64,000 nucleotides of DNA from Bradyrhizobium paxllaeri (GTDB lineage Bacteria > Pseudomonadota > Alphaproteobacteria > Rhizobiales > Xanthobacteraceae), in NCBI RefSeq assembly GCF_001693515.2, contig NZ_CP042968.1, positions 4,712,001-4,776,000 of the forward strand, given 5' to 3'. The notes beneath the pieces were generated by a model. It saw only the letters and a list, made by a program, of their open reading frames with translations. It did not search any database and had not been told where the DNA came from. Of this stretch, positions 1 to 64,000 are shown piece after piece (the stretch's first letter is position 1; each line of letters opens with the position of its first letter). The translations under genes were made by a program, and so were the position numbers.

Positions 1-534
1 CCGACAGCCGAATGACGGATGGTCGGCATCGGCCGCCGTGATGACGAGTGTATTGGGATTCGCGAGACGCGGAATAAAGACCCCGGAATAGCAGGCCGAG
101 ATGATCACCACCTTGTATCGCATGCCGGTACGCGCCAGCATGTCGGCGAGATTGGACGGAGTGAGCGTTTGCGCAAGCCGGCCCGCTTTGACTGCGAGGC
201 CTGCGCGAGAGCCATGCGAGGTCAGGATCAAAAGCAGAATGTCATTCTGGCCATCCATCCCATTGGCCGCCGCCTGCAGGGACGTGGCGAGGCCTTCAAT
301 CGTTGCAGCTCCGCCTTTCCTCGAATTGTATTGCACGCGGATCGGGTCGCCTCCGAAGCGGGCTGCTACGATCTGTGCTGCGCCGGTCGCCTCGCGTCTA
401 AACACGCCCTGATCGCCGAAAAGGCCAAAGGACACCACGCTCATCCTGCGCGCATGGCCCGCGGCGTACACCGGCGAAACCGACGGCGCAACGGTCACAA
501 CAAAAGCGACGAACAGCGCGCTGAGACGGTTCAT
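1..534 (-). CDS. C13 (legumain/caspase-like) family peptidase, 3' part beyond window
   Basis: The protein is read leftward from an ATG at 534 and stays open to the window edge (178 codons), so the C-terminus is missing. Residues 1-25 form a signal peptide ending near VYAAG, so it should be exported. The two catalytic-dyad motifs of clan CD are visible: ILTSHGSR (His, about residue 112) and IISACYSG (Cys, about residue 154), followed by LVITAADADHPSFGC, which matches bacterial peptidase C13 proteins. It is divergent from the DUF992 gene, with 218 nt between them. The substrate is unknown. The family assignment is fairly sure from the dyad and spacing; whether it is an active protease is inferred. 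Confidence 0.8.
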   Translation of the reverse strand, partial: MNRLSALFVAFVVTVAPSVSPVYAAGHARRMSVVSFGLFGDQGVFRREATGAAQIVAARFGGDPIRVQYNSRKGGAATIEGLATSLQAAANGMDGQNDILLLILTSHGSRAGLAVKAGRLAQTLTPSNLADMLARTGMRYKVVIISACYSGVFIPRLANPNTLVITAADADHPSFGCR

Positions 535-752
535 CCAGCGTAGGTACACGGCTTCACCTCCACAATCGGCCTCCTGCTCCAGGGCGCAACCGGCCATCAT
601 CCTCTCTCAAGGGCGTTCCAGTCGCGACTGGCGCATCCATAATCTACCGCCTGTAAGCCGTTAAGGCCCCGGAACGGGACCCGGAACCGGAACATCGCAA
701 CGTCGCTGCGCGTTGAGGGGGTCCATCTGAATGCGTCGATGGAGGAACGCTC

Positions 753-1283
753 ATGCGCAAAGCAACCCTGACTAGAACAACGTTGAATAGCTTGGCAACC
801 ACATGCGCCGCCCTGGCGCTCGCCCTCGCCACGGCTCCGGCCATGGCTCAGGACGCCGGCCGGACGAGGGTCGGCACGCTTACCTGCAACATATCGCCCG
901 GTGTCGGCCTCGTTGTCGGGGGGCAGCGGCAATTGAATTGCATCTATGCATCTGCGAGAGGCAGGGCGCGCGAAGCCTATCAAGGCGCCGTCAGCACGCT
1001 TGGCCTCGATATCGGGGCCACGACCGGCGGCCAGATGGCCTGGGCGGTTTTTGCGCCGGCCACGCTGCCCCGGGGGGCATTGGCGGGAACCCATACGGGT
1101 GCGACCGCCGGCGGCACAGTCGGTGCCGGAGCGAGCGCCAACGTTCTGGTTGGAGGCCCGGACCGCAGGATCATCATGCAGCCGGCAGCCGTGCAGGGCC
1201 AGACGGGCATGAATGTTGCCGCGGGCGTATCCACACTGGAGCTGCGGCCGGCCGCTGCGCCGGCCCGTCGCACCGCCCAGTGA
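753..1283 (+). CDS. DUF992 domain secreted protein
   Basis: This 176-residue protein has a signal peptide (about residues 1-33, ending APAMAQ) and a strong ribosome binding site, GGAGGAACGCTC, just before the ATG. The mature part has the DUF992 pattern: GTLTCNIS near the start, two Cys about 20 residues apart (TCN and NCIY), LGLDIGATTGG, WAVFAPA, ALAGTHTGATAG, then ANVLVGG and QGQTGMNVAAGV at the end. The family is common in rhizobia and has no assigned function. It is probably periplasmic or outer-membrane associated. A terminator follows about 60 nt after the stop, so it is probably monocistronic. Confidence 0.88.
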   Translation: MRKATLTRTTLNSLATTCAALALALATAPAMAQDAGRTRVGTLTCNISPGVGLVVGGQRQLNCIYASARGRAREAYQGAVSTLGLDIGATTGGQMAWAVFAPATLPRGALAGTHTGATAGGTVGAGASANVLVGGPDRRIIMQPAAVQGQTGMNVAAGVSTLELRPAAAPARRTAQ

Positions 1284-1343
1284 TGACATCATCGCTACAG
1301 AACTAGTCGGCCGCTTGCCGGCGGGATCATTGCCGCAAGATGC

Positions 1344-1376
1344 AAAAGGCGTCCCCATTCGGGGCGCCTTTTGTTT
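1344..1376 (+). terminator. Rho-independent terminator after DUF992 gene
   Basis: A GC-rich hairpin pairs AAAAGGCG-t-CCCC with GGGGCGCCTTTT across an ATTC loop, followed by TTTTGTTT. It has one bulged base. The position 60 nt after the DUF992 stop fits a transcript end. Confidence 0.8.
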
Positions 1377-1377
1377 C

Positions 1378-1412
1378 GCCGTAGGATGGATGGAGCAAAG
1401 CGATACCCATCA
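1378..1412. repeat. Short intergenic repeat, family D, copy 1
   Basis: The block from gccgtagg to gcgatacccatc recurs almost unchanged at 3553-3586 (gccgtaggacgggtggagcg...). It lies directly after the DUF992 terminator. The sequence resembles a repeat common in Bradyrhizobium intergenic DNA (recollection, not searched). Confidence 0.6.
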
Positions 1413-1583
1413 TCGCGGGCTACTTGCAGTCGCCGGAGTCGGTGGCGCGCCGGCGTGAGCCGCGCGCCCGAGTTCAGCCGAACACCGAAGCACTCCTATA
1501 GTTCAAGGCAACGGCATTTGCCGGTTAGGACCCAATCCCCTCCGGATACGTTATCGCGCGGCGAGGTCGATCGAAGGCCGGCC

Positions 1584-2900
1584 ATGGAAACCATCGAGGC
1601 ATATCTCCACAGGAAATACGCGGAACTGGCGTTGCTGAACGGTTTCCTCGGCACGCCCTTGGCGCTGCGGCATCCAATCTCGGTGACCGAAGCAATTGAG
1701 CAAAAATTTCATATTGCCGCAGCGCTGAAGGCCGAGCATGCGCTGCACGATTGGGCGCTCACGGAGACCGCATGGGCACATCCGGGCCGGCTGCGCGCCG
1801 GGCCGTTCGAGTTCAGCTACGACTATCAGCGCGCCGACCTCGAAGTGCGCGGCCCATCTTTTTACCAATTTGGCAATTCGGTAGCGGCGAAGCAGACCAT
1901 CTACACGTCCTCTGGAATGGCAGCGATATCCGCGCTGCTGCTGGCCTTCGCCCGCCTGGCGTCCGAGGCGGATATCCTGGTCTTGCCCGGATCCTACGGT
2001 GAAACCCTGGAGCTGATCGAAAATCATGTCCGGCAATTGCGCATAGTCCCGGTGAAAGGCACACCGAGCGAACTCGCCTCTCGCGCCGGCCGACCTCGAA
2101 TTCTGCTGTTCGATTCCTGCATGACCGCCGCCGCCTTCGAAGCGACTCTCCGTTGCGCGAGGCCGCACCTCGATCTCGTAATTTTTGACACGACCTGTTT
2201 TTCGACCGGATCGGGGCGAATTCGTCGGGTTTTGAGCTGGGCGCGCCGTTGGGAAATCCCTGTCGTGCTCGTGCGCAGCCACACCAAGCTCGATTCCCTT
2301 GGAGTGGAGTACGGCCGGCTCGGCTCCGCGGTTTTCGTCGCCTGCGAAAAGCACAACGCCGCGTCGAAGCAGCAACGGCTGGAGGATCTCGCCCGGGAAA
2401 TGCGCAATGCCGTGCGACTGTTCGGCGGCGCAGCACTGCCCGCACATTTCCCGCCCTACGTCGGAACGAACGCCTACCGGGTTCTGACTGACAAGCGCGT
2501 CGCGGCCATCTTGCGCAACGGCAGACGGACGGCCCGCTATTTCGCGTCTGCGCTCGCCGGCTCGTCGGCGGAGCTGCATTTCGTCCACGGGCTCTATATC
2601 ACGCTGGCGCCCAAGCGAATGCTCGACGACCAGCAGACGAAACAGATGGCGGCGGATTTATGCGGCGATCTGAGAAAGGCCGGCTTGCCGCTGCGCCATG
2701 CGGGGAGCTTCGGCTTCGATTTCGGCGCAGCGGAATGGTTCCTCGATACCGCACGCAATCGCCACGTGGTCAGGATCGCGGTGCCCGATCTTCCGACGCC
2801 GCTGTGGGACGAAGTCGCGCGAGCCGTGGGGCAATGGTGGTCGGCACACGAGGGGGAACGATTTCGCTCCGCCGGCTTGCCCGTGAATGCGCCCGTGTAG
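1584..2900 (+). CDS. PLP-dependent transferase, fold type I, atypical
   Basis: The 438-residue product resembles the Cys/Met-metabolism (cystathionine gamma-synthase-like) branch of fold-type I PLP enzymes but is divergent. Visible landmarks are TIYTSSGMAAISALL (cofactor phosphate-binding turn, about residue 105), VLPGSYGETLELI (position of the stacking aromatic), LVIFDTTCFSTG (Asp binding the pyridine N) and VRSHTKLDSLGVEYGRLGS, whose Lys is the likely Schiff-base residue (about residue 240). The frame is open upstream to 1371, but the first 71 codons cover a repeat and look non-coding, so the ATG at 1584 is preferred. A small membrane-protein gene follows after 53 nt. Substrate is unknown. 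Confidence 0.72.
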   Translation: METIEAYLHRKYAELALLNGFLGTPLALRHPISVTEAIEQKFHIAAALKAEHALHDWALTETAWAHPGRLRAGPFEFSYDYQRADLEVRGPSFYQFGNSVAAKQTIYTSSGMAAISALLLAFARLASEADILVLPGSYGETLELIENHVRQLRIVPVKGTPSELASRAGRPRILLFDSCMTAAAFEATLRCARPHLDLVIFDTTCFSTGSGRIRRVLSWARRWEIPVVLVRSHTKLDSLGVEYGRLGSAVFVACEKHNAASKQQRLEDLAREMRNAVRLFGGAALPAHFPPYVGTNAYRVLTDKRVAAILRNGRRTARYFASALAGSSAELHFVHGLYITLAPKRMLDDQQTKQMAADLCGDLRKAGLPLRHAGSFGFDFGAAEWFLDTARNRHVVRIAVPDLPTPLWDEVARAVGQWWSAHEGERFRSAGLPVNAPV

Positions 2901-2953
2901 GCAAATTGCAGAGCGGCGTTTTCGATGTCGGTTTTCTGCGGAGCACGAGCCCG

Positions 2954-3196
2954 ATGGATGAAATCCTGCGCTGGATGGCGACTGCCGGCACGATCGGAGC
3001 CGGGCTGGTCCTGGCCGCCCGCGCGAAGCCGCGCACGACCGGCTGGGCCTTCGTCGTGCTGAGCGGAGCATCGGTAATCTGGATCGTCGTCGGCTATCTA
3101 ACCACGGAATATGCGCTGATGGTGCAAAACGTGGTGGTGACACTCATCAACATATTCGGCGTCTACCGATGGCTGATCTGGAAAGGAAAGGTCTGA
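2954..3196 (+). CDS. Small three-helix membrane protein
   Basis: The product has 80 residues and is almost entirely hydrophobic, with about three membrane segments (IGAGLVLAARA, FVVLSGASVIWIVVGYL and NVVVTLINIFGVYRWLIW). The size and the ending INIFGVYRWL recall PnuC-like or PQ-loop half transporters, but similarity is too slight to name a function. The ATG at 2954 has GGAG about 11 nt upstream; the frame is open much further upstream inside the PLP gene, which I read as shadow. It is probably co-transcribed with the PLP enzyme (53-nt gap). Confidence 0.6.
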   Translation: MDEILRWMATAGTIGAGLVLAARAKPRTTGWAFVVLSGASVIWIVVGYLTTEYALMVQNVVVTLINIFGVYRWLIWKGKV

Positions 3197-3277
3197 GGGA
3201 CAGCTACTCACTCACCGGAACCCATCCACCGGCAAGCCGTTATCCCGCGAGAACCCCATCACCTCGGAAGCGTACCG

Positions 3278-3550
3278 ATGTTGAATTCCCTGACGCGGTT
3301 GGCGATCGAGGCGAACAGCGTCATCGCTCTACGGATGATGAAGCTCATGCTCGGCGGAAAACGCGCGGCGCGGCGCGAAGCCCGCCTGATGGTGAATGAA
3401 AAGATCGATACAGCGCTCAAGGCGTCCAGGAGCCTGATCGGCGGCGCTTCGGCCGAGGAAATAATCGGTCAATACCGAAGGCGCGTCGCCGCCAACGCGA
3501 AACGGCTAGGCAAGGTCCGCACGGCAAAAAAGATACGCCGCCGCAAGTAG
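3278..3550 (+). CDS. Hypothetical basic protein, 90 aa
   Basis: The protein has 90 residues and is rich in Lys/Arg, with an N-terminal amphipathic stretch (LTRLAIEANSVIALRMMKLM) and a strongly basic C-terminus ending AKKIRRRK. There is no recognisable domain. The ATG has GGAAG about 10 nt upstream. A family D repeat begins 2 nt after the stop codon. The coding call rests on codon pattern and on resemblance to short rhizobial hypothetical proteins; function is unknown. Confidence 0.6.
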   Translation: MLNSLTRLAIEANSVIALRMMKLMLGGKRAARREARLMVNEKIDTALKASRSLIGGASAEEIIGQYRRRVAANAKRLGKVRTAKKIRRRK

Positions 3551-3552
3551 TT

Positions 3553-3586
3553 GCCGTAGGACGGGTGGAGCGAAGCGATACCCATC
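3553..3586. repeat. Short intergenic repeat, family D, copy 2
   Basis: Second copy of the block at 1378-1412, with differences at three or four positions. It starts 2 nt after the stop codon of the 90-aa hypothetical gene. Confidence 0.6.
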
Positions 3587-3615
3587 GCCTCAGACGTTGA
3601 TACAATGATGGGCTG

Positions 3616-3705
3616 CTATCGTCGCCGTGCTTGTACAAACGCGACCGCGAGCGATGCCACCAGAACAAATGCAACGATTACTGCGAACGCTTCAAAGTGT
3701 CCCAT
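3616..3705 (-). CDS. 29-aa single-pass membrane peptide
   Basis: A short frame reads MGHFEAFAVIVAFVLVASLA, then VAFVQARRR and a TAG stop. It is one hydrophobic helix with a short acidic N-terminus and a basic tail, the layout of many bacterial small membrane proteins. CAGGGATCG lies upstream of the ATG as a possible ribosome binding site. A longer opposite-strand frame (3631-3894) overlaps it but has no protein-like features. Function unknown; coding status is inferred from composition only. Confidence 0.42.
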   Translation of the reverse strand: MGHFEAFAVIVAFVLVASLAVAFVQARRR

Positions 3706-3909
3706 AGCGCCGATCCCTGTCAGGTCAGCCACCCTCCCGATGTTAACTCATCAGGAGGATTGACCCGTGCGACAATTCGCATCGTAGGCCGCAATGACGC
3801 ACCCTCGGAAAATCACTTCGGCGACATGCGCGCCGGCGGCGTCCGCGATAAATGCGCGCGCCGCCCACCGCCGCGTCAAGCGATGAGCGAATGATTGAGG
3901 AGAAAGTGA

Positions 3910-4258
3910 TTAGGAGGCGGACTCAACACGCAGCCATAGCCTAATCGACGCGAGCTGAACGAACGCAAGATAGTTCGCCGCCAGCTTGTCGTAGCGCGTT
4001 GCGACTCGGCGACAGTGCTTGATCTTGTTGAAGAACCGTTCAACCAAATTGCAGGCTCGATAGAGCTACGGGTTCAAGCAAAGCATTGATCCTGATTTGA
4101 GCCGAGACAGCATTTTGTCCGCGAGCGGGTTGTCATGCGCCTCACCGCCCGTCAGCGCGAGCCGGATTGGCAGGCCGTTGGTATCGACTACCGCATGTAT
4201 CTTGCGGGTCAGCCCGTCGCGTTGGCAATTGCTGGTATTCGACCTGTGCGCCCGGAGT
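3910..4258 (-). pseudogene. IS5-family transposase remnant with internal deletion
   Basis: Read leftward, the sequence encodes AHRSNTSNCQRDGLTRKIHA, VVDTNGLPIRLALTGGEAHD and NPLADKMLSRLKSGSMLCLN, then stops. Immediately after, it resumes as LYRACNLVERFFNKIKHCRR and VATRYDKLAANYLAFVQLAS, ending LRVESAS-stop. These are the central and C-terminal DDE segments of an IS5-type (IS427-like group) transposase. The part that normally lies between SGSML and LYRA (LADRGYD... region) is missing, and so is the whole N-terminus. It cannot encode an active enzyme. No intact terminal inverted repeats were found. Confidence 0.85.
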
Positions 4259-4476
4259 CAGGATAGGCAGCGATGACAAAGGCTCGGCTGCGCGGTTTTC
4301 GTAAGAGTTTGAACCGTCTGCCTCGTGATAACGACCAAGAACCATGCATGAGATTCACTCGGGTCGCTAAATACGCCGTCGAGCAATAAGCCGTCTACGG
4401 TAGCAAATGACCCGATGTCCAGCAGCATTTTAGGTGGGTTGGGAGCGCTATCGAAAATGCCAATCGGGCAGAGATC

Positions 4477-4755
4477 ATGTTCGACATTCTGATAACCCTC
4501 TTGGTTATTCTGTCTTTCGGCTTTCCCGCCGTGCCATGGTTCTTTGGTGCGCGATGGGGGTTGAGAGGAGTTTGGCTCAGTACAGGATTTGCCGTAGTCA
4601 TCCTGCTATGTTTTTTTCCAATATTGTTTTGGGTTGCATGCGGTGCCTGTGGGCAGGGCGCGCTAGCCATCTTTATGCTGGGGCCGATCTGGATTGGTTC
4701 GGCATTGCTTACGGTCACTTCGGCGGCATTCTCTTACTACAAGTTTGCGCGCTAA
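4477..4755 (+). CDS. Hypothetical membrane protein, 92 aa
   Basis: The 92-residue product is hydrophobic throughout, with about three membrane segments (residues 3-25, 32-55 and 64-88). It contains a CGACGQG motif between helices 2 and 3. There is no recognisable family. It lies in a decayed region between an IS remnant and a substrate-binding protein remnant, and its base composition is lower in GC than its neighbours, which would fit acquired DNA. The ribosome binding site is weak (CAGAGATC before the ATG). Confidence 0.45.
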   Translation: MFDILITLLVILSFGFPAVPWFFGARWGLRGVWLSTGFAVVILLCFFPILFWVACGACGQGALAIFMLGPIWIGSALLTVTSAAFSYYKFAR

Positions 4756-4822
4756 CATCCGCAAGACCGCGAAGGCGCTGGGGGTAACGATACCCTCCAC
4801 GCTGGGCATCGCAGATGATTGA
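4754..4822 (+). pseudogene. C-terminal remnant of an ABC substrate-binding (ABC_sub_bind) protein
   Basis: In this frame the DNA reads NIRKTAKALGVTIPSTLGIA, then DD and a stop. This matches the very end of the ABC transporter substrate-binding proteins that are highly multiplied in Bradyrhizobium, which typically end ...[25 protein letters not shown]. No other part of such a gene is visible upstream, so this is a leftover fragment. It supports the view that 3.9-5.0 kb is a zone of gene decay. Confidence 0.6.
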
Positions 4823-5041
4823 GTAAAGCATCAGCGATGTCGGCTTTCGGCACCATGCGTCGTGTTAGATCGCCGCAAAATTTCAGTCGCAAACGGGAAG
4901 AAGCGACATTCAGCGAGTTGCGCTGACTATGCCGGATTATGAGTACGCGCCCTGGGTAGCGAACGCATGTCGTGAGGCTTGGGCGCTGGGATGCCCGATC
5001 ATCAAAAGAGGCTGAAGATGCGCGAGGGCCGCCCCGTCCAA

Positions 5042-5971
5042 TTAGCGCACGATCTTGATATTCGGGCCCTTTGGTTTGGGCTGCGGCTGCTCCTGCGTTG
5101 CCGCCACGCATTCATATTGCGGCCACTTCGGTAACCGCTCATCGAGATTCACTTCGCGCCATTTCGGATGGCCGTTCACATCCAGCCAACCCTTGTTCTC
5201 GCGGATAATCTGGGCCACCTTGGCCACGTTTTGGCACTGCTCGCCGGCGTAGCTGAACGTTATCAGAACGGCTTTGACCGCTACCGTTCTCACCTCGGAT
5301 TCCTGCCATTTGTACGTGCCCGCCGGGATGACTGTCGTGACATAGCTGTCGAGGGCCTTGTCGTCCAACCCGATGAGCTGGAATTTATCGTCGACCGTTG
5401 TGTTCTCCGAAAACAGCGTTGCCGGCGCGCCGGCCACATAGAACATCGCGTCAATTTCGCCCCTGCGCAGCGCCTCCAGCGCTTCCTTGCCCCCGAGGAA
5501 TACCTCTTTCGAGGGCGTGATCCCCGTCTGGAAGAAAATCGTCTTTGCGGTCAGGTACGTGCCGCTTCGTTGAGGACCTATCGCAACACGTTTGCCGTGC
5601 AGGTCGTGCAGCGTTTTCAAGGAGAGATCACCGAGGACATGGACCTCCTCCTTGTAAAGCGGATAAACGGCGGCAAGCTTGGCGGCGATAGCTTTCAGTT
5701 CATTGTCGTCGGAAATGTCGCGGATATAGTCGAGCACGTCCGACTGCACGATACCGAGTTGGACGCCGCGCTTTCTGCGAACATCGAATACGTTCTGAAT
5801 AGAGCCGGCCGATTCAAAAACCTGCAAGGAGATGCGGCTCGGTTCGGCGATCTTCTTGATGTCCTCGCCAATCTTGATGTAGGTGCCAGTTGCACCACCG
5901 GTGACAATTCCCATCTGCGGCCCAGACGAGAGGGACATAGCAAGCACAACGGCCAAAACGGGAAGCTTCAT
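5042..5971 (-). CDS. TAXI family TRAP transporter solute-binding protein
   Basis: The 309-residue protein has a short signal peptide and then the TAXI hallmark GIVTGGATGTYIKIGEDI (residues 22-39), followed by VFESAGSIQNVFDVRRKRG, LGIVQSDVLDY, GDLSLKTLHDLHGKRVAIG, SGTYLTAKTIF and GEIDAMFYVAGAP. These proteins bind a small acid or amino acid in the periplasm and deliver it to a TRAP permease. No TRAP membrane subunit lies nearby, so it is an orphan here. A GTG just upstream (5974) is in frame, but the ATG at 5971 is preferred. The C-terminal tail is rich in Pro/Gln/Lys. Confidence 0.88.
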   Translation of the reverse strand: MKLPVLAVVLAMSLSSGPQMGIVTGGATGTYIKIGEDIKKIAEPSRISLQVFESAGSIQNVFDVRRKRGVQLGIVQSDVLDYIRDISDDNELKAIAAKLAAVYPLYKEEVHVLGDLSLKTLHDLHGKRVAIGPQRSGTYLTAKTIFFQTGITPSKEVFLGGKEALEALRRGEIDAMFYVAGAPATLFSENTTVDDKFQLIGLDDKALDSYVTTVIPAGTYKWQESEVRTVAVKAVLITFSYAGEQCQNVAKVAQIIRENKGWLDVNGHPKWREVNLDERLPKWPQYECVAATQEQPQPKPKGPNIKIVR

Positions 5972-5974
5972 CAC

Positions 5975-6419
5975 TTACAACCTTGCGTTATAACCATGTC
6001 ACAAATCGCGTAGTATGGTGGCGCGTCATGCGCACGTTCAGGTTTCCGATGTGGAACTTTGCTCGCCTGGCCGGCGAGCCTGGCTCAATGCCCCCCGGGC
6101 GGCGTGGGGATATTCCCGCCTTTTGTTATGCGTTTTTTTTCATTCATCAACTCGATCACGCGTTTCAGGACGTGACGGTGACGTCGGCAGGATAAGGGAA
6201 CCTGTGAACGGACGGCTGCGTGACGCGAGTACGGCGATTTCAGAGAGACAGTTGTGGCGGATCTGGTGAGATAATTACGGCGAGTCTAGGGCGTGAAGGC
6301 AGGAAAGATCTACCTCTGGATGTCTAGTGTTCCGTTGGTCACACCGAGAGCTTCGTGCAGCCACGCCGGGAGCAGCGCGTGTCGATTTGCTTTCCTTGCA
6401 AACGCAATTCGCGGCGAGC
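5975..6419. other. Gene-free stretch upstream of the TAXI gene
   Basis: No convincing coding frame is present on either strand. A hairpin, GGCG-tGGG-gatatt-CCC-GCC followed by TTTTGTT (about 6099-6127), looks terminator-like but has no gene feeding into it. The stretch probably contains the promoter of the leftward TAXI gene near its left end. Confidence 0.5.
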
Positions 6420-6947
6420 GCTGCGACAAATCAACACGAGGGCAAATCACTTCTGATTTTCAGAAATCATGTCAAGCGTGGGAATCAAAAATATTCCGCT
6501 TCCCTTTTCGGGCAAACCAGCGGCATGACTCCGCCCGTCTCACGGCAAGATGAGGGGCGCTTCGCGATCGTCACGAACGTGCGGTGAGATGCGATGGACG
6601 CTGATGTCACGACGACGGACGTGACGTGAGGCGTACGGCGAAGTCGTGTGGTTCGGACGCCGCGGTGCTGGCGTTAAGTCATGCGGAAGTTTTCCGCGCG
6701 GCGACGGAGGCAAAAGAGCCGTTCTCCGGGAAGAGCACGAAGTAAGCCGTAAACCCATTGCGCAGGGAAGGCCGGGATGCTCCCGCTGTACCTGTATGCT
6801 CGTGTGCGTCTCTTGCTATGCGCAACGGCACACGAGACCTCGGGTGCAGCAAGCACCCGGTCTTCCCTGCGCCCTCTGATCTCGATGAGGGCAAACGACG
6901 ATGCAAACCTCGGGCGTCAGCGCCGCGAGAATGCGAAACTGTATTCA
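6420..6947. repeat. Dispersed non-coding repeat of about 0.5 kb (Bradyrhizobium type)
   Basis: The segment from about gacaaatcaacacgagggca to gcgccgcgagaatgcg contains strings I recognise as a dispersed non-coding element of Bradyrhizobium genomes: ggggcgcttcgcgatcgtca, gagccgttctccgggaagag, gcgcagggaaggccgggatg and cacccggtcttccctgcgcc. It contains an inverted pair (gcgcagggaagg ... cttccctgcgc) that can fold into a long hairpin. Short frames in it are not protein-like. The identification is from memory; boundaries are approximate. Confidence 0.6.
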
Positions 6948-7028
6948 CGTCATTGCGAGCGGAGCGAAGCAATCCATTGCCACCTCATGCGCCGAAAGGT
7001 GGATTGCTTCGCTGCGCTCGCAATGACG
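6948..7028. repeat. Palindromic intergenic repeat, family A, copy 1
   Basis: The arms cgtcattgcgagcggagcga and tcgctgcgctcgcaatgacg, each continuing into aatcca or its complement, are inverted repeats flanking a short centre. Related copies occur at 44242-44325 and 48772-48881. It lies 20 nt downstream of the histidine kinase stop codon. Confidence 0.85.
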
Positions 7029-7048
7029 GAGAGGCCGACCGCAACCTC

Positions 7049-8944
7049 CTAATCCCGCTCCGGTGGATTCTCCCTCAGAAACCGCTCCACGCCGTCCTGC
7101 ACCGAATAAGGCAGCGGGATTGGATCGCCCTGATGGTCTACCGCGCGGTCGAGGCAGAGGCGCACCATGCGCGCCAGTTCGGCCTTGCGGTAGGGCTTTG
7201 CGAGCAGCAGCACGCCCTCGCCGGGCCGCCTGTCGACGTCGAACGCACCGAAGGTGTTACCGGAGGTGTAGAGCACCCGCAGCGGCGTGCGCAGTTCGGC
7301 GGCCTTTTGCGCGAGCTGCCGGCCGTTCATGGCGCCGGGCATGACGATATCGGTGAACAGGAGATCGAACGGCGTGCCGGCATTGATCAGGTCGAGCGCC
7401 TGCGCCGCGTTGGCGGCGGCAATGACCTTGTAGCCGAGGCTTTCGAGCCGACCGATGACATGCGCACGGACGACATCGTCATCCTCCACGCAGAGGATGG
7501 TTTCCGTTCCGCCGCGCAGCTCTCCATCCGACGCCGGCGGCGCGGCGCCGGCTTGCGGCATTTCCAAGGGCTCGGCGTTAGCCTTCGGCAGATAGATGCG
7601 GAAGCAGGCGCCCTTCCCCTCCTCGCCGTCGACCACGACGCCGCCGCCGGACTGTTTTGCAAATCCGAACACCATGCTCAGCCCAAGGCCCGTGCCGGTG
7701 CCGAACTGCTTGGTCGAAAAGAACGGCTCGAAAACCCGGTCGCGTATCCCAGCCGGAATGCCGGCGCCGCTGTCGATGACCTCGATAGTGACGTAGTCGC
7801 CGGGGCCGAGCCCGGCCAGTTCAGCGTCACCATCCTCGCGCGTGAAATTCGCGGTCCTGAACAAAAGCCTGCCGCCCTCGGGCATGGCGTCGCGGGCATT
7901 GATCGCGAGATTGACCAGCGCGGAAGAGAGTTGGCCGCGATCGACCAGCGCCGGCCAGGCCCGATCACTCAGCGCGGTCTCGATCTCGATCTGTCGTCCG
8001 AGCGTCGACGACAGCAATTGCACCACGTCCTCGACCAGGCCGTTGACGTCGGTCTCGCGCGGCCGCAGGGGCTGTTTGCGGGCAAAGGCCAGCAGGTTGG
8101 CCGTGAGCTGCGAGGCGCGACCGGCGGCATCGTCGATCATCCGAACGATCGAAGCGAGCGCGGGATCGTGCTTGACGCCGTCGGCCAGGATTTCGATCGT
8201 GCCTGTGATCACGGTCAGCATGTTGTTGAAGTCGTGGGCGATGCCGCCGGTCATTTGCCCGACCGATTCCATTTTCTGTGCCTGGAACAATTGCTCCTCC
8301 GCGGCGCGCTTGGCGGTGATGTCCCTGACGAAGGCGTTGATGATATGCCCCTCGCCGCGGCGCAGCGCGGTAAACGAAACCTCGGCGAAGAATTCGCGGC
8401 CGTCCTTTTGCAGCAGCGGCGTTTCGTATCGTCCGCCGACCCCGCTGCCTTCGGCCTCGCTCAGGAACCGATCGAGCCATTGCCGGTACAATACGCGCAG
8501 CGGTTCCGGAAACAGAAGTTCTTCCACGCTCCTGCCGACGGCCTCGGCGCGCGTCCACCCCATCAAGGCCTCGGCGTGTGGGGACCAGTTGAGGACGACG
8601 CAGCGTTCATCGGTCTGGACAAAGGCATCGAGCGCGCCTTCGATGATGGCTTGCGCCATTTCGCTGTCGATCGTTATCCGGTGCGAACGTCCCTGCTCCG
8701 GACCACTGCGAATATCCGCGCTCGCAGCGGCGTCGAGCCGTTTGAGCCGAAAACCGGCAAATCCGGCCACAACCGCAAGCACACCGGCCGTTGCAGCGCC
8801 CGCCAGCGCGGCGCCGACGATTGTCACCAGCGCGCTGACCGGCGGGGCACGTGTCGCCAAGTAATAGCTCACGGCGCCCACGACGCAGGACGTCACGACG
8901 ACCAGCAAAATCATCGCCAGCGCGAGACGTCCAGGTTGCGTCAT
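7049..8944 (-). CDS. Hybrid sensor histidine kinase (PAS-HisKA-HATPase-REC)
   Basis: The 631-residue protein has two N-terminal membrane helices (about 8-30 and 37-65) and no large periplasmic loop. A PAS domain follows (about 95-210, ending in the PAC-like FVRDITAKRAAEEQ). Next is a HisKA box with the phospho-acceptor in GGIAHDFNNMLTVI (about 235) and an ATPase domain with N box NLAINARDAMPEGG, G1 DSGAGIPAG and G2 GTGTGLGLSMV. A C-terminal receiver domain starts at ILCVEDDDVVR, with the acceptor Asp in FTDIVMPG and the conserved Lys in LAKPYRK. This is a phosphorelay-type kinase; no separate response regulator is adjacent, and the signal is unknown. Confidence 0.93.
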   Translation of the reverse strand: MTQPGRLALAMILLVVVTSCVVGAVSYYLATRAPPVSALVTIVGAALAGAATAGVLAVVAGFAGFRLKRLDAAASADIRSGPEQGRSHRITIDSEMAQAIIEGALDAFVQTDERCVVLNWSPHAEALMGWTRAEAVGRSVEELLFPEPLRVLYRQWLDRFLSEAEGSGVGGRYETPLLQKDGREFFAEVSFTALRRGEGHIINAFVRDITAKRAAEEQLFQAQKMESVGQMTGGIAHDFNNMLTVITGTIEILADGVKHDPALASIVRMIDDAAGRASQLTANLLAFARKQPLRPRETDVNGLVEDVVQLLSSTLGRQIEIETALSDRAWPALVDRGQLSSALVNLAINARDAMPEGGRLLFRTANFTREDGDAELAGLGPGDYVTIEVIDSGAGIPAGIRDRVFEPFFSTKQFGTGTGLGLSMVFGFAKQSGGGVVVDGEEGKGACFRIYLPKANAEPLEMPQAGAAPPASDGELRGGTETILCVEDDDVVRAHVIGRLESLGYKVIAAANAAQALDLINAGTPFDLLFTDIVMPGAMNGRQLAQKAAELRTPLRVLYTSGNTFGAFDVDRRPGEGVLLLAKPYRKAELARMVRLCLDRAVDHQGDPIPLPYSVQDGVERFLRENPPERD

Positions 8945-9055
8945 GGCAGCCTTACCAATCTGTGGATGATCGAAAATTTAGCCGACTTCCCGGACCCGAT
9001 CCCATCTTTTCCGCCCCGTAAAATTACGGATCGGACCGGCGGCGGCGTCCCCGGT

Positions 9056-9823
9056 TCAATTCGCGCGGTGCGCCTTGAGCGCCGCCCCGAACGCTTCGAA
9101 CAAGGTGCGATTGATCGGGTTGCGCTGCGGGTCGTATTCGGCGTGCCACTGGACGCCGAGCGCAAAGCTCGAGGCGTCCGCGATCCTGATAGCTTCGATG
9201 GTGCCGTCCTCGGCAATGCCTTCGATGACGACGCGCTCGCCGGGTTCGAGGATACCCTGCCCGTGCAACGAATTGACCCGGATGGTTTCGCAGCCGAGCA
9301 GGCTTGCAAAGGTGCCGCCGGGCGTGAGGTGGACGTCGTGGCGGTCGGCGAACACGACCGTCGGGTCGGGATGGATCTCGCCATTCTCCAGCCGCGGCAT
9401 GCGGTGGTTCATGCGGCCGGGGATCTCGCGGATTTCCGGATGCAGCGAGCCGCCGAAGGCGACGTTCATCTCCTGCAGGCCGCGGCAGATGCCGAAGATC
9501 GGCACGCCGCGGGCGACACAGGCCTCCGTCAGCGCCAGCGCGACGTCGTCGCGGTGGATGTCGTAGGGCTCGTGCTTCTCATGCGGCTCGGTCTTGAAGC
9601 GGGTGGGATGCACATTGGCGCGGGCGCCGGTCAGAATCACCCCGTCGACGACGTCGAGCAGCGCGCCGATATCGGTAATCTCGGGCGAGCCCGCAAACAT
9701 CAGCGGCAATGCGCCTGCGACGTCGGTGACCGCGCGCAAATTGCGTTCTCCGACCATCTGGGTCTGGAAACGATTTTCGACGCGATAGGCGTTCCCGATC
9801 ACACCGACCACGGGCCGTCTCAT
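9056..9823 (-). CDS. Gamma-glutamyl-gamma-aminobutyrate hydrolase family (class I GATase-like, C26)
   Basis: The protein (255 residues from the ATG at 9823) begins MRRPVVGVIGN and has the class I glutamine amidotransferase triad: nucleophile Cys in FGICRGLQEMN, and His plus Glu in LGVQWHAEYDP. VDGVILTGARANVHP and DRHDVHLTPGG are typical of PuuD-like peptidase C26 proteins, which release glutamate from gamma-glutamyl compounds. The frame is open to a TTG at 9916, but the first 31 residues do not look conserved. The substrate cannot be fixed from context because no putrescine genes are adjacent. Confidence 0.88.
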   Translation of the reverse strand: MRRPVVGVIGNAYRVENRFQTQMVGERNLRAVTDVAGALPLMFAGSPEITDIGALLDVVDGVILTGARANVHPTRFKTEPHEKHEPYDIHRDDVALALTEACVARGVPIFGICRGLQEMNVAFGGSLHPEIREIPGRMNHRMPRLENGEIHPDPTVVFADRHDVHLTPGGTFASLLGCETIRVNSLHGQGILEPGERVVIEGIAEDGTIEAIRIADASSFALGVQWHAEYDPQRNPINRTLFEAFGAALKAHRAN

Positions 9824-9946
9824 CGCAAGTTTTCCGCTGTCATCGTCCTGTGCAAGGATCTTCTGGGTTGGGTCATGATTGGAGAAGATAATGCCTGCGG
9901 CACGGCTGCGGATCAATATCCGCAGGGCGGCAGCGGAGCTGCCTTG

Positions 9947-10642
9947 CTATTTTCGCGTGAAGGCCTCCCGGGCTTCGATCCCGTCGACCCCGGGCAGACC
10001 GGCGGCCCGGAGCGCCGAGGCTGCCGGATTGCCGGCATCATCCAGCCAGGGCAATTTGGCCCGGATTCCGCGCGTGACCGGCTCGCCCAGCGCGCCACCG
10101 AAATCGAGCGGCCAGTATCCGTTCGGCACCACCTCAGTCGATATCTCCTGCAGGCGATAGCCCTTGCCGAGCACCGCTTCGGCATCATCGGGGGCTACCT
10201 GCCGCGCGCTGCCGGGTGTGGCCGGGTCGGCAAAGCTGACGAGCACCGGAATCAGCTCGCCCTTCACCGGCACGATTCCGGTCTGCCGGCTCATCTCGCT
10301 GAACGGCACGCGCTTGCCGGCGGCCGCGCCATAGGCACGCAAGGCCACATAGTTAATGTCATCGAGCACGAGCTTGTTGTCGACATGGGCGAGCAGCGCG
10401 ACGAGGTTCTTGCCCTGCCCGAGATCGACGAAAACGGCGTCGCCGAGGGTGCGGGTCTGGCCCCGGCGGGTGTAGCTGCGGTCGGGATGGACGGCGACGA
10501 CGCCGGATGCCGATTTGCGCCCCTCCGGGGTCTCGACCTCGACCGTCAGGCGATATTTGTGGGCGGGACGGTTGATCCTGATCTGGTCGCCGATCACCAG
10601 CGCCGCCAGCAGCGCCAGCGGACCGAACCATTTGAAACTCAT
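9947..10642 (-). CDS. Hypothetical membrane-anchored protein, 231 aa
   Basis: The product starts MSFKWFGPLALLAALVIGDQ, a single uncleaved N-terminal helix or signal anchor, followed by a soluble domain with a beta-rich segment (YRLTVEVETPEGRKSASGVV). I recognise no family. It is separated from the GATase-like gene by 123 nt on the same strand, so co-transcription is possible. It is divergent from the AI-2E-type permease gene, with about 146 nt between the starts. Probably faces the periplasm. Function not assignable. Confidence 0.7.
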   Translation of the reverse strand: MSFKWFGPLALLAALVIGDQIRINRPAHKYRLTVEVETPEGRKSASGVVAVHPDRSYTRRGQTRTLGDAVFVDLGQGKNLVALLAHVDNKLVLDDINYVALRAYGAAAGKRVPFSEMSRQTGIVPVKGELIPVLVSFADPATPGSARQVAPDDAEAVLGKGYRLQEISTEVVPNGYWPLDFGGALGEPVTRGIRAKLPWLDDAGNPAASALRAAGLPGVDGIEAREAFTRK

Positions 10643-10788
10643 CTCGTCCTCGCCGGCGTCATATTAGTTCGCGCACCGCTTGGCATACCTGACGCGCCAG
10701 CGTCAAACCGGCGCGTGCGCCGGCGCTTGATCCCGGCCGCGTTTTGTCGAAAGACTGGCCGGTCAATGTCTCGCGAGAAGGAATCAAC

Positions 10789-11916
10789 GTGACAGGTCCG
10801 GCTGACAATCGCCTTCAGGCCCGCAGCGACATGGCGTGGGCGATCTCGGTCGGGGGCATCGGCGTCGTGCTGTTCGCCGCGCTGCTTGCGTTCACCTGGC
10901 ACTTCGCCGCAACGCTGTTTTTGATCTTTTCCGGCATGCTGCTCGGCGTCGCGCTCAACGCCATGAGCAATTTGCTCGGGCGCGTGGTGCGGCTGCCGCA
11001 TGCGCTGCGACTGACGACGGTCTGCCTGGTGGTCGCGGGCATGCTGTCCGGCATCCTCTTTCTCGGCGGCACCACGATCGCCCAGCAGACGACGGCGCTG
11101 AGCAAGACGCTCAAGTCGCAGCTCGTCAGCGTCAAGGGCTTTCTCGACCAAAACGGTATCGACACCAGCTTCTTCGATTTCGGCACGCTGTCATCGACGT
11201 CGGACGACGGCTCGCCGGCACCCGCCGCACCGCCGACGCCGCACGCGCTTCCGAGCGCCGGCACGATTGCAGCCAGCGGCGGCGCGATCTTCAGCCAGAG
11301 CCTGAAACTGGTTCTGGGCACGGCCAGCGCCGTCGGAAACTTCTTCATCGTGCTGTTTCTGGGGATCGCATTCGCGACCCAGCCCGGCGTCTACCGCGAC
11401 GGGCTGTTGTTCATGGCGCCCGCAAAGCATCGCACACGCGCGGTGGCAATCGTCGACCGGATCGGCGAGACGCTGGAGCGCTGGCTGATCGCGCAGATCA
11501 TCACCATGGTCGCGGTATTTCTGGTGACCTGGATCGGGCTATCGATCATCGGCATCCAGAGTTCGTTCATCCTGGGCATCCAGGCAGGCCTGCTTGCCTT
11601 CATTCCGACGGTCGGCGCCATCCTCGGCGGGCTGATCGTGGTGCTGGCGAGCCTCGCCTCGGGATGGGTCGCCGCCCTCTCCGCCTTCATCCTGTTCCTC
11701 GGCGTGCATGCGCTGGAAAGCTACGTGCTGACGCCGATCATCCAGCGCCAGGCGCTGGATATTCCACCCGCCACGCTGTTCGCATTCCAGATCCTGCTCG
11801 GCGTCGTCTTCGGCATCTGGGGGCTGGCGCTCGCGCTGCCCCTGATGGCGATTGCCAAGGTGATGATCGACCACTTCAAGGCGGAAGCCGCGCCAACGCA
11901 AGTGATGGCGGCGTGA
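10789..11916 (+). CDS. AI-2E family transporter (PerM-like)
   Basis: The 375-residue protein has the AI-2E/PerM layout: two N-terminal helices (SVGGIGVVLFAALLAFTW and the following FSGMLLGVALN), a third helix, a soluble loop with low-complexity SDDGSPAPAAPPTP, then a C-terminal block of helices with FIPTVGAILGGLIVVLASLA and VLTPIIQRQALDIPPATLF, which is characteristic. The GTG at 10789 is preceded by AGAAGGA at a good distance, so it is preferred over the upstream TTG at 10744. Members act as Na+/H+ antiporters or small-molecule exporters; the cargo is not known here. It converges on the next gene with a 5-nt gap. Confidence 0.88.
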   Translation: MTGPADNRLQARSDMAWAISVGGIGVVLFAALLAFTWHFAATLFLIFSGMLLGVALNAMSNLLGRVVRLPHALRLTTVCLVVAGMLSGILFLGGTTIAQQTTALSKTLKSQLVSVKGFLDQNGIDTSFFDFGTLSSTSDDGSPAPAAPPTPHALPSAGTIAASGGAIFSQSLKLVLGTASAVGNFFIVLFLGIAFATQPGVYRDGLLFMAPAKHRTRAVAIVDRIGETLERWLIAQIITMVAVFLVTWIGLSIIGIQSSFILGIQAGLLAFIPTVGAILGGLIVVLASLASGWVAALSAFILFLGVHALESYVLTPIIQRQALDIPPATLFAFQILLGVVFGIWGLALALPLMAIAKVMIDHFKAEAAPTQVMAA

Positions 11917-11921
11917 CGGTC

Positions 11922-12224
11922 TCAGCCCGCCGTGGTCAGCACCGTCTCGGTATGCTCGACCTCGGGGGGCGAAGCGAAATACAGCCCGACCAGCGCGCGC
12001 CAGGCGGTGAAATCCTCCGAGCCGCGGAAATCCACCGTGTGGTTTTCCAACGTCTCCCACTTCGCCACCAGCCGGTAGCGCTGCGGCTTCTCGATCGATT
12101 TGTGCAGCTCGAACCCCTTGCCGCCCTTGGCGCGCAGGAACAGCGGGCGCGCCTTGGCGACGGCCGCTTCAAAATCCTTCTCGGTGCCCGGCTTGACGTC
12201 GATTTGTGCGATTTCAGTGATCAT
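11922..12224 (-). CDS. Antibiotic biosynthesis monooxygenase (ABM) domain protein
   Basis: This 100-residue protein is a single ABM (dimeric alpha/beta barrel) domain: ITEIAQIDVKPGTEKDFEAA at the N-terminus, then GFELHKSIEKPQRYRLVAKWETLENH and FTAWRALVGLYF. Relatives include YgiN-type quinol monooxygenases and heme-degrading proteins, but the residues that would separate these are not decisive. It is a lone gene with its own start and converges on the AI-2E gene. Cytoplasmic. The family is secure, the reaction is not. Confidence 0.88.
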   Translation of the reverse strand: MITEIAQIDVKPGTEKDFEAAVAKARPLFLRAKGGKGFELHKSIEKPQRYRLVAKWETLENHTVDFRGSEDFTAWRALVGLYFASPPEVEHTETVLTTAG

Positions 12225-12426
12225 CGGTTACGCCTTCTCATGGGAATGGCCGTATCTAACCCAGCTACCCCAAAAGCAAAAGGCGGATGCATCGGCGTTG
12301 CTGCGATGCACGATACCGCAAGCGTGAGGAAATCGCGCGCGTGACATGCTCCCGCCGCAACCCTCGTTTGATGTACGCTATCGCCAAACAAGGAGCGGCA
12401 AGCTCGTGGTCACGGGGAGAGAAACG

Positions 12427-14574
12427 ATGAATCTCGGTCGGACCCTATTTGCATTCACCTTGGCATCAGCAGGCGTGCTCGGCTTCATGGCGGCACCATC
12501 GCGCGCACAGCAGCCGGCGGTCGCGATCGACAATGACGATATCGGCGGCGTGGTGGCCGGACCCAACGGGCCAGAGGCCGGCGTCTGGGTCATCGCCGAG
12601 ACCAACGAGTTGCCGACGAAGTTCGCCAGGACCGTCGTCACCGACGATCAGGGACGCTACGTGATCCCCGACCTGCCACTGAACGTGAACTACACGATCT
12701 GGGTCCGCGGCTATGGGCTGGTGGATTCGCCGAAGCTGCGTGCCAAGCCCGGCCAGCAGCTCAATCTCACGGCGGTCCCGGCGCCGAACGAGGCGGCTGC
12801 GGCGCACTACTATTCGGCGATCTACTGGTACACGATGATGAAGATCCCACCGGCCAAGGATTTCGGCGGCTCCACCGAAATCCCGAAGGAGATCACGCAG
12901 GACATCTGGCGCCAGCGCATGAACAATGTCGACTGCATCGGCTGCCATCAACTCGGCCAGGAATCCACGCGCACGATCCCGGGCGCGTTCGGCGAGTTCA
13001 AATCGGGCGAGGAAGCCTGGATGCGGCGCGTCTCCTCAGGGCAGACCGGCGAATGGATGGTGAACCGGCTTGCGGGCCAAATGGGCGGCGTGCCGTTTAA
13101 ATATTTCGGTGACTGGACCGATCGGGTCGCCAAGGGCGAACTGCCGAAATCCAAGCCGCCGCGGCCGGCCGGCTTCGAGCGCAACGTCGTCGTCACATCC
13201 TGGGAATGGGCGACCGAAAAACACTTCGTCCACGACCTGATTTCCTCGGACCGGCGCTATCCGACCGTCAACGCTTACGGCCCGCTGTTCGGCGCGAATG
13301 AATATTCGTCCGACGACATGCCGATCCTCGATCCGAAAACGCACAAGGTGACGTTCTCAAAGATGCCGGTTGCCGATCCCAACGCGCCGGAATCGTTCGG
13401 CCCGCCGCTCCATGGCACCGCCCTGCTCAATCCGGTCAGTCCTTCGGCCTATTGGGGTGACGAGAAGATCTGGAGCCAGCGGACCAACAATCACAACAGC
13501 ATGTTCGACAAGAAGGGCCGCGTGTGGCTCGCGGCGGCCGTACGCGGCATTGAAAATCCGGCGTACTGCCGCAAGGGATCCGACCATCCGTCGGCGAAGG
13601 CCTTTCCGCTCGAACGTTCGGGACGGCAAGTGACGGTGTTCGATCCCAAGACCCAGAAGTACGCCTTCGTCGATACCTGCTTCGGCACCCATCACCCGCA
13701 GTTCGGCTATGATGCGGACGATACGCTTTGGGTATCGGGCACCGGCCCCGTTGCCGGCTGGGTCAATACCAAGCTATGGGACGAGACCGGCGATGCCATC
13801 AAAGCACAGGGCTGGGCGCCATTCGTGCTCGATACCAACGGCAACGGCAAGGTCGACGAATACACCGAGCCGGGCAAGCCGGCGGAGGCCGGCAAGGACA
13901 TGCGGGTCGCAGGCTCCGGCCCCTACGCGGTGATGCCGCATCCGACCGACGGCTCGGTCTGGTACACCGTCAACGTCTTCGTCGGCCAGCCCGGTTTCAT
14001 GCGCTTCGATCCCAAGACCAAGCTGTCCGAATTCTACGCCATCCCGAAGGAAGGCATCGGCGTTCGCGGCGGCGACATCGACAAGAACGGCGTGCTGTGG
14101 GGCTCGGGCTCGAACGGCAGCCTGATCCGCTTCGATCGCAGCAAATGCAAGGCGCCGCTGAACGGGCCGGAGGCCACCGGCAACCACTGCCCGGAGGGTT
14201 TCGCCTACTTCAAATATCCGGGCCCGGGCTTCGAGGGTTTCGAAAACTCCAGCGCCGAGGCGAGCTACTACACCTGGGTCGATCACCACAACACGGTCGG
14301 CCTTGGCGAAAACATCCCGATTTCCACCGCCAACCTCAACGACGGCTTCGTCGCCTTCAAGGACGGGCAGATGGTGATGCTGCGCATTCCCTACCCGCTC
14401 GGCTTCTTCGCCAAGGGCCTCGACGGACGTATCGACGATCCGAACGCCGGCTGGAAGGGGCGCGGCCTCTGGAGTTCGAGCGGCGATCGGACGCCGTGGC
14501 TGATGGAGGGAGGCAAAGGCTCAAAGCCGCGGGCGGTGCACATTCAGGTGCGGCCCGATCCATTGGCAAAGTAA
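12427..14574 (+). CDS. Exported protein with carboxypeptidase-regulatory-like domain, CxxCH motif and beta-propeller-like region
   Basis: The 715-residue product has a signal peptide (cleavage near SRAQ-Q, residue 30) and a ribosome binding site GGGGAGAG before the ATG. Residues 35-115 look like a CnaB/carboxypeptidase regulatory-like beta sandwich (GVVAGPNGPEAGVWVIAETN, DDQGRYVIPDLP). A CIGCH motif at about 170 could bind a c-type heme. The rest has repeated blades (VTVFDPKTQKY, GYDADDTLWVSG, DIDKNGVLWGSGSNGSLIRFD) like virginiamycin-B-lyase or NHL propellers, with an EF-hand-like DTNGNGKVDE at about 469. Probably a periplasmic redox or binding protein; function unknown. It stands alone and converges on the next gene. 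Confidence 0.8.
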   Translation: MNLGRTLFAFTLASAGVLGFMAAPSRAQQPAVAIDNDDIGGVVAGPNGPEAGVWVIAETNELPTKFARTVVTDDQGRYVIPDLPLNVNYTIWVRGYGLVDSPKLRAKPGQQLNLTAVPAPNEAAAAHYYSAIYWYTMMKIPPAKDFGGSTEIPKEITQDIWRQRMNNVDCIGCHQLGQESTRTIPGAFGEFKSGEEAWMRRVSSGQTGEWMVNRLAGQMGGVPFKYFGDWTDRVAKGELPKSKPPRPAGFERNVVVTSWEWATEKHFVHDLISSDRRYPTVNAYGPLFGANEYSSDDMPILDPKTHKVTFSKMPVADPNAPESFGPPLHGTALLNPVSPSAYWGDEKIWSQRTNNHNSMFDKKGRVWLAAAVRGIENPAYCRKGSDHPSAKAFPLERSGRQVTVFDPKTQKYAFVDTCFGTHHPQFGYDADDTLWVSGTGPVAGWVNTKLWDETGDAIKAQGWAPFVLDTNGNGKVDEYTEPGKPAEAGKDMRVAGSGPYAVMPHPTDGSVWYTVNVFVGQPGFMRFDPKTKLSEFYAIPKEGIGVRGGDIDKNGVLWGSGSNGSLIRFDRSKCKAPLNGPEATGNHCPEGFAYFKYPGPGFEGFENSSAEASYYTWVDHHNTVGLGENIPISTANLNDGFVAFKDGQMVMLRIPYPLGFFAKGLDGRIDDPNAGWKGRGLWSSSGDRTPWLMEGGKGSKPRAVHIQVRPDPLAK

Positions 14575-14580
14575 AGGATT

Positions 14581-14817
14581 CTAGCTGAACAGCAGGGCCG
14601 CGCCGGCCACCATCAGCGCGCAGCCGATGAACAGAATGGCAGGCCAGCGCATTCTGCGCTGATCATAGCGCCCCTGCGCACGGCGCTCGGTGATGAGCGC
14701 CATCTCGTATTCTTCCGAGGTCGAGAACATGCAGCCGAAACCGCCGCGGGCGGAGGCCGCCGCCGCTTCGAGCGACATCAGGGCAGCCTGTGGGTTTGGT
14801 CGGCGGTGTGAATCCAT
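14581..14817 (-). CDS. Hypothetical protein with C-terminal membrane helix, 78 aa
   Basis: The product begins MDSHRRPNPQAALMSLEAAA and ends in one hydrophobic helix (WPAILFIGCALMVAGAALLF), so it is probably tail-anchored. A TTG two codons upstream is also in frame. There is no recognisable domain. It converges on the CxxCH protein gene with a 6-nt gap. Composition is consistent with a real small rhizobial gene; function unknown. Confidence 0.6.
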   Translation of the reverse strand: MDSHRRPNPQAALMSLEAAAASARGGFGCMFSTSEEYEMALITERRAQGRYDQRRMRWPAILFIGCALMVAGAALLFS

Positions 14818-14956
14818 AAGCAAATGATATGGACGGAATGGTAAACGGGAGGTTACCGCACCGTCTCCATCCGGAGATCAATTCAAAAGTTTTGAATTAG
14901 TCTCCGGACGCATCGTGTTGTTCGTACGCGATGTTTGCGAAAGCGCTGATTGCGCC

Positions 14957-15925
14957 CTACTCCAGCTTGATGTTGGCAGCCTCGATGACCTTCTTCCACC
15001 GCGTCGTCTCGGACGCGATGTAGGCCGCGAACGGCTGGGCATCGAGCGCCATGGCATCGGCGCCGAGTTCGGCCATCTTCTGCTTCGTCTCCGGCTGCTG
15101 CATGAAGGCCCGGATCTCCGCCGACAGTTTTTCGACGATCGGCTTCGGCGTCGCAGCCGGGACGAAGAAGCCGTGCCAGGCGACCGCCTCGAAGCCGGGC
15201 AGGAACTCGGCGACGGTGGGAAGGTTCGGATCGAACGACGCGCGCTTGGGCGTCGCGGCCGCGATCAGCGCGAGCTTGCCGTCCTTGGCCTGCGGCAGAA
15301 GCAGCGGCACGTTGTCGAAGGCAAGATCGATCTGTCCGCTGATGAGATCCGTCAGCATCGTGCTCGAGCCCTTGTAGGGCACATGCACCATCTTGGTCCC
15401 CGTCATCTGCTGGAACAATTCGGCCGCCAGATGCTGCGAGGTGCCGACGCCGGCCGAACCGAACGAGACCTTTTCTGGATTGGCCTTCAGGTAGGCGATC
15501 AGGTCCGGCAGCGTCCGCGCCTTGATCTTGTCGGGGTTCACGACCAGAACGTTGGGAACCATGCTGATCTGGACGATCGGCTGCAAATCCTTGTCGGGCT
15601 GGTAGCTGAGCTTCGGACCGTACAGCGACGGATTGATCGCAAGCGCGGATGTGCTGGCGAGGCCCAGGGTCAGGCCATCAGGCGCCGAACGCGCCAGCCG
15701 CGTGACACCGACGATGCTGCCGGCGCCGCCGACATTCTCGACCACGAACGGCTTGCCGAGCTTGGCCTGAAGATGATTGGCGACCATGCGCGCGAAGATA
15801 TCGGCGGTGCCGCCGGCGGCGAAGGGAACGATCACGCTCACCTGCCTGGAAGGATACGCGTCCTCCGCCTTCGCAGGAGCCGCCAGCAGCATTGCCGACG
15901 CAAGAATAAGCCACATAGATCTCAT
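14957..15925 (-). CDS. Tripartite tricarboxylate transporter (Bug/TctC) solute-binding protein
   Basis: The 322-residue protein has a signal peptide (ends PAKAED) and the Bug-family pattern: VSVIVPFAAGGTADIFARMV, VVENVGGAGSIVGV, ARSAPDGLTLGLASTSALAINPSLYG, FGSAGVGTSQHLAAELF, VPYKGSSTMLTDLISGQIDLAFDN and FDPNLPTVAEF. Such proteins capture carboxylates in the periplasm. It is the last gene of the acid-sugar operon (55 nt after the iron alcohol dehydrogenase), so it probably binds the operon's substrate. The membrane subunits TctA and TctB are not in the window, so it must use a permease encoded elsewhere or act as a sensor. Confidence 0.9.
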   Translation of the reverse strand: MRSMWLILASAMLLAAPAKAEDAYPSRQVSVIVPFAAGGTADIFARMVANHLQAKLGKPFVVENVGGAGSIVGVTRLARSAPDGLTLGLASTSALAINPSLYGPKLSYQPDKDLQPIVQISMVPNVLVVNPDKIKARTLPDLIAYLKANPEKVSFGSAGVGTSQHLAAELFQQMTGTKMVHVPYKGSSTMLTDLISGQIDLAFDNVPLLLPQAKDGKLALIAAATPKRASFDPNLPTVAEFLPGFEAVAWHGFFVPAATPKPIVEKLSAEIRAFMQQPETKQKMAELGADAMALDAQPFAAYIASETTRWKKVIEAANIKLE

Positions 15926-15980
15926 CGAAGTTTCCTCTGCTTGTTATTGGTTTACTGCCGCCGCGCCCGTAGCGAGTTGG

Positions 15981-17111
15981 CTAAAACGCCGTCTCGTACA
16001 TCTTCAAAATTTCGTCGCGGGAGAGATCGCGCGGGTTGTTGTCGAGCAGGCGGCGAATGGCATGGGCCTCGTCCGCCATGGTGCCGAGATCGTCCTTGGG
16101 AACGCCGAGCGCGGACAGGCGCATCTCGATGCCGAGATCGGCGCAGAATTGATAGGTGGCGTCGAACGCAGCCGCGGGAACGTTGCGTTCCGGCAGGCCG
16201 AGCGCATGCAGCACCGCGACGGTCTTTACCGATATCTCCGGCATGTTGAACGCCAGCGTATGCGGAAAGATCACCGCGCAGGCGAGGCCATGCGCCACAT
16301 GGTGCCGCGTGCCGAGCGGATAGGCCACCGCGTGGCCGGCTGTCGTGTTCACCGGGCCGAGGCAATAGCCGCCATAGAGCGAGGCCAGCGCCAGGCCCGC
16401 ACGGGCCTCGCGATCGCTGCCGTCGGCAACGGCGCGCCGCAGGTAGCGTCCGACCAGCCGCGCACCATCGATCGCGTAGAGGTCGATCGCGGGATGTGCC
16501 TTGCGGCTGGTGTAGGCCTCGACGCAATGTGCCAGCGCGTCGACACCGGTTGCCGCCGTGACATCCCGCGGCACGGTCATCGTCAGGTCGGGATCGACGA
16601 TGGCGATATCGGCGAGCATGAAGCGGCTCTGCACGGCGAGCTTGTTGCGGCTGGCCGGATCGGTGACGAGCGCGCGGGTGCCGGCTTCGCTGCCCGTCCC
16701 GGAGGTGGTCGGAATCTGCATCAGCGCGACGCTACGGCCAGCAACCTTCTCGGCACCCACGATGTCGGCAAAAGCCGCTTCACCGGTGCAGAGCACGGCC
16801 ACCAGCTTGGCGAGATCCATCGCGCTGCCGCCGCCGAAACCGACGACGAGATCGGGCGCGGCCTCGCGCGCCATCGCGACCGCCTTTTCGAGATTGGGCA
16901 GATCCGGCTCGGGCTTCACATCGCCGAACACCTTGACCGCGCCGGGCAGCGCCAGTTGATCGACGCGACGCGCGTTGAAGGAATCCGAGATCACCAATGG
17001 CCGTCGCGCGCCGATCCGCTCCGCAAAGCGCGCCGCAGCGGCGATGGTCCCACATCCGAACTCGACGGTGGTGGGACGAAGGATCTCGATCGGCGTGAAG
17101 GAATTGGTCAT
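15981..17111 (-). CDS. Iron-containing alcohol dehydrogenase
   Basis: The 376-residue protein is a group III metal-dependent alcohol dehydrogenase. It shows the nucleotide-binding VVGFGGGSAMDLAKLVAV (about 90-105), PTTSGTGSEAG, and the metal ligands in TGVDALAHCVEAY (Asp, His) and GHAVAYPLGTRHHVAHGLACA (two His). The family oxidises primary or secondary alcohols or reduces aldehydes and includes maleylacetate reductases. It lies 11 nt after the PdxA2-type gene, so in this operon it probably handles a short hydroxy-acid or semialdehyde intermediate (inference). Full length. Confidence 0.92.
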   Translation of the reverse strand: MTNSFTPIEILRPTTVEFGCGTIAAAARFAERIGARRPLVISDSFNARRVDQLALPGAVKVFGDVKPEPDLPNLEKAVAMAREAAPDLVVGFGGGSAMDLAKLVAVLCTGEAAFADIVGAEKVAGRSVALMQIPTTSGTGSEAGTRALVTDPASRNKLAVQSRFMLADIAIVDPDLTMTVPRDVTAATGVDALAHCVEAYTSRKAHPAIDLYAIDGARLVGRYLRRAVADGSDREARAGLALASLYGGYCLGPVNTTAGHAVAYPLGTRHHVAHGLACAVIFPHTLAFNMPEISVKTVAVLHALGLPERNVPAAAFDATYQFCADLGIEMRLSALGVPKDDLGTMADEAHAIRRLLDNNPRDLSRDEILKMYETAF

Positions 17112-17122
17112 TGGGCGTCCGG

Positions 17123-18159
<1,037 letters not shown>

Positions 18160-18163
<4 letters not shown>

Positions 18164-19278
18164 GTCAGTTTCCCTGTGCTGAGCAATTGATTGTCATGGA
18201 GCAGATCGCGCCATAGCTCCCTTGTACCAAACGCTCCGGATTTGGAGATCACGTCAACGCCAGCCCAACGGCCGCCCTGCAGGGACGAGCGCGGCAGCCC
18301 CGGCACGAGGCGCCCGGCGACCTGCAACGCCTGCGCATCGAGCGCGACACAGACCGCCTTCAACGTCTCGCCCCCGGCAACGATCAGCGTGCCGGGAGGA
18401 TCAAGCGCTGCCATCAGCGTCGTCATTTCCCGCGCGATCCGGCGTGCCGCCTCGGCGCGCGACAGGCCCTCGGCAAGCGAAAACTTGACCAGCACCACGC
18501 CGTCATCGGCAAGCTTGCGCTGCACCCGCGCCGCGCCTCCAACCTCGCCTTCGGCAATGGTGACGACAGCCTCGCCGCACGCCTCAAGCTGGGATGCGGT
18601 GACGACCTGATCGGAGCCAAACAGTCCGAGCACCGGCTTCTTCAAACGACGTGACACACTGGCGTCGCGGCCGCGCGCCAGGGCGCCGGCCAATCCGCCG
18701 CTCCCGCACCACAGCACGGGCGTGGCCAGGCTTCGCCCCATCTCAACCACGCGGTCGAGATCGCGGTCGCTCTCCGCGTCGAAAATCTGAACGCCGCCAT
18801 GTGACAACGTATCGAGCCGGCCTTGCCGGGCGTCGATGCGTTCCGCGTGGAGTTGGGCCAGAAGGTTGGCGCCGACCGGATGCCAGTCGCCTTCCTGCGT
18901 GCGCGCGAACTGCTGACCGTCGCAGGTGCGGCGTCCCTGGTACTCGAAGGCTGGCGCAACAACGCAAGCTGCCCAATGACCGCTGCGCAGGCAGGCGCCG
19001 AGTTCGGCGGCCCACGCTCCACGCAACAGGCTATCGACCTTTTTGTAGGCGATCGTGCCTTCACCAAGCAGTGGAGCCAGCCGTCCGACGATCTCGACGC
19101 TCTCAGCCTTGGCGAGCTCGCGCGTTCCGCTATCGATCGCAAGACTTCGCGGCGCATTCGTCGAGAGCGCCTCCGGCCAGGTCACGTCGAACGGTCCGCA
19201 CAGCCCGACGAACTCGGCCGCGGTGTCGAGCGCACCGGTGAGGTCGTCGGCGAGAAGGCGGACGCTCGTCATCGTCAT
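18160..19278 (-). CDS. Four-carbon acid sugar kinase family protein (DUF1537)
   Basis: The 372-residue protein starts with RLLADDLTGALDTAAEFVG, the substrate-binding DDLTGA motif of DUF1537 kinases, and has KKVDSLLRGAWAAELGACL in the N-terminal domain. The C-terminal nucleotide-binding domain has LIVAGGETLKAVCVALDA and the GVDVISKSGAFGTRELWRDL tail typical of the family. Characterised members phosphorylate D-threonate, L-threonate, D-erythronate or 3-dehydro acids at O4. Both flanking genes overlap it by 4 nt (ATGA). Start at 19278; a second ATG at 19272 is possible. The exact acid sugar is unknown. Confidence 0.92.
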
Positions 19279-20723
19279 GCCGCTCCCGCGCGCTTATTCG
19301 CGAAGATCTTGTCCGGATTCATCAGGCCGTTCGGATCGAGCAATTGCTTGATGCGGCGCATCAGGTCTATATCGAGCGGATCGGCGACGCGCGCGAGCCG
19401 GCCGCGATTGGTGATGCCGATGCCGTGCTCGGCGCTGATGGCGCCACCCTGCGCTGCGGTCTCGTCGTCGACGATCTCGTTGATCTCAGCCACCAGTGCC
19501 GCCGTCGCGGCGGGGTCACGGCAGCGATCGCGGTCGATCAGGGCGATCACATGAATATTGCCGTCGCCGATATGGCCATGCATCACCACGCGGGCATGGG
19601 GAACGGCCGCGTTGATCCTGGCCTCGACATTGGTGACGAACGCTGCCTGCCGCTCCAGCGGAACCACGCTGTCGTGCGACACCACATGGCCGCTGCGCTT
19701 GTTGCCTTCGGAGACGCTGTGCCGCACCGCCCAGATCGCCTTCGCCTGCGCGAGGCTCGATGCGAGCACGGCATCTTCAGCCAACCCCGCATCCATCGCG
19801 TCCGACAGCACGGTGGCCAGCGGCTCGTTGAGATCGATCCCGGCCAGCGTGTCGGTCAGTTCGACGATCAGGTACCACGGCGTGGTAAGTTCGAAGGGAA
19901 TGGTGACATGCGGCACGGTCTCGGCGATCGCCTCGATCTGGCTGCGCGACATGATTTCGAGACTACCGAGCCGGTCGCCGACCGCGCCGCGCAAATGCTG
20001 CATGATCTGCAGGGCCTGCTCGACGCTCTGCAGCTTGAGCAGCGCCAAAGCCGAACTGCGCGGTGGCGCGAACAGTTTCAGCACCGCTGCGGTGACGATA
20101 CCGAGCGTGCCTTCCGCACCGATGAAAAGCTGCTTGAGCGCGTAGCCCGTGTTGTCCTTGCGCAGCGCGCGCAGGCCGTTGAAGATGCGCCCGTCCGGCA
20201 GCACCACTTCCAGCCCGAGCACCAGATCGCGCATCGGCCCGTAGCGCAGCACCGCCGTGCCGCCGGCATTGGTGGAGATATTGCCGCCGATCTGGCAGGA
20301 GCCCTCGGCACCGAGACTCAACGGAAAATAGCGATCCGCCGCCATGGCCGCAGCCTGCACCTCGGCGAGGATGCAGCCGGCCTCAACTGTAATGGTGTTG
20401 GCGAGCGGGCTGACGTCGCGCACGCGCCGCATGCGGTCGAGCCGGATCACGACATTGAAGGCGCCGTCGTCCGGCGTCGCGGCGCCGCACATACCGGTGT
20501 TGCCGCCCTGCGGCACGATCGAGAGTCGATTGTCGGCACAATAGCGGACGACGGCCGCCGCCTCGGCGGTCGAGCCGGGCTTGACGACCGCAACAGCACG
20601 GCCGCGATAGCGTCCGCGCCAGTCCACCACATAGGGCTCCTGATCGCCGGAGGAATCGATGACGTAATTGTCGCCGACGATATCAGCCAGGCCAGCAAGC
20701 ACTTCCTGGAAGGATTCGGACAT
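19275..20723 (-). CDS. FAD-linked 2-hydroxyacid dehydrogenase (GlcD/D-lactate dehydrogenase type)
   Basis: The 482-residue protein (ATG at 20723) is a VAO-type flavoenzyme: VVRYCADNRLSIVPQGGNTGMCG and GGNISTNAGGTAVLRYGPMRD in the FAD-binding domain, then the FAD-oxidase C domain with VVMHGHIGDGNIHVIALID and SAEHGIGITNRGRLARVADP. The family oxidises D-2-hydroxy acids such as D-lactate, glycolate or D-2-hydroxyglutarate, passing electrons to quinone or a flavoprotein. The upstream 41 codons in frame are Arg-rich and unlikely to be translated. Second gene of the operon (26 nt after the lyase gene); it overlaps the kinase start. Confidence 0.92.
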   Translation of the reverse strand: MSESFQEVLAGLADIVGDNYVIDSSGDQEPYVVDWRGRYRGRAVAVVKPGSTAEAAAVVRYCADNRLSIVPQGGNTGMCGAATPDDGAFNVVIRLDRMRRVRDVSPLANTITVEAGCILAEVQAAAMAADRYFPLSLGAEGSCQIGGNISTNAGGTAVLRYGPMRDLVLGLEVVLPDGRIFNGLRALRKDNTGYALKQLFIGAEGTLGIVTAAVLKLFAPPRSSALALLKLQSVEQALQIMQHLRGAVGDRLGSLEIMSRSQIEAIAETVPHVTIPFELTTPWYLIVELTDTLAGIDLNEPLATVLSDAMDAGLAEDAVLASSLAQAKAIWAVRHSVSEGNKRSGHVVSHDSVVPLERQAAFVTNVEARINAAVPHARVVMHGHIGDGNIHVIALIDRDRCRDPAATAALVAEINEIVDDETAAQGGAISAEHGIGITNRGRLARVADPLDIDLMRRIKQLLDPNGLMNPDKIFANKRAGAA

Positions 20724-20749
20724 CGGATCGCCTCGTCGCCGGCGCCGCG

Positions 20750-21673
20750 CTAGGCGACCGCCGCGGCATTCGCGCCGGCGTTCGCAAGCAGCTCTTTCAA
20801 ATACGAAGCCGGCAGGGATTCCAGCGGCGGCCGCAGGCGCTGCCATCCGGGATGGCCGGTGCGCTCCGCGACCAGCGCCTTCAGCGATGCCATCTGCGAA
20901 AAGCGTGAGACAAGCTCGCGCGCCTTCACGATGCGCGCCTGTGCCGCCGCGAGGTCGGCTTCATCGTCGCCCTTGCCGAAATGCCGATAGACATGGGCAA
21001 GGTCGCGCGCGACCAAATTGGATGTCGCGGTGATGCACCCCGCACCGCCCTTGCGCAACAGCGGCAGGAGCAGCGGATCCGCACCGGTCAGCACCGAAAA
21101 GCCCGGAAAGCGCTCGACCATCGCGGTCATGTTGGCGAAATCGCCGGAGGAATCCTTGATGCCGACGAAGGTCGCCGGATAGGCCGCGCGCAGCCGCTCG
21201 ATCAGTGCATGCGAGATCGGCTGCATCGACATCTGCGGAATATGGTAGAGCACGATCTTGAGCCGCGCATCGCCAAGCCGCTGCACGACTTCGCTGTAGG
21301 AGGCGTAGACGCCATCGTCGGTGACGCCCTTGTAGTAGAATGGCGGCAGCATCACCACGGTATCGACGCCGACCGAAAGCGCATGACGCGTCAGCGCGAT
21401 GGTATCGCTGAGCGCCGCGACGCCTGTTCCGGGCAGCAGCTTGTTCGGCACGATGCCGTCCCGTACGACGGCCTCGAGCAGCGCCGTACGTTCGCTGACC
21501 GAAAAGGAGTTGGCCTCGCCGGTGGTGCCGAGCATCGCGATGCCGTCGCATCCCTCGCTCAGGAGATAGCGGCAATGCGCGACGAAGCGCGCGTGATCGG
21601 GGGCGAGCTCGGCGTCAAGCGGCGTCAGTGCGGCACAGAACACGCCATGAGGATGCAGGGATGATGTCGACAA
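20750..21673 (-). CDS. Dihydrodipicolinate synthase (DapA/NanA) family lyase
   Basis: The 307-residue protein has the family's GTTGEANSFS motif, the active-site Tyr in KIVLYHIPQMSM and the Schiff-base Lys in FVGIKDSSGDFANM, so it should be a catalytic class I aldolase or dehydratase. Length fits the family. The start is inferred as TTG at 21673 because GGAGGAACTT stands 5 nt upstream. An ATG at 21718 is also in frame but would overlap the regulator's operator. First gene of the operon. Family members cleave or dehydrate 2-keto-3-deoxy sugar acids; the substrate here is open. Confidence 0.9.
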   Translation of the reverse strand: MSTSSLHPHGVFCAALTPLDAELAPDHARFVAHCRYLLSEGCDGIAMLGTTGEANSFSVSERTALLEAVVRDGIVPNKLLPGTGVAALSDTIALTRHALSVGVDTVVMLPPFYYKGVTDDGVYASYSEVVQRLGDARLKIVLYHIPQMSMQPISHALIERLRAAYPATFVGIKDSSGDFANMTAMVERFPGFSVLTGADPLLLPLLRKGGAGCITATSNLVARDLAHVYRHFGKGDDEADLAAAQARIVKARELVSRFSQMASLKALVAERTGHPGWQRLRPPLESLPASYLKELLANAGANAAAVA

Positions 21674-21699
21674 AAGTTCCTCCGATCGCCCGAATCCCA

Positions 21700-21728
21700 T
21701 TGTTCGGAATGCGAACATTTGTTATATT
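21700..21728 (+). promoter_or_regulatory. Predicted iclR promoter with overlapping palindromic operator
   Basis: TGTTCG-gaatg-CGAACA at 21701-21717 is a perfect 6-bp inverted repeat with a 5-nt spacer, in the gap between the lyase gene and the divergent iclR gene. It overlaps a plausible iclR promoter: TTGTTC (21700-21705), 17 nt, TATATT (21723-21728). It is 28 nt upstream of the lyase TTG start and 91 nt upstream of the iclR ATG. The position fits a regulator controlling both directions. Prediction from sequence only. Confidence 0.65.
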
Positions 21729-21808
21729 TGCTGCACTCTCCTAGAGCCGGACCGGCGCTGCCGTCAAGGGCCGCCAGCCCGGCGTTCTTGCAAGCGGGCA
21801 TTGACGAG

Positions 21809-22630
21809 ATGGCAAAGACCTCGAAGCGCGCGCCGACCGCCGCGCCGAAAAATCCGAAGAACTACGTCGCATCCGTCGGCAAGGCCTTTGCGGTGCTGCA
21901 GAGCTTTTCCAGCGACGCCTTCGAACTGACGCTCAGCGAGATTGCCGCGCGCGCCGATCTCGATCGCGGAACGGCGTTTCGGCTGATTCAGACGCTGATC
22001 GAACTCGGCTATCTCCAGCCCGTTCCGCAGAGCCGCCGGTTCCGGCTCGGCGTCGCCTGTCTCGATCTCGGCTACACGGTGTTGTCAGGCGGAACGCTGC
22101 GCGCCCTGGCCGAACCGTTGCTGCGCGACCTCGTGCCGGCGGTGAGCGACGCAGCCTCGCTCGGCGCACTCGACGGAGGCGACGTGATCTACCTCGCCCG
22201 CGTCGGCACCGGGCTCGACCGGCACAAGATGGATCGCCGGCCCGGCGCCCGCATTCCGGCTTATAGCGCCGCCCTCGGCCATATCCTGCTGGCGCACCTG
22301 CCGCGGGACGAGCAAGTACGCCGGCTGGAATTGCGGCCACGCATCAAATTGTCGGAGCGAACGCTGACGGATCTCGATGCCCTGCTCGAGCGGCTCGATC
22401 TGGTGAAGCGGCACGGCCACGCGATCTCCGACGGCGAAAACGCTTACGGCCTGCGCACGCTGGCAGCGCCGATCTTCGATGCGCAAGGCTCGGTGACGGC
22501 CGGTTTGAGCGTGACGGTCGATGCGACGCGCATGGAGATGGCGGCGTTCCGCGACCAGGCCCTGCCCCCACTGACGCGTGTCGCAGCCGTCGTGCAGGAT
22601 CTCGCGATCAAGGCCGGCCTGTCGAACTAG
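21809..22630 (+). CDS. IclR family transcriptional regulator
   Basis: The 273-residue protein has a basic N-terminal extension (MAKTSKRAPTAAPKNPKNY) and then the IclR wHTH (VASVGKAFAVLQSFSSDAFE, LTLSEIAARADLDRGTAFRL, IQTLIELGYLQ). The effector-binding domain includes GGDVIYLARVGTG, GARIPAYSAALGHILLAHL and ENAYGLRTLAAPIFDAQGSV. The ATG at 21809 begins the conserved region; the frame is open to 21719. It is divergent from the six-gene acid-sugar operon and almost certainly its regulator, with the effector probably the pathway substrate or an intermediate. Confidence 0.92.
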   Translation: MAKTSKRAPTAAPKNPKNYVASVGKAFAVLQSFSSDAFELTLSEIAARADLDRGTAFRLIQTLIELGYLQPVPQSRRFRLGVACLDLGYTVLSGGTLRALAEPLLRDLVPAVSDAASLGALDGGDVIYLARVGTGLDRHKMDRRPGARIPAYSAALGHILLAHLPRDEQVRRLELRPRIKLSERTLTDLDALLERLDLVKRHGHAISDGENAYGLRTLAAPIFDAQGSVTAGLSVTVDATRMEMAAFRDQALPPLTRVAAVVQDLAIKAGLSN

Positions 22631-22648
22631 CGGCGCGTCCGCGTTCCG

Positions 22649-23866
22649 CTAGCTCGTTGCCGTCGCCTGCCGTGCGGAAGCCGCGCGCCCGGCGCTCTTG
22701 CGCCGCCACTTCTCCAGCGACAGCGGCAATTCTTCGGCGGCCTCGACCCGGTTACGGCCAGTGCGCTTGGCCTGATAGAGCGCGGTGTCGGCGGCCGCCA
22801 GCAGCACCTCGAGCTCCGTGCCCGCCGGACCGCCGGCAACGCCGATGCTGACCGTGGTGACGACCGGGCCTTCCTCGCAGACGATGTTGGACGCCTCGAA
22901 CGCCTCGCGCACCCGCTCGGCCACGATCACGCCCTCCTCCAGCGGACACGCCAGCAGCGCCGCAAACTCCTCGCCGCCGATGCGCCCCGACAGGTCGCTG
23001 ATGCGCAAACTGCTGACCACGACGGTGGAGAACAGTTTGAGAATTTCGTCGCCGGCAGGATGGCCGAAGCGGTCATTGATGCTCTTGAAATGGTCGATGT
23101 CGAAAATCAGTACGGTCACCGGCCGCCCCGCGGCGGCCTCGCGTTCGATCACGCGGTTGCAGGCTTCCGTAAAGCCGCGGCGGTTCAACATGCCGCTCAG
23201 GGGATCGACCGAGGCCGCAGTCTTGTGCACCGTCACGGCGCGGTCCGATACCAGCATGAAGATGACGAAAACAGTGCCGATCGCATACAGGATCAGTTCG
23301 ATCGAGAATGCCGTCACCCAGATGCTGCTGACAAAAGTCTCGTCATGCGGGCGCAGCAGGCTGCCGAGCAGGAGCGGCAGCATCAGCACGCAACCATGCA
23401 TCACCGGCACGGCAATCGACGGCCAGCGCGTCTGCATCGTCCGGCGCCGCTCGTTCCACAATTCGGATGCTGTCAGCGCGGCGTAGATCGCGACGATCGA
23501 CGCGCCGACGATCAACCGCATGGCCGGGTTCAGCGACGGCAAGGCCAGCATCGTGCCAACCCAGACGACCGCGCCGAGCACCAGTCCCAACAGATTGGGC
23601 TTGCGGCCGTGGAATACGCGCGAGGCGTTCCAAACCATGCCGCAGGCGATGAAGCCAACCGCGTGCAGCGCCAGCAACAACGGCTCGCCGAGCGCAGCAC
23701 CGCCGATGGTCCAGATCGCGACCGAGGCCGCGCCAAGCAGATAGGCCGACCCCCACCACTTCAAGGCCGGAATGTTGTCCTGCTTGCCGAACAGCACCAG
23801 CATGGCCCCGAGCATGCCCGCGACCATCGTGGCAAACAGATATAGCGTGGAAGTATCGAATGACAT
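22649..23866 (-). CDS. Membrane-bound GGDEF diguanylate cyclase
   Basis: The 405-residue protein has about six membrane helices in residues 5-210 (MASE-like sensory region, no recognised family) and a GGDEF domain from about 225. The domain has SVDPLSGMLNRRGF, FDIDHFKSINDRFGH and the active site GGEEF. The inhibitory I-site RISD lies five residues before it, so cyclic di-GMP feedback is expected. It should make c-di-GMP from two GTP. The C-terminus has a basic tail (EKWRRKSAGRAASARQ). It converges on iclR, with 18 nt between stops. Confidence 0.93.
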   Translation of the reverse strand: MSFDTSTLYLFATMVAGMLGAMLVLFGKQDNIPALKWWGSAYLLGAASVAIWTIGGAALGEPLLLALHAVGFIACGMVWNASRVFHGRKPNLLGLVLGAVVWVGTMLALPSLNPAMRLIVGASIVAIYAALTASELWNERRRTMQTRWPSIAVPVMHGCVLMLPLLLGSLLRPHDETFVSSIWVTAFSIELILYAIGTVFVIFMLVSDRAVTVHKTAASVDPLSGMLNRRGFTEACNRVIEREAAAGRPVTVLIFDIDHFKSINDRFGHPAGDEILKLFSTVVVSSLRISDLSGRIGGEEFAALLACPLEEGVIVAERVREAFEASNIVCEEGPVVTTVSIGVAGGPAGTELEVLLAAADTALYQAKRTGRNRVEAAEELPLSLEKWRRKSAGRAASARQATATS

Positions 23867-24029
23867 GGGCTCACCCGAACGCGTGTGATGCTACTTGTTC
23901 GGCGCACACTGGAATGCAATTTCGCGCCATCGCATCATCGACACTAGGCGGGCCGTGTTCCATTTTCGTGAGTGCGGGTAAGCAAGTTTTCACGAAAATC
24001 CGTGGTAACCCATCACTAAATAGTAAGCA

Positions 24030-24056
24030 AAAAGGGCGCCGATCGGCGCCCTTTTT
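24030..24056. terminator. Rho-independent terminator of rplM-rpsI
   Basis: A perfect stem, AAAGGGCGCC paired with GGCGCCCTTT across a GATC loop, is flanked by A and T runs so it can work in both directions. It lies about 45 nt after the rpsI stop, in the direction of the leftward ribosomal operon. Confidence 0.88.
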
Positions 24057-24100
24057 CGTCTGGTGAATGCAGCAATCCGCTGCAAATTTTAGCGAAGCAA

Positions 24101-24577
24101 TTAGCGCTTCGAGAACTGGAACGACTTGCGCGCTTTCGCCCGGCCGTACTTCTTGCGCTCCACGGTGCGGGAGTCGCGGGTCAGGAAGCCGCCCTTCTTC
24201 AGCACGCCGCGCAGATCCGGCTCGAAGTTGGTCAACGCCTTCGAGATGCCGTGACGCACGGCACCCGCCTGGCCCGACAGACCGCCGCCGGCGACCGTGC
24301 AGATGACGTCGTACTGGCCGGAGCGCGAGGCGGCGACCAGCGGCTGCTGGATCAGCATGCGCAGAACCGGGCGGGCGAAATAGACTTCAACCTCGCGGGT
24401 GTTGACCGTGATCTTGCCGGCGCCCGGCTTGATCCAGACACGGGCGACCGCGTCCTTGCGCTTGCCGGTGGCATAGGCGCGGCCGTACTTGTCGACCTTC
24501 TTGACGTATTTCGGCGCTTCCGGAGACGCCGTCTTCAGCGACGCCAACTGGTCGAGCGACTGCATGGTATCCGACAT
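24101..24577 (-). CDS. rpsI: 30S ribosomal protein S9
   Basis: The 158-residue protein is S9 with the alphaproteobacterial N-terminal extension ([16 protein letters not shown]). The core has [60 protein letters not shown] and the C-terminal [17 protein letters not shown], whose last Arg contacts P-site tRNA in known structures. It follows rplM by 1 nt and ends in a strong terminator. Confidence 0.98.
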
Positions 24578-24578
24578 C

Positions 24579-25043
24579 TTATGCGGCCCTCATGTTCTTG
24601 CGGTTCATCGAAGCGATATCAACCTTCTCGGGCTGCTGGGCTTCATGCGGATGTTCGGCGCCGGGGTAGACACGCAGATTGCCCATCTGCACGCGGCCGA
24701 GCGGACCCCGCGGAATCATGCGCTCGATGGCCTTCTCGACCACGCGCTCGGGGAAACGACCCTCGAGGATCGACTTTGCAGTGCGCTCCTTAATGCCGCC
24801 GATGAAGCCGGTGTGCTTGTAGTAGACCTTGTTGTCGCGCTTGCGACCGGTCAGCACGACATGCGCCGCGTTGATGATGATGACGTTGTCACCGCAATCG
24901 ACATGGGGCGTGTAGGTGGGCAGGTGTTTGCCGCGCAGGCGCATGGCGACGAGGGTGGCGAGCCGGCCGACCACCAGACCCTTGGCGTCGATCAGGACCC
25001 ACTTCTTCGTCACCTCGGCGGGCTTTGCCGAATAGGTTTTCAT
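24579..25043 (-). CDS. rplM: 50S ribosomal protein L13
   Basis: The 154-residue protein is L13: [75 protein letters not shown] and [20 protein letters not shown]. It is the first gene of the rplM-rpsI operon, with a good sigma-70-type promoter upstream (25098-25126). Normal length. Confidence 0.98.
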
Positions 25044-25097
25044 GTGAGGAAATCCGTGAAAATGGAAATCGGCGCCAGATGCGCCGAACTGGCGGGG

Positions 25098-25126
25098 TTT
25101 CTAGAGAATGGGATGTTGTCCGTCAA
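25098..25126 (-). promoter_or_regulatory. Predicted promoter of rplM-rpsI
   Basis: Reading leftward: TTGACG (25126-25121), a 17-nt spacer, then TAGAAA (25103-25098), about 54 nt before the rplM ATG. The spacing is ideal for the housekeeping sigma factor, and the upstream flank is AT-rich. Confidence 0.65.
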
Positions 25127-25198
25127 CGCCAATGTTCACAAATTATACCAGCAAAAACAATCGCTTATAAATATGGTGCAATACTACCGCTAAAAACC

Positions 25199-25627
25199 TC
25201 ACGTGTTTGGAATGGAGTAGGTCGCCGTCACATGGGCAATCGGGTCGGGTGACGAGCCCGAGAGTAGGTTGACCTCGCCGACCGCCAGTCGCTTGCCGAG
25301 CTTCAACAGCTTCGCCGCGGCCAGCACGTCCTGCCCCGGCAGCCCCTTGCGCAGGAAATTGATGTTGAGGTTGGTCGTTACCGCCAGCCCCACCGGGCCG
25401 ATCGCCGAGAGCAGCACCACATACATTGCAAAGTCAGCCATCGCCATCAGCGTCGGCCCCGACACCGTGCCGCCCGGACGCAGCATGCGCTCGTCAAAGC
25501 GCCGCCGCAGCAGGCAAGTCTCGCCGTCGGCGCTTTCAATGGTGATATCGCCGTCGCTGAAGGCTTGCGGAAATTCCTCGCGGAGGAACTTCTCCAGCTC
25601 AGCCACGCTCATTTTCGCTGCCGCCAT
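25199..25627 (-). CDS. PaaI family thioesterase (hotdog fold)
   Basis: The 142-residue protein is a single hotdog domain of the PaaI group: GDITIESADGETCLLRRRFD, RPGGTVSGPTLMAMADFAMY (helix and substrate loop), AVTTNLNINFLRK and AAAKLLKLGKRLAVGEVNL. Enzymes of the group hydrolyse aromatic or acyl-CoA thioesters in the cytoplasm. It is divergent from the enoyl-CoA hydratase gene with a 72-nt gap, so a shared role in acyl-CoA metabolism is plausible. Confidence 0.88.
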   Translation of the reverse strand: MAAAKMSVAELEKFLREEFPQAFSDGDITIESADGETCLLRRRFDERMLRPGGTVSGPTLMAMADFAMYVVLLSAIGPVGLAVTTNLNINFLRKGLPGQDVLAAAKLLKLGKRLAVGEVNLLSGSSPDPIAHVTATYSIPNT

Positions 25628-25699
25628 GCTACCCCTGCCCTCGATTAAGACCGCCTGTTACATTAGGTTGTCAGCAAAGCCCAAAGGAAAATAGTCGGA

Positions 25700-26539
25700 G
25701 TGGAAACCCCGGAAATGCCCGCCCACACTGCCCGCGCGCCCACGCCGCAACCTCCGATCCTGCTGCAGGAAAATGTCGGCAGCATCCGCCTGCTCACCCT
25801 CAACCGGCCGGCCGCGCGCAATAGCCTGTCGGAGGGCCTGATCGCCGAGTTGCACGGCGCACTGAAGGACATTCACGACGACAATAGCGTCCGCGCCGTC
25901 GTCATCGCGGCCAACGGCCCGGCCTTCTCAGCGGGCCACGACATGAAGGAACTGACTGCGCGGCGCAGCGACGCCGATCGTGGCCGTGCCTATTTCGGGC
26001 AGATCATGAACGCCTGCAGCGCGATGATGCAGGCCGTCGTGCATCTGCCGAAGCCCGTCGTCGCTGCCGTGCAGGGCATTGCAACCGCCGCCGGCTGCCA
26101 GCTCGTGGCGAGTTGCGATCTCGCTGTTGCTTCCGAGGCCGCGGGCTTTGCCACCCCCGGCGTCGATATCGGCCTGTTCTGCTCGACCCCGATGGTGGCG
26201 CTGTCGCGCAACATCCCGCGCAAGCAGGCGATGGAGATGCTGCTCACGGGCGAGCCGATTTCGGCGGCGACAGCGAAGAATATCGGACTCGTCAACCGCG
26301 TGGTGGCCGCCGGCACCGAACGCGATGCGGCGATCGCGCTGGCGCAGAAGGTCGCGCTCAAGTCCGCCTATACCGTCAAGCTCGGCAAGGAGGCGTTCTA
26401 TCGCCAGGCCGAAATGAGCCTCGCCGACGCCTACCGCTACGCGGCGGAGGTGATGACCGAGAACATGATGGCGCGCGACGCCGAGGAAGGCATCGGCGCC
26501 TTCATCGAGAAGCGCGAGCCGAAGTGGCAGGATAAGTGA
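25700..26539 (+). CDS. Enoyl-CoA hydratase/isomerase family protein
   Basis: The 279-residue protein is a crotonase-fold enzyme: VGSIRLLTLNRPAARNSLSE, the oxyanion-hole segment FSAGHDMKELTARR, and PVVAAVQGIATAAGCQLVAS with the second oxyanion Gly. SCDLAVASEAAGFATPGVDI and RKQAMEMLLTGEPISA follow. It lacks the usual Glu pair of true hydratases at obvious positions (ATAAGCQ region), resembling ECHDC3-like members, so the reaction is uncertain. Start is GTG 25700; ATG 25715 is equally possible. A hairpin overlaps its stop codon. Confidence 0.88.
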   Translation: METPEMPAHTARAPTPQPPILLQENVGSIRLLTLNRPAARNSLSEGLIAELHGALKDIHDDNSVRAVVIAANGPAFSAGHDMKELTARRSDADRGRAYFGQIMNACSAMMQAVVHLPKPVVAAVQGIATAAGCQLVASCDLAVASEAAGFATPGVDIGLFCSTPMVALSRNIPRKQAMEMLLTGEPISAATAKNIGLVNRVVAAGTERDAAIALAQKVALKSAYTVKLGKEAFYRQAEMSLADAYRYAAEVMTENMMARDAEEGIGAFIEKREPKWQDK

Positions 26540-26635
26540 CGACGCAATTTCTGCGTCGTCATTCCGGGGCTCGCGAAGCGATAACCCGGAATCTCGAGAT
26601 TCCGGGTTCGATGCTTCGCATCGCCCCGGAATGAC
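26538..26635. repeat. Hairpin at stop codon plus palindromic repeat, family B, copy 1
   Basis: A perfect hairpin GACGACGCA-atttc-TGCGTCGTC (26538-26560) begins inside the enoyl-CoA hydratase TGA. It runs into a longer palindrome (26556-26635) with arms gtcattccgggg and ccccggaatgac, and an inner palindrome aatctcgagatt. A second family B copy is at 28671-28776. Confidence 0.8.
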
Positions 26636-26648
26636 AACCGGAAAACAA

Positions 26649-27233
26649 ATGAACCACGACAATTACGACGACAATTACATCCGCGGCATCCTCAACGGCG
26701 TGAAGTCGATCGCGATGGTCGGCGCCTCGCCGGTCAACGTGCGGCCGAGCTATTTCGCCTTCAAATATCTGGCGCAGCGCGGTTACGACATGATTCCGGT
26801 CAATCCCGGCCATGTCGGAAAGCACCTGCTCGGAAAACCCTTCGTCGCCTCGCTGACGGATATAGGTCGTCCCATCGACATGATCGACATCTTCCGCAAC
26901 TCCAGCCACATCATGCCTGTTGTCGACGAAGCGCTGACATTGTCACCGCCGCCGAAAGTGATCTGGATGCAGCTCGGCGCACGTGACGACGCGGCTGCCG
27001 AGAAGGCCGAAGCTGCCGGCCTCAAGGTGGTGATGAACCGCTGCCCCAAGATCGAGTACGGGCGGCTGTCGTCGGAGATTTCATGGATGGGTGTGAATTC
27101 GCGCACGCTGAGCTCGAAGCGTGCGCCGATCCCGACGCAAGGCATGCGCCTGTCGCTGAACCGGATGAGCGTCAGCGGCGGGACGACGGCTGCATCGGAT
27201 CGCGCCGCGAAGAACAAAAGCGAGCCGACGTGA
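26649..27233 (+). CDS. CoA-binding domain protein
   Basis: The 194-residue protein is a stand-alone CoA_binding (Rossmann-like) domain similar to the N-terminal part of succinyl-CoA synthetase alpha and to YccU: VKSIAMVGASPVNVRPSYFAF, YLAQRGYDMIPVNPGHVGKHL, PIDMIDIFRNSSHIMPVVDE, VIWMQLGARDDAAAEKAEAAG and VVMNRCPKIEYGRLSSEI. The ATG at 26649 begins after a palindromic repeat. It is followed by metY on the same strand; this pairing is seen in other rhizobia. The likely role is binding CoA or a thioester; the reaction is unknown. Confidence 0.88.
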   Translation: MNHDNYDDNYIRGILNGVKSIAMVGASPVNVRPSYFAFKYLAQRGYDMIPVNPGHVGKHLLGKPFVASLTDIGRPIDMIDIFRNSSHIMPVVDEALTLSPPPKVIWMQLGARDDAAAEKAEAAGLKVVMNRCPKIEYGRLSSEISWMGVNSRTLSSKRAPIPTQGMRLSLNRMSVSGGTTAASDRAAKNKSEPT

Positions 27234-27385
27234 GGCAATGCGAGACGATTATTTCGAGGATACGATCTAACTAAGCAGACCCGTTTTCAATTCCCCGCCT
27301 ATCAACGCCTCGCCTTGACGACGGACGCGGCCACGATCAGCATCGTCAACGCATTTCGAGCAAGCCACAGAACAGGACGCACAGA

Positions 27386-28666
27386 ATGACCGATCGTCTC
27401 CCGGGATTTTCGACCCTTGCCGTGCACGCCGGCGCGCAGCCCGATCCCACCACCGGCGCGCGGGTGACGCCGATCTATCAAACCACGTCCTTCGTGTTCA
27501 ACGATGCCGACCATGCCGCATCGCTGTTCGGGCTGCAGGCATTCGGCAATATCTATACCCGTATCGGCAATCCCACGACCGCGGTGCTGGAAGAGCGCAT
27601 TGCGGCGCTGGAAGGCGGCACTGCGGCGCTGGCGGTCGCCTCGGGACACGCCGCGCAGGTCGTCGTGCTGCAACAATTGCTGATGCCGGGCGACGAGTTC
27701 ATCGCCGCGCGAAAACTCTACGGCGGGTCGATCAACCAGTTCACGCATGCGTTCAAGAGCTTTGGCTGGAACGTGGCGTGGGCCGACCCGGATGACATCG
27801 CCAGTTTCGAACGCGCGGTGACGCCACGCACCAAGGCGATCTTCATCGAATCGATCGCCAACCCCGCCGGCAGCATCACCGACATCGAGGCGATTGCGGA
27901 AGTGGCGCGCAAGGCCGGCGTGCCGCTGATCGTCGATAACACGCTGGCGACGCCGTATCTCATCCGCCCGATCGACCACGGCGCCGACATCGTCGTGCAC
28001 TCGCTGACGAAATTCCTGGGCGGCCACGGCAACTCGCTCGGCGGCATCATCGTCGATGCCGGCACCTTCGACTGGTCGAAGGACAACAAATATCCGATGC
28101 TGAACGAGCCGCGCCCGGAATATCACGGCATCCGCATCCAAGAGACGTTTGGCAACTTTGCCTTCGCGATTGCCTGCCGCGTGCTGGGCTTGCGCGACCT
28201 CGGCCCGGCGCTGTCGCCGTTCAACGCCTTCATGATCCTGACCGGCATCGAGACCCTGCCGCTGCGCATGCAGAAGCATTGCGAGAACGCCAAGGCGGTC
28301 GCGGAATTTCTGGCCGGCCATCCGGCGGTGGCGTCGGTGAACTATTCGGGCCTCGCCAGCGACAAGTACAACAAGCTCGCGCGCAAATACGCGCCGAAGG
28401 GCGCCGGTGCGGTGTTCACCTTCAGCCTGAGGGGCGGCTACGACGCCGGCGTCAACCTGGTGTCGAACCTGAAACTGTTCTCGCATCTGGCCAATGTCGG
28501 TGACACCCGCTCGCTGGTGATTCACCCGGCATCGACCACGCACAGCCAGCTCGACGACGAAGCCAAGGTGCGATCCGGCGCCGCGCCCGATGTCGTGCGC
28601 CTGTCGATCGGCATCGAGGACAAGGAGGATCTGATCGCGGATCTGGAGCAGGCGCTGAGCGTGTAG
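27386..28666 (+). CDS. O-acetylhomoserine aminocarboxypropyltransferase (sulfhydrylase)
   Basis: The 426-residue protein is a Cys/Met-metabolism PLP enzyme of the MetY type: VTPIYQTTSFVFNDADHAAS, NIYTRIGNPTTAVLEERIAA, EGGTAALAVASGHAAQ, YGGSINQFTHAFK and the Schiff-base Lys in DIVVHSLTKFLGGHGNSLGG. The C-terminal SNLKLFSHLANVGDTRSLVI and PASTTHSQL are typical. It makes homocysteine (or cysteine) from O-acetylhomoserine and sulfide. The 152 nt upstream were inspected for a SAM-II riboswitch and none was convincing. A family B repeat follows 4 nt after the stop. Confidence 0.93.
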   Translation: MTDRLPGFSTLAVHAGAQPDPTTGARVTPIYQTTSFVFNDADHAASLFGLQAFGNIYTRIGNPTTAVLEERIAALEGGTAALAVASGHAAQVVVLQQLLMPGDEFIAARKLYGGSINQFTHAFKSFGWNVAWADPDDIASFERAVTPRTKAIFIESIANPAGSITDIEAIAEVARKAGVPLIVDNTLATPYLIRPIDHGADIVVHSLTKFLGGHGNSLGGIIVDAGTFDWSKDNKYPMLNEPRPEYHGIRIQETFGNFAFAIACRVLGLRDLGPALSPFNAFMILTGIETLPLRMQKHCENAKAVAEFLAGHPAVASVNYSGLASDKYNKLARKYAPKGAGAVFTFSLRGGYDAGVNLVSNLKLFSHLANVGDTRSLVIHPASTTHSQLDDEAKVRSGAAPDVVRLSIGIEDKEDLIADLEQALSV

Positions 28667-28670
28667 TCCA

Positions 28671-28776
28671 TCGTCATTCCGGGGCGATGCGCAGCATCGA
28701 ACTAGGGTGCGCCCCTTGCGCACCCGAGAATCTCGAGATTCCGGGTCTGGTCCTTCGGACCATCCCGGAATGACGA
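28671..28776. repeat. Palindromic intergenic repeat, family B, copy 2
   Basis: Arms tcgtcattccggg and cccggaatgacga enclose a nested inverted repeat (gagaatctcgagattccggg) and gggtgcgcc-ccttg-cgcaccc. It begins 4 nt after the metY stop. Related to the copy at 26556-26635. Confidence 0.82.
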
Positions 28777-28880
28777 GTGCTTCAACTCCCAAAGCCATCG
28801 CCCGCAATCACAGGCCTCTCGCTAACGCCCATTCCGGCATAAAGTGGCGCTGAACTGCCCTTGATGATTCGGAGCCAACG

Positions 28881-29468
28881 ATGCTGCGCTGGATGATGCT
28901 ATTTCTGGTCGCGATTTTCGCAGCCGGAACCGCTGCCGCCGCCGAAGACCCCGGAGCCCCGAAGGCCGCCGATGGCCCCGCCGCAACAAAGCCTGCCGAC
29001 AGCCCTGCCGACAGCCCTGCCGCCGCCAAGCCCGCCGACAACCCGGCAACCGCCAAGCCCGCCGACAGTCCTGCGCCCGCCAATCAAGCCGCGACAAAGC
29101 GCGTCGACAAATCTGCCGCCGCCAAGCGCGCCACAGTCCGCGCCGCCGGCCAATTACCGCCCGGCCTGCCCCGCGCCCATTACAATTACCGGACCACCGT
29201 CGCCCCGGCCGCAGCTCCTCTCTACGTGCGGCGCGGTCGCGCCTTGGTGGTCGAGGAGGAGGATCCCGACATGCTGTTCGCGCCAACCGGCATCAAGGCC
29301 TATGCGCCGCGCATCTTCGGCACTCCGCTTTTGCCGGGATCATCGACGCTGCCCGGTTATTACGGCACCAATCATTCCTACAGTTATGACGGCCCCTATT
29401 ATGGCGGCCCCTATGAGCCGTACTGGAACCGCTTGCCATATGCTTGCGGCGTGTACGGATACTGCTAA
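28881..29468 (+). CDS. Secreted Ala/Pro-rich hypothetical protein with KPADSPA-type repeats
   Basis: The 195-residue protein has a signal peptide (MLRWMMLFLVAIFAAGTAAA). Next is a low-complexity segment (about 25-85) built from imperfect KPADSPA/KPADNPA units, then basic Ala-rich KRVDKSAAAKR. The C-terminal half is Tyr/Gly/Pro-rich (GYYGTNHSYSYDGPYYGGPY) with a final pair of Cys. It is probably periplasmic or cell-surface; the repeat region may bind peptidoglycan or act as a spacer (inference). Transcribed with the same polarity as nadQ, 37 nt upstream, but functionally unrelated as far as can be seen. Confidence 0.7.
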   Translation: MLRWMMLFLVAIFAAGTAAAAEDPGAPKAADGPAATKPADSPADSPAAAKPADNPATAKPADSPAPANQAATKRVDKSAAAKRATVRAAGQLPPGLPRAHYNYRTTVAPAAAPLYVRRGRALVVEEEDPDMLFAPTGIKAYAPRIFGTPLLPGSSTLPGYYGTNHSYSYDGPYYGGPYEPYWNRLPYACGVYGYC

Positions 29469-29505
29469 ACGCGCACCAACCTATAAACAGAGACGGACGA
29501 CCGAC

Positions 29506-30462
29506 GTGGCAGGGGCAACGCGGAAAGCAAGCAAGACGGGCGCGGCCAATGCGATCACGGCGGACCTGGTCGCCGTTCTCGTCGCCGTCACCGACGGCGA
29601 GCCGAAGATCATGACCATCGCCAACGACGGCGCGCTGCCGAGCGGACCGTTCGAATTCGCGCACCGCTCGCTGCAGACAGGATTGCGGGCGTGGGTCGAG
29701 GCGCAGACCGGCCACCCACTCGGCTATGTCGAGCAGCTCTACACCTTCGCCGATCGCGGGCGAGGCGGCGATACGAAGTCGCTGCACTCGATCTCGATCA
29801 GCTATCTGGGACTGACGCGCGAAGACAAGGTCGGCCAGGGTTTTCAGGCGCATTGGTCCGGCTGGTACGAATATTTTCCGTGGGAGGACCAGCGGGCCGG
29901 CCTCCCCGCCTCGCTGGCAAAGACATTGGCATCGCGGCTGCGGGCGTGGGCAAAATCCGCCGAGACCACCGGCCTGCAGCGCGAACGCTGGCAGCGCGCC
30001 GCGATCACCTTCGGCCTCGACGAGCGCGACTGGAACGAGGAACTGGTGCTGCAGCGCTATGAGCTGCTCTACGAAGCCGGCCTGATTCCGGAAGCGGCGC
30101 GCGACCGCCGCAGCGCTACGGCGGTCATTCCCGGCCGTCCCATGACGGGCGATCATCGCCGCATTCTCGCCACCGGGATCGCGCGGCTGCGCGCCAAGAT
30201 CAAATACCGCCCCGTGGTGTTCGAACTGATGCCAGCGGAATTCACCCTGCTGCAACTGCAACGCAGCGTTGAGGCGCTTGCAGGCCGCCTGGTGCACAAG
30301 CAGAACTTTCGCCGCTTGATCGAGCAGCAGCAACTCGTTGAGGAAACTGGCGCAATCGCCACTGAGGCCGTCGGCCGCCCCGCCAAATTGTTCAGGTTCC
30401 GCCACGGCGTGCTGGCGGAACGGGCCGTCGCCGGAACCAAGCTCCCGCTATCGCGCACTTGA
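29506..30462 (+). CDS. nadQ: NadQ-type (Nudix-related, NrtR/NadQ) repressor of NAD synthesis
   Basis: The 318-residue protein starts at a GTG with AGAGACGGA upstream. The N-terminal part (about 15-190) is a Nudix-fold domain (LVAVLVAVTDGEPKIMTIAN, GYVEQLYTFADRGR, ISISYLGLTREDK) lacking an intact Nudix box, so it is a sensor rather than a hydrolase. The C-terminal part (about 210-310) is a winged helix (FELMPAEFTLLQLQRSVEAL, HKQNFRRLIEQQQLVEETGA). This matches the NadQ group (COG4111) that represses nadABC in alphaproteobacteria. It lies directly upstream of nadA, whose leader carries two operator-like palindromes. Assignment by context and domain layout. Confidence 0.82.
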   Translation: MAGATRKASKTGAANAITADLVAVLVAVTDGEPKIMTIANDGALPSGPFEFAHRSLQTGLRAWVEAQTGHPLGYVEQLYTFADRGRGGDTKSLHSISISYLGLTREDKVGQGFQAHWSGWYEYFPWEDQRAGLPASLAKTLASRLRAWAKSAETTGLQRERWQRAAITFGLDERDWNEELVLQRYELLYEAGLIPEAARDRRSATAVIPGRPMTGDHRRILATGIARLRAKIKYRPVVFELMPAEFTLLQLQRSVEALAGRLVHKQNFRRLIEQQQLVEETGAIATEAVGRPAKLFRFRHGVLAERAVAGTKLPLSRT

Positions 30463-30515
30463 CTTCGATTATGCTCAGGATAAGTATAAGCCAATATATA
30501 CTCACGGAGAGTATA
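30459..30515 (+). promoter_or_regulatory. nadABC promoter with two predicted NadQ operators
   Basis: Two 19-bp imperfect or perfect palindromes of the same type lie here: TATGCTCAGGATAAGTATA (30470-30488) and TATACTCACGGAGAGTATA (30497-30515), 27 bp centre to centre. A TTGACT (30459-30464) overlapping the nadQ stop could be the -35, with AAGTAT (30482-30487) as -10, which puts site 1 in the promoter core. Site 2 contains the nadA ribosome binding site GGAGAG. Confidence 0.72.
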
Positions 30516-30516
30516 A

Positions 30517-31499
<983 letters not shown>

Positions 31500-31503
<4 letters not shown>

Positions 31504-33053
31504 GCACGGATATCTCAGCGCTCGCCAACCGTCCCGTCATCATCGGCGGCGGCGCCGCGGGATTGATGACGGCGCTGCAAATGGCGCCCGAACCTGTGGT
31601 GCTGTTGTCAAAGGCACCGCTGGGTGCGGAAGCCTCCAGCCTGTGGGCGCAGGGCGGATTGGCCGCTGCGATGGGCGAAGACGATGCCCCTGCCCTGCAT
31701 CTCGCCGACACACTCGCGGCAGGCGCAGGCCTTTGCGACGAAGCCGTCGCAAGCCGGATCGTCCACGCGGCACCCGCGGCGGTCGAGCACCTCTCTAGGC
31801 TCGGCGTCGCCTTCGACCGAAAACCCGATGGCGGCTGGCGGCTCGGCCTCGAAGCGGCACACAGCCGCAACCGGATCGTGCACGCTACCGGCGACGGCAC
31901 CGGGCGCGAGATCATGCGGGCGCTGATTGCAGCCGTGCGCCGCTGCCCCTCGATCACCCTCCTTGAAGGCGTCGAGGCGCGGAGCCTGATCGTCGACGAC
32001 AATGCCATCAAGGCCGTCGTTGCGGTGAACACGCAGGGTCCGCTGACGATCGTCACTGGCCGCGTCGTGATCGCGACGGGCGGAATCGGCGGACTGTTTT
32101 TAGAAAGCACCAACCCGGCCGGCTGCTTCGGCCAGGGGCTGGCGCTGGCGGCACGCGCGGGCGCAAAACTCTCCGATCTCGAATTCGTCCAGTTTCACCC
32201 GACCGCCTTCGACGGGCCGTCGCGCCCGATGCCGCTGGTCACCGAGGCCGTCCGCGGCGACGGCGCAATCCTGATCGACGACACCGGCCAGCGCTTCATG
32301 GCGGACCAGCTGGGCGCCGAACTCGCGTCCCGTGACATCGTCGCCCGCGCGGTCTGGCGTCGCCGCGCCGAGGGCCATCGCGTCTTCCTCGACGCGCGCA
32401 AACATCCGGGAGCAGAATTTGCAAAACGTTATCCTGTGATCTCCGCATTCTGCAAAATGGCCGGGATCGATCCCGTGACTGATCCGATTCCGGTGCGGCC
32501 GGCGGTGCACTACCACATGGGCGGTATCGCCGTTGACATCGAAGGCCGCAGCACCGTGAACGGTCTCTGGGCCTGCGGCGAAGCTAGCCGCACCGGGCTG
32601 CACGGCGCCAACCGCCTTGCCAGCAATTCGCTGATGGAAGCGATTGTCTGCGCGCAATGGGTCGCCGAGAGCGTCCGGGCTGCAAGCTGCGCCCCGCTGA
32701 AGGCACGCACCGCCAATGCGCTTCCGACCGCGTCCGATCCTTCGGCCGTGCGGCCGATCCTGTCGCAGGGCCTCGGCGTGCTCCGCGAGCGACACGGTAT
32801 CGAACGCGCGATCCGCGGCCTCTATCCACTCGCCAATGGCAGCAGTGCAGCTTCCGATCCCGCTTTGGTGGGACTGATGATCGCAGTCGCTGCCTGGCGG
32901 CGCGAGGAAAGCCGCGGTGGGCATTTTCGCAGCGACTTCCCCGATACCCGGCCTTCGGCCGTGCCGTCATCCATCTCGCTTGCGGAAGCGCTCGACGCCG
33001 CGCGCGACATCGTTGAAACCGGATCCCTGTCTGTCGGGAGTGCCCAGCCGTGA
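31500..33053 (+). CDS. nadB: L-aspartate oxidase
   Basis: The 517-residue flavoprotein oxidises L-aspartate to iminoaspartate for NadA. It has the FAD dinucleotide motif [17 protein letters not shown] (about 12-28), [43 protein letters not shown], the active-site region [11 protein letters not shown] and [20 protein letters not shown], which are fumarate reductase/NadB hallmarks. Length is normal. It overlaps both nadA and nadC by 4 nt. Confidence 0.96.
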
Positions 33054-33919
33054 CCCTTACGCCGCTTCTGCCGCTCATGTACGAGCCGCTGGTTCGGACT
33101 GCCCTGCTCGAAGACTTGGGGCGCGCCGGCGACATCACCGCCGATGCGATCGTTCCGGCCGACCGGCGCGCCTCACTGGTGTTGCGCGCACGCCAGCCCG
33201 GCGTCGTGGCCGGACTCGACATCGCACGCTCTGCGTTTCAGTTCGTTGATCCCGCGATCCAGCTCGCCGCCGAGCGACCTGACGGCAGCGTGGTGGCGCC
33301 GGGCGATGTGATCGCCGCCATCGAAGGCCCGGCACGCGGGCTGTTGACCGGCGAGCGGACGGCGTTGAATTTTCTCTGCCATCTCAGCGGCGTCGCGACC
33401 GCAACAGCCTCGCTGGTATCGGCCGCGCAAGGCACCAAGGCGCGCATCGTCTGCACCCGCAAGACCACGCCCGGATTGCGCACGCTGGAAAAATACGCCG
33501 TCCGCGCCGGTGGCGGCAGCAATCACCGCTTCGGGCTGGACGACGCCATCCTGATCAAGGACAACCACATCGCGCTGGCCGGCGACGTCAGAACCGCGAT
33601 CGAGCGCGCAAAGGTGCATGCCGGCCACCTCGTCAAGATCGAGGTCGAGGTCGATACGCTGCCGCAGCTCGAACAGGCCCTTGCGATCGGCGTGGACGCC
33701 GTACTGCTCGACAACATGACCGTCGAGCAATTGCGACAGGCGGTAGCGATGACCGGCGGCCGGGCCATCACCGAAGCTTCCGGCCGCATCACGGCCGAGA
33801 CCGCAAAGGCAATCGCCGCGACCGGCGTCGACCTGATTTCGGCCGGCTGGCTGACGCACAGCTCCGCCGCGCTCGACATCGGGCTCGACTATCTCGGACT
33901 CAATCGGCAGGCAGCCTAG
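33050..33919 (+). CDS. nadC: Nicotinate-nucleotide pyrophosphorylase (carboxylating)
   Basis: The 289-residue protein (GTG start overlapping the nadB TGA) converts quinolinate and PRPP to nicotinate mononucleotide. Diagnostic blocks are LLEDLGRAGDITADAIVP, ERTALNFLCHLSGVATAT, ARIVCTRKTTPGLRTLEKYA with the catalytic Arg/Lys, RAGGGSNHRFGLDDAILIKD and VEVDTLPQLEQAL. It completes nadABC. It converges on the FTR1 gene with a 10-nt gap. Confidence 0.96.
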   Translation: MTLTPLLPLMYEPLVRTALLEDLGRAGDITADAIVPADRRASLVLRARQPGVVAGLDIARSAFQFVDPAIQLAAERPDGSVVAPGDVIAAIEGPARGLLTGERTALNFLCHLSGVATATASLVSAAQGTKARIVCTRKTTPGLRTLEKYAVRAGGGSNHRFGLDDAILIKDNHIALAGDVRTAIERAKVHAGHLVKIEVEVDTLPQLEQALAIGVDAVLLDNMTVEQLRQAVAMTGGRAITEASGRITAETAKAIAATGVDLISAGWLTHSSAALDIGLDYLGLNRQAA

Positions 33920-33929
33920 CGGAGACGGA

Positions 33930-34742
33930 CTATTCGGCCGCGCGTATGGCGGCCTTGTCCTCGCGCATCAGGCGGTTGTTGCGCTGGACCACCGAATAGG
34001 TCGCGAGCGCAAACAGGATCACCAGTCCCTGGATCGATAGCGCTTCCATGGACGGATTGAGGCCGATCGCGGTCAGGAATGCCGAGCCCTTCACTTCGGT
34101 GACCGTGATGATCGCCCGCTCCTGGAACTCCTGCACGGCCTCACCGATGAACTTGATCGCCATCACGAACAGGAATGCCGAGGTGATGATGAATAGCGGC
34201 CGCAGCGGCAGCTTCCGCGCAATCAGGTTGATGAAATAGAACAGCACGCCGAGAGCTACCGCTGCCGCGGCCAGACCGGCGAACAGGCCCGCGCTCCAGC
34301 CGCCCTCGGTCTTGGCGAGCGCGTTGATGAACAGAACGGTCTCCGCGCCCTCGCGAAACACCGCAAAGAAGGCCAGCGCGCCGACCGCCCAGATCGTATC
34401 CTGCGACAGCGCCTGATCAGCCTTGTGCGCGAGGTAATCCTGCCATCCACGGGGATCCTGCTTCACCATCAGCCAACCGCTGACGTAGAGCATCAGGGCG
34501 GCGGCAAGCAAAATGATGATGCCTTCCAGGACGTCGCTGTGATCGCCCGAGTTCAGCACCGCGAACAGCCAGGCCGCAACAAAGCTGGCCGCCACGGCGA
34601 CGAGGGCGCCGCCATACAGCGCCTTGATGCGGTGACCCGCGCCGGCCTTGGTCAGATACCCCGCCAGCGCTGCGATCACCAGCATGGCTTCAAGCCCCTC
34701 GCGGAGCAGGATGACGGCGGCCTGGACGAATGCTGATGACAT
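33930..34742 (-). CDS. FTR1 family iron permease (EfeU-like)
   Basis: The 270-residue protein has seven or so membrane helices and both iron-binding REGxE motifs: ILLREGLEAMLVIAALAGYL (about 15) and FFAVFREGAETVLFINALAK (about 135). EfeU/FTR1 proteins import iron coupled to a partner; in EfeUOB the partners are EfeO and EfeB. Neither is encoded next to it. The ATG at 34742 begins the conserved region; the frame is open to 34808. No clear Irr/ICE or Fur box was found in the 145 nt upstream. Confidence 0.92.
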   Translation of the reverse strand: MSSAFVQAAVILLREGLEAMLVIAALAGYLTKAGAGHRIKALYGGALVAVAASFVAAWLFAVLNSGDHSDVLEGIIILLAAALMLYVSGWLMVKQDPRGWQDYLAHKADQALSQDTIWAVGALAFFAVFREGAETVLFINALAKTEGGWSAGLFAGLAAAAVALGVLFYFINLIARKLPLRPLFIITSAFLFVMAIKFIGEAVQEFQERAIITVTEVKGSAFLTAIGLNPSMEALSIQGLVILFALATYSVVQRNNRLMREDKAAIRAAE

Positions 34743-34886
34743 GAAACGGGACCTGTTTTTGTTTCGTTTTATCGCCCAGACCATCCAAGTAAAGCGGTCC
34801 GGCCCCACACAAATGCGTCAGCGCGCGAGAAAAGCCCCGCAAATTGGGCAGTTACGAAAAATGCGGCAGATTAGAATCGCTCCATT

Positions 34887-35978
34887 TCAGCCGGGCTGCC
34901 CAAGCGGCAGCACCAGTTTCCGCTGGTCGGACTCGGTGCGGCGCGCAACCAGACGCTCGGTCTGCAGGACGACGAGCGTCAGCACCACGATCGCGACCGC
35001 CTGATGCGCCAGCGCCAGATCGATCGGCACCTGATGCAGCAGCGTGAGGATGCCGAGCACGGCCTGCAGCATGATCGCCGCGACCAGCGACCACGCACCG
35101 CCGACGATGGCCGCTCCGGCGCGCGAGCGAACCGCGTCGACCGCATGCCACAGCGCCAGCGCCAGCAGCGCATAGGCTGTCATGCGATGTTCGAACTGCA
35201 CGGTGAGCGTGTTGTCGAACAGATTGCGCCACCACGGCTCCTCGAACCACAGCCGCGCCGCCGACGGAATGAAGGCGCCGTCGATCTCCGGCCAGGTGTT
35301 GTAGACCCTGCCCGCCCGCAGGCCGGCGACGAGTGCGCCAAAATAGAGCTGAACGAACGTCACGACGAGCAAGGCCATCCCGGAGATCTTGAGCCGCAGG
35401 GGGAAAGCGGGTTGCGGACGCGAAGTCATGCGCCGCAGCGTCCAGACGATCGACGCGAAGATGATCAGCGCCAGCACCAGATGCGTCGCCAGACGATATT
35501 GCGACACCTCGGTCCGCTGCGAGAGGCCCGACGCCACCATCCACCAGCCGACCGCGCCCTGCAGCGCGCCGAGGCCGAAGATCAGCCACAGCCGCTTTTT
35601 CAATTCGGCGCTGAACGCGCCACGCCACAGGAAGTACAGGAACGGCAGCAGGTAGACCGCGCCGATCACGCGCCCGAGCAGGCGGTGGCTCCATTCCCAC
35701 CAGAAGATGGTCTTGAACTCGGCAAAGCTCATGCCGGCATTGAGTTCGCGGTATTGCGGGATCGCCTTGTAGCCCTCGAACGCCTGCGTCCATTGGGCCT
35801 CGTTGAGTGGCGGCAGCGTGCCGGTAACCGGCTTCCACTCCACGATCGACAATCCGGATTCGGTCAGCCGCGTGGCGCCGCCGACCAGCACCATGATTGC
35901 GATCAGCGCGGCGACCACGATCAACCACCATCTGACGGCGGTGGCATGCGCGGCCTGCGATGTGGAACTAGCGGTCAT
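34887..35978 (-). CDS. ctaA: Heme A synthase (COX15/CtaA type)
   Basis: The 363-residue integral membrane protein oxidises the C8 methyl of heme O to give heme A for aa3-type cytochrome oxidase. Eight helices are visible, with the four heme-ligand His regions: [55 protein letters not shown] and [36 protein letters not shown] near the N-terminus is diagnostic. The ATG at 35978 is preferred over the upstream frame to 36077. It is divergent from the DUF2842 gene; other cta genes are not in the window. Confidence 0.95.
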
Positions 35979-36095
35979 AAAACCCGTCTTGAAGCCGTCC
36001 TGGCTCGCCCCGAAGGCACGCTTGATTGAATTGGCGCGCCCCTTATAGTCCGCCCCTTCCCGCGTGCAACCCGCCACGAGCCTGACATATCCGCC

Positions 36096-36308
36096 ATGAC
36101 GATACGCACCCGTAAATTCTTCGGAACCCTCGCCTTGCTGGTGCTGGTCGTGGTGTGGTCGCTATTGGGTATGACCATCGCCCAGACGCCGTGGCTGGCC
36201 CGTTCCGGCCTGCTGCAGGCGATCTTCTATGTCGTGGCCGGCCTTGGGTGGGTGTTGCCGGCCATGCCGATCGTAAGCTGGATGTCGCGGCCCGATCGCG
36301 CCACCTAG
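36096..36308 (+). CDS. DUF2842 small membrane protein
   Basis: The 70-residue protein has two membrane helices ([20 protein letters not shown] and [20 protein letters not shown]) after a short basic N-terminus and ends WMSRPDR, matching DUF2842. This family is conserved in alphaproteobacteria and has no known function. It is divergent from ctaA; the gap between the two starts is 117 nt. Confidence 0.82.
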
Positions 36309-36325
36309 AAGATTCTTGTTTTGAC

Positions 36326-36408
36326 GCGTTTTCTACCGCAGATAAGTCTACGCAATCTGCGCAAGCTTGATTGCTATGCGAACCGGTATCCACCTCGCTT
36401 GAAAACGC
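36326..36408. repeat. Palindromic intergenic repeat, family E
   Basis: The ends gcgttttc and gaaaacgc are inverted repeats around tatgcgaaccggtatccacctcgctt, a sequence I recognise as a common Bradyrhizobium intergenic repeat. Its right end is 1 nt from the stop codon of the NodB-like gene and 17 nt from the DUF2842 stop, so it sits between two convergent genes. Confidence 0.6.
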
Positions 36409-36409
36409 T

Positions 36410-37480
36410 TTAAACCCAATTGTCGCGGGTCGGCCGGACGGCGGGAAACATCATCCCCGACAGCATCACCCGCATCATGCGCAGCGAGCCCTGCCGTCCA
36501 TCCCAGGCGATCCGCGGCAGCGCGTGCAGATTGGTATATCCTCTGGCCTCGACGATACCGGGGATCGTCGATACCGCGCTGGCGAAGCCGGCCTCCTGCC
36601 CCATGACCACGTGCTCCCGCCGCCATGACTGCCGGTCGCCGAAGGGATAGGCGAAATGCTTGATGGGGCGGCGCAAGGCGGTCTCGGCGACCGCCTTGCC
36701 CATCGTCATTTCGCGCTGCGCGTCCGTCCCTTTCAGGTTCGACAGCGCGGCATAATTCACCGTCGCGCTGCCGATCGTCACCAGCGGATCGGCGGCGAGT
36801 TTCGCCAGATCGTCCCAGTCCATCGACTGAGCGCGCGACAGCGCCGCGAGATCGACGGAGTAGCGCGTGCAGAGATCATGGATCGCGAACGCAAGATCGG
36901 CCGGCGGCAGCGTGCGCAGCCAGCTCGCCAGAAATTCGAAAGTGTCATGCTTCTCTACCGTGCTGCCGGTTGCGAAACGCCGCTCCTTGCGGTCGATCAC
37001 CAGGCTGATGCGCTCCTCGCGCGCGATCATATCTTCCAGCGCGAGCCACCAGGCTTCGCCGAGCCCGTCCGGAAACGCGGTCGGCAGGTAGACGGTGAAA
37101 GGCACATGGTGCTTCGCGAGCACCGGATAGGCCTGCGTGATGACATCCTTGCAGCCGCCGTCGAAGGTCAGGCAGGCAAAGCGATTGGCTCTTGGCAGCG
37201 TGACCGCCCGCCGGCACACCTCGTCCATCGTGAGCAGATCGAAGTTCCAGCGCTTCAGCGCGACGATTGTCCGGTCAAGAAATTGCGGCGTGATTTCGCG
37301 CCACCGGTTGGGTTGGAACGGCCGGGAATCGCGCGGACGCACGCGCTCGAACCGCAAAATGGCGCCGGCGCCCCCGTTCTGCCGCTGCTTCAGCCTGAAA
37401 TAGCCGCTGAAATAGCCGAGCTCCATTCGGGCCCTCTGCAAAATTCCGATATCCGACGCCAACGTCCCGCCCTCACTCAC
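36410..37480 (-). CDS. Polysaccharide deacetylase (NodB)-like protein, catalytic residues substituted
   Basis: The 356-residue protein has a NodB-homology fold, but key residues differ. The TFDDG motif reads LTFDGGCKDVI (about residue 105), and the HTxxH metal-binding motif reads IGSATVNYAALSNL (about 238), with neither His present. FAYPFGDRQSW and GFASAVSTIPG, which align with later family motifs, are kept. It has no signal peptide, so it is probably cytoplasmic. The start is GTG 37480; ATG 37426 is an alternative. It opens the exopolysaccharide locus. It is likely to be a non-deacetylating family member or a binding protein. Confidence 0.82.
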   Translation of the reverse strand: MSEGGTLASDIGILQRARMELGYFSGYFRLKQRQNGGAGAILRFERVRPRDSRPFQPNRWREITPQFLDRTIVALKRWNFDLLTMDEVCRRAVTLPRANRFACLTFDGGCKDVITQAYPVLAKHHVPFTVYLPTAFPDGLGEAWWLALEDMIAREERISLVIDRKERRFATGSTVEKHDTFEFLASWLRTLPPADLAFAIHDLCTRYSVDLAALSRAQSMDWDDLAKLAADPLVTIGSATVNYAALSNLKGTDAQREMTMGKAVAETALRRPIKHFAYPFGDRQSWRREHVVMGQEAGFASAVSTIPGIVEARGYTNLHALPRIAWDGRQGSLRMMRVMLSGMMFPAVRPTRDNWV

Positions 37481-37591
37481 GGGTCGCGCTGCCCCGCCGC
37501 GCCCCGATTGTATTACCCTTTGTTGACATTTCCCTGCGAAGGTCGGCCAACGCCAAAATTGTAAACAATTTCATATAGCACGGGCTTTGCG

Positions 37592-38782
37592 ATGACCATG
37601 GCTGCCGCGATTGAAGACCGCACGGCGGATCGAGATGCGTGGTCGAAGGCAGGCCGCATTGCCAGCATAGATATCGTTCGCGACCTGACCGCGGCGGAAA
37701 CTATCTGGCGCAACCTGGAAGCCGCGCAAACCTCGTTCACGCCATATCAGCGCTTCGATTTCCTCAGTTCCTGGCAGCGGCAGGTTGGCGCGCGTGAAGG
37801 TCTCGTTCCCTTCATCGTGATTGCCTACGACGCCGAGCGTCGTCCGCTGCTGCTGCTGCCGCTCACGATGAGGCAGGCCTATGGCGCGCGCTGCGCCAGT
37901 TTCATGGGCGGCAAGCATTCGACCTTCAACATGGCGCTGTTCGATCGCGATTTCGCCGCAAGCGCAACGCAAGTTGATCTGGAAGGCCTGATGTCGGCGA
38001 TATCGCAGCGATCCGAAGCCGACGTCCTCGCGCTGCATCAGCAACCGGTAAGTTGGCGCGATCTGCCCAATCCGCTCGCCTTGCTGCCGCACCAGCCGTC
38101 CGCCAATGATTGCCCGCTGCTGGTGATGGAGCCTGGCGCCGCGCCTGCGGCGCTGGTCAGCAACTCGTTCCGCCGCCGCCTCAAGGGTAAGGAACGCAAG
38201 CTGCAGTCCCTGCCTGGCTACCGCAGTCATATTGCTTCGTCGGAAGCCGACATCATCCGGCTGCTCGACTGGTTCTTCCGCGTCAAGCCGCAGCGGATGG
38301 CCGAACAGAAGCTGCCGAACGTGTTCGCCGATCCCGGCATTGAAGATTTCATTCGCAGCGCCTGCACGGCGCCGCTTCCCGGCGGCAGGCACGCCATCGA
38401 TATCCACGCGCTGGAATGCGACGAGGAAGTGATCGCGATCTTCGCCGGCGTCGCCGACGGCCATCGCTTCTCGATGATGTTCAATACCTACACGATGTCG
38501 GCGAATTCGAAATACAGCCCCGGCCTGATCCTGATGCGCGACATCATCGATCACTACGCCGGACAGGGCTATCGTGCCCTCGATCTCGGAATCGGATCGG
38601 ACGACTACAAACGACTGTTCTGCAAGAGCGACGAGCCGATCTTCGACAGCTTCATTCCGCTGAGCCAGCGCGGCAAGCTTGCTGCCGGCGTGATGTCGGG
38701 CGTGAACCGCACCAAGCGGCTGGTGAAGCACAATCCGGCGCTGCTGGAGATGGCGCAGAAGCTGCGCAATGCGTTCAGTTAG
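37592..38782 (+). CDS. GNAT-fold acetyltransferase (FemAB/CelD-like)
   Basis: The 396-residue protein matches the Acetyltransf_6 group found in cellulose and exopolysaccharide loci: AAETIWRNLEAAQTSFTPYQ, FLSSWQRQVGAREGLVPFIV, MGGKHSTFNMALFDRDFA, NSFRRRLKGKERKLQSLPGY and the C-terminal NSKYSPGLILMRDIIDHYAG, YRALDLGIGSDDYKRLFCKS. It is soluble and probably acylates a sugar or lipid-linked intermediate, using an acyl donor not identifiable here. It is divergent from the NodB-like gene (111 nt) and converges on the Wzz-like gene. Confidence 0.85.
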   Translation: MTMAAAIEDRTADRDAWSKAGRIASIDIVRDLTAAETIWRNLEAAQTSFTPYQRFDFLSSWQRQVGAREGLVPFIVIAYDAERRPLLLLPLTMRQAYGARCASFMGGKHSTFNMALFDRDFAASATQVDLEGLMSAISQRSEADVLALHQQPVSWRDLPNPLALLPHQPSANDCPLLVMEPGAAPAALVSNSFRRRLKGKERKLQSLPGYRSHIASSEADIIRLLDWFFRVKPQRMAEQKLPNVFADPGIEDFIRSACTAPLPGGRHAIDIHALECDEEVIAIFAGVADGHRFSMMFNTYTMSANSKYSPGLILMRDIIDHYAGQGYRALDLGIGSDDYKRLFCKSDEPIFDSFIPLSQRGKLAAGVMSGVNRTKRLVKHNPALLEMAQKLRNAFS

Positions 38783-38797
38783 ATAGTTGTTGCGATT

Positions 38798-38889
38798 GTA
38801 GGGTGGGCAAAGGCGCATAGCGCCGTGCCCACCCTCTATCAGATTCCATGCTGTTGATGGTGGGCACGCTTACGCTTTGCCCACCCTAC
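38798..38889. repeat. Palindromic intergenic repeat, family C, copy 1
   Basis: Arms gtagggtgggcaaaggcg and cgctttgcccaccctac flank an inner pair (gtgcccaccctc / gatggtgggcac). It lies between the convergent acetyltransferase and Wzz-like genes (15 and 8 nt from their stops). A second copy is at 47468-47559. Confidence 0.88.
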
Positions 38890-38897
38890 GAAACCTC

Positions 38898-41162
38898 TTA
38901 TGCCGCGACCACGCGCGGGCTCGGCTCGACGGCGTCCGACGGCTGGCACGGCTTGCTCAGCATCGTCACCTCGGAGAAGCCGACCGCCCTGAGCTGATCG
39001 CACATCGACGCGCGCGCGTCCTGCGCCATCGATGCGTCGGGCACCACGATCGCCCGCGCCCGCGACGTCAGCAATTCGGCCGGCAGATCGGAGGCGGTGC
39101 CTGCATCCAGAACGACATGGTCATAAACCCGCAGCAGCGCGTCGATCGCCAGCGTCAGCCGCGGCGACTGGAGCTGCGCGCGGTCGAAGCCCGGGCGTCC
39201 GGCGCTGACGAGATGCGCGCGCGACTGCCGGTCCTTGGTGATGATCTGCGTGAACGAGGCTTCGCCCTGCATCAGTTCGGCGAGCCCGGGCGCGACCGGA
39301 TCGGCCGACGCTGCCACGATTGCCGGCGACAACGCGACGAGATCGACGACCACGACTTTCGCCTGCTGCGCCATCAGCCGCGCCAGCGTCAACGCAGTCA
39401 GCGTGATGCTCTCGCTCGATGCGCTGCCGAGCACGGTCACCTTCCGCGTCGCGGCGCCGGCGTCAACCAGCGCATCGGCCAGCTGCTCGATCTCGCCGTC
39501 CGCTGCCGCCGCCGCAACATTCATGCGGGGAGCGTCTACGCGAGGCTCGTGCAACACAGGCTCGAGAAGGTGGTCTCCCTCGATGGGAAGCTCCGGCGCG
39601 ATGGCCGGCGCACGCACCGGTTCCGGCGTTGGAGCCATGACGATGTCGGGCGCAATCTCGCGCGCAACCTCCGGCACGACCGCATCGCGCGGCCGCGGCG
39701 CGGTCATGCGCAGCAATTCGCCGGTCGCAATCGCACCTGACGTCAGCAGCAAGGTCGCCAGCGTCGCGATCAGCACGATCGGCAGCTTCTTCGGATAGGC
39801 CGGCGTGTTGGAAACGGTGGCGCGGGAGATGATGCGGCCATCGGCCGGGGCCGCCTCGATATTCTCGCGGGCGGCGGCTTCGCGGTATTTGGCGAGATAG
39901 GTTTCCAGGAGGTCGCGCTGCGCCTTGGCCTCGCGCTCGAGCGCGCGGAGCTGCACGTCCTGGCCGTTGTTGGAGGAGGCTTGCTTCTTCAATTGGTCGA
40001 GACTGTTCATCAGGCCCTCGACCCGGCCCCCGGCAATGCGCGCATCATTGTCCAGCGAGCGCGACACCTTGCCCGCCTCCTCGCGCAGTTGGCGATCGAG
40101 ATCGGCGAGCTGCGCCTTCAACTCCTTGATGCGCGGATGGCCGCCAAGCAGCGTCGACGATTGCTCGGCAAGCTGGGCGCGCAGCGTTACCCGCTGCTCG
40201 GAGAGCCTGCGGATCAGTTCGGAATTGAGCACCTCGGACGCCTCGATCGGCTGGCCGCTTTGCAGCATCTCCCGGATCAGCCGGGCCTTGGACTCCGCGT
40301 CCGACTTCAATGCGCGGGCGTTGTTCAACTGCGTATTGATCTCGCCCATCTGCTGATTGGACAGCGTGGTGTTGTTGGTGCCGACAAAGAGACTGGACTT
40401 GGAGCGGAAGTCCTCGACGCGGGATTCGGATTCGGCCACCTTCTTGCGCAGCTGTTCGATTTCACCCGACAGCCACTGCCCGGCCGACTTCGCCTGCTGC
40501 TGCCGCGCGTCCTGCTGCAACACCAGATACCCTTCCGCGATCGAATTGGCGACGCGTGCTGCGAGTTCGGGATCGCGCGACTGGAATTCGACGACGATGA
40601 CGCGGGATTTGTCGACCACATAGGCCGTGAAGCGCTCGTAATAGGCTTCCAGCACCCGCTCTTCCGGCGTCAGCGAGAACGGGTCGCGGCCGATGCCGAC
40701 CAGAGTCAGCAGCGACTTGATCGGCGAAAAACCGCGCAACACCGGATCGAATTCGGGGAGTTCGGCAAGCTTGTTCTTCCTGATGATCTCGCGGGCAAGG
40801 TCGCGCGACTGCACGAGTTGCACCTGGCTGGTCACCGCTTCAGCGTCGAGCGCGCTGCGCTCCTCGTTGCGTTCTCCGGTCGGCCGCAGGAACACGTTCT
40901 CGCGGCCGTCGACCAGGATGCGCACTTCCGACTTGAACCGAGGGGTAATCATATTGACGGCGACAAGCGACAATACGAGCGCCAGCACCGTCGGGATAAT
41001 GATCCAGCCTCGCTTGCGCAGCAGCGCCTGACCAAGCGCATGCAGATCGAGATCGCCGGAATAGGATGCGGCGACAGGCTTTCGAGCCGCCGGCACAGGC
41101 TTTGTTACCGCCCGCTGCACCACCGGCTTATCCTTGCCTGCACGCCAGAACGCCAAACGCAT
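38898..41162 (-). CDS. Wzz/ExoP-like exopolysaccharide chain-length protein with degenerate kinase domain
   Basis: The 754-residue protein has a Wzz domain with the first membrane helix near residue 55 (GWIIIPTVLALVLSLVAVNM), a long coiled-coil periplasmic part (about 220-440) and a second helix (PIVLIATLATLLLTSGAIAT, about 470). The C-terminal region (575-750) has a tyrosine-autokinase fold, but its Walker A is VLGSASSESITLTA, without GxxxGK(S/T). No C-terminal Tyr cluster exists. It should set chain length with a Wzy-type polymerase but not phosphorylate itself. ATG 41162 begins the MRLAFWRAG N-terminus. Confidence 0.9.
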   Translation of the reverse strand: MRLAFWRAGKDKPVVQRAVTKPVPAARKPVAASYSGDLDLHALGQALLRKRGWIIIPTVLALVLSLVAVNMITPRFKSEVRILVDGRENVFLRPTGERNEERSALDAEAVTSQVQLVQSRDLAREIIRKNKLAELPEFDPVLRGFSPIKSLLTLVGIGRDPFSLTPEERVLEAYYERFTAYVVDKSRVIVVEFQSRDPELAARVANSIAEGYLVLQQDARQQQAKSAGQWLSGEIEQLRKKVAESESRVEDFRSKSSLFVGTNNTTLSNQQMGEINTQLNNARALKSDAESKARLIREMLQSGQPIEASEVLNSELIRRLSEQRVTLRAQLAEQSSTLLGGHPRIKELKAQLADLDRQLREEAGKVSRSLDNDARIAGGRVEGLMNSLDQLKKQASSNNGQDVQLRALEREAKAQRDLLETYLAKYREAAARENIEAAPADGRIISRATVSNTPAYPKKLPIVLIATLATLLLTSGAIATGELLRMTAPRPRDAVVPEVAREIAPDIVMAPTPEPVRAPAIAPELPIEGDHLLEPVLHEPRVDAPRMNVAAAAADGEIEQLADALVDAGAATRKVTVLGSASSESITLTALTLARLMAQQAKVVVVDLVALSPAIVAASADPVAPGLAELMQGEASFTQIITKDRQSRAHLVSAGRPGFDRAQLQSPRLTLAIDALLRVYDHVVLDAGTASDLPAELLTSRARAIVVPDASMAQDARASMCDQLRAVGFSEVTMLSKPCQPSDAVEPSPRVVAA

Positions 41163-41448
41163 CGCACACTCCCGCGGACACAACGATCGGTCCGCTCGAC
41201 CGGCGCGATTACACTTCATTATGGTTGCCGCTGGGTTAATTCGCCCTGCACGCGCGCCCAAACGCCGCCCCTCGCGCATCAGGTCATTTTTTGTTAACCA
41301 TCCACACCCTTAATCGCGGAATAGTTTTCCAGGATTCCCGTAATGCGAGGCGTGCTCGCCCCAATGCCATGTCTGGTTGCTTCGCTGGCGTATGCGGGCT
41401 GCATCGCTCGGACCACGCAGGTATCGGTCGCATCTGAAGGCGGTCTCG

Positions 41449-42582
41449 ATGCCTGTCGTTGACGGTCAGCCGCTTCGTATTCTGCACGCCACGCGTGCGC
41501 CGGTTGGCGGCATTTTTCGCCACATCCTCGACCTCGCCAACGGCCAGGCGGACCGCGGTCATCACGTCGGCATCATCGCCGACAGCCTCACCGGCGGCGA
41601 ACGCGCCGAACAGGCGCTGGCGGAAATCGCCCCGCGTCTCAAGCTCGGCGTTCACCGCACCGCCATTCGCCGCGAACCGCTTCCGACCGATGTTGTGGTA
41701 TGGGCCCGGTTCCAGCGCATGATCCGCGAACTGAAACCGGACGTGCTGCATGGTCACGGCGCCAAGGCGGGGACCTTCATGCGCTTGAGGACCGCGTCCC
41801 GCGACAGGATCCGGGTCTACACCCCGCATGGCGGTTCGCTGCACTATCCGCTGTCGACGCTGAAGGGCAACATCTACGCCCGCGTCGAGCGCGCGCTGAT
41901 GAACGATACCGACCTGTTCCTGTTCGAAAGCGCGTTCGCGCGGAACACCTATCAACGCACCATCGGCACACCGAAGGGACTGGTGCGATGCGTGTTCAAC
42001 GGCGTCACTGCCAGTGAATTCGATCCCGTCACCAAAGCCGAGGACGCCACCGACCTGATCTATGTCGGCGAGTTCCGGCACATCAAGGGCGCCGACCTCC
42101 TGATCGACGCGGTGGCGCGGCTGCGCGCCGGCGGTCGGCAGGTGACGCTCACGCTCGCCGGTGACGGCGAGGAAAGCGAAAGCCTGAAAGCCCGGGTGCA
42201 GGAACTCGGCCTCGGCGACGCCGTGCGGTTCATCGGCCACGTCAAGGCGCGCTACGGATTCTCCAAGGGCTCGCTGCTGGTGGTTCCCTCCCGCGGCGAT
42301 TCGATGCCCTATGTCGTGATCGAGGCGGCGGCTGCCGGCATTCCGATGGTCGCCGCCAAGATCGGCGGCATTCCCGAGATTTTCGGCGAGCATGGCGACG
42401 CCCTGTTCGCGCCCAGCAACGCTGCGGCGATGGCCGATGCCATTAAAGCCGCGCTGGAGGATCCGTCTGCGACCGAGGCGCGGGCCCAATCGCTGCGCGA
42501 ACGAATCTTCATGCATTTTTCGCAGAAGGCGATGGTCGAGGGAGTTTTTGCCGGCTACCGTGACGCGTTTGCCAATCGTTAA
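41449..42582 (+). CDS. Glycosyltransferase family 4 protein
   Basis: The 377-residue protein has the GT4/GT-B layout: LRILHATRAPVGGIFRHILD at the N-terminus, DVLHGHGAKAGTFMRLR and RIRVYTPHGGSLHYP. The C-terminal nucleotide-sugar domain has DLIYVGEFRHIKGADLLIDA, LTLAGDGEESESLKARV and the EX7E-like SMPYVVIEAAAAGIPMVAAK. The ATG at 41449 is preceded by GAAGGCGG. It adds a sugar to the lipid-linked exopolysaccharide repeat unit on the cytoplasmic side; donor and acceptor are unknown. It is followed by the initiating transferase. Confidence 0.92.
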   Translation: MPVVDGQPLRILHATRAPVGGIFRHILDLANGQADRGHHVGIIADSLTGGERAEQALAEIAPRLKLGVHRTAIRREPLPTDVVVWARFQRMIRELKPDVLHGHGAKAGTFMRLRTASRDRIRVYTPHGGSLHYPLSTLKGNIYARVERALMNDTDLFLFESAFARNTYQRTIGTPKGLVRCVFNGVTASEFDPVTKAEDATDLIYVGEFRHIKGADLLIDAVARLRAGGRQVTLTLAGDGEESESLKARVQELGLGDAVRFIGHVKARYGFSKGSLLVVPSRGDSMPYVVIEAAAAGIPMVAAKIGGIPEIFGEHGDALFAPSNAAAMADAIKAALEDPSATEARAQSLRERIFMHFSQKAMVEGVFAGYRDAFANR

Positions 42583-42688
42583 CCGTTTTTTACCAACGTA
42601 ACTGTTTCTTCCGATTTGTCCCGTAAGCCGTGGTGTGGGGGAATTCCGCACCGGCGGGCACGTTCTTATGTGCCTGCTCAAGAACGGG

Positions 42689-44236
42689 ATGAGGACAGTG
42701 GAACCGATCAACGCACGCTCGATGCTCGATGCCGCGGCGACCGCCAGCGCCGATCGGCCGCCGGTCGAACGGCGCCGGAGGTTGTCGCCGGCGGCGCTCG
42801 CCGTCGCCAATCAGAAAGTCGGCCGCGCCTATTCGCCGATCGTGATCGCAGGCGTGGTTCGCGCCATCGACTTCGCGATGCTCGGCGCGATCGGCATCGC
42901 GCTCTATTTCGGATATGCCGTCCCGCTCAGCGGTTTCTACTGGGAGTTTCTCGCGGCGATCTTCGGCGTGGCGGCAACGGCGGTGATCTGCTTCCAGGCC
43001 GCCGACATCTACCAGGTGCAGCTATTCCGCGGCCACCTTCGCCAGATGACCCGGATGATTTCATCCTGGGCGTTCGTGTTCCTGCTGTTCATCGGCGCCT
43101 CCTTCATCGTCAAGCTCGGCAGCGAGATTTCGCGGCTCTGGCTCACGGCGTTTTTCCTCACAGGTCTCACCGCGCTGCTGGCCCAGCGCCTGGTCCTGCG
43201 CTCGCTGGTGCGCAGCTGGGCGCGTCAGGGCCGGCTCGATCGCCGCACCATCATCGTGGGCGCGGACCAGAACGGCGAAGAGCTTGTCCAGGCGCTCAAG
43301 ACCCAGGACGATTCCGATATCGAAGTGCTCGGCGTGTTCGACGACCGCAACGACGACCGCGCGATGGACACCTGCGCCGGCAGTCCGAAGCTCGGCAAAG
43401 TCGACGACATCGTCGAATTCGCCCGTCGCACCCGGATCGATCTCGTGCTGTTCGCGCTGCCGATCTCGGCCGAGACGCGCATTCTCGACATGCTGAAGAA
43501 GCTCTGGGTGCTGCCGGTGGATATCCGCCTTTCAGCGCATACCAACAAGCTGCGCTTCCGTCCCCGCTCCTATTCCTATCTCGGCGAGGTGCCGACGCTG
43601 GACGTGTTCGAGGCGCCGATCACCGACTGGGATCTGGTGATGAAGTGGCTGTTCGACCACGTCGTTGGCTTCGTCATCCTGGTGCTGGCGCTGCCGGTGA
43701 TGGGCCTGGTCGCGCTCGCCGTCAAGCTCGACAGCCCCGGCCCGGTGCTGTTCCGCCAGAAGCGGTTCGGTTTCAACAATGAGCGCATCGACGTCTTCAA
43801 GTTCCGTTCGATGTATCACCATCAGGCCGACCCAACCGCTTCGAAGGTCGTGACCAAGAACGATCCGCGCGTCACCCGCGTCGGGCGATTCATCCGCAAG
43901 ACCAGCCTCGACGAGCTGCCGCAGCTCTTCAACGTCGTGTTCAAGAGCAATTTGTCGCTGGTCGGCCCCCGGCCGCACGCCGTGCAGGGCAAGCTGCAGA
44001 GCCGACTGTTCGACGAGGCCGTCGACGGCTATTTCGCCCGCCACCGCGTCAAGCCGGGCATCACCGGCTGGGCGCAGATCAACGGCTGGCGCGGCGAGGT
44101 CGACACCGACGAGAAGATCCAGAAGCGCGTCGAGTTCGATCTCTATTACATCGAGAACTGGTCGGTGCTGTTCGATCTCTACATTCTCTTGAAGACGCCG
44201 ATCGCGCTGATGACCAAGAGCGAGAACGCGTATTGA
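42689..44236 (+). CDS. Undecaprenyl-phosphate glucose/galactose phosphotransferase (WbaP/ExoY type)
   Basis: The 515-residue protein has four N-terminal membrane helices, a CoA-binding-like domain ([20 protein letters not shown]), a fifth helix ([20 protein letters not shown]), and the C-terminal bacterial sugar transferase domain: [63 protein letters not shown] and [17 protein letters not shown]. It transfers sugar-1-phosphate to undecaprenyl phosphate and so starts repeat-unit assembly. Start chosen at ATG 42689; a GTG at 42698 with GAGGA before it is an alternative. Confidence 0.92.
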
Positions 44237-44241
44237 GCCCG

Positions 44242-44325
44242 CGTCATTGCGAGCGCAGCGAAGCAATCCATCGCGCGGCACCGGGATAGATGGATTGCTT
44301 CGTCGCTTCGCTCCTCGCAATGACG
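44242..44325. repeat. Palindromic intergenic repeat, family A, copy 2
   Basis: Arms cgtcattgcgagcgcagcga-agcaatcca and tggattgctt...ctcgcaatgacg. It starts 5 nt after the stop of the WbaP-type gene and lies before the ExoQ-like gene. Same family as 6948-7028. Confidence 0.88.
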
Positions 44326-44368
44326 CGCGGTGGTGACGCTGTAGTTAGTTGAGTTGCGTGAGTGCGTA

Positions 44369-45637
44369 ATGGCGTATGCGGCGACAGCCGGGGATTCCCT
44401 ATCATCGACGACGGCCGCGCCCGGCGTGCTGGCGCTGCAGCGCGCGCTGGTGTGGCTGGTCGGGGCATCCGGCGCCATCGTCTTCATTGAACCTTCGCCC
44501 TATGAGCTGGCGACGCTTGCCGCCACCGTGGTCTTCTTCGCAACCGGCTTGCGGATGCGGCTGGTGTTCGTGCCGCTGCTGCTGCTCCTGTTCCTGGTCA
44601 ATATCGGCTACAGCATCAGCGCGGTCGCCGTCATGGACCGTCCCAATGTCCCAAACTGGATCGCGACCTCCTGGTACATGGCGATCACGGTCATCCTCTT
44701 CGCGATGGTCATCTCGGAGGACACGACAGTGCGGCTCGACATGCTCCGTCGCGGCCTGGTCGTCGGCGCTGTGATTGCGTCGCTCGCGGGCATCGCCGGC
44801 TACTTCAATCTCGTCCCCGGCGGGCGCGACCTGCTGACGCTGTATGACCGCGCCCGCGGCACGTTCAAGGATCCCAACGTGTACGGCGCGTTCCTGATCC
44901 TGCCGGCGCTGCTCGCGCTGCAAAGCGTCGTCACGGACAAGATCGGTAAGGCGCTCCGCAGCGCGATGGCGTTCGGCATCATATCGCTGGCTATCCTGCT
45001 TTCGTTTTCGCGCGCCGCCTGGGGCCAACTGATTGTTACGGCCGCCGTTATGCTCGCGCTGATGGTGCTGACCAGCCGTTCGCAGGCGCAGCGCTCCCGG
45101 ATCATCGTAATCGCGCTCGTCGCCGCCGTCATCGCGGCGGCGCTGGTCGCAGTGCTGCTATCGCTCGATTCGGTCGCGCAGCTATTCAAGCAGCGCGCCA
45201 GCTTCGATCAGAGCTACGACGGAGGCCGCTTCGGCCGTTTCGGCCGGCATGTCCTCGGCGCCGAGATGGCGCTTGGGCTGCCATTCGGCATCGGCCCGCT
45301 GCAGTTCAACCGCTTCTTTCCCGAAGACACCCACAATTCCTACCTGAACGCGTTCATGTCGGGCGGCTGGCTCTCCGGCGTCTGCTATCCGGCGCTGGTC
45401 TTCGTCACGGTGCTGACGAGCTTCCGCTACGTCTTCGTCCGCGTGCCCTGGCAGCCGATCTATCTGGCCATCTTCGCGGCCTTCCTCGGCACGGTCGGCG
45501 AGAGCTTCATCATCGATACCGACCACTGGCGGCATTTCTGGCTGATGCTGGGCACGATGTGGGGCATGTTCGTCGCGGCCGAACGCTGGAATGCCGACAA
45601 CGATCCGGTACTCATGGCGGCCGCGAAACCGTCCTAG
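44369..45637 (+). CDS. O-antigen ligase/polymerase-like membrane protein (Wzy/ExoQ type)
   Basis: The 422-residue protein has about ten membrane helices and the large Wzy_C-type loop, with the conserved RARGTFKDPNVYGAFLILPA and SRAAWGQLIVTAAVMLALMV in the middle and PEDTHNSYLNAFMSGGWLSG near the C-terminus. It should polymerise the exopolysaccharide repeat unit at the periplasmic face, in step with the Wzz-like protein. Wzx-type flippase is not found in the window. Its stop codon overlaps that of the convergent MarR gene in a single CTAG. Confidence 0.88.
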   Translation: MAYAATAGDSLSSTTAAPGVLALQRALVWLVGASGAIVFIEPSPYELATLAATVVFFATGLRMRLVFVPLLLLLFLVNIGYSISAVAVMDRPNVPNWIATSWYMAITVILFAMVISEDTTVRLDMLRRGLVVGAVIASLAGIAGYFNLVPGGRDLLTLYDRARGTFKDPNVYGAFLILPALLALQSVVTDKIGKALRSAMAFGIISLAILLSFSRAAWGQLIVTAAVMLALMVLTSRSQAQRSRIIVIALVAAVIAAALVAVLLSLDSVAQLFKQRASFDQSYDGGRFGRFGRHVLGAEMALGLPFGIGPLQFNRFFPEDTHNSYLNAFMSGGWLSGVCYPALVFVTVLTSFRYVFVRVPWQPIYLAIFAAFLGTVGESFIIDTDHWRHFWLMLGTMWGMFVAAERWNADNDPVLMAAAKPS

Positions 45638-46152
45638 GACCGCTTGCCCTTCTTTGCGGGCTTTGGCTTCGGCGCCTCGACCATCGACTTCAGTTCTTCG
45701 GTCGCCGCAAGCATCGTCTCATAGCCCCTGGTCGCGAACTCCAGCAGCAATTTCAACTCGGCGTCCGAATAGGACTCCCAGAGTTTGACCATGCCGCGAT
45801 GCATGTGTTCGTAGAACCGCCCGATCCTGGCGAGGTTCTCCGGCACGATGGCGATGAACACCTTGCGGCGATCGGCAGGATCACGCTCGCGGCGGACAAG
45901 GCCCGCTTTCTCCAGCCGGTCGACGACGCCGGTAATGGCGCCGGTGGTCAACCCGGTCACCTCGGCGAGCCGCCCGGCCGTCACCCGGCCTTCCAGGTTG
46001 AGGAAGTCGAGACATTCGAGGTCGGAGCCTGAAATTCCGACCGTATTGGCCACCGTTTGCCCGAAAATGACGCCCTGCGCCGACGAGCGCCGCAGCGCGT
46101 GTTCGAGTTCCTGCATCAGCGCAGCCCGCGCCTTCGCCCTTGACAAAGCCAA
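45634..46152 (-). CDS. MarR family transcriptional regulator
   Basis: The 172-residue protein is a winged-helix MarR regulator: NTVGISGSDLECLDFLNLEG, RVTAGRLAEVTGLTTGAITG, VVDRLEKAGLVRRERDPADR and RKVFIAIVPENLARIGRFYE (wing), with helices for dimerisation and a basic Lys/Pro tail (PKPKPAKKGKRS). The start is a TTG at 46152 after AGAGAGGG. It is divergent from the flavin monooxygenase and a perfect palindrome lies between them, so it probably represses both. Confidence 0.9.
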   Translation of the reverse strand: MALSRAKARAALMQELEHALRRSSAQGVIFGQTVANTVGISGSDLECLDFLNLEGRVTAGRLAEVTGLTTGAITGVVDRLEKAGLVRRERDPADRRKVFIAIVPENLARIGRFYEHMHRGMVKLWESYSDAELKLLLEFATRGYETMLAATEELKSMVEAPKPKPAKKGKRS

Positions 46153-46173
46153 CCCTCTCTCTTAGTCGATATG

Positions 46174-46192
46174 TATCTTAGTAACTAAGATA
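46174..46192. promoter_or_regulatory. Predicted MarR operator
   Basis: TATCTTAG-taa-CTAAGATA is a perfect 8-bp inverted repeat (19 bp in all) in the 88-nt gap between the MarR gene and the monooxygenase gene. Length, AT-rich character and spacing fit MarR-family operators. It lies 22 nt from the MarR start and 49 nt from the monooxygenase start. Confidence 0.72.
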
Positions 46193-46240
46193 ATTAGCGA
46201 CTGTACGTTCCTATCACTTCACGCACGCATGGAGCAAGGC

Positions 46241-47449
46241 ATGAGCGGACGCCCCACAGGACGACCCAAGGCGCTAGTCATCGGCGGCGGCATCGCAGGG
46301 CCAGTGACGGCGATCTTCCTGAAGAAGGCCGGCATCGGCGCCGAGCTGTTCGAGGCGTGGCCCTATTCGACCGGCATCGGAGGTGGCCTGCAGATCGCGC
46401 CGAACGGCATGCATGTGCTGGCCGAGATCGGCTTGGCCGATGAGATGATCCGTCGCGGATCGATCGCGGAATCCTTCGATTTCCATTCCCAATCCGGCGC
46501 CCGCCTCTGTTCGGTCAACCAGAACATGCGGCAGCGCTTCGGCCAGCCGGCAGTGAACATGTGCCGCGCCACGCTGAACGAAATGCTGATCAACAAGGCC
46601 TGGTGCGAGAACGTTGAACTGCGTTTCGAGAAGCGGCTGGTCGCCATCGAGGATCGCGCCGACAGGCCGGTGGTTGCGCATTTCGCCGACGGCACCATGG
46701 CCGAGGGCGATTTCGTGATCGGGGCCGATGGCGTGCACTCGGCGGTGCGGGCGCATGTGATTCCGGATGGCCCAAAACCGTTCGACACCGGGCTGATCGG
46801 CTTCGGTGGCTTCGTCCCGCGCACGGCGATCGCAGATGCGCCGATCGGCCAACGCGTGGTGACGACCTTTGGGCAGAGCGGTTTCTTCGGCTACGGCTTT
46901 TGCAGCTCCGATGAGAACGACAGCGTGATGTGGTGGAGCACCCAGCCTTCTTCGCACCGCGTCGACGCGACGGCGTTTCGCGCCATGAGCCAGGACGCGA
47001 TCAAGCGGCATTTGCTCGATTTCCATGCCGGCTGGCACGATCCGATACCGCGGATTCTGGACGCGGCCGAAAATATCGTGGTGACGGCGACGCTCGACGT
47101 TGCGACGCTGCCGACATGGTCGCGCCAGCGCACGCTCCTGATCGGCGACGCCGCGCACGCCACCAGCCCGCACGCCGGCCAGGGCGCCTCGCTCGCGCTC
47201 GAAGACGCCATGCGGCTCGGCCGGCTGATGCAGGACAAGCAGGAGCTTGGCCTGACCTTCCAGCGATTCGAGACCGAACGCCGCCCCCGCGCCGAGAAGA
47301 TCGTCGCGCTGGCCCGCCGCAACGGCAACAGCAAGCGCGAGTTCAGCGCCACCGGCGCATGGATTCGCGATCGTATGTTGAAGCTGCTGTTGCCGATCAC
47401 GGCCAAGGGAATGGACTGGATGTACGCTTACGATCCGCGGGCGGCGTAG
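46241..47449 (+). CDS. FAD-dependent monooxygenase (salicylate hydroxylase-like)
   Basis: The 402-residue protein is a class A flavoprotein monooxygenase: ALVIGGGIAGPVTAIFLKKA (FAD), ADFAEG-type DG motif VIGADGVHSAVRAHV and LLIGDAAHATSPHAGQGASL (FAD ribityl, GD motif). It would hydroxylate an aromatic or similar ring with NAD(P)H and O2. The ATG at 46241 has GGAG 6 nt upstream; ATG 46229 is the alternative. The substrate is not shown by neighbours; the MarR regulator suggests induction by an aromatic compound. Confidence 0.9.
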   Translation: MSGRPTGRPKALVIGGGIAGPVTAIFLKKAGIGAELFEAWPYSTGIGGGLQIAPNGMHVLAEIGLADEMIRRGSIAESFDFHSQSGARLCSVNQNMRQRFGQPAVNMCRATLNEMLINKAWCENVELRFEKRLVAIEDRADRPVVAHFADGTMAEGDFVIGADGVHSAVRAHVIPDGPKPFDTGLIGFGGFVPRTAIADAPIGQRVVTTFGQSGFFGYGFCSSDENDSVMWWSTQPSSHRVDATAFRAMSQDAIKRHLLDFHAGWHDPIPRILDAAENIVVTATLDVATLPTWSRQRTLLIGDAAHATSPHAGQGASLALEDAMRLGRLMQDKQELGLTFQRFETERRPRAEKIVALARRNGNSKREFSATGAWIRDRMLKLLLPITAKGMDWMYAYDPRAA

Positions 47450-47467
47450 CGGTCGCGACGCGGTGGC

Positions 47468-47559
47468 GTAGGGTGGACAAAGGCGCGCAAGCGCCGTGCC
47501 CACCATCTATCCACGACCGCGCCCGTGATGGTGGGCACGCTGCGCTTTGCCCACCCTAC
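47468..47559. repeat. Palindromic intergenic repeat, family C, copy 2
   Basis: Arms gtagggtggacaaaggcgcg and cgctttgcccaccctac flank cgtgcccaccatc / gatggtgggcacg. It starts 18 nt after the monooxygenase stop and its right end overlaps the TAG stop of the reductase gene at 47556-47558. Confidence 0.88.
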
Positions 47560-48734
47560 GATTCAACCGTGAACGTCAGGCCCGCGTGATCGACCAGGCG
47601 CTTGATCAGCTTGTGCTGCATCGCTGCGCCCGGCGTCCAGAAGCCGGCCGGCACGTCAGGCGTATCGCGCAGCAGGCAGATCGCGCATTCGGAAATCATC
47701 TTCGAGGTCGAGCCGTAGCCGGGATCGCGATCGCCCTTCACCGCGGCGCGGACCTGCCGGCCGTCGGGCGCAATCGCGACATAAAGCAGATCGTAGAGCC
47801 CGTTCTCGCGCTCTTCCTTTGACGGCCCCTCGCCTGGCTTCGGCGCGTTGGGGCCGGTCTTTTCGGTGTTGGCCGCCATCACCAGCTTGGCGTTGGCCTC
47901 GCCCTTCTCGCCGGGCCCGGTCAGCACCATCTCGTCATAGATGAAGTCGCGGCCGTACGGGAAGCCCATCAGCATGTTGGAGCGGTGGACGTTGCGCGTG
48001 TTGATCAGGGCCATCATGAACGGCGCCGTCCAGGATTGCATGTCTTCTTCGTAAGCGGGCTTGTTACCGCGCGGCTGCTTCGGGCCGGTGAAGCCCGGCG
48101 TCAGCGCGAATGGATCATTGAGGATGGCGACCAGGCTGAGATCTTTGGCGACCGCGTCGAAGGTCGCCTTGGCGCTCGCCGCCGTGCCGCCGGAAAGCGT
48201 GCCGCGCATGTTGCGCACGCGGCCCTTGACGCGCAGTGCCGGCGCGCCGAACGCGCGCTTCGCCTCCTCTTGCACGAAGAACGCGCCGAGTTCGAACGGC
48301 ACGGAATCGAATCCGCAGGAAAACACGATGCGCGCACCGCTCGCCTTCGCCGCGGCCTCGTGCTTGTCGATCATCTGACGCATCCAGATCGGCTCGCCGC
48401 AGAGATCGACATAGTCGGTGCCGACCTCGACGCAGGCTGCGATCAGTTCGTTACCGTAGAGTTGGTACGGACCGACCGTGCTGATGACGCACCTCGCCTG
48501 GCCGACCATCGCCTTCAGCGACGCGGGATCGCCGGCATCGGCCACGATCAGCGGCGTATCCTTGGGCGCACCGATCGCGTCACGGACGGAAGCGAGCTTG
48601 TCCTTGCTGCGCCCGGCCATCGCCCATTTCAGCGTCGCGTCGCCCGTGTAACGCTCGGCGAGATATTCGGCGACGAGCTGGCCGGTGAAGCCGGTGGCGC
48701 CGTAGACGACGATGTCGAATTTCGACGAAGACAT
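47556..48734 (-). CDS. Saccharopine dehydrogenase-like NADP-binding reductase
   Basis: The 392-residue protein starts with a Rossmann motif, FDIVVYGATGFTGQLVAEYL, and belongs to the saccharopine dehydrogenase/trans-acting enoyl reductase group: VISTVGPYQLYGNELIAACV, GTDYVDLCGEPIWMRQMIDK and GARIVFSCGFDSVPFELGAF. Family members include lipid enoyl reductases; the substrate cannot be said. Its stop codon lies within a family C repeat. The next gene upstream on this strand (DUF169) is separated by a family A repeat, so co-transcription is uncertain. Confidence 0.9.
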   Translation of the reverse strand: MSSSKFDIVVYGATGFTGQLVAEYLAERYTGDATLKWAMAGRSKDKLASVRDAIGAPKDTPLIVADAGDPASLKAMVGQARCVISTVGPYQLYGNELIAACVEVGTDYVDLCGEPIWMRQMIDKHEAAAKASGARIVFSCGFDSVPFELGAFFVQEEAKRAFGAPALRVKGRVRNMRGTLSGGTAASAKATFDAVAKDLSLVAILNDPFALTPGFTGPKQPRGNKPAYEEDMQSWTAPFMMALINTRNVHRSNMLMGFPYGRDFIYDEMVLTGPGEKGEANAKLVMAANTEKTGPNAPKPGEGPSKEERENGLYDLLYVAIAPDGRQVRAAVKGDRDPGYGSTSKMISECAICLLRDTPDVPAGFWTPGAAMQHKLIKRLVDHAGLTFTVES

Positions 48735-48771
48735 GAGCGGGGTTTCCTGCAGAAACGCATTTAGGCCCTTT

Positions 48772-48881
48772 TGTCATTGCGAGCTCAGCGAAGCAATCCA
48801 TAATCTCGGCGCGTTGAACTGGATTGCTTCGTCGCGTTGCTCCTTTGCACAAACGCTTCACGTTTGTCGCAGGCAATGACG
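48772..48881. repeat. Palindromic intergenic repeat, family A, copy 3 (with insertion)
   Basis: Arms tgtcattgcgagctcagcga-agcaatcca and tggattgcttcgtcgcgttg...gcaatgac. The right arm is interrupted by a small extra hairpin (caaacgcttcacgtttg). It lies 7 nt from the DUF169 stop and 37 nt upstream of the reductase start. Confidence 0.8.
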
Positions 48882-48888
48882 GTTGCGC

Positions 48889-49674
48889 CTATTTCTTCCC
48901 GTACGACACGCCCATTCCGGCGCGCACGTCGGCCTGGATGCCGTAGGGCGCGATCGGATAGCGCAGGCCGTTCTTTGCGAGTTGCTTCATCCCCACAATG
49001 GCCTTGGCGAGATGCTCCGGCTTGAGCGCCATCAGCATCTCCTCGTCGGGCACGCCGCCATAGCGCCGCTCGGCAAAGCACGGCAGCGACAGGCTCGGCT
49101 CGCCGGTCTTCAGCGCCCTGCCCCAGGAATCGGCGCAGGCGGTCTCGCCGACCACGCCCCATTCGAACTTCTTGTAACCGGTATATTGCAGGCCGTTGAT
49201 GAGAATAATCATCTGCCCGGGCGTGGCGTAGACCAGACAAATATCCGGCGGGTTGAGCCGGCCGCTGGTGAGCGGGCTCACCGCCATCGCCTGGTATTGA
49301 CCGAACGGCACGACATCGAGCGCTTCCTGACGCTTGCGCGCGTCCTCCGCCGTGCCGTGCCAGACGCCGACGTAGTTTTCACCGGCGAGCCACTTTTCGT
49401 CCCTTGGCGCCAGACCGATCACGGCGCGGCATTGCGCGCCGACGAGATCTTCGCCGGTGATACCGACGGTCCAGCCGAGCCGCGAAGCCATGCTGACGAT
49501 CTGGTCGGTGGTATGCACCGCCGAGGGACGCCGGATTTTCGGGATCGCGGTCATCTCCTCGACGCTGGCAAACATCTTGATGCCGATCACCGTCGTCTTC
49601 AGCCGGAGCAGGCTGTTCAGATCGGCCACCATGCCGGCCAGATCGAACGCTTCCGGCGGTGTCTGCTGTTGCAT
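48889..49674 (-). CDS. DUF169 family protein
   Basis: The 261-residue protein has DUF169 features: LLRLKTTVIGIKMFASVEE near the N-terminus, a Cys in GEDLVGAQCRAVIGLAP, LNPPDICLVYATPGQMIILI, GETACADSWGRALKTGEPSL and LPCFAERRYGGVPDEEMLMAL. Three or more conserved Cys suggest a metal or redox site (inference). The family has no agreed function. ATG 49674 is chosen; the frame starts five codons earlier. Cytoplasmic. It is on the same strand as the reductase downstream, with a repeat between. Confidence 0.86.
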   Translation of the reverse strand: MQQQTPPEAFDLAGMVADLNSLLRLKTTVIGIKMFASVEEMTAIPKIRRPSAVHTTDQIVSMASRLGWTVGITGEDLVGAQCRAVIGLAPRDEKWLAGENYVGVWHGTAEDARKRQEALDVVPFGQYQAMAVSPLTSGRLNPPDICLVYATPGQMIILINGLQYTGYKKFEWGVVGETACADSWGRALKTGEPSLSLPCFAERRYGGVPDEEMLMALKPEHLAKAIVGMKQLAKNGLRYPIAPYGIQADVRAGMGVSYGKK

Positions 49675-49745
49675 GCCGTCAACTCCCAAATCAGCGCGCT
49701 GAACGGCGCCTGCATCTCGATTGTAGCCCGGCCGGTTGCCCGCTT

Positions 49746-50552
49746 CTACTTCGATGCTGGCCCCGGCAGCAGATCATCGATCTTGCCGGTGGCGCGGTAG
49801 GCAATGAGCCCCATCCATTCGCGTACCGCCATGTCCACCCGTCCCAGCCCGTCCAGAGCGACGTTGGTGAAATTCAGCACGTCCGCGCGCTTCCCGACGC
49901 GCCAGTCGACGGGATAGGGTTCGACTGCAAATCCCGCCTTCCTGAACAGGCCGACCGATCGCGGCATATGGAACGCCGACGTCACCAGCAGCCAGCGCTC
50001 GCCGTCCTTCGGCGCAAGCAGCGCCTTGGAGAATTCCGCGTTCTCCTGCGTGTTGCGCGAAGCCCTCTCCATGATCAGCCGCGATTTGTCGATGCCGAGG
50101 CTCTCGAAAATGGTGCCGGCGAAATCAGCTTCCCTGGCATCGTTCGAAATCAGTTTCGCGCTGCCGCCGGAAAATACGATGCGCGCCTTCGGATAGCGGT
50201 GAGCCAGCGCCGCGGCCGCGATCATGCGGTCGGGCGAGCTGCGCACCACCGGCGTATCATGCGCAACGGAAAGATCTGCCTCGATCGATCCGCCAAGCAC
50301 GATGATGCCGTCAGGCGGCGCCGCGCTGCCGGCTTCCCATGGCGGAAAGCGCTGCTCCAGCGGATAGAGCAGCAGGTTCCCGAGCGGCGACAGCCCGCAA
50401 ATGATCAGCAGCAGAACGGCTGCGATCACCAGCTTGCGGCCGAGCGATGCAAAGCGGGTAAACATCAGGATGGCGCCGACGAAGCCCATGCCGATCAGAA
50501 AATTCGTCGGCAACAGCAGGAAGCCGATCGTCTTGGAGAGGGCAAAAAACAA
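49746..50552 (-). CDS. YdcF/ElyC (DUF218) family protein
   Basis: The 268-residue protein has two N-terminal membrane helices (about 5-30 and 40-60), then a DUF218 domain: DGIIVLGGSIEADLSVAHDT, YPKARIVFSGGSAKLISNDA, SRNTQENAEFSKALL and LLVTSAFHMPRSVGLFRKAG. Relatives (ElyC, SanA, YdcF) affect envelope and undecaprenyl-phosphate metabolism. The start is a TTG at 50552 after AGAGGCTTCCC. The gap to DUF169 is 71 nt on the same strand. Confidence 0.88.
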   Translation of the reverse strand: MFFALSKTIGFLLLPTNFLIGMGFVGAILMFTRFASLGRKLVIAAVLLLIICGLSPLGNLLLYPLEQRFPPWEAGSAAPPDGIIVLGGSIEADLSVAHDTPVVRSSPDRMIAAAALAHRYPKARIVFSGGSAKLISNDAREADFAGTIFESLGIDKSRLIMERASRNTQENAEFSKALLAPKDGERWLLVTSAFHMPRSVGLFRKAGFAVEPYPVDWRVGKRADVLNFTNVALDGLGRVDMAVREWMGLIAYRATGKIDDLLPGPASK

Positions 50553-50619
50553 GGGAAGCCTCTGAGAATGTCTGGTACAGCGTCATACGACGCCATTACA
50601 GCAATCAAAAGCCCTCCTC

Positions 50620-51561
50620 ATGTCCCACCATCACCTGCATTCCAGCCCCGAAACCTGCCATTGGGGCTTCTTCGAAGCCAAATTGAAATCGGTCCTGACC
50701 ATCGCCAGCGGCGATGAAGTCACGATCGACACCGTGACCGGCGGTCCGGACGTGGTACCGGACCGAAACAAGTTTCACGTCCCTCCCGAGCTTGCTGACA
50801 TTCACGCGCGAAGCGAGCGCATGCTGCCCGGCCACATTCTCACCGGGCCGGTCGCTGTGGAAGGCGCGGAGCCCGGCGATGTTCTGGAGGTCGACATCAT
50901 CGACGTCCAGCTCCGGCAGGACTGGGGCTACAATCTGATCCGTCCGCTGGCGGGCACCCTGCCCGACGATTTCCACGAGACGCGAATCCTGAACATTCCG
51001 CTCGATCGCGACCGGATGGTCGGCCGGATGCCGTGGGGGCTCGATCTGCCGCTCAAGCCGTTCTTCGGCGTGATGGGCGTGGCGCCGCCGCCCGCCTGGG
51101 GCCGCATCACCTCGCTGATCCCGCGCGCGATGGGCGGCAATCTCGACAACAAGGAACTCGGCGCCGGTGCCAAACTGTATCTGCCGGTGTTCGTGCCGGG
51201 CGCGCTGTTCTCCTGCGGCGACGGCCATGGTGTGCAGGGCGATGGCGAAGTCTGCGTCACCGCCATCGAGACCGCGCTGCAGGGCCGCTTCCGCCTGACG
51301 CTGCGCAAGGATCTGCGGCTCAGCTATCCCCGCGCCGAAACGTCAGATCATTACATGACGATGGCGATGGACCCCGATCTCGATCAATGCGTGGTGCGGG
51401 CGCTGCGCGACATGATCGTGCTGCTCGGCGAGAAGCGCAATCTGTCGCGTGAGGACGCCTACACGCTCTGCAGCCTCGCTGCCGATCTGCGCGTGACGCA
51501 GACGGTGAACGGCTCCAAGGGCATCCACTGCATGATCGCGAAGGCGGTCGTGCACGGGTGA
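50620..51561 (+). CDS. Acetamidase/formamidase family protein
   Basis: The 313-residue protein matches the FmdA_AmdA family: HTxxW-like GFFEAKLKSVLTIASGDEV, ERMLPGHILTGPVAVEGAEP, GDVLEVDIIDVQLRQDWGYN, PFFGVMGVAPPPAWGRITSL, LPVFVPGALFSCGDGHGVQG and DGEVCVTAIETALQGRF. These enzymes hydrolyse short amides to ammonia and an acid. It is a single-gene unit divergent from YdcF. No amide transporter is adjacent. Function predicted at family level. Confidence 0.9.
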   Translation: MSHHHLHSSPETCHWGFFEAKLKSVLTIASGDEVTIDTVTGGPDVVPDRNKFHVPPELADIHARSERMLPGHILTGPVAVEGAEPGDVLEVDIIDVQLRQDWGYNLIRPLAGTLPDDFHETRILNIPLDRDRMVGRMPWGLDLPLKPFFGVMGVAPPPAWGRITSLIPRAMGGNLDNKELGAGAKLYLPVFVPGALFSCGDGHGVQGDGEVCVTAIETALQGRFRLTLRKDLRLSYPRAETSDHYMTMAMDPDLDQCVVRALRDMIVLLGEKRNLSREDAYTLCSLAADLRVTQTVNGSKGIHCMIAKAVVHG

Positions 51562-51580
51562 TCGGACGATCTGCGGCGCT

Positions 51581-51928
51581 TCAAAAAGGAGAGCGCAGCT
51601 TCAGCCTGGCGTGAAACAACACGCTGGTCTTTCCGACCAATGCGGTCCCCTGCACCTGCGCGCCATCGGCGGTATATGAACCGGTGAAGCCGCAGGTGAC
51701 TTCGCGGCCGCCGAACAGCGGCAGCGCGCCCGCTGATTTCGTGTGCTCACTGGTAATCAGTTCGCCGCGCCATTTGCCGCGATCAGCGGTGTATGAGCCC
51801 GTGTAATAGAAATACGAGTCGCCGCCGGCGACCTTGCCATCGTGCAGCACGATCACCCCGTGCGCGCGGCCCTGGCCGCCGTCCGTCATCTCGATCTGGA
51901 TGGTGTAGAGGCCGTTCGTTACCGTCAT
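51581..51928 (-). CDS. GrlR-like small regulatory protein
   Basis: The 115-residue protein resembles GrlR: GLYTIQIEMTDGGQGRAHGV, IVLHDGKVAGGDSYFYYTGS and two similar beta blocks ending TADRGKWRGELITSE and TADGAQVQGTALVGK. In enteropathogenic E. coli GrlR restrains the type III secretion activator GrlA; in rhizobia such proteins are common without GrlA. It may be a stand-alone lipocalin-like fold. No type III genes are present here. The family is probable, the regulatory role is not supported. Confidence 0.72.
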   Translation of the reverse strand: MTVTNGLYTIQIEMTDGGQGRAHGVIVLHDGKVAGGDSYFYYTGSYTADRGKWRGELITSEHTKSAGALPLFGGREVTCGFTGSYTADGAQVQGTALVGKTSVLFHARLKLRSPF

Positions 51929-52143
51929 CGCGCCCTAGCCGTCATCCCCGGACATCATCGGCATTCCCACCGGCCGGAAGCAATCAGGAAATAGGCGCAA
52001 GGCTGGATCGTTTCGCCGCGCCTGCCACAGCCGTTAACGGTCGCCGCACGCGGTGCGCTCTAGGCGCGCAGCCAATCCACAAACCCAGCATCCGCTTTTA
52101 GCCCATTTTTTCAAATGGATAGAGAGCTATCCACAAGCCGTTT

Positions 52144-52172
52144 GACTCATGTGTGCAAAACAAAATAGAGTC
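52144..52172 (+). promoter_or_regulatory. Pair of GANTC (CcrM) sites before the ribbon-helix-helix/gcrA-like genes
   Basis: GACTC (52144-52148) and GAGTC (52168-52172) lie 24 nt apart in an AT-rich stretch 47-75 nt upstream of the 66-aa gene. TTGACT overlaps the first site. Methylated GANTC sites guide GcrA in alphaproteobacteria, so these could make the two genes cell-cycle regulated. Confidence 0.45.
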
Positions 52173-52218
52173 TAAATAGATACTTTTCAGTACCCCTTTT
52201 GCACGTTAGCGTTTCGTC

Positions 52219-52419
52219 ATGGCTACAGAAAAAGCCGAAACCGACCGCGTTCCAGTTACGTTGGCACTCTCGACCATCAATTATCTCGAAAGATTGGTGA
52301 GACAGGGCACCCACGGCACCAGCGTTCCCGGCGTCGCTAGAACTTTGATCGAGGAAGGGATTCGGCTCGCCATCAAGGACGGGCTGCTTTCAATCCGCGA
52401 CAACGGCAAGGCGTCCTGA
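52219..52419 (+). CDS. Small ribbon-helix-helix-like protein, 66 aa
   Basis: The 66-residue protein reads RVPVTLALSTINYLERLVRQ, then GTHGTSVPGVARTLIEEGIR, with the beta-strand-then-two-helix look of MetJ/Arc or CopG-like DNA-binding proteins (prediction from pattern only). It ends in a polar tail. The gap to the GcrA-like gene is 43 nt, so they are probably co-transcribed. It might be a DNA-binding partner or an antitoxin, but no toxin is adjacent. Weak ribosome binding site. Confidence 0.6.
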   Translation: MATEKAETDRVPVTLALSTINYLERLVRQGTHGTSVPGVARTLIEEGIRLAIKDGLLSIRDNGKAS

Positions 52420-52462
52420 CGGGAACAACGTGGCGGTTTTCACAGAATGTGGAAACGAGAAC

Positions 52463-52936
52463 ATGCTCACGAATCTACCGACCTGGACCACCGATCGCGT
52501 CGAACTCCTGAAGAGCCATTTTGAGGCCGGCCTCACCTGTCGCGAGATAGCGGCCAGCATCGGCGTCAGCCGTAACGCCGTGATCGGCAAGCTTGCCCGC
52601 CTGCAGTTGACGCGCGGCCCGGCCCGCGCGGAACCGCGCCCCACCAAGGCTGCCAGAGAACGCTCCCGAAAATCCATTCCGCGCCTGCAATACAAGATCC
52701 TGCAGGCCGTCTACGAAAACGCGGAGCCGCTGCCGGAAGTAGCGATCACAAGCGAACGCCGCTGCTCGCTGTTCGAACTCAGCAATCAGCGGTGCCGCTG
52801 GCCGATCAGCACGCCAGGCGCGGAAGATTTCTGCTTTTGCGGCGACACGCCGGTGGAAGGCATGCCCTATTGCACCGGGCACACCCGCCTCGCCTACCGT
52901 CCGGGCTCGCGCCAGCGCGTCGCGCGCGCCTATTGA
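52463..52936 (+). CDS. GcrA family cell cycle regulator (paralog)
   Basis: The 157-residue protein opens with TWTTDRVELLKSHFEAGLTC, a GcrA-type helix-turn-helix continuing REIAASIGVSRNAVIGKLAR, and ends with the GcrA C-terminal block RRCSLFELSNQRCRWPI, DFCFCGDTPVEGMPYCTGHT with paired Cys. GcrA works with sigma-70 at promoters carrying methylated GANTC. The N-terminal sequence differs from the usual WTDERVELLKKLW of the main gcrA, so this may be a second, divergent copy. The ATG at 52463 has GGAAACGAG before it. Confidence 0.88.
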   Translation: MLTNLPTWTTDRVELLKSHFEAGLTCREIAASIGVSRNAVIGKLARLQLTRGPARAEPRPTKAARERSRKSIPRLQYKILQAVYENAEPLPEVAITSERRCSLFELSNQRCRWPISTPGAEDFCFCGDTPVEGMPYCTGHTRLAYRPGSRQRVARAY

Positions 52937-53011
52937 CGAGCGACGTTCAGTTGCCGTGAAGGCACGAAAATGCGGAGCGTCGGTCCTGATTCCATCAGAA
53001 CCGCTTGTCTT

Positions 53012-53114
53012 CTAAAGCGTGATGACTTTTCTTCGAATCGTCATCCCGCTTTAGCTTTTTTGTTTGAGCATGATCTTTTCGGAAAACCGCTACACACTTT
53101 TCCGGATCATGCTC
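53012..53114. repeat. Two adjacent palindromic repeats, family F
   Basis: First palindrome: ctaaagcg-tgatgac...gtcatccc-gctttag (53012-53054), followed by ctttttt, so it could also act as a terminator. Second: gagcatgatc...gatcatgctc around ttttcggaaaaccgctacacactttt (53066-53114). Both are sequences I know as frequent in Bradyrhizobium intergenic DNA. They lie between the GcrA-like gene and the convergent SDR gene, ending at the SDR stop codon. Confidence 0.78.
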
Positions 53115-54082
53115 TAGCCAAGCCGCCAGCCGACTTCTTCCGTAAAGCTCTTGTAGAACTCCGGCGTGTAGGCCTTCTCAGGGGCCTGCCGCACCCGCTC
53201 GTCGAGCTTGTGGGCGTCATCGCCGACAAGGATCCGCCAGCGCTCGGCCTTGACCCCGTCGAGGATGACCTTGGCCGCGGCCGCCGCCGTGGTCGGCGCC
53301 TCCTCGCGGAAAGTGCGCGCGCGGTCGAGCGCGATCTGCTGGATGTCCGCGTCCGACATCGGCGCGGTGTCGATGCCCATGCCGTTCAGGCGCTGGCGCG
53401 TCGCCAGGATTTCATTCGGGCTGAGTTCATCGGATTCGGTGCCGCTCTGAATCTTGCGCGAATTGGAAACGATCGAGGTGCCGATATGTCCGGGCATCAC
53501 GACTGAGCATTTGATGTGCGGCGCATTGAGCCGCAGGTCCGTCATCAGCGCTTCGGTAAACCCTTTCACCGCGAACTTGGCGGCGCTGTAGGCGGTATGC
53601 GGTACGCCGAGGCCAACCGACGCCCAGAAGCCGTTGACGCTCGATGTGTTCACGATGTGTGCCTCGTCGGCCTTCATCATCAGCGGCAGGAAGGTGCGGA
53701 CCCCGAGATAGACGCCGCCCCAGCAGATGTTGAAGGTACGCTCCCACTGCTCGCGCGTATTGGTGAACAGGCTGCCGCCGCCGCCGATGCCGGCATTGTT
53801 GAACAGCAGATGGATCTTGTCGGTCGCTTGCTGCTCGATCAGTTCGTCGCGGAAGCGCTGCAGATGAGCCTCGATCGAGACGTCGGCGACATGGGTGGTG
53901 ACGCGCAATCCCTGCGGCAGCTTTTCCGCTTCACACATGCGCTTGGTCTCGGCCATCGCTTCCACGGATACGTCGCACATCGCGACATTGCAGCCTTCGG
54001 CAACCAGCTGGCGCGCGAGCTCGCGGCCCATGCCCGTGCCGCCTCCAGTAATCACGGCAAACTTTCCGGCAAAATCCTTCAT
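53114..54082 (-). CDS. Short-chain dehydrogenase/reductase
   Basis: The 322-residue protein has the SDR motifs: FAVITGGGTGMGRELARQLV (cofactor, TGxxxGxG), HLLFNNAGIGGGG (NNAG), IVNTSSVNGFW (Ser) and TAYSAAKFAVKGFTEAL (YxxxK). A C-terminal extension past about 250 (residues after EAPTTAAAAAKVILDGVKAE) is typical of longer classical SDRs. The ATG at 54082 begins the conserved N-terminus; the long upstream frame is not supported. It is on the same strand as the DapA-like gene, with a gap of 151 nt. Substrate unknown. Confidence 0.92.
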   Translation of the reverse strand: MKDFAGKFAVITGGGTGMGRELARQLVAEGCNVAMCDVSVEAMAETKRMCEAEKLPQGLRVTTHVADVSIEAHLQRFRDELIEQQATDKIHLLFNNAGIGGGGSLFTNTREQWERTFNICWGGVYLGVRTFLPLMMKADEAHIVNTSSVNGFWASVGLGVPHTAYSAAKFAVKGFTEALMTDLRLNAPHIKCSVVMPGHIGTSIVSNSRKIQSGTESDELSPNEILATRQRLNGMGIDTAPMSDADIQQIALDRARTFREEAPTTAAAAAKVILDGVKAERWRILVGDDAHKLDERVRQAPEKAYTPEFYKSFTEEVGWRLG

Positions 54083-54233
54083 CGCGACGCTTACCTCGGT
54101 TTTCAATTTTTGAGTTGGGGCTCTCGTGGAAATGGAGCCCGTGCGGAAGGACAGTAACAGTTCGCGACTGTCGGTAAAGCCGCCCGTGAGGCGGGCGGCG
54201 CGATTGTCTCGCGGCCGTTTCGCGGAGCGGAAT

Positions 54234-55139
54234 TTACTCCGCCGCCTCGCGCGAGCCGCCCAGCGCGCCCAATCCCTCCAGCGCCTTCCGGATGACGGCC
54301 TGTTGCGCAGGCGAAGCTTCCGGCATCGGCGCACGGGAGAATGTCGCCGGCAATCCCTGCAGCGACTGCGCGTAGCGCGTGCACGCCGGCAGATTGTCCG
54401 AGACGATGGCGTTCCACAGCGTCAGCAACTTCTTGTGCAACTCGAGCGCGCGAACATGGTCGCCCGCCTTGACCGCATTCCAGAGTTCGACGGACGCATG
54501 CGGCGCGGCGCTCAAAATCGCGGCGATCGAGCCGTGCGCACCGAGCGTATAGGACGGATACATCAACGCGTCGACGGCACTGTAGATCAGTTTGTCCGGC
54601 GCCATCATCATGAGATCGGCAAACAGTTTCAGATCGCCCGCGCTCTGCTTGACGCCGACGACCAGCGGCACCTCGTTCATGATCCGCGTCAGCAGCGCGG
54701 GCGACAGATAGGACCAGGGCACGACGTTGTAGATGATGATCGGCATGCCGGTTTCGTCGGCCATGCGACGAAAGTGATCGACCATCGCCTGCTCGTCCGG
54801 CTTGAACAGATAATGCACCGGCGTCACCTGGAGCGCCGCGACGTCCATGTCGCGCACCAGTCGGCCGCGGCGGATCGCATCGCGGGTGGAATCGACGATG
54901 ATGCCCGCGATCACAGGCGCGCGCCCTTTCGCCGCTTCCACCGTCGCCGCCACCAGGTCGCGATATTCCTCGTGGTCGAGCGTATGCCCCTCACCGGTCG
55001 AACCGCCGGCGGCCATACCATGACTGCCGGCACCAATTAGCCAGTCGACCTGGGGTGCGACCAGTTTGAAATCAATCTCACCGTCTTTGCGAAACGGCGT
55101 GGTCATCGGCGGTATTACGCCGGTCGGACGTGTTTTCAT
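54234..55139 (-). CDS. Dihydrodipicolinate synthase family protein (second copy)
   Basis: The 301-residue protein is a DapA/NanA-type class I lyase: GVIPPMTTPFRKDGEIDFKL, AAGGSTGEGHTLDHEEYRDL, the active-site Tyr in PIIIYNVVPWSYLS and the Schiff-base Lys in VVGVKQSAGDLKLFADLM. It is not closely similar to the copy at 20750-21673. The ATG at 55139 has GAGGGCAG upstream. Substrate open: 2-keto-3-deoxy acids or a related hydroxy-keto acid are possible. Confidence 0.9.
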   Translation of the reverse strand: MKTRPTGVIPPMTTPFRKDGEIDFKLVAPQVDWLIGAGSHGMAAGGSTGEGHTLDHEEYRDLVAATVEAAKGRAPVIAGIIVDSTRDAIRRGRLVRDMDVAALQVTPVHYLFKPDEQAMVDHFRRMADETGMPIIIYNVVPWSYLSPALLTRIMNEVPLVVGVKQSAGDLKLFADLMMMAPDKLIYSAVDALMYPSYTLGAHGSIAAILSAAPHASVELWNAVKAGDHVRALELHKKLLTLWNAIVSDNLPACTRYAQSLQGLPATFSRAPMPEASPAQQAVIRKALEGLGALGGSREAAE

Positions 55140-55489
55140 CGGTCTGCCCTCGCGTTCCATCCGAATATGCGGGTGTGTCCCCGCTTCCCCGGCGATATCA
55201 GCCGGTTGCGGCAAGCCTATTGAATGTCGTCGCGGTGATCCAGTTGCAGCATCGAGGCGGCTGATCAGCAGAAATGCCGGGGCAACAATGGAGGCGGCGG
55301 CTTTTGCGCTGCAGCGCCAATAGTCGCCGGCGAAGTGGTTGCGTTGGCAGTCCCTTGACCTATGTCAATGGGCTACACGGCGCGATGGCAAACCCTTCCC
55401 CGGGGGCGTACGGCTCACGTGACAGGGCGCGGGGATTGTTCGCCTGACGCCGCTCGCTGCAAAAAACCGACATACCGAGGGCACCGCAG
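55140..55489. other. 350-nt gap without a recognisable gene
   Basis: No protein-like frame or known RNA was seen on either strand. It should contain the promoters of the leftward DapA-like gene and the rightward binding-protein gene. No clear -35/-10 pair or palindrome stands out. Confidence 0.5.
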
Positions 55490-56713
55490 ATGAATGTGGC
55501 AGTCCGACTCCTGATCGCTATGGCGGTCGCGTTAACATCGCTGGGTGCGATGTCGCCGGAACGTTCGGAACAACCCGCCGATGAAACCGAGATACGCATC
55601 GGCAATCTCATGCCTTATTCAGGGAAGCTGGCCGAATTCGCCGCCATCGGAAGAGCCCAGGCGGCCTATTTCGACATGATCAACGCGCAGGGCGGGATCA
55701 ACGGCCGCAAGATTCGCTTCATTTCCCGCGACGACAATTCCGATCCGACCGTTGCGCTCGACATGACGCGCAAACTGGTCGAGCAGGACAATGTCCACCT
55801 GATATTCGGTTCCTTCGGAACGCCGGGGAACCTAGCGGTCCGGCGTTTCCTGAACGACAAAAAGATACCCCACCTGTTCCCGGTTTCGGGCGCCGAAGAA
55901 TTGAGCGATCCGAAGGCGTTTCCGTGGACGATGGGCTGGCAGCCGTCATCCCAGTCCGCGGGGCGCATCTACGCCAACTACATTCAGGCCACCTATCCGG
56001 AGCGCAAGATCGTGATCGTTTGGCAGAACGATCACTTCGGCAACGATCTGTACAAGGGAATCCAGAAAGGCCTCGGCGATCTGAAGCGCATGATCATCGT
56101 TGGCCTCGCCTTCGATGTCGCCGATGAACATATCGATGGGCATGTTTCCATCCTGAAGCGATCGGGCGCAGAGGTACTTCTGTTCGCAGGCGTGCCGAAC
56201 ACAGCCTCGCAAGTCATTCGCTTTGCGGCCGACCTGCATTGGCATCCGGCGTTGCTGCTGAATGATGCGGCGGCCTCGATCGGCGCCACATTGGGGCCGG
56301 CTGGAACGCAGAAATCCGCCGGCGTGATTTCGGCCACCTTCCTCAAGGATCCGACCGATCCCGCATGGAAGGACGATCCGGGGATCAAGAACTGGCTGAA
56401 CTTCATGGACAAGTATTACCGCGACGGGGACAAGGGCAGCGGGGCGGCGCTTTACGGCTATGCCGCCGCGGAGACGCTGGTGCAGGTGCTGAAACAATGC
56501 GGCGATGATCTCTCGCGCGAAAATATCATGCGGCAGGCGGCTTCATTGAAGGATTTCGAGGTTTCCGTCCTTCTGCCCGGCATCAAGGTCAACACTGGCG
56601 CAGACGACTACCGGCCGATCAAGCAGATGCGCCTGGTTCAGTTCGACGGCCGGACCTGGCAGTTGATCGGCGACGTGATCGATACCGCGTTCACGACCGG
56701 TCAGAACAAATAG
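55490..56713 (+). CDS. ABC transporter substrate-binding protein (LivK/branched-chain amino acid type)
   Basis: The 407-residue protein has a signal peptide (about 1-28) and a type I periplasmic binding fold: IRIGNLMPYSGKLAEFAAIG, INGRKIRFISRDDNSDPTVA, LIFGSFGTPGNLAVRRFLND, KIPHLFPVSGAEELSDPKAF and KIVIVWQNDHFGNDLYKGIQ. The usual permease and ATPase genes (LivHMGF) are not adjacent, so it is an orphan component. Ligand could be an amino acid, amide or aromatic acid. Confidence 0.9.
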   Translation: MNVAVRLLIAMAVALTSLGAMSPERSEQPADETEIRIGNLMPYSGKLAEFAAIGRAQAAYFDMINAQGGINGRKIRFISRDDNSDPTVALDMTRKLVEQDNVHLIFGSFGTPGNLAVRRFLNDKKIPHLFPVSGAEELSDPKAFPWTMGWQPSSQSAGRIYANYIQATYPERKIVIVWQNDHFGNDLYKGIQKGLGDLKRMIIVGLAFDVADEHIDGHVSILKRSGAEVLLFAGVPNTASQVIRFAADLHWHPALLLNDAAASIGATLGPAGTQKSAGVISATFLKDPTDPAWKDDPGIKNWLNFMDKYYRDGDKGSGAALYGYAAAETLVQVLKQCGDDLSRENIMRQAASLKDFEVSVLLPGIKVNTGADDYRPIKQMRLVQFDGRTWQLIGDVIDTAFTTGQNK

Positions 56714-56764
56714 GCCACGAGAATTTTCCGGACGCGCTTGAAGATCGATGGATGAATCGCCGCG

Positions 56765-57430
56765 TCAGCGCTTGCAGATGTCGCGGGTCTCTTTCTGCTC
56801 GCTGCGCATGACCTGCAATATCTCGGCCGGGGCAAAGCTGCCGAAATCGGAGGCAATGAGCGTTCCGTACCGACGGTGGTTCTTGAGCACGATCAGCAAG
56901 CGATCTCTGAGATTCTCCATCGCGCGTGCGTCACTGCCCGGCATGGAACCCTCGATCTGCTTCGCGTAGCCAAAGAATTTCATGGTGGCTTCTACCGCCG
57001 CTGCGCGGTTATCGGGATCGCAGAGCTGGCTATCCTCCAGCGCGTAGATGCAGTTCGCCAACTGCCCCCACGCGGCGACCAGATTGCCTTTCTGGATTTC
57101 GGACCACCCATCCGACTTACCAAGCATGGTGGAAACGTTCGCCTGCATACTGCCGGCCTTCAAGATGAAGTATGCAGCGCTCGGCTCCATCTTCGAGGCG
57201 TCCACACCGATATCCATCACTTTGAAGATACAGCCTCGCACGACCGGCGCGACTTCCGGCCGGCCGATACGATTGGCGTCGGCGAACATTGAAACGCTCG
57301 GGCCGCCCGAAAACTGGCTTTGCACCAGCCTCGATATTTGGGGCGCCCAGATCCACCCACCGACCACGAGGAAGCCGCCGGCAAAGGCCATGAGCGGCAT
57401 GCGGATAAGGCTGAAAATTTCACCGGTCAT
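56765..57430 (-). CDS. Hypothetical membrane-anchored protein, 221 aa
   Basis: The product has one N-terminal helix (LIRMPLMAFAGGFLVVGGWIWAP) and a soluble remainder containing four or five Cys (VVRGCIFKV, ANCIYALEDSQLCDP, RDICKR). I recognise no family. The segment AMENLRDRLLIVLKNHRRYG, then TLIASDFGSFAPAEI, resembles RAINAALLQDTSSGRLIKAD, FGWSVPTAM in the next gene, so the two may be related by duplication. The gap to that gene is 16 nt and both go leftward. Function unknown. Confidence 0.68.
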   Translation of the reverse strand: MTGEIFSLIRMPLMAFAGGFLVVGGWIWAPQISRLVQSQFSGGPSVSMFADANRIGRPEVAPVVRGCIFKVMDIGVDASKMEPSAAYFILKAGSMQANVSTMLGKSDGWSEIQKGNLVAAWGQLANCIYALEDSQLCDPDNRAAAVEATMKFFGYAKQIEGSMPGSDARAMENLRDRLLIVLKNHRRYGTLIASDFGSFAPAEILQVMRSEQKETRDICKR

Positions 57431-57446
57431 ATTAAAACTCCTGGCA

Positions 57447-58028
57447 CTAGGCCTTCGGGCAATTGTCGCTCGTACCCTTGTAGCGATCGAGCATCGGCTT
57501 CATCGCCGTGGGCACGCTCCAGCCGAAATCGGCCTTGATCAATCGCCCGCTACTGGTGTCCTGCAACAGGGCCGCGTTGATCGCGCGGTTGCGCGGGCTG
57601 TCCCAGAGCTTCCTCACCGTGGACATTTCGGCTTCGCCATATCGCTTGGCCGTATTCATCATCTCATCGAACTTCGCAAAATAACGATTGATGTAATCGA
57701 CGATGTAGGCGCGGTTGTTCCGCTCGCAGACCGCGTTGGGGTGCGTGACGAGATAGCAGTTCAGCGCCGCCGTCATGTCCCTTGCGCGGTCGAGATCGCG
57801 CCAGTCAACGCGATGCGTGTCGGTGGAAAGCTTCGGGAGCAGCCCGTCCTTTTCGGGCGCCTCAAGCGCGGGGTAACACGCCTCGCGTATTTTCGCCGCC
57901 CTCCACTCGCCCATACGTTCGCCGCCCGGCAGGTAGTCCCCGGTGTGGCCCATGACAAAATAGTTGATCAGGTTTACGCCCAAAAAGATGCCGCCCAGGA
58001 CAAAGGCCGCACGCTTCAGGAAATCCAT
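57447..58028 (-). CDS. Hypothetical membrane-anchored protein, 193 aa, related to its neighbour
   Basis: The product begins MDFLKRAAFVLGGIFLGVNL with one membrane helix, then a soluble domain with several Cys (EACYPALEAP, ALNCYLVTH, NAVCERNNRAY, SDNCPKA). No known family. The ATG at 58028 is chosen as the start of the hydrophobic anchor. It lies 16 nt upstream of the 221-aa gene in the same transcript, with similar topology and a shared LI-x-(A/S)DFG segment. Probably an envelope protein pair of unknown role. Confidence 0.66.
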   Translation of the reverse strand: MDFLKRAAFVLGGIFLGVNLINYFVMGHTGDYLPGGERMGEWRAAKIREACYPALEAPEKDGLLPKLSTDTHRVDWRDLDRARDMTAALNCYLVTHPNAVCERNNRAYIVDYINRYFAKFDEMMNTAKRYGEAEMSTVRKLWDSPRNRAINAALLQDTSSGRLIKADFGWSVPTAMKPMLDRYKGTSDNCPKA

Positions 58029-58253
58029 GGCTTGTACTCTGCACAGGTTGTGCTCGGGGGTTTTGTAACACCCAGAGTGTGCCAAGAACGTTAATCGCGG
58101 ATCGATGCTCGGGTTGAGGTTAAGGCGAATTTACCTTCTGGAGCGCGCTATCCCAAGGCGTCCCGCGGCCCGTCGCGCCGCACCTCGCGTGAACCTTGAG
58201 CCCGCGGCCGCGACTTACATACGAGAGGCCATGTCAATCTATGGGAGGCCGCG

Positions 58254-58382
58254 GTGACCCATTGGCGCGATACCATGGTCGAACGACCGGAAACGGATGT
58301 TGGGTCTTACTTTACAGGCTGGACGATTAGCGGCGTTGCGGTGCTGGGGACTATCGTCGCCGTCTGGGCCCTCGGCATTTAG
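58254..58382 (+). CDS. 42-aa small membrane protein
   Basis: A GTG start with GGGAGG just upstream opens a 42-residue frame: MTHWRDTMVERPETDVGSYF, then TGWTISGVAVLGTIVAVWALGI and a stop. The C-terminal half is one membrane helix and the N-terminal half is charged. The strong ribosome binding site and compact one-helix layout make it a plausible real small protein, resembling short aa3-oxidase or photosynthesis-type subunits only in form. No function known. Confidence 0.5.
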   Translation: MTHWRDTMVERPETDVGSYFTGWTISGVAVLGTIVAVWALGI

Positions 58383-58414
58383 CCGGGATCAGGATTGCTA
58401 TCCGTGAAGTTAAA

Positions 58415-58492
58415 TGGTCGGAGCGAGAGGATTTGAACCTCCGACCCCTAGTCTCCCAGACTAGTGCGCTAACCGGGCTGCGCCACGCTCCG
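58415..58492 (-). tRNA. tRNA-Pro (anticodon GGG)
   Basis: A full cloverleaf is visible: acceptor CGGAGCG paired with CGCTCCG, the D arm with GCGC, anticodon stem CTAGT/ACTAG around the loop CTGGGAG (anticodon GGG), T arm GGAGG-TTCAAAT-CCTCT, discriminator A and an encoded CCA. It lies downstream of the plsX-fabH-ihfA-MerR gene cluster, a usual position in Bradyrhizobium. Confidence 0.96.
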
Positions 58493-58582
58493 ATGCCGTT
58501 CCATTAGCTGCGATCAGCGTCCGGCGCAAGGCGCGCGAGGGGCCTCTTTGAGGCCCAACGAGCCGGCCCAGTTCCTGCCCGG

Positions 58583-59143
58583 TCAACCGTCCTTCATTGC
58601 CGTATCCAGCAACTCCCGGCAGGAAATCAGGTCCTGCAGCACCCGTTCGAGGCGCTCGCGGTCAGCCTCCGACGGCCCCGGCTTGCCCCTGGCGAACGGC
58701 AGCAAAATGCCGTCGTCGTCGGTATCGGCGAAGCGATAGTCGATTTCCTTCTCTTCGGTCTCGTAGTCTTCATCCTCGGTCTCGGCATCGGTGGTCGGGA
58801 TTTCACTCTCTTCGGGCTCCTGCAGGCTGAGACCGATCGCCTCCTCGACCGCGCCGAAGGTGACGGCCGAGGTCTGGTCGGCAAGTCCCTGCACGGATTT
58901 GATGCCGTGCTCTTTCAGTATCCGCTGCACGCCGCGGATGGTGTAGCCCTCGCCGTACAGCAGACGACGGATGCCCTTCAGCAGATCGACGTCGTCGGGG
59001 CGATAGTAACGCCGCCCGCCGCTTCGCTTCATCGGCTTGATCTGGGCGAATCGCGTCTCCCAGAATCGCAGCACGTGCTGGGGAATGTCGAGCTCTTCAG
59101 CGACTTCGCTGATGGTGCGGAACGCATCCGGCGCTTTGTCCAA
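58583..59143 (-). CDS. MerR family transcriptional regulator
   Basis: The 186-residue protein starts [20 protein letters not shown] and continues into [20 protein letters not shown], the MerR-type helix-turn-helix, with [20 protein letters not shown]. The C-terminal half is acidic ([14 protein letters not shown]) and lacks a metal-binding Cys pattern. The start is TTG 59143, with GAGGAG upstream. It is always found beside ihfA in Bradyrhizobium-like genomes, so it may sense the cell state rather than metals. It lies 77 nt downstream of ihfA. Confidence 0.92.
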
Positions 59144-59220
59144 ATGCCACTCCTCTCAACTCATCTAGTTGGTGAAGACGCAGTACTCGCCTTGCTACGC
59201 GGTCGTGGTACTCGGTCTCG

Positions 59221-59550
59221 CTATTCGGCCTTGCTTTCGCCGTTGCCCACCGCATGGCCGTTGATGCGCTGCTTCAGAATCGCCGATGGCTTGAACACCA
59301 TCACACGACGCGGCGAGATCGGCACTTCAGTACCGGTCTTCGGGTTACGTCCGATGCGCTGACCCTTCTTGCGCACCATGAACGAGCCGAACGATGACAG
59401 CTTCACCGTCTCGCCTTTCTCCAGGCAATCGGTAATCTCTTTCAAAACGAGCTCGACAAACGCGGACGATTCCGTTCGCGAGAGGCCCACCTTCTGGTAG
59501 ACCGCCTCGCAGAGATCGACACGTGTGACTGTTTTTCCGGTCCCGGTCAT
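59221..59550 (-). CDS. ihfA: Integration host factor subunit alpha
   Basis: The 109-residue protein is a DNABII member: [60 protein letters not shown]. It would bend DNA as a heterodimer with IhfB. ATG 59550 is chosen; the frame reaches 59577. It follows fabH in the plsX-fabH-ihfA-MerR order. Confidence 0.95.
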
Positions 59551-59682
59551 CGCCTGCCCCGCACTCTCGGCGAACAAAATTTATTGCCTGAAATTATGAG
59601 GTTAGCTCGCAATGGTCAACAGCGAGCATCATGCAGAAGCATGAACACGGCCACAATTTTAATCGGTAGTTTTACCCAGCGC

Positions 59683-60660
59683 TTACCAGCGCACGAGTGC
59701 GGAACCCCAGGTGAAGCCGCCGCCCATGGCTTCGAACAGCACCAGATCGCCCTTCTTCACGCGCCCATCCTTGACGGCGACCGAAAGCGCCAGCGGAATC
59801 GACGCCGCCGACGTATTGCCGTGCAGATCCACGGTCAGCACCACCTTCTGCGGCGCAATATGAAGCTTGTGCGCTGAAGCATCGATGATTCGCTTGTTGG
59901 CCTGATGCGGAATGAACCAGTCGATCTCCTCGGCGCTGGTTCCCGTCGCATTGAAGGCATCCACGATCACATCCGTGATCATGCCCACCGCGTGCTTGAA
60001 CACTTCGCGGCCTTCCATCCGGAGATAGCCGACGGTCTGGGTGCTGGAAGGACCGCCGTCGACGAACAGCTTTGCCTTGTGCCGGCCGTCCGAGCGCAGA
60101 TGCGTCGTCAGCACGCCGCGGTCGGAAGGCAGGCCCGGCTGGTCCTGCGCCTCGAGCACGACCGCGCCGGCACCATCGCCGAACAGCACGCAGGTGCCGC
60201 GGTCGTTCCAGTCGAGAATGCGCGAGAAGGTTTCTGCGCCGATCACCAGCGCGCGCCTGTAGGCGCCTGAGCGCAGGAAATTGTCGGCGGTGGCGAGCGC
60301 GAAGACGAAGCCGGAGCACACCGCCTGCAGATCGAAGGCGGCGCCATGGTGGATGCCGAGTTCATTCTGAACCGCAACCGCGGTCGCCGGGAAAGTGTTG
60401 TCCGGCGTCGAGGTCGCCAGCACGATCAGGTCGATGGCCTGGGCGTCGAGGCCGGCATGATCCAGCGCCGCACGCGCGGCGTTGACCGCGAGGTGCGAGG
60501 TGAACTCGCCTTCGGCCGCAATGTGCCGCTCCCGGATGCCGGTCCGCTGAACGATCCACTCGTCCGACGTATCTATACGGGCGGCGAGTTCCGCATTGGT
60601 CAGCACCTTCTGCGGCAGATAAGAGCCGCAGCCCAGCACGACCGAACGTTTCGCAGTCAC
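59683..60660 (-). CDS. fabH: Beta-ketoacyl-ACP synthase III
   Basis: The 325-residue protein condenses acetyl-CoA with malonyl-ACP to start fatty acid synthesis. It has the active-site Cys in [20 protein letters not shown], His in [20 protein letters not shown] and Asn in [20 protein letters not shown]. The N-terminus ([20 protein letters not shown]) is typical. GTG start overlaps the plsX stop by 4 nt. Confidence 0.96.
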
Positions 60661-61712
60661 GAGACAGCCTCCTGCGCGGTCTGTGCCAGCGCACTACCGT
60701 CGCTATTTATCATCTGAGTGATCTTGGTGAGGAGATCGCAGCGGACCATCTCATAGCCAACATCGACTGCGTAGGCAAAGCCTTCGGCGTTGGTTCCGCC
60801 ATGGCTTTTGACAACCAACCCTTTCAATCCAAGCAGCATACCACCATTGGATTTGTTGGGGTCCATCTTGGCGCGCAGCGCCTGAAAGGCGCCACGGGCA
60901 AGGAGATAGCCGATACGTCTCAACCAGTTTTGCGTCAGGGCGTTACGCAGGAAATCCGACATCTGCCGCGCGGTCCCTTCGGCCGCTTTCAGCGCGATAT
61001 TGCCGGAATAGCCTTCGGTCACGACCACGTCGACCGCTCCCCTGCCGATGTCATCGCTCTCGACGAAGCCAACATAATTGAGCTGCGGCAGGTTCATCGC
61101 CCGCAACCGCTCCGCGGCCTCACGGATTTCCTCGTGTCCCTTCATCTCTTCGCGGCCAATATTGAGCAGCCCGACGGTCGGACGCTCGATATTGAACAGA
61201 ACGCTCGCCATCGCGCCGCCCATCTCCGCTAGCGACACCAGATGGTGCGCATCGCCGCCGATCGATGCGCCGAGATCAAGCACGACGGTATCGCCGCGCA
61301 CGGTCGGCCAAAGCGCTGCGATTGCCGGTCGGTCGATACCGGGCAGTGTGCGCAAGTGAAGCCGCGCCATCGCCATGAGCGCACCGGTGTTGCCGGCGGA
61401 AACCACGACATCAGCCTCGCCCCGCTTGACCGCATCGATCGCAAGCCACATCGAGGAGGTCTTGCGGCCCCGCCGCAGCGCGTGGCTCGGCTTGTCGTCA
61501 TTGCTGATTGCCACGTCGGTATGGATAACGCGCGAAGCCGCCTTTAGTGCGGGGTGCTTCGCCAATTCTGCGTCGATCAGCTTGCTGTCGCCATAAAGCA
61601 GGAATTCGCTGTCGGGATGCCGTTTCAAGGAGATCGCCGCGCCGGGAATGACGACCGATGCGCCGACATCGCCGCCCATGGCGTCAAGCGCGATTCGAAC
61701 CTTTTGCGGCAT
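60657..61712 (-). CDS. plsX: Phosphate acyltransferase PlsX
   Basis: The 351-residue protein makes acyl-phosphate from acyl-ACP for phospholipid synthesis. Landmarks are [62 protein letters not shown] and [23 protein letters not shown] 61712 begins the conserved N-terminus. It is upstream of fabH and overlaps it. rpmF, which separates DUF177 from plsX in many bacteria, is absent in this interval. Confidence 0.95.
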
Positions 61713-62012
61713 GAACGTCCCGGAAACCTGATCTCTCGCGGCCCTCGTAGAGCCGGCCGCGCACTGGAATGGCACCATCTACGCGGCGCTCGGCGAAACG
61801 CAACCTGCGCCCCCGCCGGGCCGCGACAATAGCGTTTCCGCGTCCCGACACAACCTCTTGGCCACCCTCTTTTGGCGAAAGGGAAGCTGTGTGGCCTGAA
61901 ATCAAGAACACAAGATATCGTGATAAAAATCAATATCTTACGGGAAATTATTGGCCAACCATCAGAGTTACATCGAGCCGGCGGCAGCTTCGCTGGGCAC
62001 TTTAACTGCCGG
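61713..62012. other. 300-nt gap upstream of plsX
   Basis: No coding frame is convincing, and no rpmF-like sequence is present. It contains an AT-rich inverted repeat, AAGATAT ... ATATCTT (61912-61939), with a 14-nt AT-rich centre, and should include the plsX promoter. A protein-binding role for the repeat is only a guess. Confidence 0.5.
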
Positions 62013-62597
62013 CTACTTGCCTTTGGGCTTCCTGGAGCGGGATTTTTTGGGCCCTACCTTGAGCGCCTTGAGCGCCGCGAACGGATGATCTTCGGGATCG
62101 GCGGCCTCAACCATCGGCTCAAATACGGCCCCGGCTTTGCGCGGATAGGGATCGACGGCGAGATACAGTGCATCAGTGGCAACCCTGCCGAGGTCGATCA
62201 TGCCGTTCTCGATCGGCTCGGGCGGATCGGGCGTTTCCTCGTCGCTCTCCTCGGCCTCGTCGACCAGCGCGGCCATCTGCGGGATCTGCTCGGGTGGCGC
62301 GAAGATCAGATCGATCGGTTCGTCGATGTCGTTCTCGATCTCCTCCAGCGTCACCACACAGGTCTGCCCGATGCGTGCCCGCACGTGGCCGGCCACGTGG
62401 AAGCGGCCGCCGCTCTTTGGGGTGACGTCGAACGTGGCCTGCGCCGACAGCACCTCGCGCAGACCGCCCATTTCGGCCATCGCGTTACGGATGGCCTGAT
62501 CGGCCTCGATGTCGCGATGCAGGCCCGTTTCGGGGATCTGCGCGACGGCAACGGGGACGCGCCACGGGTCAGGCTTCTCTGTGCCGGTCTTGTTCAT
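62013..62597 (-). CDS. DUF177 (YceD-like) protein
   Basis: The 194-residue protein belongs to the DUF177/YceD family, which is linked to 23S rRNA accumulation and rpmF in other bacteria. It has VRARIGQTCVVTLEEIENDI with the single conserved Cys and EPIDLIFAPPEQ, then an acidic stretch (VDEAEESDEETPDPPEPIE) and a Lys/Arg-rich C-terminus (KVGPKKSRSRKPKGK). ATG 62597 overlaps the chaperone stop by 4 nt. Function in this organism is inferred only. Confidence 0.88.
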   Translation of the reverse strand: MNKTGTEKPDPWRVPVAVAQIPETGLHRDIEADQAIRNAMAEMGGLREVLSAQATFDVTPKSGGRFHVAGHVRARIGQTCVVTLEEIENDIDEPIDLIFAPPEQIPQMAALVDEAEESDEETPDPPEPIENGMIDLGRVATDALYLAVDPYPRKAGAVFEPMVEAADPEDHPFAALKALKVGPKKSRSRKPKGK

Positions 62598-63145
62598 CGC
62601 CGTGCGCCCGCCTTCTCCGGCACCGGAAACCTGGCCGAGCCGCTTAGCAGCGACGCCTCGTCGAGACTGTCCAGGGTGACGATCGCCGATTCGGCATAGG
62701 CGGCAAGCAGCCGGGCTTTTTCGATATTCTCGCCGTTGAGGATATTCTTGCACATTGCCTGCGCCAGCGCCTCCCGCCCCTCGGTCAGCGCCATGTCATA
62801 GGCCGCCGTCCGGCCATAGAAGGCCTCGCCGAAGGCCTGCATCCGCTTCGGCACCTTGAGGTCACTCACCCCCATCTCGCGCAGATTATCGTCCATATCG
62901 TTGCAAAAATGGTCGAACAGCCCCTGCGACAGGGTCGTGGCACCCTCGACCGATTTCAACCGCCGCAGGACCAGCCACAAATGGACCAGAAGCAGGTCAA
63001 AACGGCCGTTAACCGTGTCCGGAACCCCAAAGTCCCGATAAAACAACGGTTCTCGCGCCTGCGTCACGATCATGCCATAGATGGCCTCGATGGTGCCGCG
63101 CAACGGCGGCCGGGGTTTCCTGAAGTGATTGAACGGCCAAAGCAT
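62594..63145 (-). CDS. Ubiquinol-cytochrome c chaperone family protein (CBP3-like)
   Basis: The 183-residue protein matches the bacterial Ubiq_cyt_C_chap family: LRGTIEAIYGMIVTQAREPL, FGVPDTVNGRFDLLLVHLWL, VLRRLKSVEGATTLSQGLFD and HFCNDMDDNLREMGVSDLKV. The related CBP3 helps cytochrome b assembly in bc1. ATG 63145 is the conserved start. The gene is divergent from bamE, with 121 nt between the starts, and is translated with DUF177. Confidence 0.92.
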   Translation of the reverse strand: MLWPFNHFRKPRPPLRGTIEAIYGMIVTQAREPLFYRDFGVPDTVNGRFDLLLVHLWLVLRRLKSVEGATTLSQGLFDHFCNDMDDNLREMGVSDLKVPKRMQAFGEAFYGRTAAYDMALTEGREALAQAMCKNILNGENIEKARLLAAYAESAIVTLDSLDEASLLSGSARFPVPEKAGARR

Positions 63146-63266
63146 TGTGGGTTCCGCGAGCGAGCCCTCCAGATTCTTTGCCGGGAGCCCGCGCATGTTG
63201 CAATCCAGCGTGCTGCCCGGTACGTCAACGCACCGCGCGATGCAAGAGGACGGGCTAATTCCTGAC

Positions 63267-63752
63267 ATGACTGAAATGAGCCACCTGAGCACCAGCGTGC
63301 CCTCGCCTCGCAGCCTGTCCGCACGCCGGCGCGGTTTTCGCACAGCGGCGGCCGTGGCATTGATCTGCGCGGCGCTGGCCGGCTGCACCGGCGAGCAGTT
63401 CCAGAAGGGCTATATCCTGCCGCCCAATGCGCTGGAGCAGATTCCGATCGGCGCCAGCCAGGATCAGGTGCTGATCGTGATGGGAACGCCGTCGACGGTC
63501 GCGACCCTGAACGGCGAGGTGTTCTATTACATCTCGCAGCGCTCCGAGCGCAAAGTCGCCTTCATGAATCAGCAGGTCGTCGACCAGCGCGTGATCGCGA
63601 TCTATTTCGACAAGAACCGCCAGGTGACGCGGCTTGCCAATTACGGATTGCAGGACGGCAAGATCTTCGACTTCATCAGCCGCACCACGCCCACATCCGG
63701 CCAGGAGCTCAGCTACCTGACGCCGCTGTTCAAGCTGCTCAGCTTCAACTAG
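63267..63752 (+). CDS. Outer membrane assembly factor BamE-like lipoprotein (SmpA/OmlA)
   Basis: The 161-residue protein has an N-terminal helix with lipobox LAGC (Cys about 40) and the SmpA/OmlA domain: ALEQIPIGASQDQVLIVMGT, PSTVATLNGEVFYYISQRS, FDKNRQVTRLANYGLQDGKI and FDFISRTTPTSGQELSYLTP. It is a predicted lipoprotein of the BAM complex at the inner face of the outer membrane. The start at ATG 63267 is chosen; ATG 63240 and 63276 are alternatives. Confidence 0.9.
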   Translation: MTEMSHLSTSVPSPRSLSARRRGFRTAAAVALICAALAGCTGEQFQKGYILPPNALEQIPIGASQDQVLIVMGTPSTVATLNGEVFYYISQRSERKVAFMNQQVVDQRVIAIYFDKNRQVTRLANYGLQDGKIFDFISRTTPTSGQELSYLTPLFKLLSFN

Positions 63753-64000
63753 GCCCGCAAGCGAAAGCCGCTGCGTCCGCAGGAAATGCATGCGGCATTT
63801 TCAGGACTGCAGCTCGCCCGCTTCTGCGCGCACATTCATCTGCGTATGTTTGTCTCATTCGCAGGCACCATCTGTGGCGTTGACGCCGCAAATATTTTGA
63901 TGCAACCTAAAGATGCACGATCCAAACAACATATCGGTACCTGGCGATGCTCGGCGAACCGGCTGCGGCGTCAGCGTGCGACCGCGCGCGACTGGAAACT
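63753..64000. other. Right-end stretch with no confirmed gene
   Basis: A short frame opens at ATG 63899 and is still open at the window edge (basic, no recognisable motif). It could be the start of a gene continuing beyond the window or chance. No tRNA, terminator or repeat was seen. Confidence 0.4.

Follow-up and report, generated by a model that had tools for sequence, protein, structure and literature searches.

The D-threonate pathway, said to have been worked out by Zhang et al. in 2016, reportedly consists of a DUF1537 kinase, DtnK, and a PdxA2 dehydrogenase. A DUF1537 kinase is also part of the OtnK-type cluster, which uses a HIBADH-type dehydrogenase, an isomerase and a class II aldolase-type decarboxylase. 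The glucarate/galactarate pathway passes a keto-deoxy diacid through the aldolase GarL, the reductase GarR and the kinase GarK. In sialic acid catabolism (sialidase, YhcH anomerase and NanA lyase), YhcH gives NanA the open ring form of its substrate (PMC8141875). RG-II degradation by Bacteroides thetaiotaomicron, which includes the GH143 hydrolase of Dha (3-deoxy-D-lyxo-2-heptulosarate), is a system of polysaccharide hydrolysis. Dha itself occurs naturally in plant cell walls as a C7 diacid (PMC12168206). Our searches of the open-licence PMC literature yielded no account of the fate of free Dha, of its breakdown into central metabolism or of the operon analysed here, and the pathway proposed below looks undescribed in that literature.

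We analysed a 64,000-nt window of the Bradyrhizobium paxllaeri genome, to which all coordinates refer. Coordinates, strands and Pfam matches, with scores far over cut-off for all genes, confirm a sequence-only reading in which six codirectional genes face an IclR gene:

14957..15925, minus strand: TctC, periplasmic solute-binding protein of a tripartite tricarboxylate transporter (PF03401, 234 bits)
15981..17111, minus strand: iron alcohol dehydrogenase, Fe-ADH (PF00465, 130 bits; C-terminal family PF25137, 154 bits)
17123..18163, minus strand: PdxA2-type dehydrogenase (PF04166, 341 bits)
18160..19278, minus strand: DUF1537 acid-sugar kinase, short divergent form of 372 aa (PF07005 and PF17042; SBD_N 76 bits, NBD_C 50 bits)
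19275..20723, minus strand: FAD-linked D-2-hydroxyacid dehydrogenase, relative of D-2-hydroxyglutarate dehydrogenase (D-2-HGDH) (FAD_binding_4, 123 bits; FAD-oxidase_C, 168 bits)
20750..21673, minus strand: class I pyruvate aldolase of the DapA/NanA family, lineage I (PF00701, DHDPS, 150 bits)
21701..21717, no strand: palindrome TGTTCG-GAATG-CGAACA of the divergent promoter region, a proposed IclR operator
21809..22630, plus strand: divergent IclR-family regulator (PF01614/PF09339; IclR_C, 117 bits)

Successive genes are spaced by 55, 11, -4, -4 and 26 nt, which agrees with the overlaps of 4 nt and gaps of 11-55 nt given previously, and the DUF1537/PdxA2 pair is indeed present with a 4-nt overlap. 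Translation of the aldolase probably starts at TTG 21673, which stands behind GGAGG, and not at ATG 21718; the palindrome would then fall in intergenic space. No tctA or tctB gene adjoins tctC in the window; ten TctA matches are found elsewhere in the genome.

In 26 loci from other Bradyrhizobium records, DapA and PdxA2 are present in all, Fe-ADH in 25, and the FAD enzyme and TctC in 24 each. This retention indicates that the gene grouping is not due to chance. The window genome contains in total 3 PdxA, 4 Fe-ADH, 2 DUF1537 and 13 DHDPS-family matches (in 12 places), one of each lying in the operon. A role in vitamin B6 synthesis was rejected because the genome has two other PdxA genes. At a separate place in the same genome (L132), a cluster judged by eye resembles the OtnK/OtnI/OtnC/LtnD type, so that known C4 acids appear to have genes of their own.

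We agree with the sequence-only reading that the short published pathways have no place for the lyase, the flavin enzyme and the alcohol dehydrogenase. It had also taken a four-carbon acid as the substrate of a branched route; comparative and regulon evidence makes a C4 acid more likely to be an intermediate, and one linear order covers the aldolase, Fe-ADH, kinase and PdxA2 together. With a confidence slightly above even, we interpret the operon as the lower part of a linear route for a 2-keto-3-deoxy C7 sugar diacid, of which Dha or its 2-hydroxy form would be the simplest. The choice of Dha is suggested by the enzyme classes and by stereochemistry: by Fischer projection, its cleavage yields exactly D-threonate. 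The aldolase would produce pyruvate and 4-oxo-D-threonate, the latter being reduced by Fe-ADH to D-threonate. The DUF1537 kinase would then form D-threonate 4-phosphate, which PdxA2, as an oxidative decarboxylase, would convert to DHAP and CO2. Such a route would share with the glucarate/galactarate pathway the order of its chemistry (an aldolase for a keto-deoxy diacid, then a reductase for an aldehyde acid, then a kinase), but would be one carbon longer, use other reductase and kinase families and end in an oxidative decarboxylation.

Class I pyruvate aldolases of the DapA/NanA type are characterized by a Schiff-base lysine, a YxxP tyrosine and a GxxGE loop, all of which are kept in the window protein (GIKDS, LYHIP and GTTGE, respectively). 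It is not a true DHDPS, with LYHIPQMS instead of the arginine-containing YNVPxRT and a TIGR00674 score of 133 against a cut-off of 206 bits. The position of DHDPS Arg138 is replaced in it, and FYYK occurs in all lineage I proteins compared (13/13). In relatives, the aldolase step is assigned to one of three DapA lineages or, in 2 loci, to an HpaI-type protein; at one of these (L102), PdxA2 and DUF1537 were not found in its 15 kb. Among 27 proteins, lineage I is 22-31% identical to lineages II or III, and these two are 46-52% identical to each other. This interchangeability implies that the reaction is conserved and the protein is not. All 14 lineage II/III aldolases compared carry Y[ND]IP[AS]RT, which resembles the Arg138 motif of DHDPS. 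DHDPS acts on aspartate semialdehyde; this compound and 4-oxo-threonate are both aldehyde acids of four carbons.

The last two enzymes recall the D-threonate pathway in their pairing, in the expected products DHAP and CO2, and in the best PDB relatives of the window PdxA2 (2hi1, 4jqp and 6e85), one of which, 6e85, is named D-threonate 4-phosphate dehydrogenase and aligns over nearly the whole length. The window proteins nevertheless score below the curated D-threonate cut-offs: PdxA2 reaches 298 against 583 bits for NF002891 (D-threonate 4-phosphate dehydrogenase), and the kinase 109 against 450 bits for NF047819 (D-threonate kinase), a model named for a gamma-type enzyme, on which three other operon kinases obtain 116, 160 and 220 bits. 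Of the PdxA2 proteins from six relatives, one from Pantoea (L134) passes NF002891 with 665 bits, and the other five score 304-354; no DUF1537 gene lies within that Pantoea stretch. In the window kinase, the stretches ADDLTGALD, KVDSLLRG, VAPAF, GGET and KSGAFG match columns conserved in six other operon or paralogous kinases. Another difference from the D-threonate pathway is the placement of an aldolase and Fe-ADH upstream, from which it follows that D-threonate would arise inside the cell.

Another explanation would be that DUF1537 and PdxA2 degrade imported D-threonate, a function with which the aldolase, Fe-ADH and FAD enzyme have no connection. Consistent with this, DUF1537 and PdxA2 occur without Fe-ADH or aldolase in 7 of 20 family loci (L070-L075 and L077) and in L058; among the seven, a DeoR-like regulator was recognised by eye in six, and ABC or TRAP genes lie nearby in six. 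One congener locus (L049) also lacks Fe-ADH and the FAD enzyme but keeps DapA. However, the Fe-ADH clade is nearly always accompanied by an aldolase across Alpha-, Beta- and Gammaproteobacteria and Enterococcus, the misses being L065 (at a contig end) and L069 among family loci and none among 18 plasmid stretches, so that we consider this explanation very improbable.

The window FAD enzyme matches 3pm9 (E 2e-118) and human D-2-HGDH (E 9e-93). By alignment, the five catalytic residues Arg386, His434, His441, Glu475 and His476 are all kept, which identifies it as a general FAD-linked D-2-hydroxyacid dehydrogenase. In the same alignment, Lys401 and Asn443 of D-2-HGDH are replaced by His and Ile, and the enzyme thus lacks the marks of a D-2-hydroxyglutarate dehydrogenase. 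These two residues bind the second (distal) carboxylate (PMC7801405). Of 10 sister operons, all with the aldolase and Fe-ADH, 4 lack the FAD enzyme. Some relatives have an NAD 2-hydroxyacid dehydrogenase, an Ldh2-type dehydrogenase or a LarA-type epimerase in its place, and others have none. The central position previously given to the flavin enzyme is not supported; it may be an accessory enzyme that feeds in the 2-hydroxy form of the substrate. In the window strain, the free acid would be a ligand of TctC, and the FAD enzyme would form the 2-keto acid by oxidation of a 2-hydroxy-3-deoxy acid.

In the alternative branched model, the FAD enzyme would oxidise D-erythronate or a similar C4 acid at C2, a different enzyme would reduce the product to D-threonate for DUF1537 and PdxA2, and the lyase would act on a second substrate. 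D-erythronate and D-threonate are C2 epimers, and a LarA group 22 epimerase (4/20 family loci) and an NAD 2-hydroxyacid dehydrogenase (6/20) lie beside the core in relatives. We find this model improbable given the dispensability of the FAD enzyme in sister operons that all retain aldolase and Fe-ADH, and the aldolase found in 18/18 Fe-ADH-seeded plasmid stretches. It would also leave BNR and YhcH, which belong to a shared regulon or operon, without a role, and the same genome has the separate OtnK-like cluster.

Returning to the linear route, the module common to relatives comprises Fe-ADH, PdxA2, DUF1537 and the pyruvate aldolase. A gene for a sialidase-like BNR protein is often found next to it, and in some cases a YhcH-family gene. 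Plasmid records matched Fe-ADH in 277 cases (E 1e-60) and BNR in 297 (E 1e-40), most being known as matches only. Among the 18 stretches read of the 277, the aldolase was present in 18, PdxA2 in 17, and DUF1537 and BNR in 16 each. Ten BNR-seeded genome stretches contained Fe-ADH, PdxA2 and the aldolase in 9 cases each and DUF1537 in 7; for six BNR-seeded plasmid stretches these numbers were 5, 5, 5 and 4. In a class-wide sample, only 3 further genomes of 385 matched Fe-ADH at E 1e-90. A YhcH-family gene occurs in 6/16 BNR-seeded stretches, including Pantoea and Enterococcus, and in 0/18 Fe-ADH-seeded plasmid stretches. One Pantoea stretch (L139) has BNR, YhcH and SDR genes and none of the core genes.

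The joint presence of BNR, YhcH-family and DapA/NanA-family genes in some relatives is reminiscent of sialic acid catabolism, but here Fe-ADH, DUF1537 and PdxA2 would process the aldehyde product; we noticed neither NanK nor NanE among the loci read. In such relatives, the BNR protein would release a ketoside and, in some, the YhcH-family protein would open the ring. Two YhcH-family proteins were scored: both fall short of NF040884, the model for N-acetylneuraminate anomerase (160 bits; Pantoea 97, Enterococcus 60), and pass the wider TIGR00022 family (45.5 bits; 91 and 65). The BNR protein matches solved sialidases weakly in a profile search of the PDB (best 4e-7), shows no obvious signal peptide by eye in relatives, and may not be a glycosidase. 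BNR is found in 27 of 146 genomes sampled from the genus. The combination of a sialidase-like gene and a YhcH-type anomerase is missing from the window strain, which also sets it apart from sialic acid catabolism: BNR has no match anywhere in the genome and YhcH none within the window. The strain thus cannot free Dha from a glycoside by the BNR/YhcH route.

The window IclR matches 8 NCBIfam models, each below its cut-off; the nearest are PcaR/PcaU/PobR and KdgR. The palindrome occurs once in the 8.4-Mb window genome, and its arms are exact in 24/26 congener loci, with one mismatch in the other two. A second palindrome precedes an SSS-BNR-SDR operon in 10/10 congeners chosen for having two sites, and the same arrangement is seen in L039, L056 and G064, indicating that both half-operons form one regulon. 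At least two exact sites were counted by eye in 21/27 BNR-positive and 14/119 BNR-negative genomes of the genus sample (Fisher p 2.8e-11, ignoring phylogeny); a second exact palindrome is lacking in 6 of the 27. We infer that IclR binds the palindrome; it would respond to the substrate, or else to an early intermediate, and govern both half-operons.

Other substrates were considered on the basis of pathway chemistry. KDO, KDN and sialic acid were rejected because their aldol products are neutral or amino sugars and not a C4 acid for PdxA2, and a glucarate-type C6 diacid because it would yield glycerate, which PdxA2 does not decarboxylate. Cleavage of 2-keto-4-hydroxybutyrate to formaldehyde would require a dehydratase, of which there is none here, and leave the kinase and PdxA2 idle; the same objection applies to cleavage of the 4-hydroxy-2-oxoglutarate type.

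The same logic could also serve another 2-keto-3-deoxy acid, such as a C7 diacid that differs in stereochemistry or has one hydroxyl fewer, or its lactone or glycoside. Dha would then not be the natural substrate, nor the C4 product exactly D-threonate. Several related substrates are allowed by the three aldolase lineages and the divergent PdxA2 and DUF1537 proteins, and the sub-cut-off scores of the window enzymes and the variety of entry modules (BNR with SDR, YhcH, 2HADH, Ldh2, LarA group 22 or the FAD enzyme) point in the same direction. Against this stand the Pantoea PdxA2 that clears the D-threonate cut-off, the Fischer projection leading from Dha to D-threonate, and the natural occurrence of Dha as a plant cell-wall C7 diacid (PMC12168206). 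We judge such an acid unlikely, although it deserves some weight.

As for the origin of Dha, we recognised no cluster for RG-II degradation next to the operon, except that a single Agrobacterium locus (L089) has a GH127 gene. This beta-arabinofuranosidase family fits RG-II side chain D; because only 1 of the 7 DapA-lineage-III loci fetched showed the gene, we give it little weight as evidence for RG-II. Counting against the Dha reading, besides the missing cluster, are the absence of BNR from the window genome and of YhcH from the window and from the Fe-ADH-seeded plasmid stretches, the low model scores of the window PdxA2 and kinase and of the YhcH-family proteins, the lost carboxylate-binding residues of the FAD enzyme, the weak sialidase match of BNR, the relatives without parts of the core (L134, L139 and L102) and the six BNR-positive congeners with no second exact palindrome. 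A complete Dha route would lead from a ketoside of this rare, sialic-acid-like sugar acid in the plant pectin RG-II to central metabolism through a BNR glycosidase, a YhcH-type anomerase, the aldolase, Fe-ADH, D-threonate kinase and PdxA2, in Alpha-, Beta- and Gammaproteobacteria and Enterococcus, the window strain having a reduced form supplied with 2-hydroxy acids. We put this forward tentatively, with a confidence somewhat short of even.

In this conserved gene set of soil and plant-associated bacteria, D-threonate looks like a pathway intermediate and not a starting food. If this is true, the Dha route would account for the natural origin of D-threonate. It would also provide a likely substrate and a complete enzyme order for the many operons whose present annotations read exo-alpha-sialidase, dihydrodipicolinate synthase family, iron alcohol dehydrogenase and PdxA.

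The operon lies in a complete genome of 8.38 Mb, whose closest named relatives are Bradyrhizobium, and runs leftward in the order DapA-type lyase, FAD-linked D-2-hydroxyacid dehydrogenase (FADox), DUF1537 kinase, PdxA2, iron-containing alcohol dehydrogenase (Fe-ADH) and TctC solute-binding protein, with an IclR gene opposite. Gaps between consecutive genes, from DapA to TctC, are 26, -4, -4, 11 and 55 nt, and the domain assignments of the six genes and of IclR are all far above cut-off. The open reading frame of the lyase extends to 21718. Its start is likely the TTG at 21673, which has GGAGG ahead of it, and a 17-base palindrome then falls between the two start regions. Features of the window mentioned here are:

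21701-21717: palindrome TGTTCG-GAATG-CGAACA
12346-14574, + strand: 742-aa protein adjoining the operon; a CIGCH heme-type motif is visible by eye, and its sole Pfam match, carboxypeptidase-regulatory-like, is weak
53114-55106, - strand: second DHDPS-family gene, adjoining an SDR gene

The gene for the 742-aa protein lies beside the operon in 8 of 26 congener loci and is therefore probably not an operon member. The second DHDPS-family product shares 18-27% identity with the four aldolases compared.

The kinase led to 26 loci in named Bradyrhizobium records. DapA and PdxA2 are present in all, Fe-ADH in 25, and FADox and TctC in 24 each; two also carry genes for a sialidase-like protein (BNR) and an SDR. 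All locus counts refer to chosen or tool-drawn samples of stretches of 8-48 kb, so that a gene not seen may lie outside the stretch. At family level, the kinase was matched at E 1e-20 in 27 of 248 genomes, the window genome included, and 20 loci were fetched from 19 of these. Ten combine kinase, PdxA2 and Fe-ADH, eight of them with an aldolase; of the other two, L069 has none and L065 runs into the end of its contig. In seven loci (L070-L075, L077) kinase and PdxA2 are accompanied by neither Fe-ADH nor aldolase; a DeoR-like regulator was recognised by eye in six of these. The remaining three hold kinase and PdxA2 (L058), kinase only (L059) and a decayed copy of the window operon (L076, genome G169), where the DUF1537 match is down to 97 residues, PdxA2 has been lost and Fe-ADH is matched as two fragments that lie in different frames.

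In the window genome the palindrome has a single occurrence and its reversed pattern none. Both arms match exactly in 24 of the 26 congener loci, with one mismatch in L055 and L056; L056 and L039 show a second site, with one mismatch, upstream of a BNR/SDR group within the same locus. Exact sites were found in 84 of 146 genus genomes, and genome G064 has the exact palindrome at each of two places. Among the matches listed, we took all 10 genomes that have two sites whose spacer is GAATG or GATTG on either strand, leaving out G988 (one GAATG site and one variant site). Each of the 10 has a first site in the interval from IclR to DapA and a second where an SSS-BNR-SDR group begins, BNR and SDR being confirmed by search. 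The second site is 62-65 bases ahead of the called SSS start in nine; in L180 the called frame overruns it. Across the 146 genomes, at least two exact sites, with any spacer, occur in 21 of 27 BNR-positive versus 14 of 119 BNR-negative genomes (Fisher p 2.8e-11, relatedness ignored and sites counted by eye). Of the six other BNR-positive genomes, two have one exact site and four have none. No BNR match was found in the window genome with a query that does match in G064. One-mismatch palindromes also stand ahead of SDR and IclR/Fe-ADH genes at L078:7102, L095:7191 and L102:1401. These loci belong to two Roseomonas and another alphaproteobacterium, and, judged from such sequence copies, the regulator-operator pair may therefore predate Bradyrhizobium.

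The core (Fe-ADH, PdxA2, DUF1537 and a pyruvate aldolase) extends beyond the family. The window Fe-ADH was searched against 72,556 plasmids, giving 277 records, of which 18, several being close kin, were read (Roseomonas, Methylobacterium, Azospirillum, Rhizobium, Sinorhizobium, Agrobacterium, Aminobacter, Ensifer, Shinella, Pleomorphomonas, Thioclava). The aldolase is in all 18 stretches and PdxA2 in 17; DUF1537 and a BNR_2 'exo-alpha-sialidase' are each in 16, and a gene of the anomerase-like YhcH family was found in none. Starting from BNR, 398 phylum genomes gave 10 matches, with Fe-ADH, PdxA2 and aldolase in nine each, DUF1537 in seven and a YhcH-family gene in three; the G064 stretch (L114) is without the core, the kinase operon of that genome lying elsewhere (L011). 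Six BNR-seeded plasmid stretches (two Pantoea, Cupriavidus, Caballeronia, a Comamonadaceae strain, Enterococcus raffinosus) have Fe-ADH, PdxA2 and aldolase in five each, DUF1537 in four and a YhcH-family gene in three; no core gene was found in that of Pantoea agglomerans (L139). The Enterococcus order is DUF1537, Fe-ADH, DapA, PdxA2, YhcH family, BNR. Kinase and PdxA2 are fused in Caballeronia (L137:6046-8352, 768 aa, both domains scored) and, judged by the length of a 775-aa frame, in Cupriavidus (L135:7494-9821).

Alignment of 27 DapA-family aldolases gave three lineages: I (13; window, Roseomonas, Methylobacterium, Rhizobium and kin), II (8; Azospirillum, Xanthobacteraceae) and III (6; Sinorhizobium, Agrobacterium and kin). 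Identity is 22-31% between I and II/III, and 46-52% between II and III. An HpaI-type aldolase replaces the DapA family in L064 and L102, the latter with no kinase or PdxA2 in the 15 kb fetched. Since all these types fill the same slot, the pyruvate aldolase reaction appears to be conserved and the protein exchanged. The motif Y[ND]IP[AS]RT is present in all 14 aldolases of lineages II and III. In DHDPS, the arginine of the matching motif holds aspartate semialdehyde by its carboxylate. That substrate is a C4 aldehyde acid, as long as the proposed aldehyde, 4-oxo-threonate. Lineage I lacks this arginine and has an invariant lysine (FYYK, 13/13), which, as a guess, takes over carboxylate binding.

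FADox retains the catalytic residues of D-2-hydroxyacid dehydrogenases but not Lys401/Asn443, described as holding the second carboxylate of D-2-hydroxyglutarate. It is missing in four of the 10 two-site congener operons (L185, L186, L194, L197), with DapA and DUF1537 at close quarters there; two of these (L186, L194) gave no TctC match. Elsewhere its slot holds an NAD 2-hydroxyacid dehydrogenase, alone or with an Ldh2-type enzyme or a LarA group 22 epimerase, the last with genes for the NPN cofactor in the vicinity; many loci with BNR lack all of these. The common denominator is conversion of a 2-hydroxy acid to a 2-keto acid, and where two entry enzymes occur both C2 configurations are served. 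FADox and its replacements would be alternative routes by which the 2-hydroxy form of one acid enters the pathway, the weakest step of the proposal. LarA-like 'NPN isomerase group 22' genes with LarB, LarC and LarE-like genes stand beside the core in L062, L063, L066 and L067 (match above cut-off in L063); this nickel-pincer epimerase family, with no substrate assigned in the model library, may act on the 2-hydroxy acid of the pathway.

TctC is solitary in the operon, and the ten TctA matches elsewhere in the genome could be its partners. A further PdxA-family gene directly beside a TctA gene (C1:4242675-4245127, in the window genome; 966-aa open frame around the match) may mark a further locus for acid catabolism. 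The Opp transporter that matches in Rhizobium johnstonii 3841 lies at about pRL90100-101 by our own count of genes from glpD (pRL90074) and a CUT2 binding protein (pRL90085).

With the NCBIfam equivalog for D-threonate 4-phosphate dehydrogenase (cut-off 583), PdxA2 of Pantoea, encoded opposite Fe-ADH - DapA - SSS - BNR - YhcH family - SDR, scored 665 bits, the other five relatives 304-354 and the window protein 298. The window kinase reached 109 of 450 for D-threonate kinase; the pair would therefore work like, rather than be, the D-threonate enzymes. A second DUF1537 gene of the genome (L132) has class II aldolase-, HIBADH- and isomerase-like genes as neighbours, by eye the OtnK pathway, described for L-threonate and D-erythronate (PMC10580937). 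These two acids therefore appear to be handled by genes other than the operon.

Sugars processed in the manner of sialic acid have as their signature a NanA/DapA-family lyase accompanied by sialidase-like and YhcH-family proteins. YhcH supplies the aldolase with the open form (PMC8141875); the two YhcH-family proteins scored fell below the cut-off of that enzyme. BNR resembles solved sialidases weakly (best E 4e-7) and could have a job other than glycosidase. No description of this pathway was found in searches of the open-licence PMC literature. The kinase and PdxA2 require a C4 acid hydroxylated at C3, and their end product is DHAP. If a pyruvate aldolase acts first and an aldehyde reductase second, the simplest source of such an acid would be a C7 diacid of the 2-keto-3-deoxy type, a class that includes 3-deoxy-D-lyxo-2-heptulosarate (Dha). 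In Fischer projection its C4, C5 and C6 hydroxyls are left, left, right; C3/C4 cleavage would give CHO-C5(left)-C6(right)-COOH which, reduced and turned round, would be COOH-C2(left)-C3(right)-CH2OH, D-threonate. D-xylo would likewise lead to D-threonate, and D-arabino to L-erythronate. Dha has been termed a seven-carbon sialic acid analogue (PMC6811678), and the pectin RG-II is its sole reported plant source (PMC12168206). Near the Agrobacterium version, at this one locus, a GH127 (beta-arabinofuranosidase family) gene (L089:18713-20665) and a sugar ABC transporter were seen; the GH127 would fit the arabinose-Dha of RG-II side chain D.
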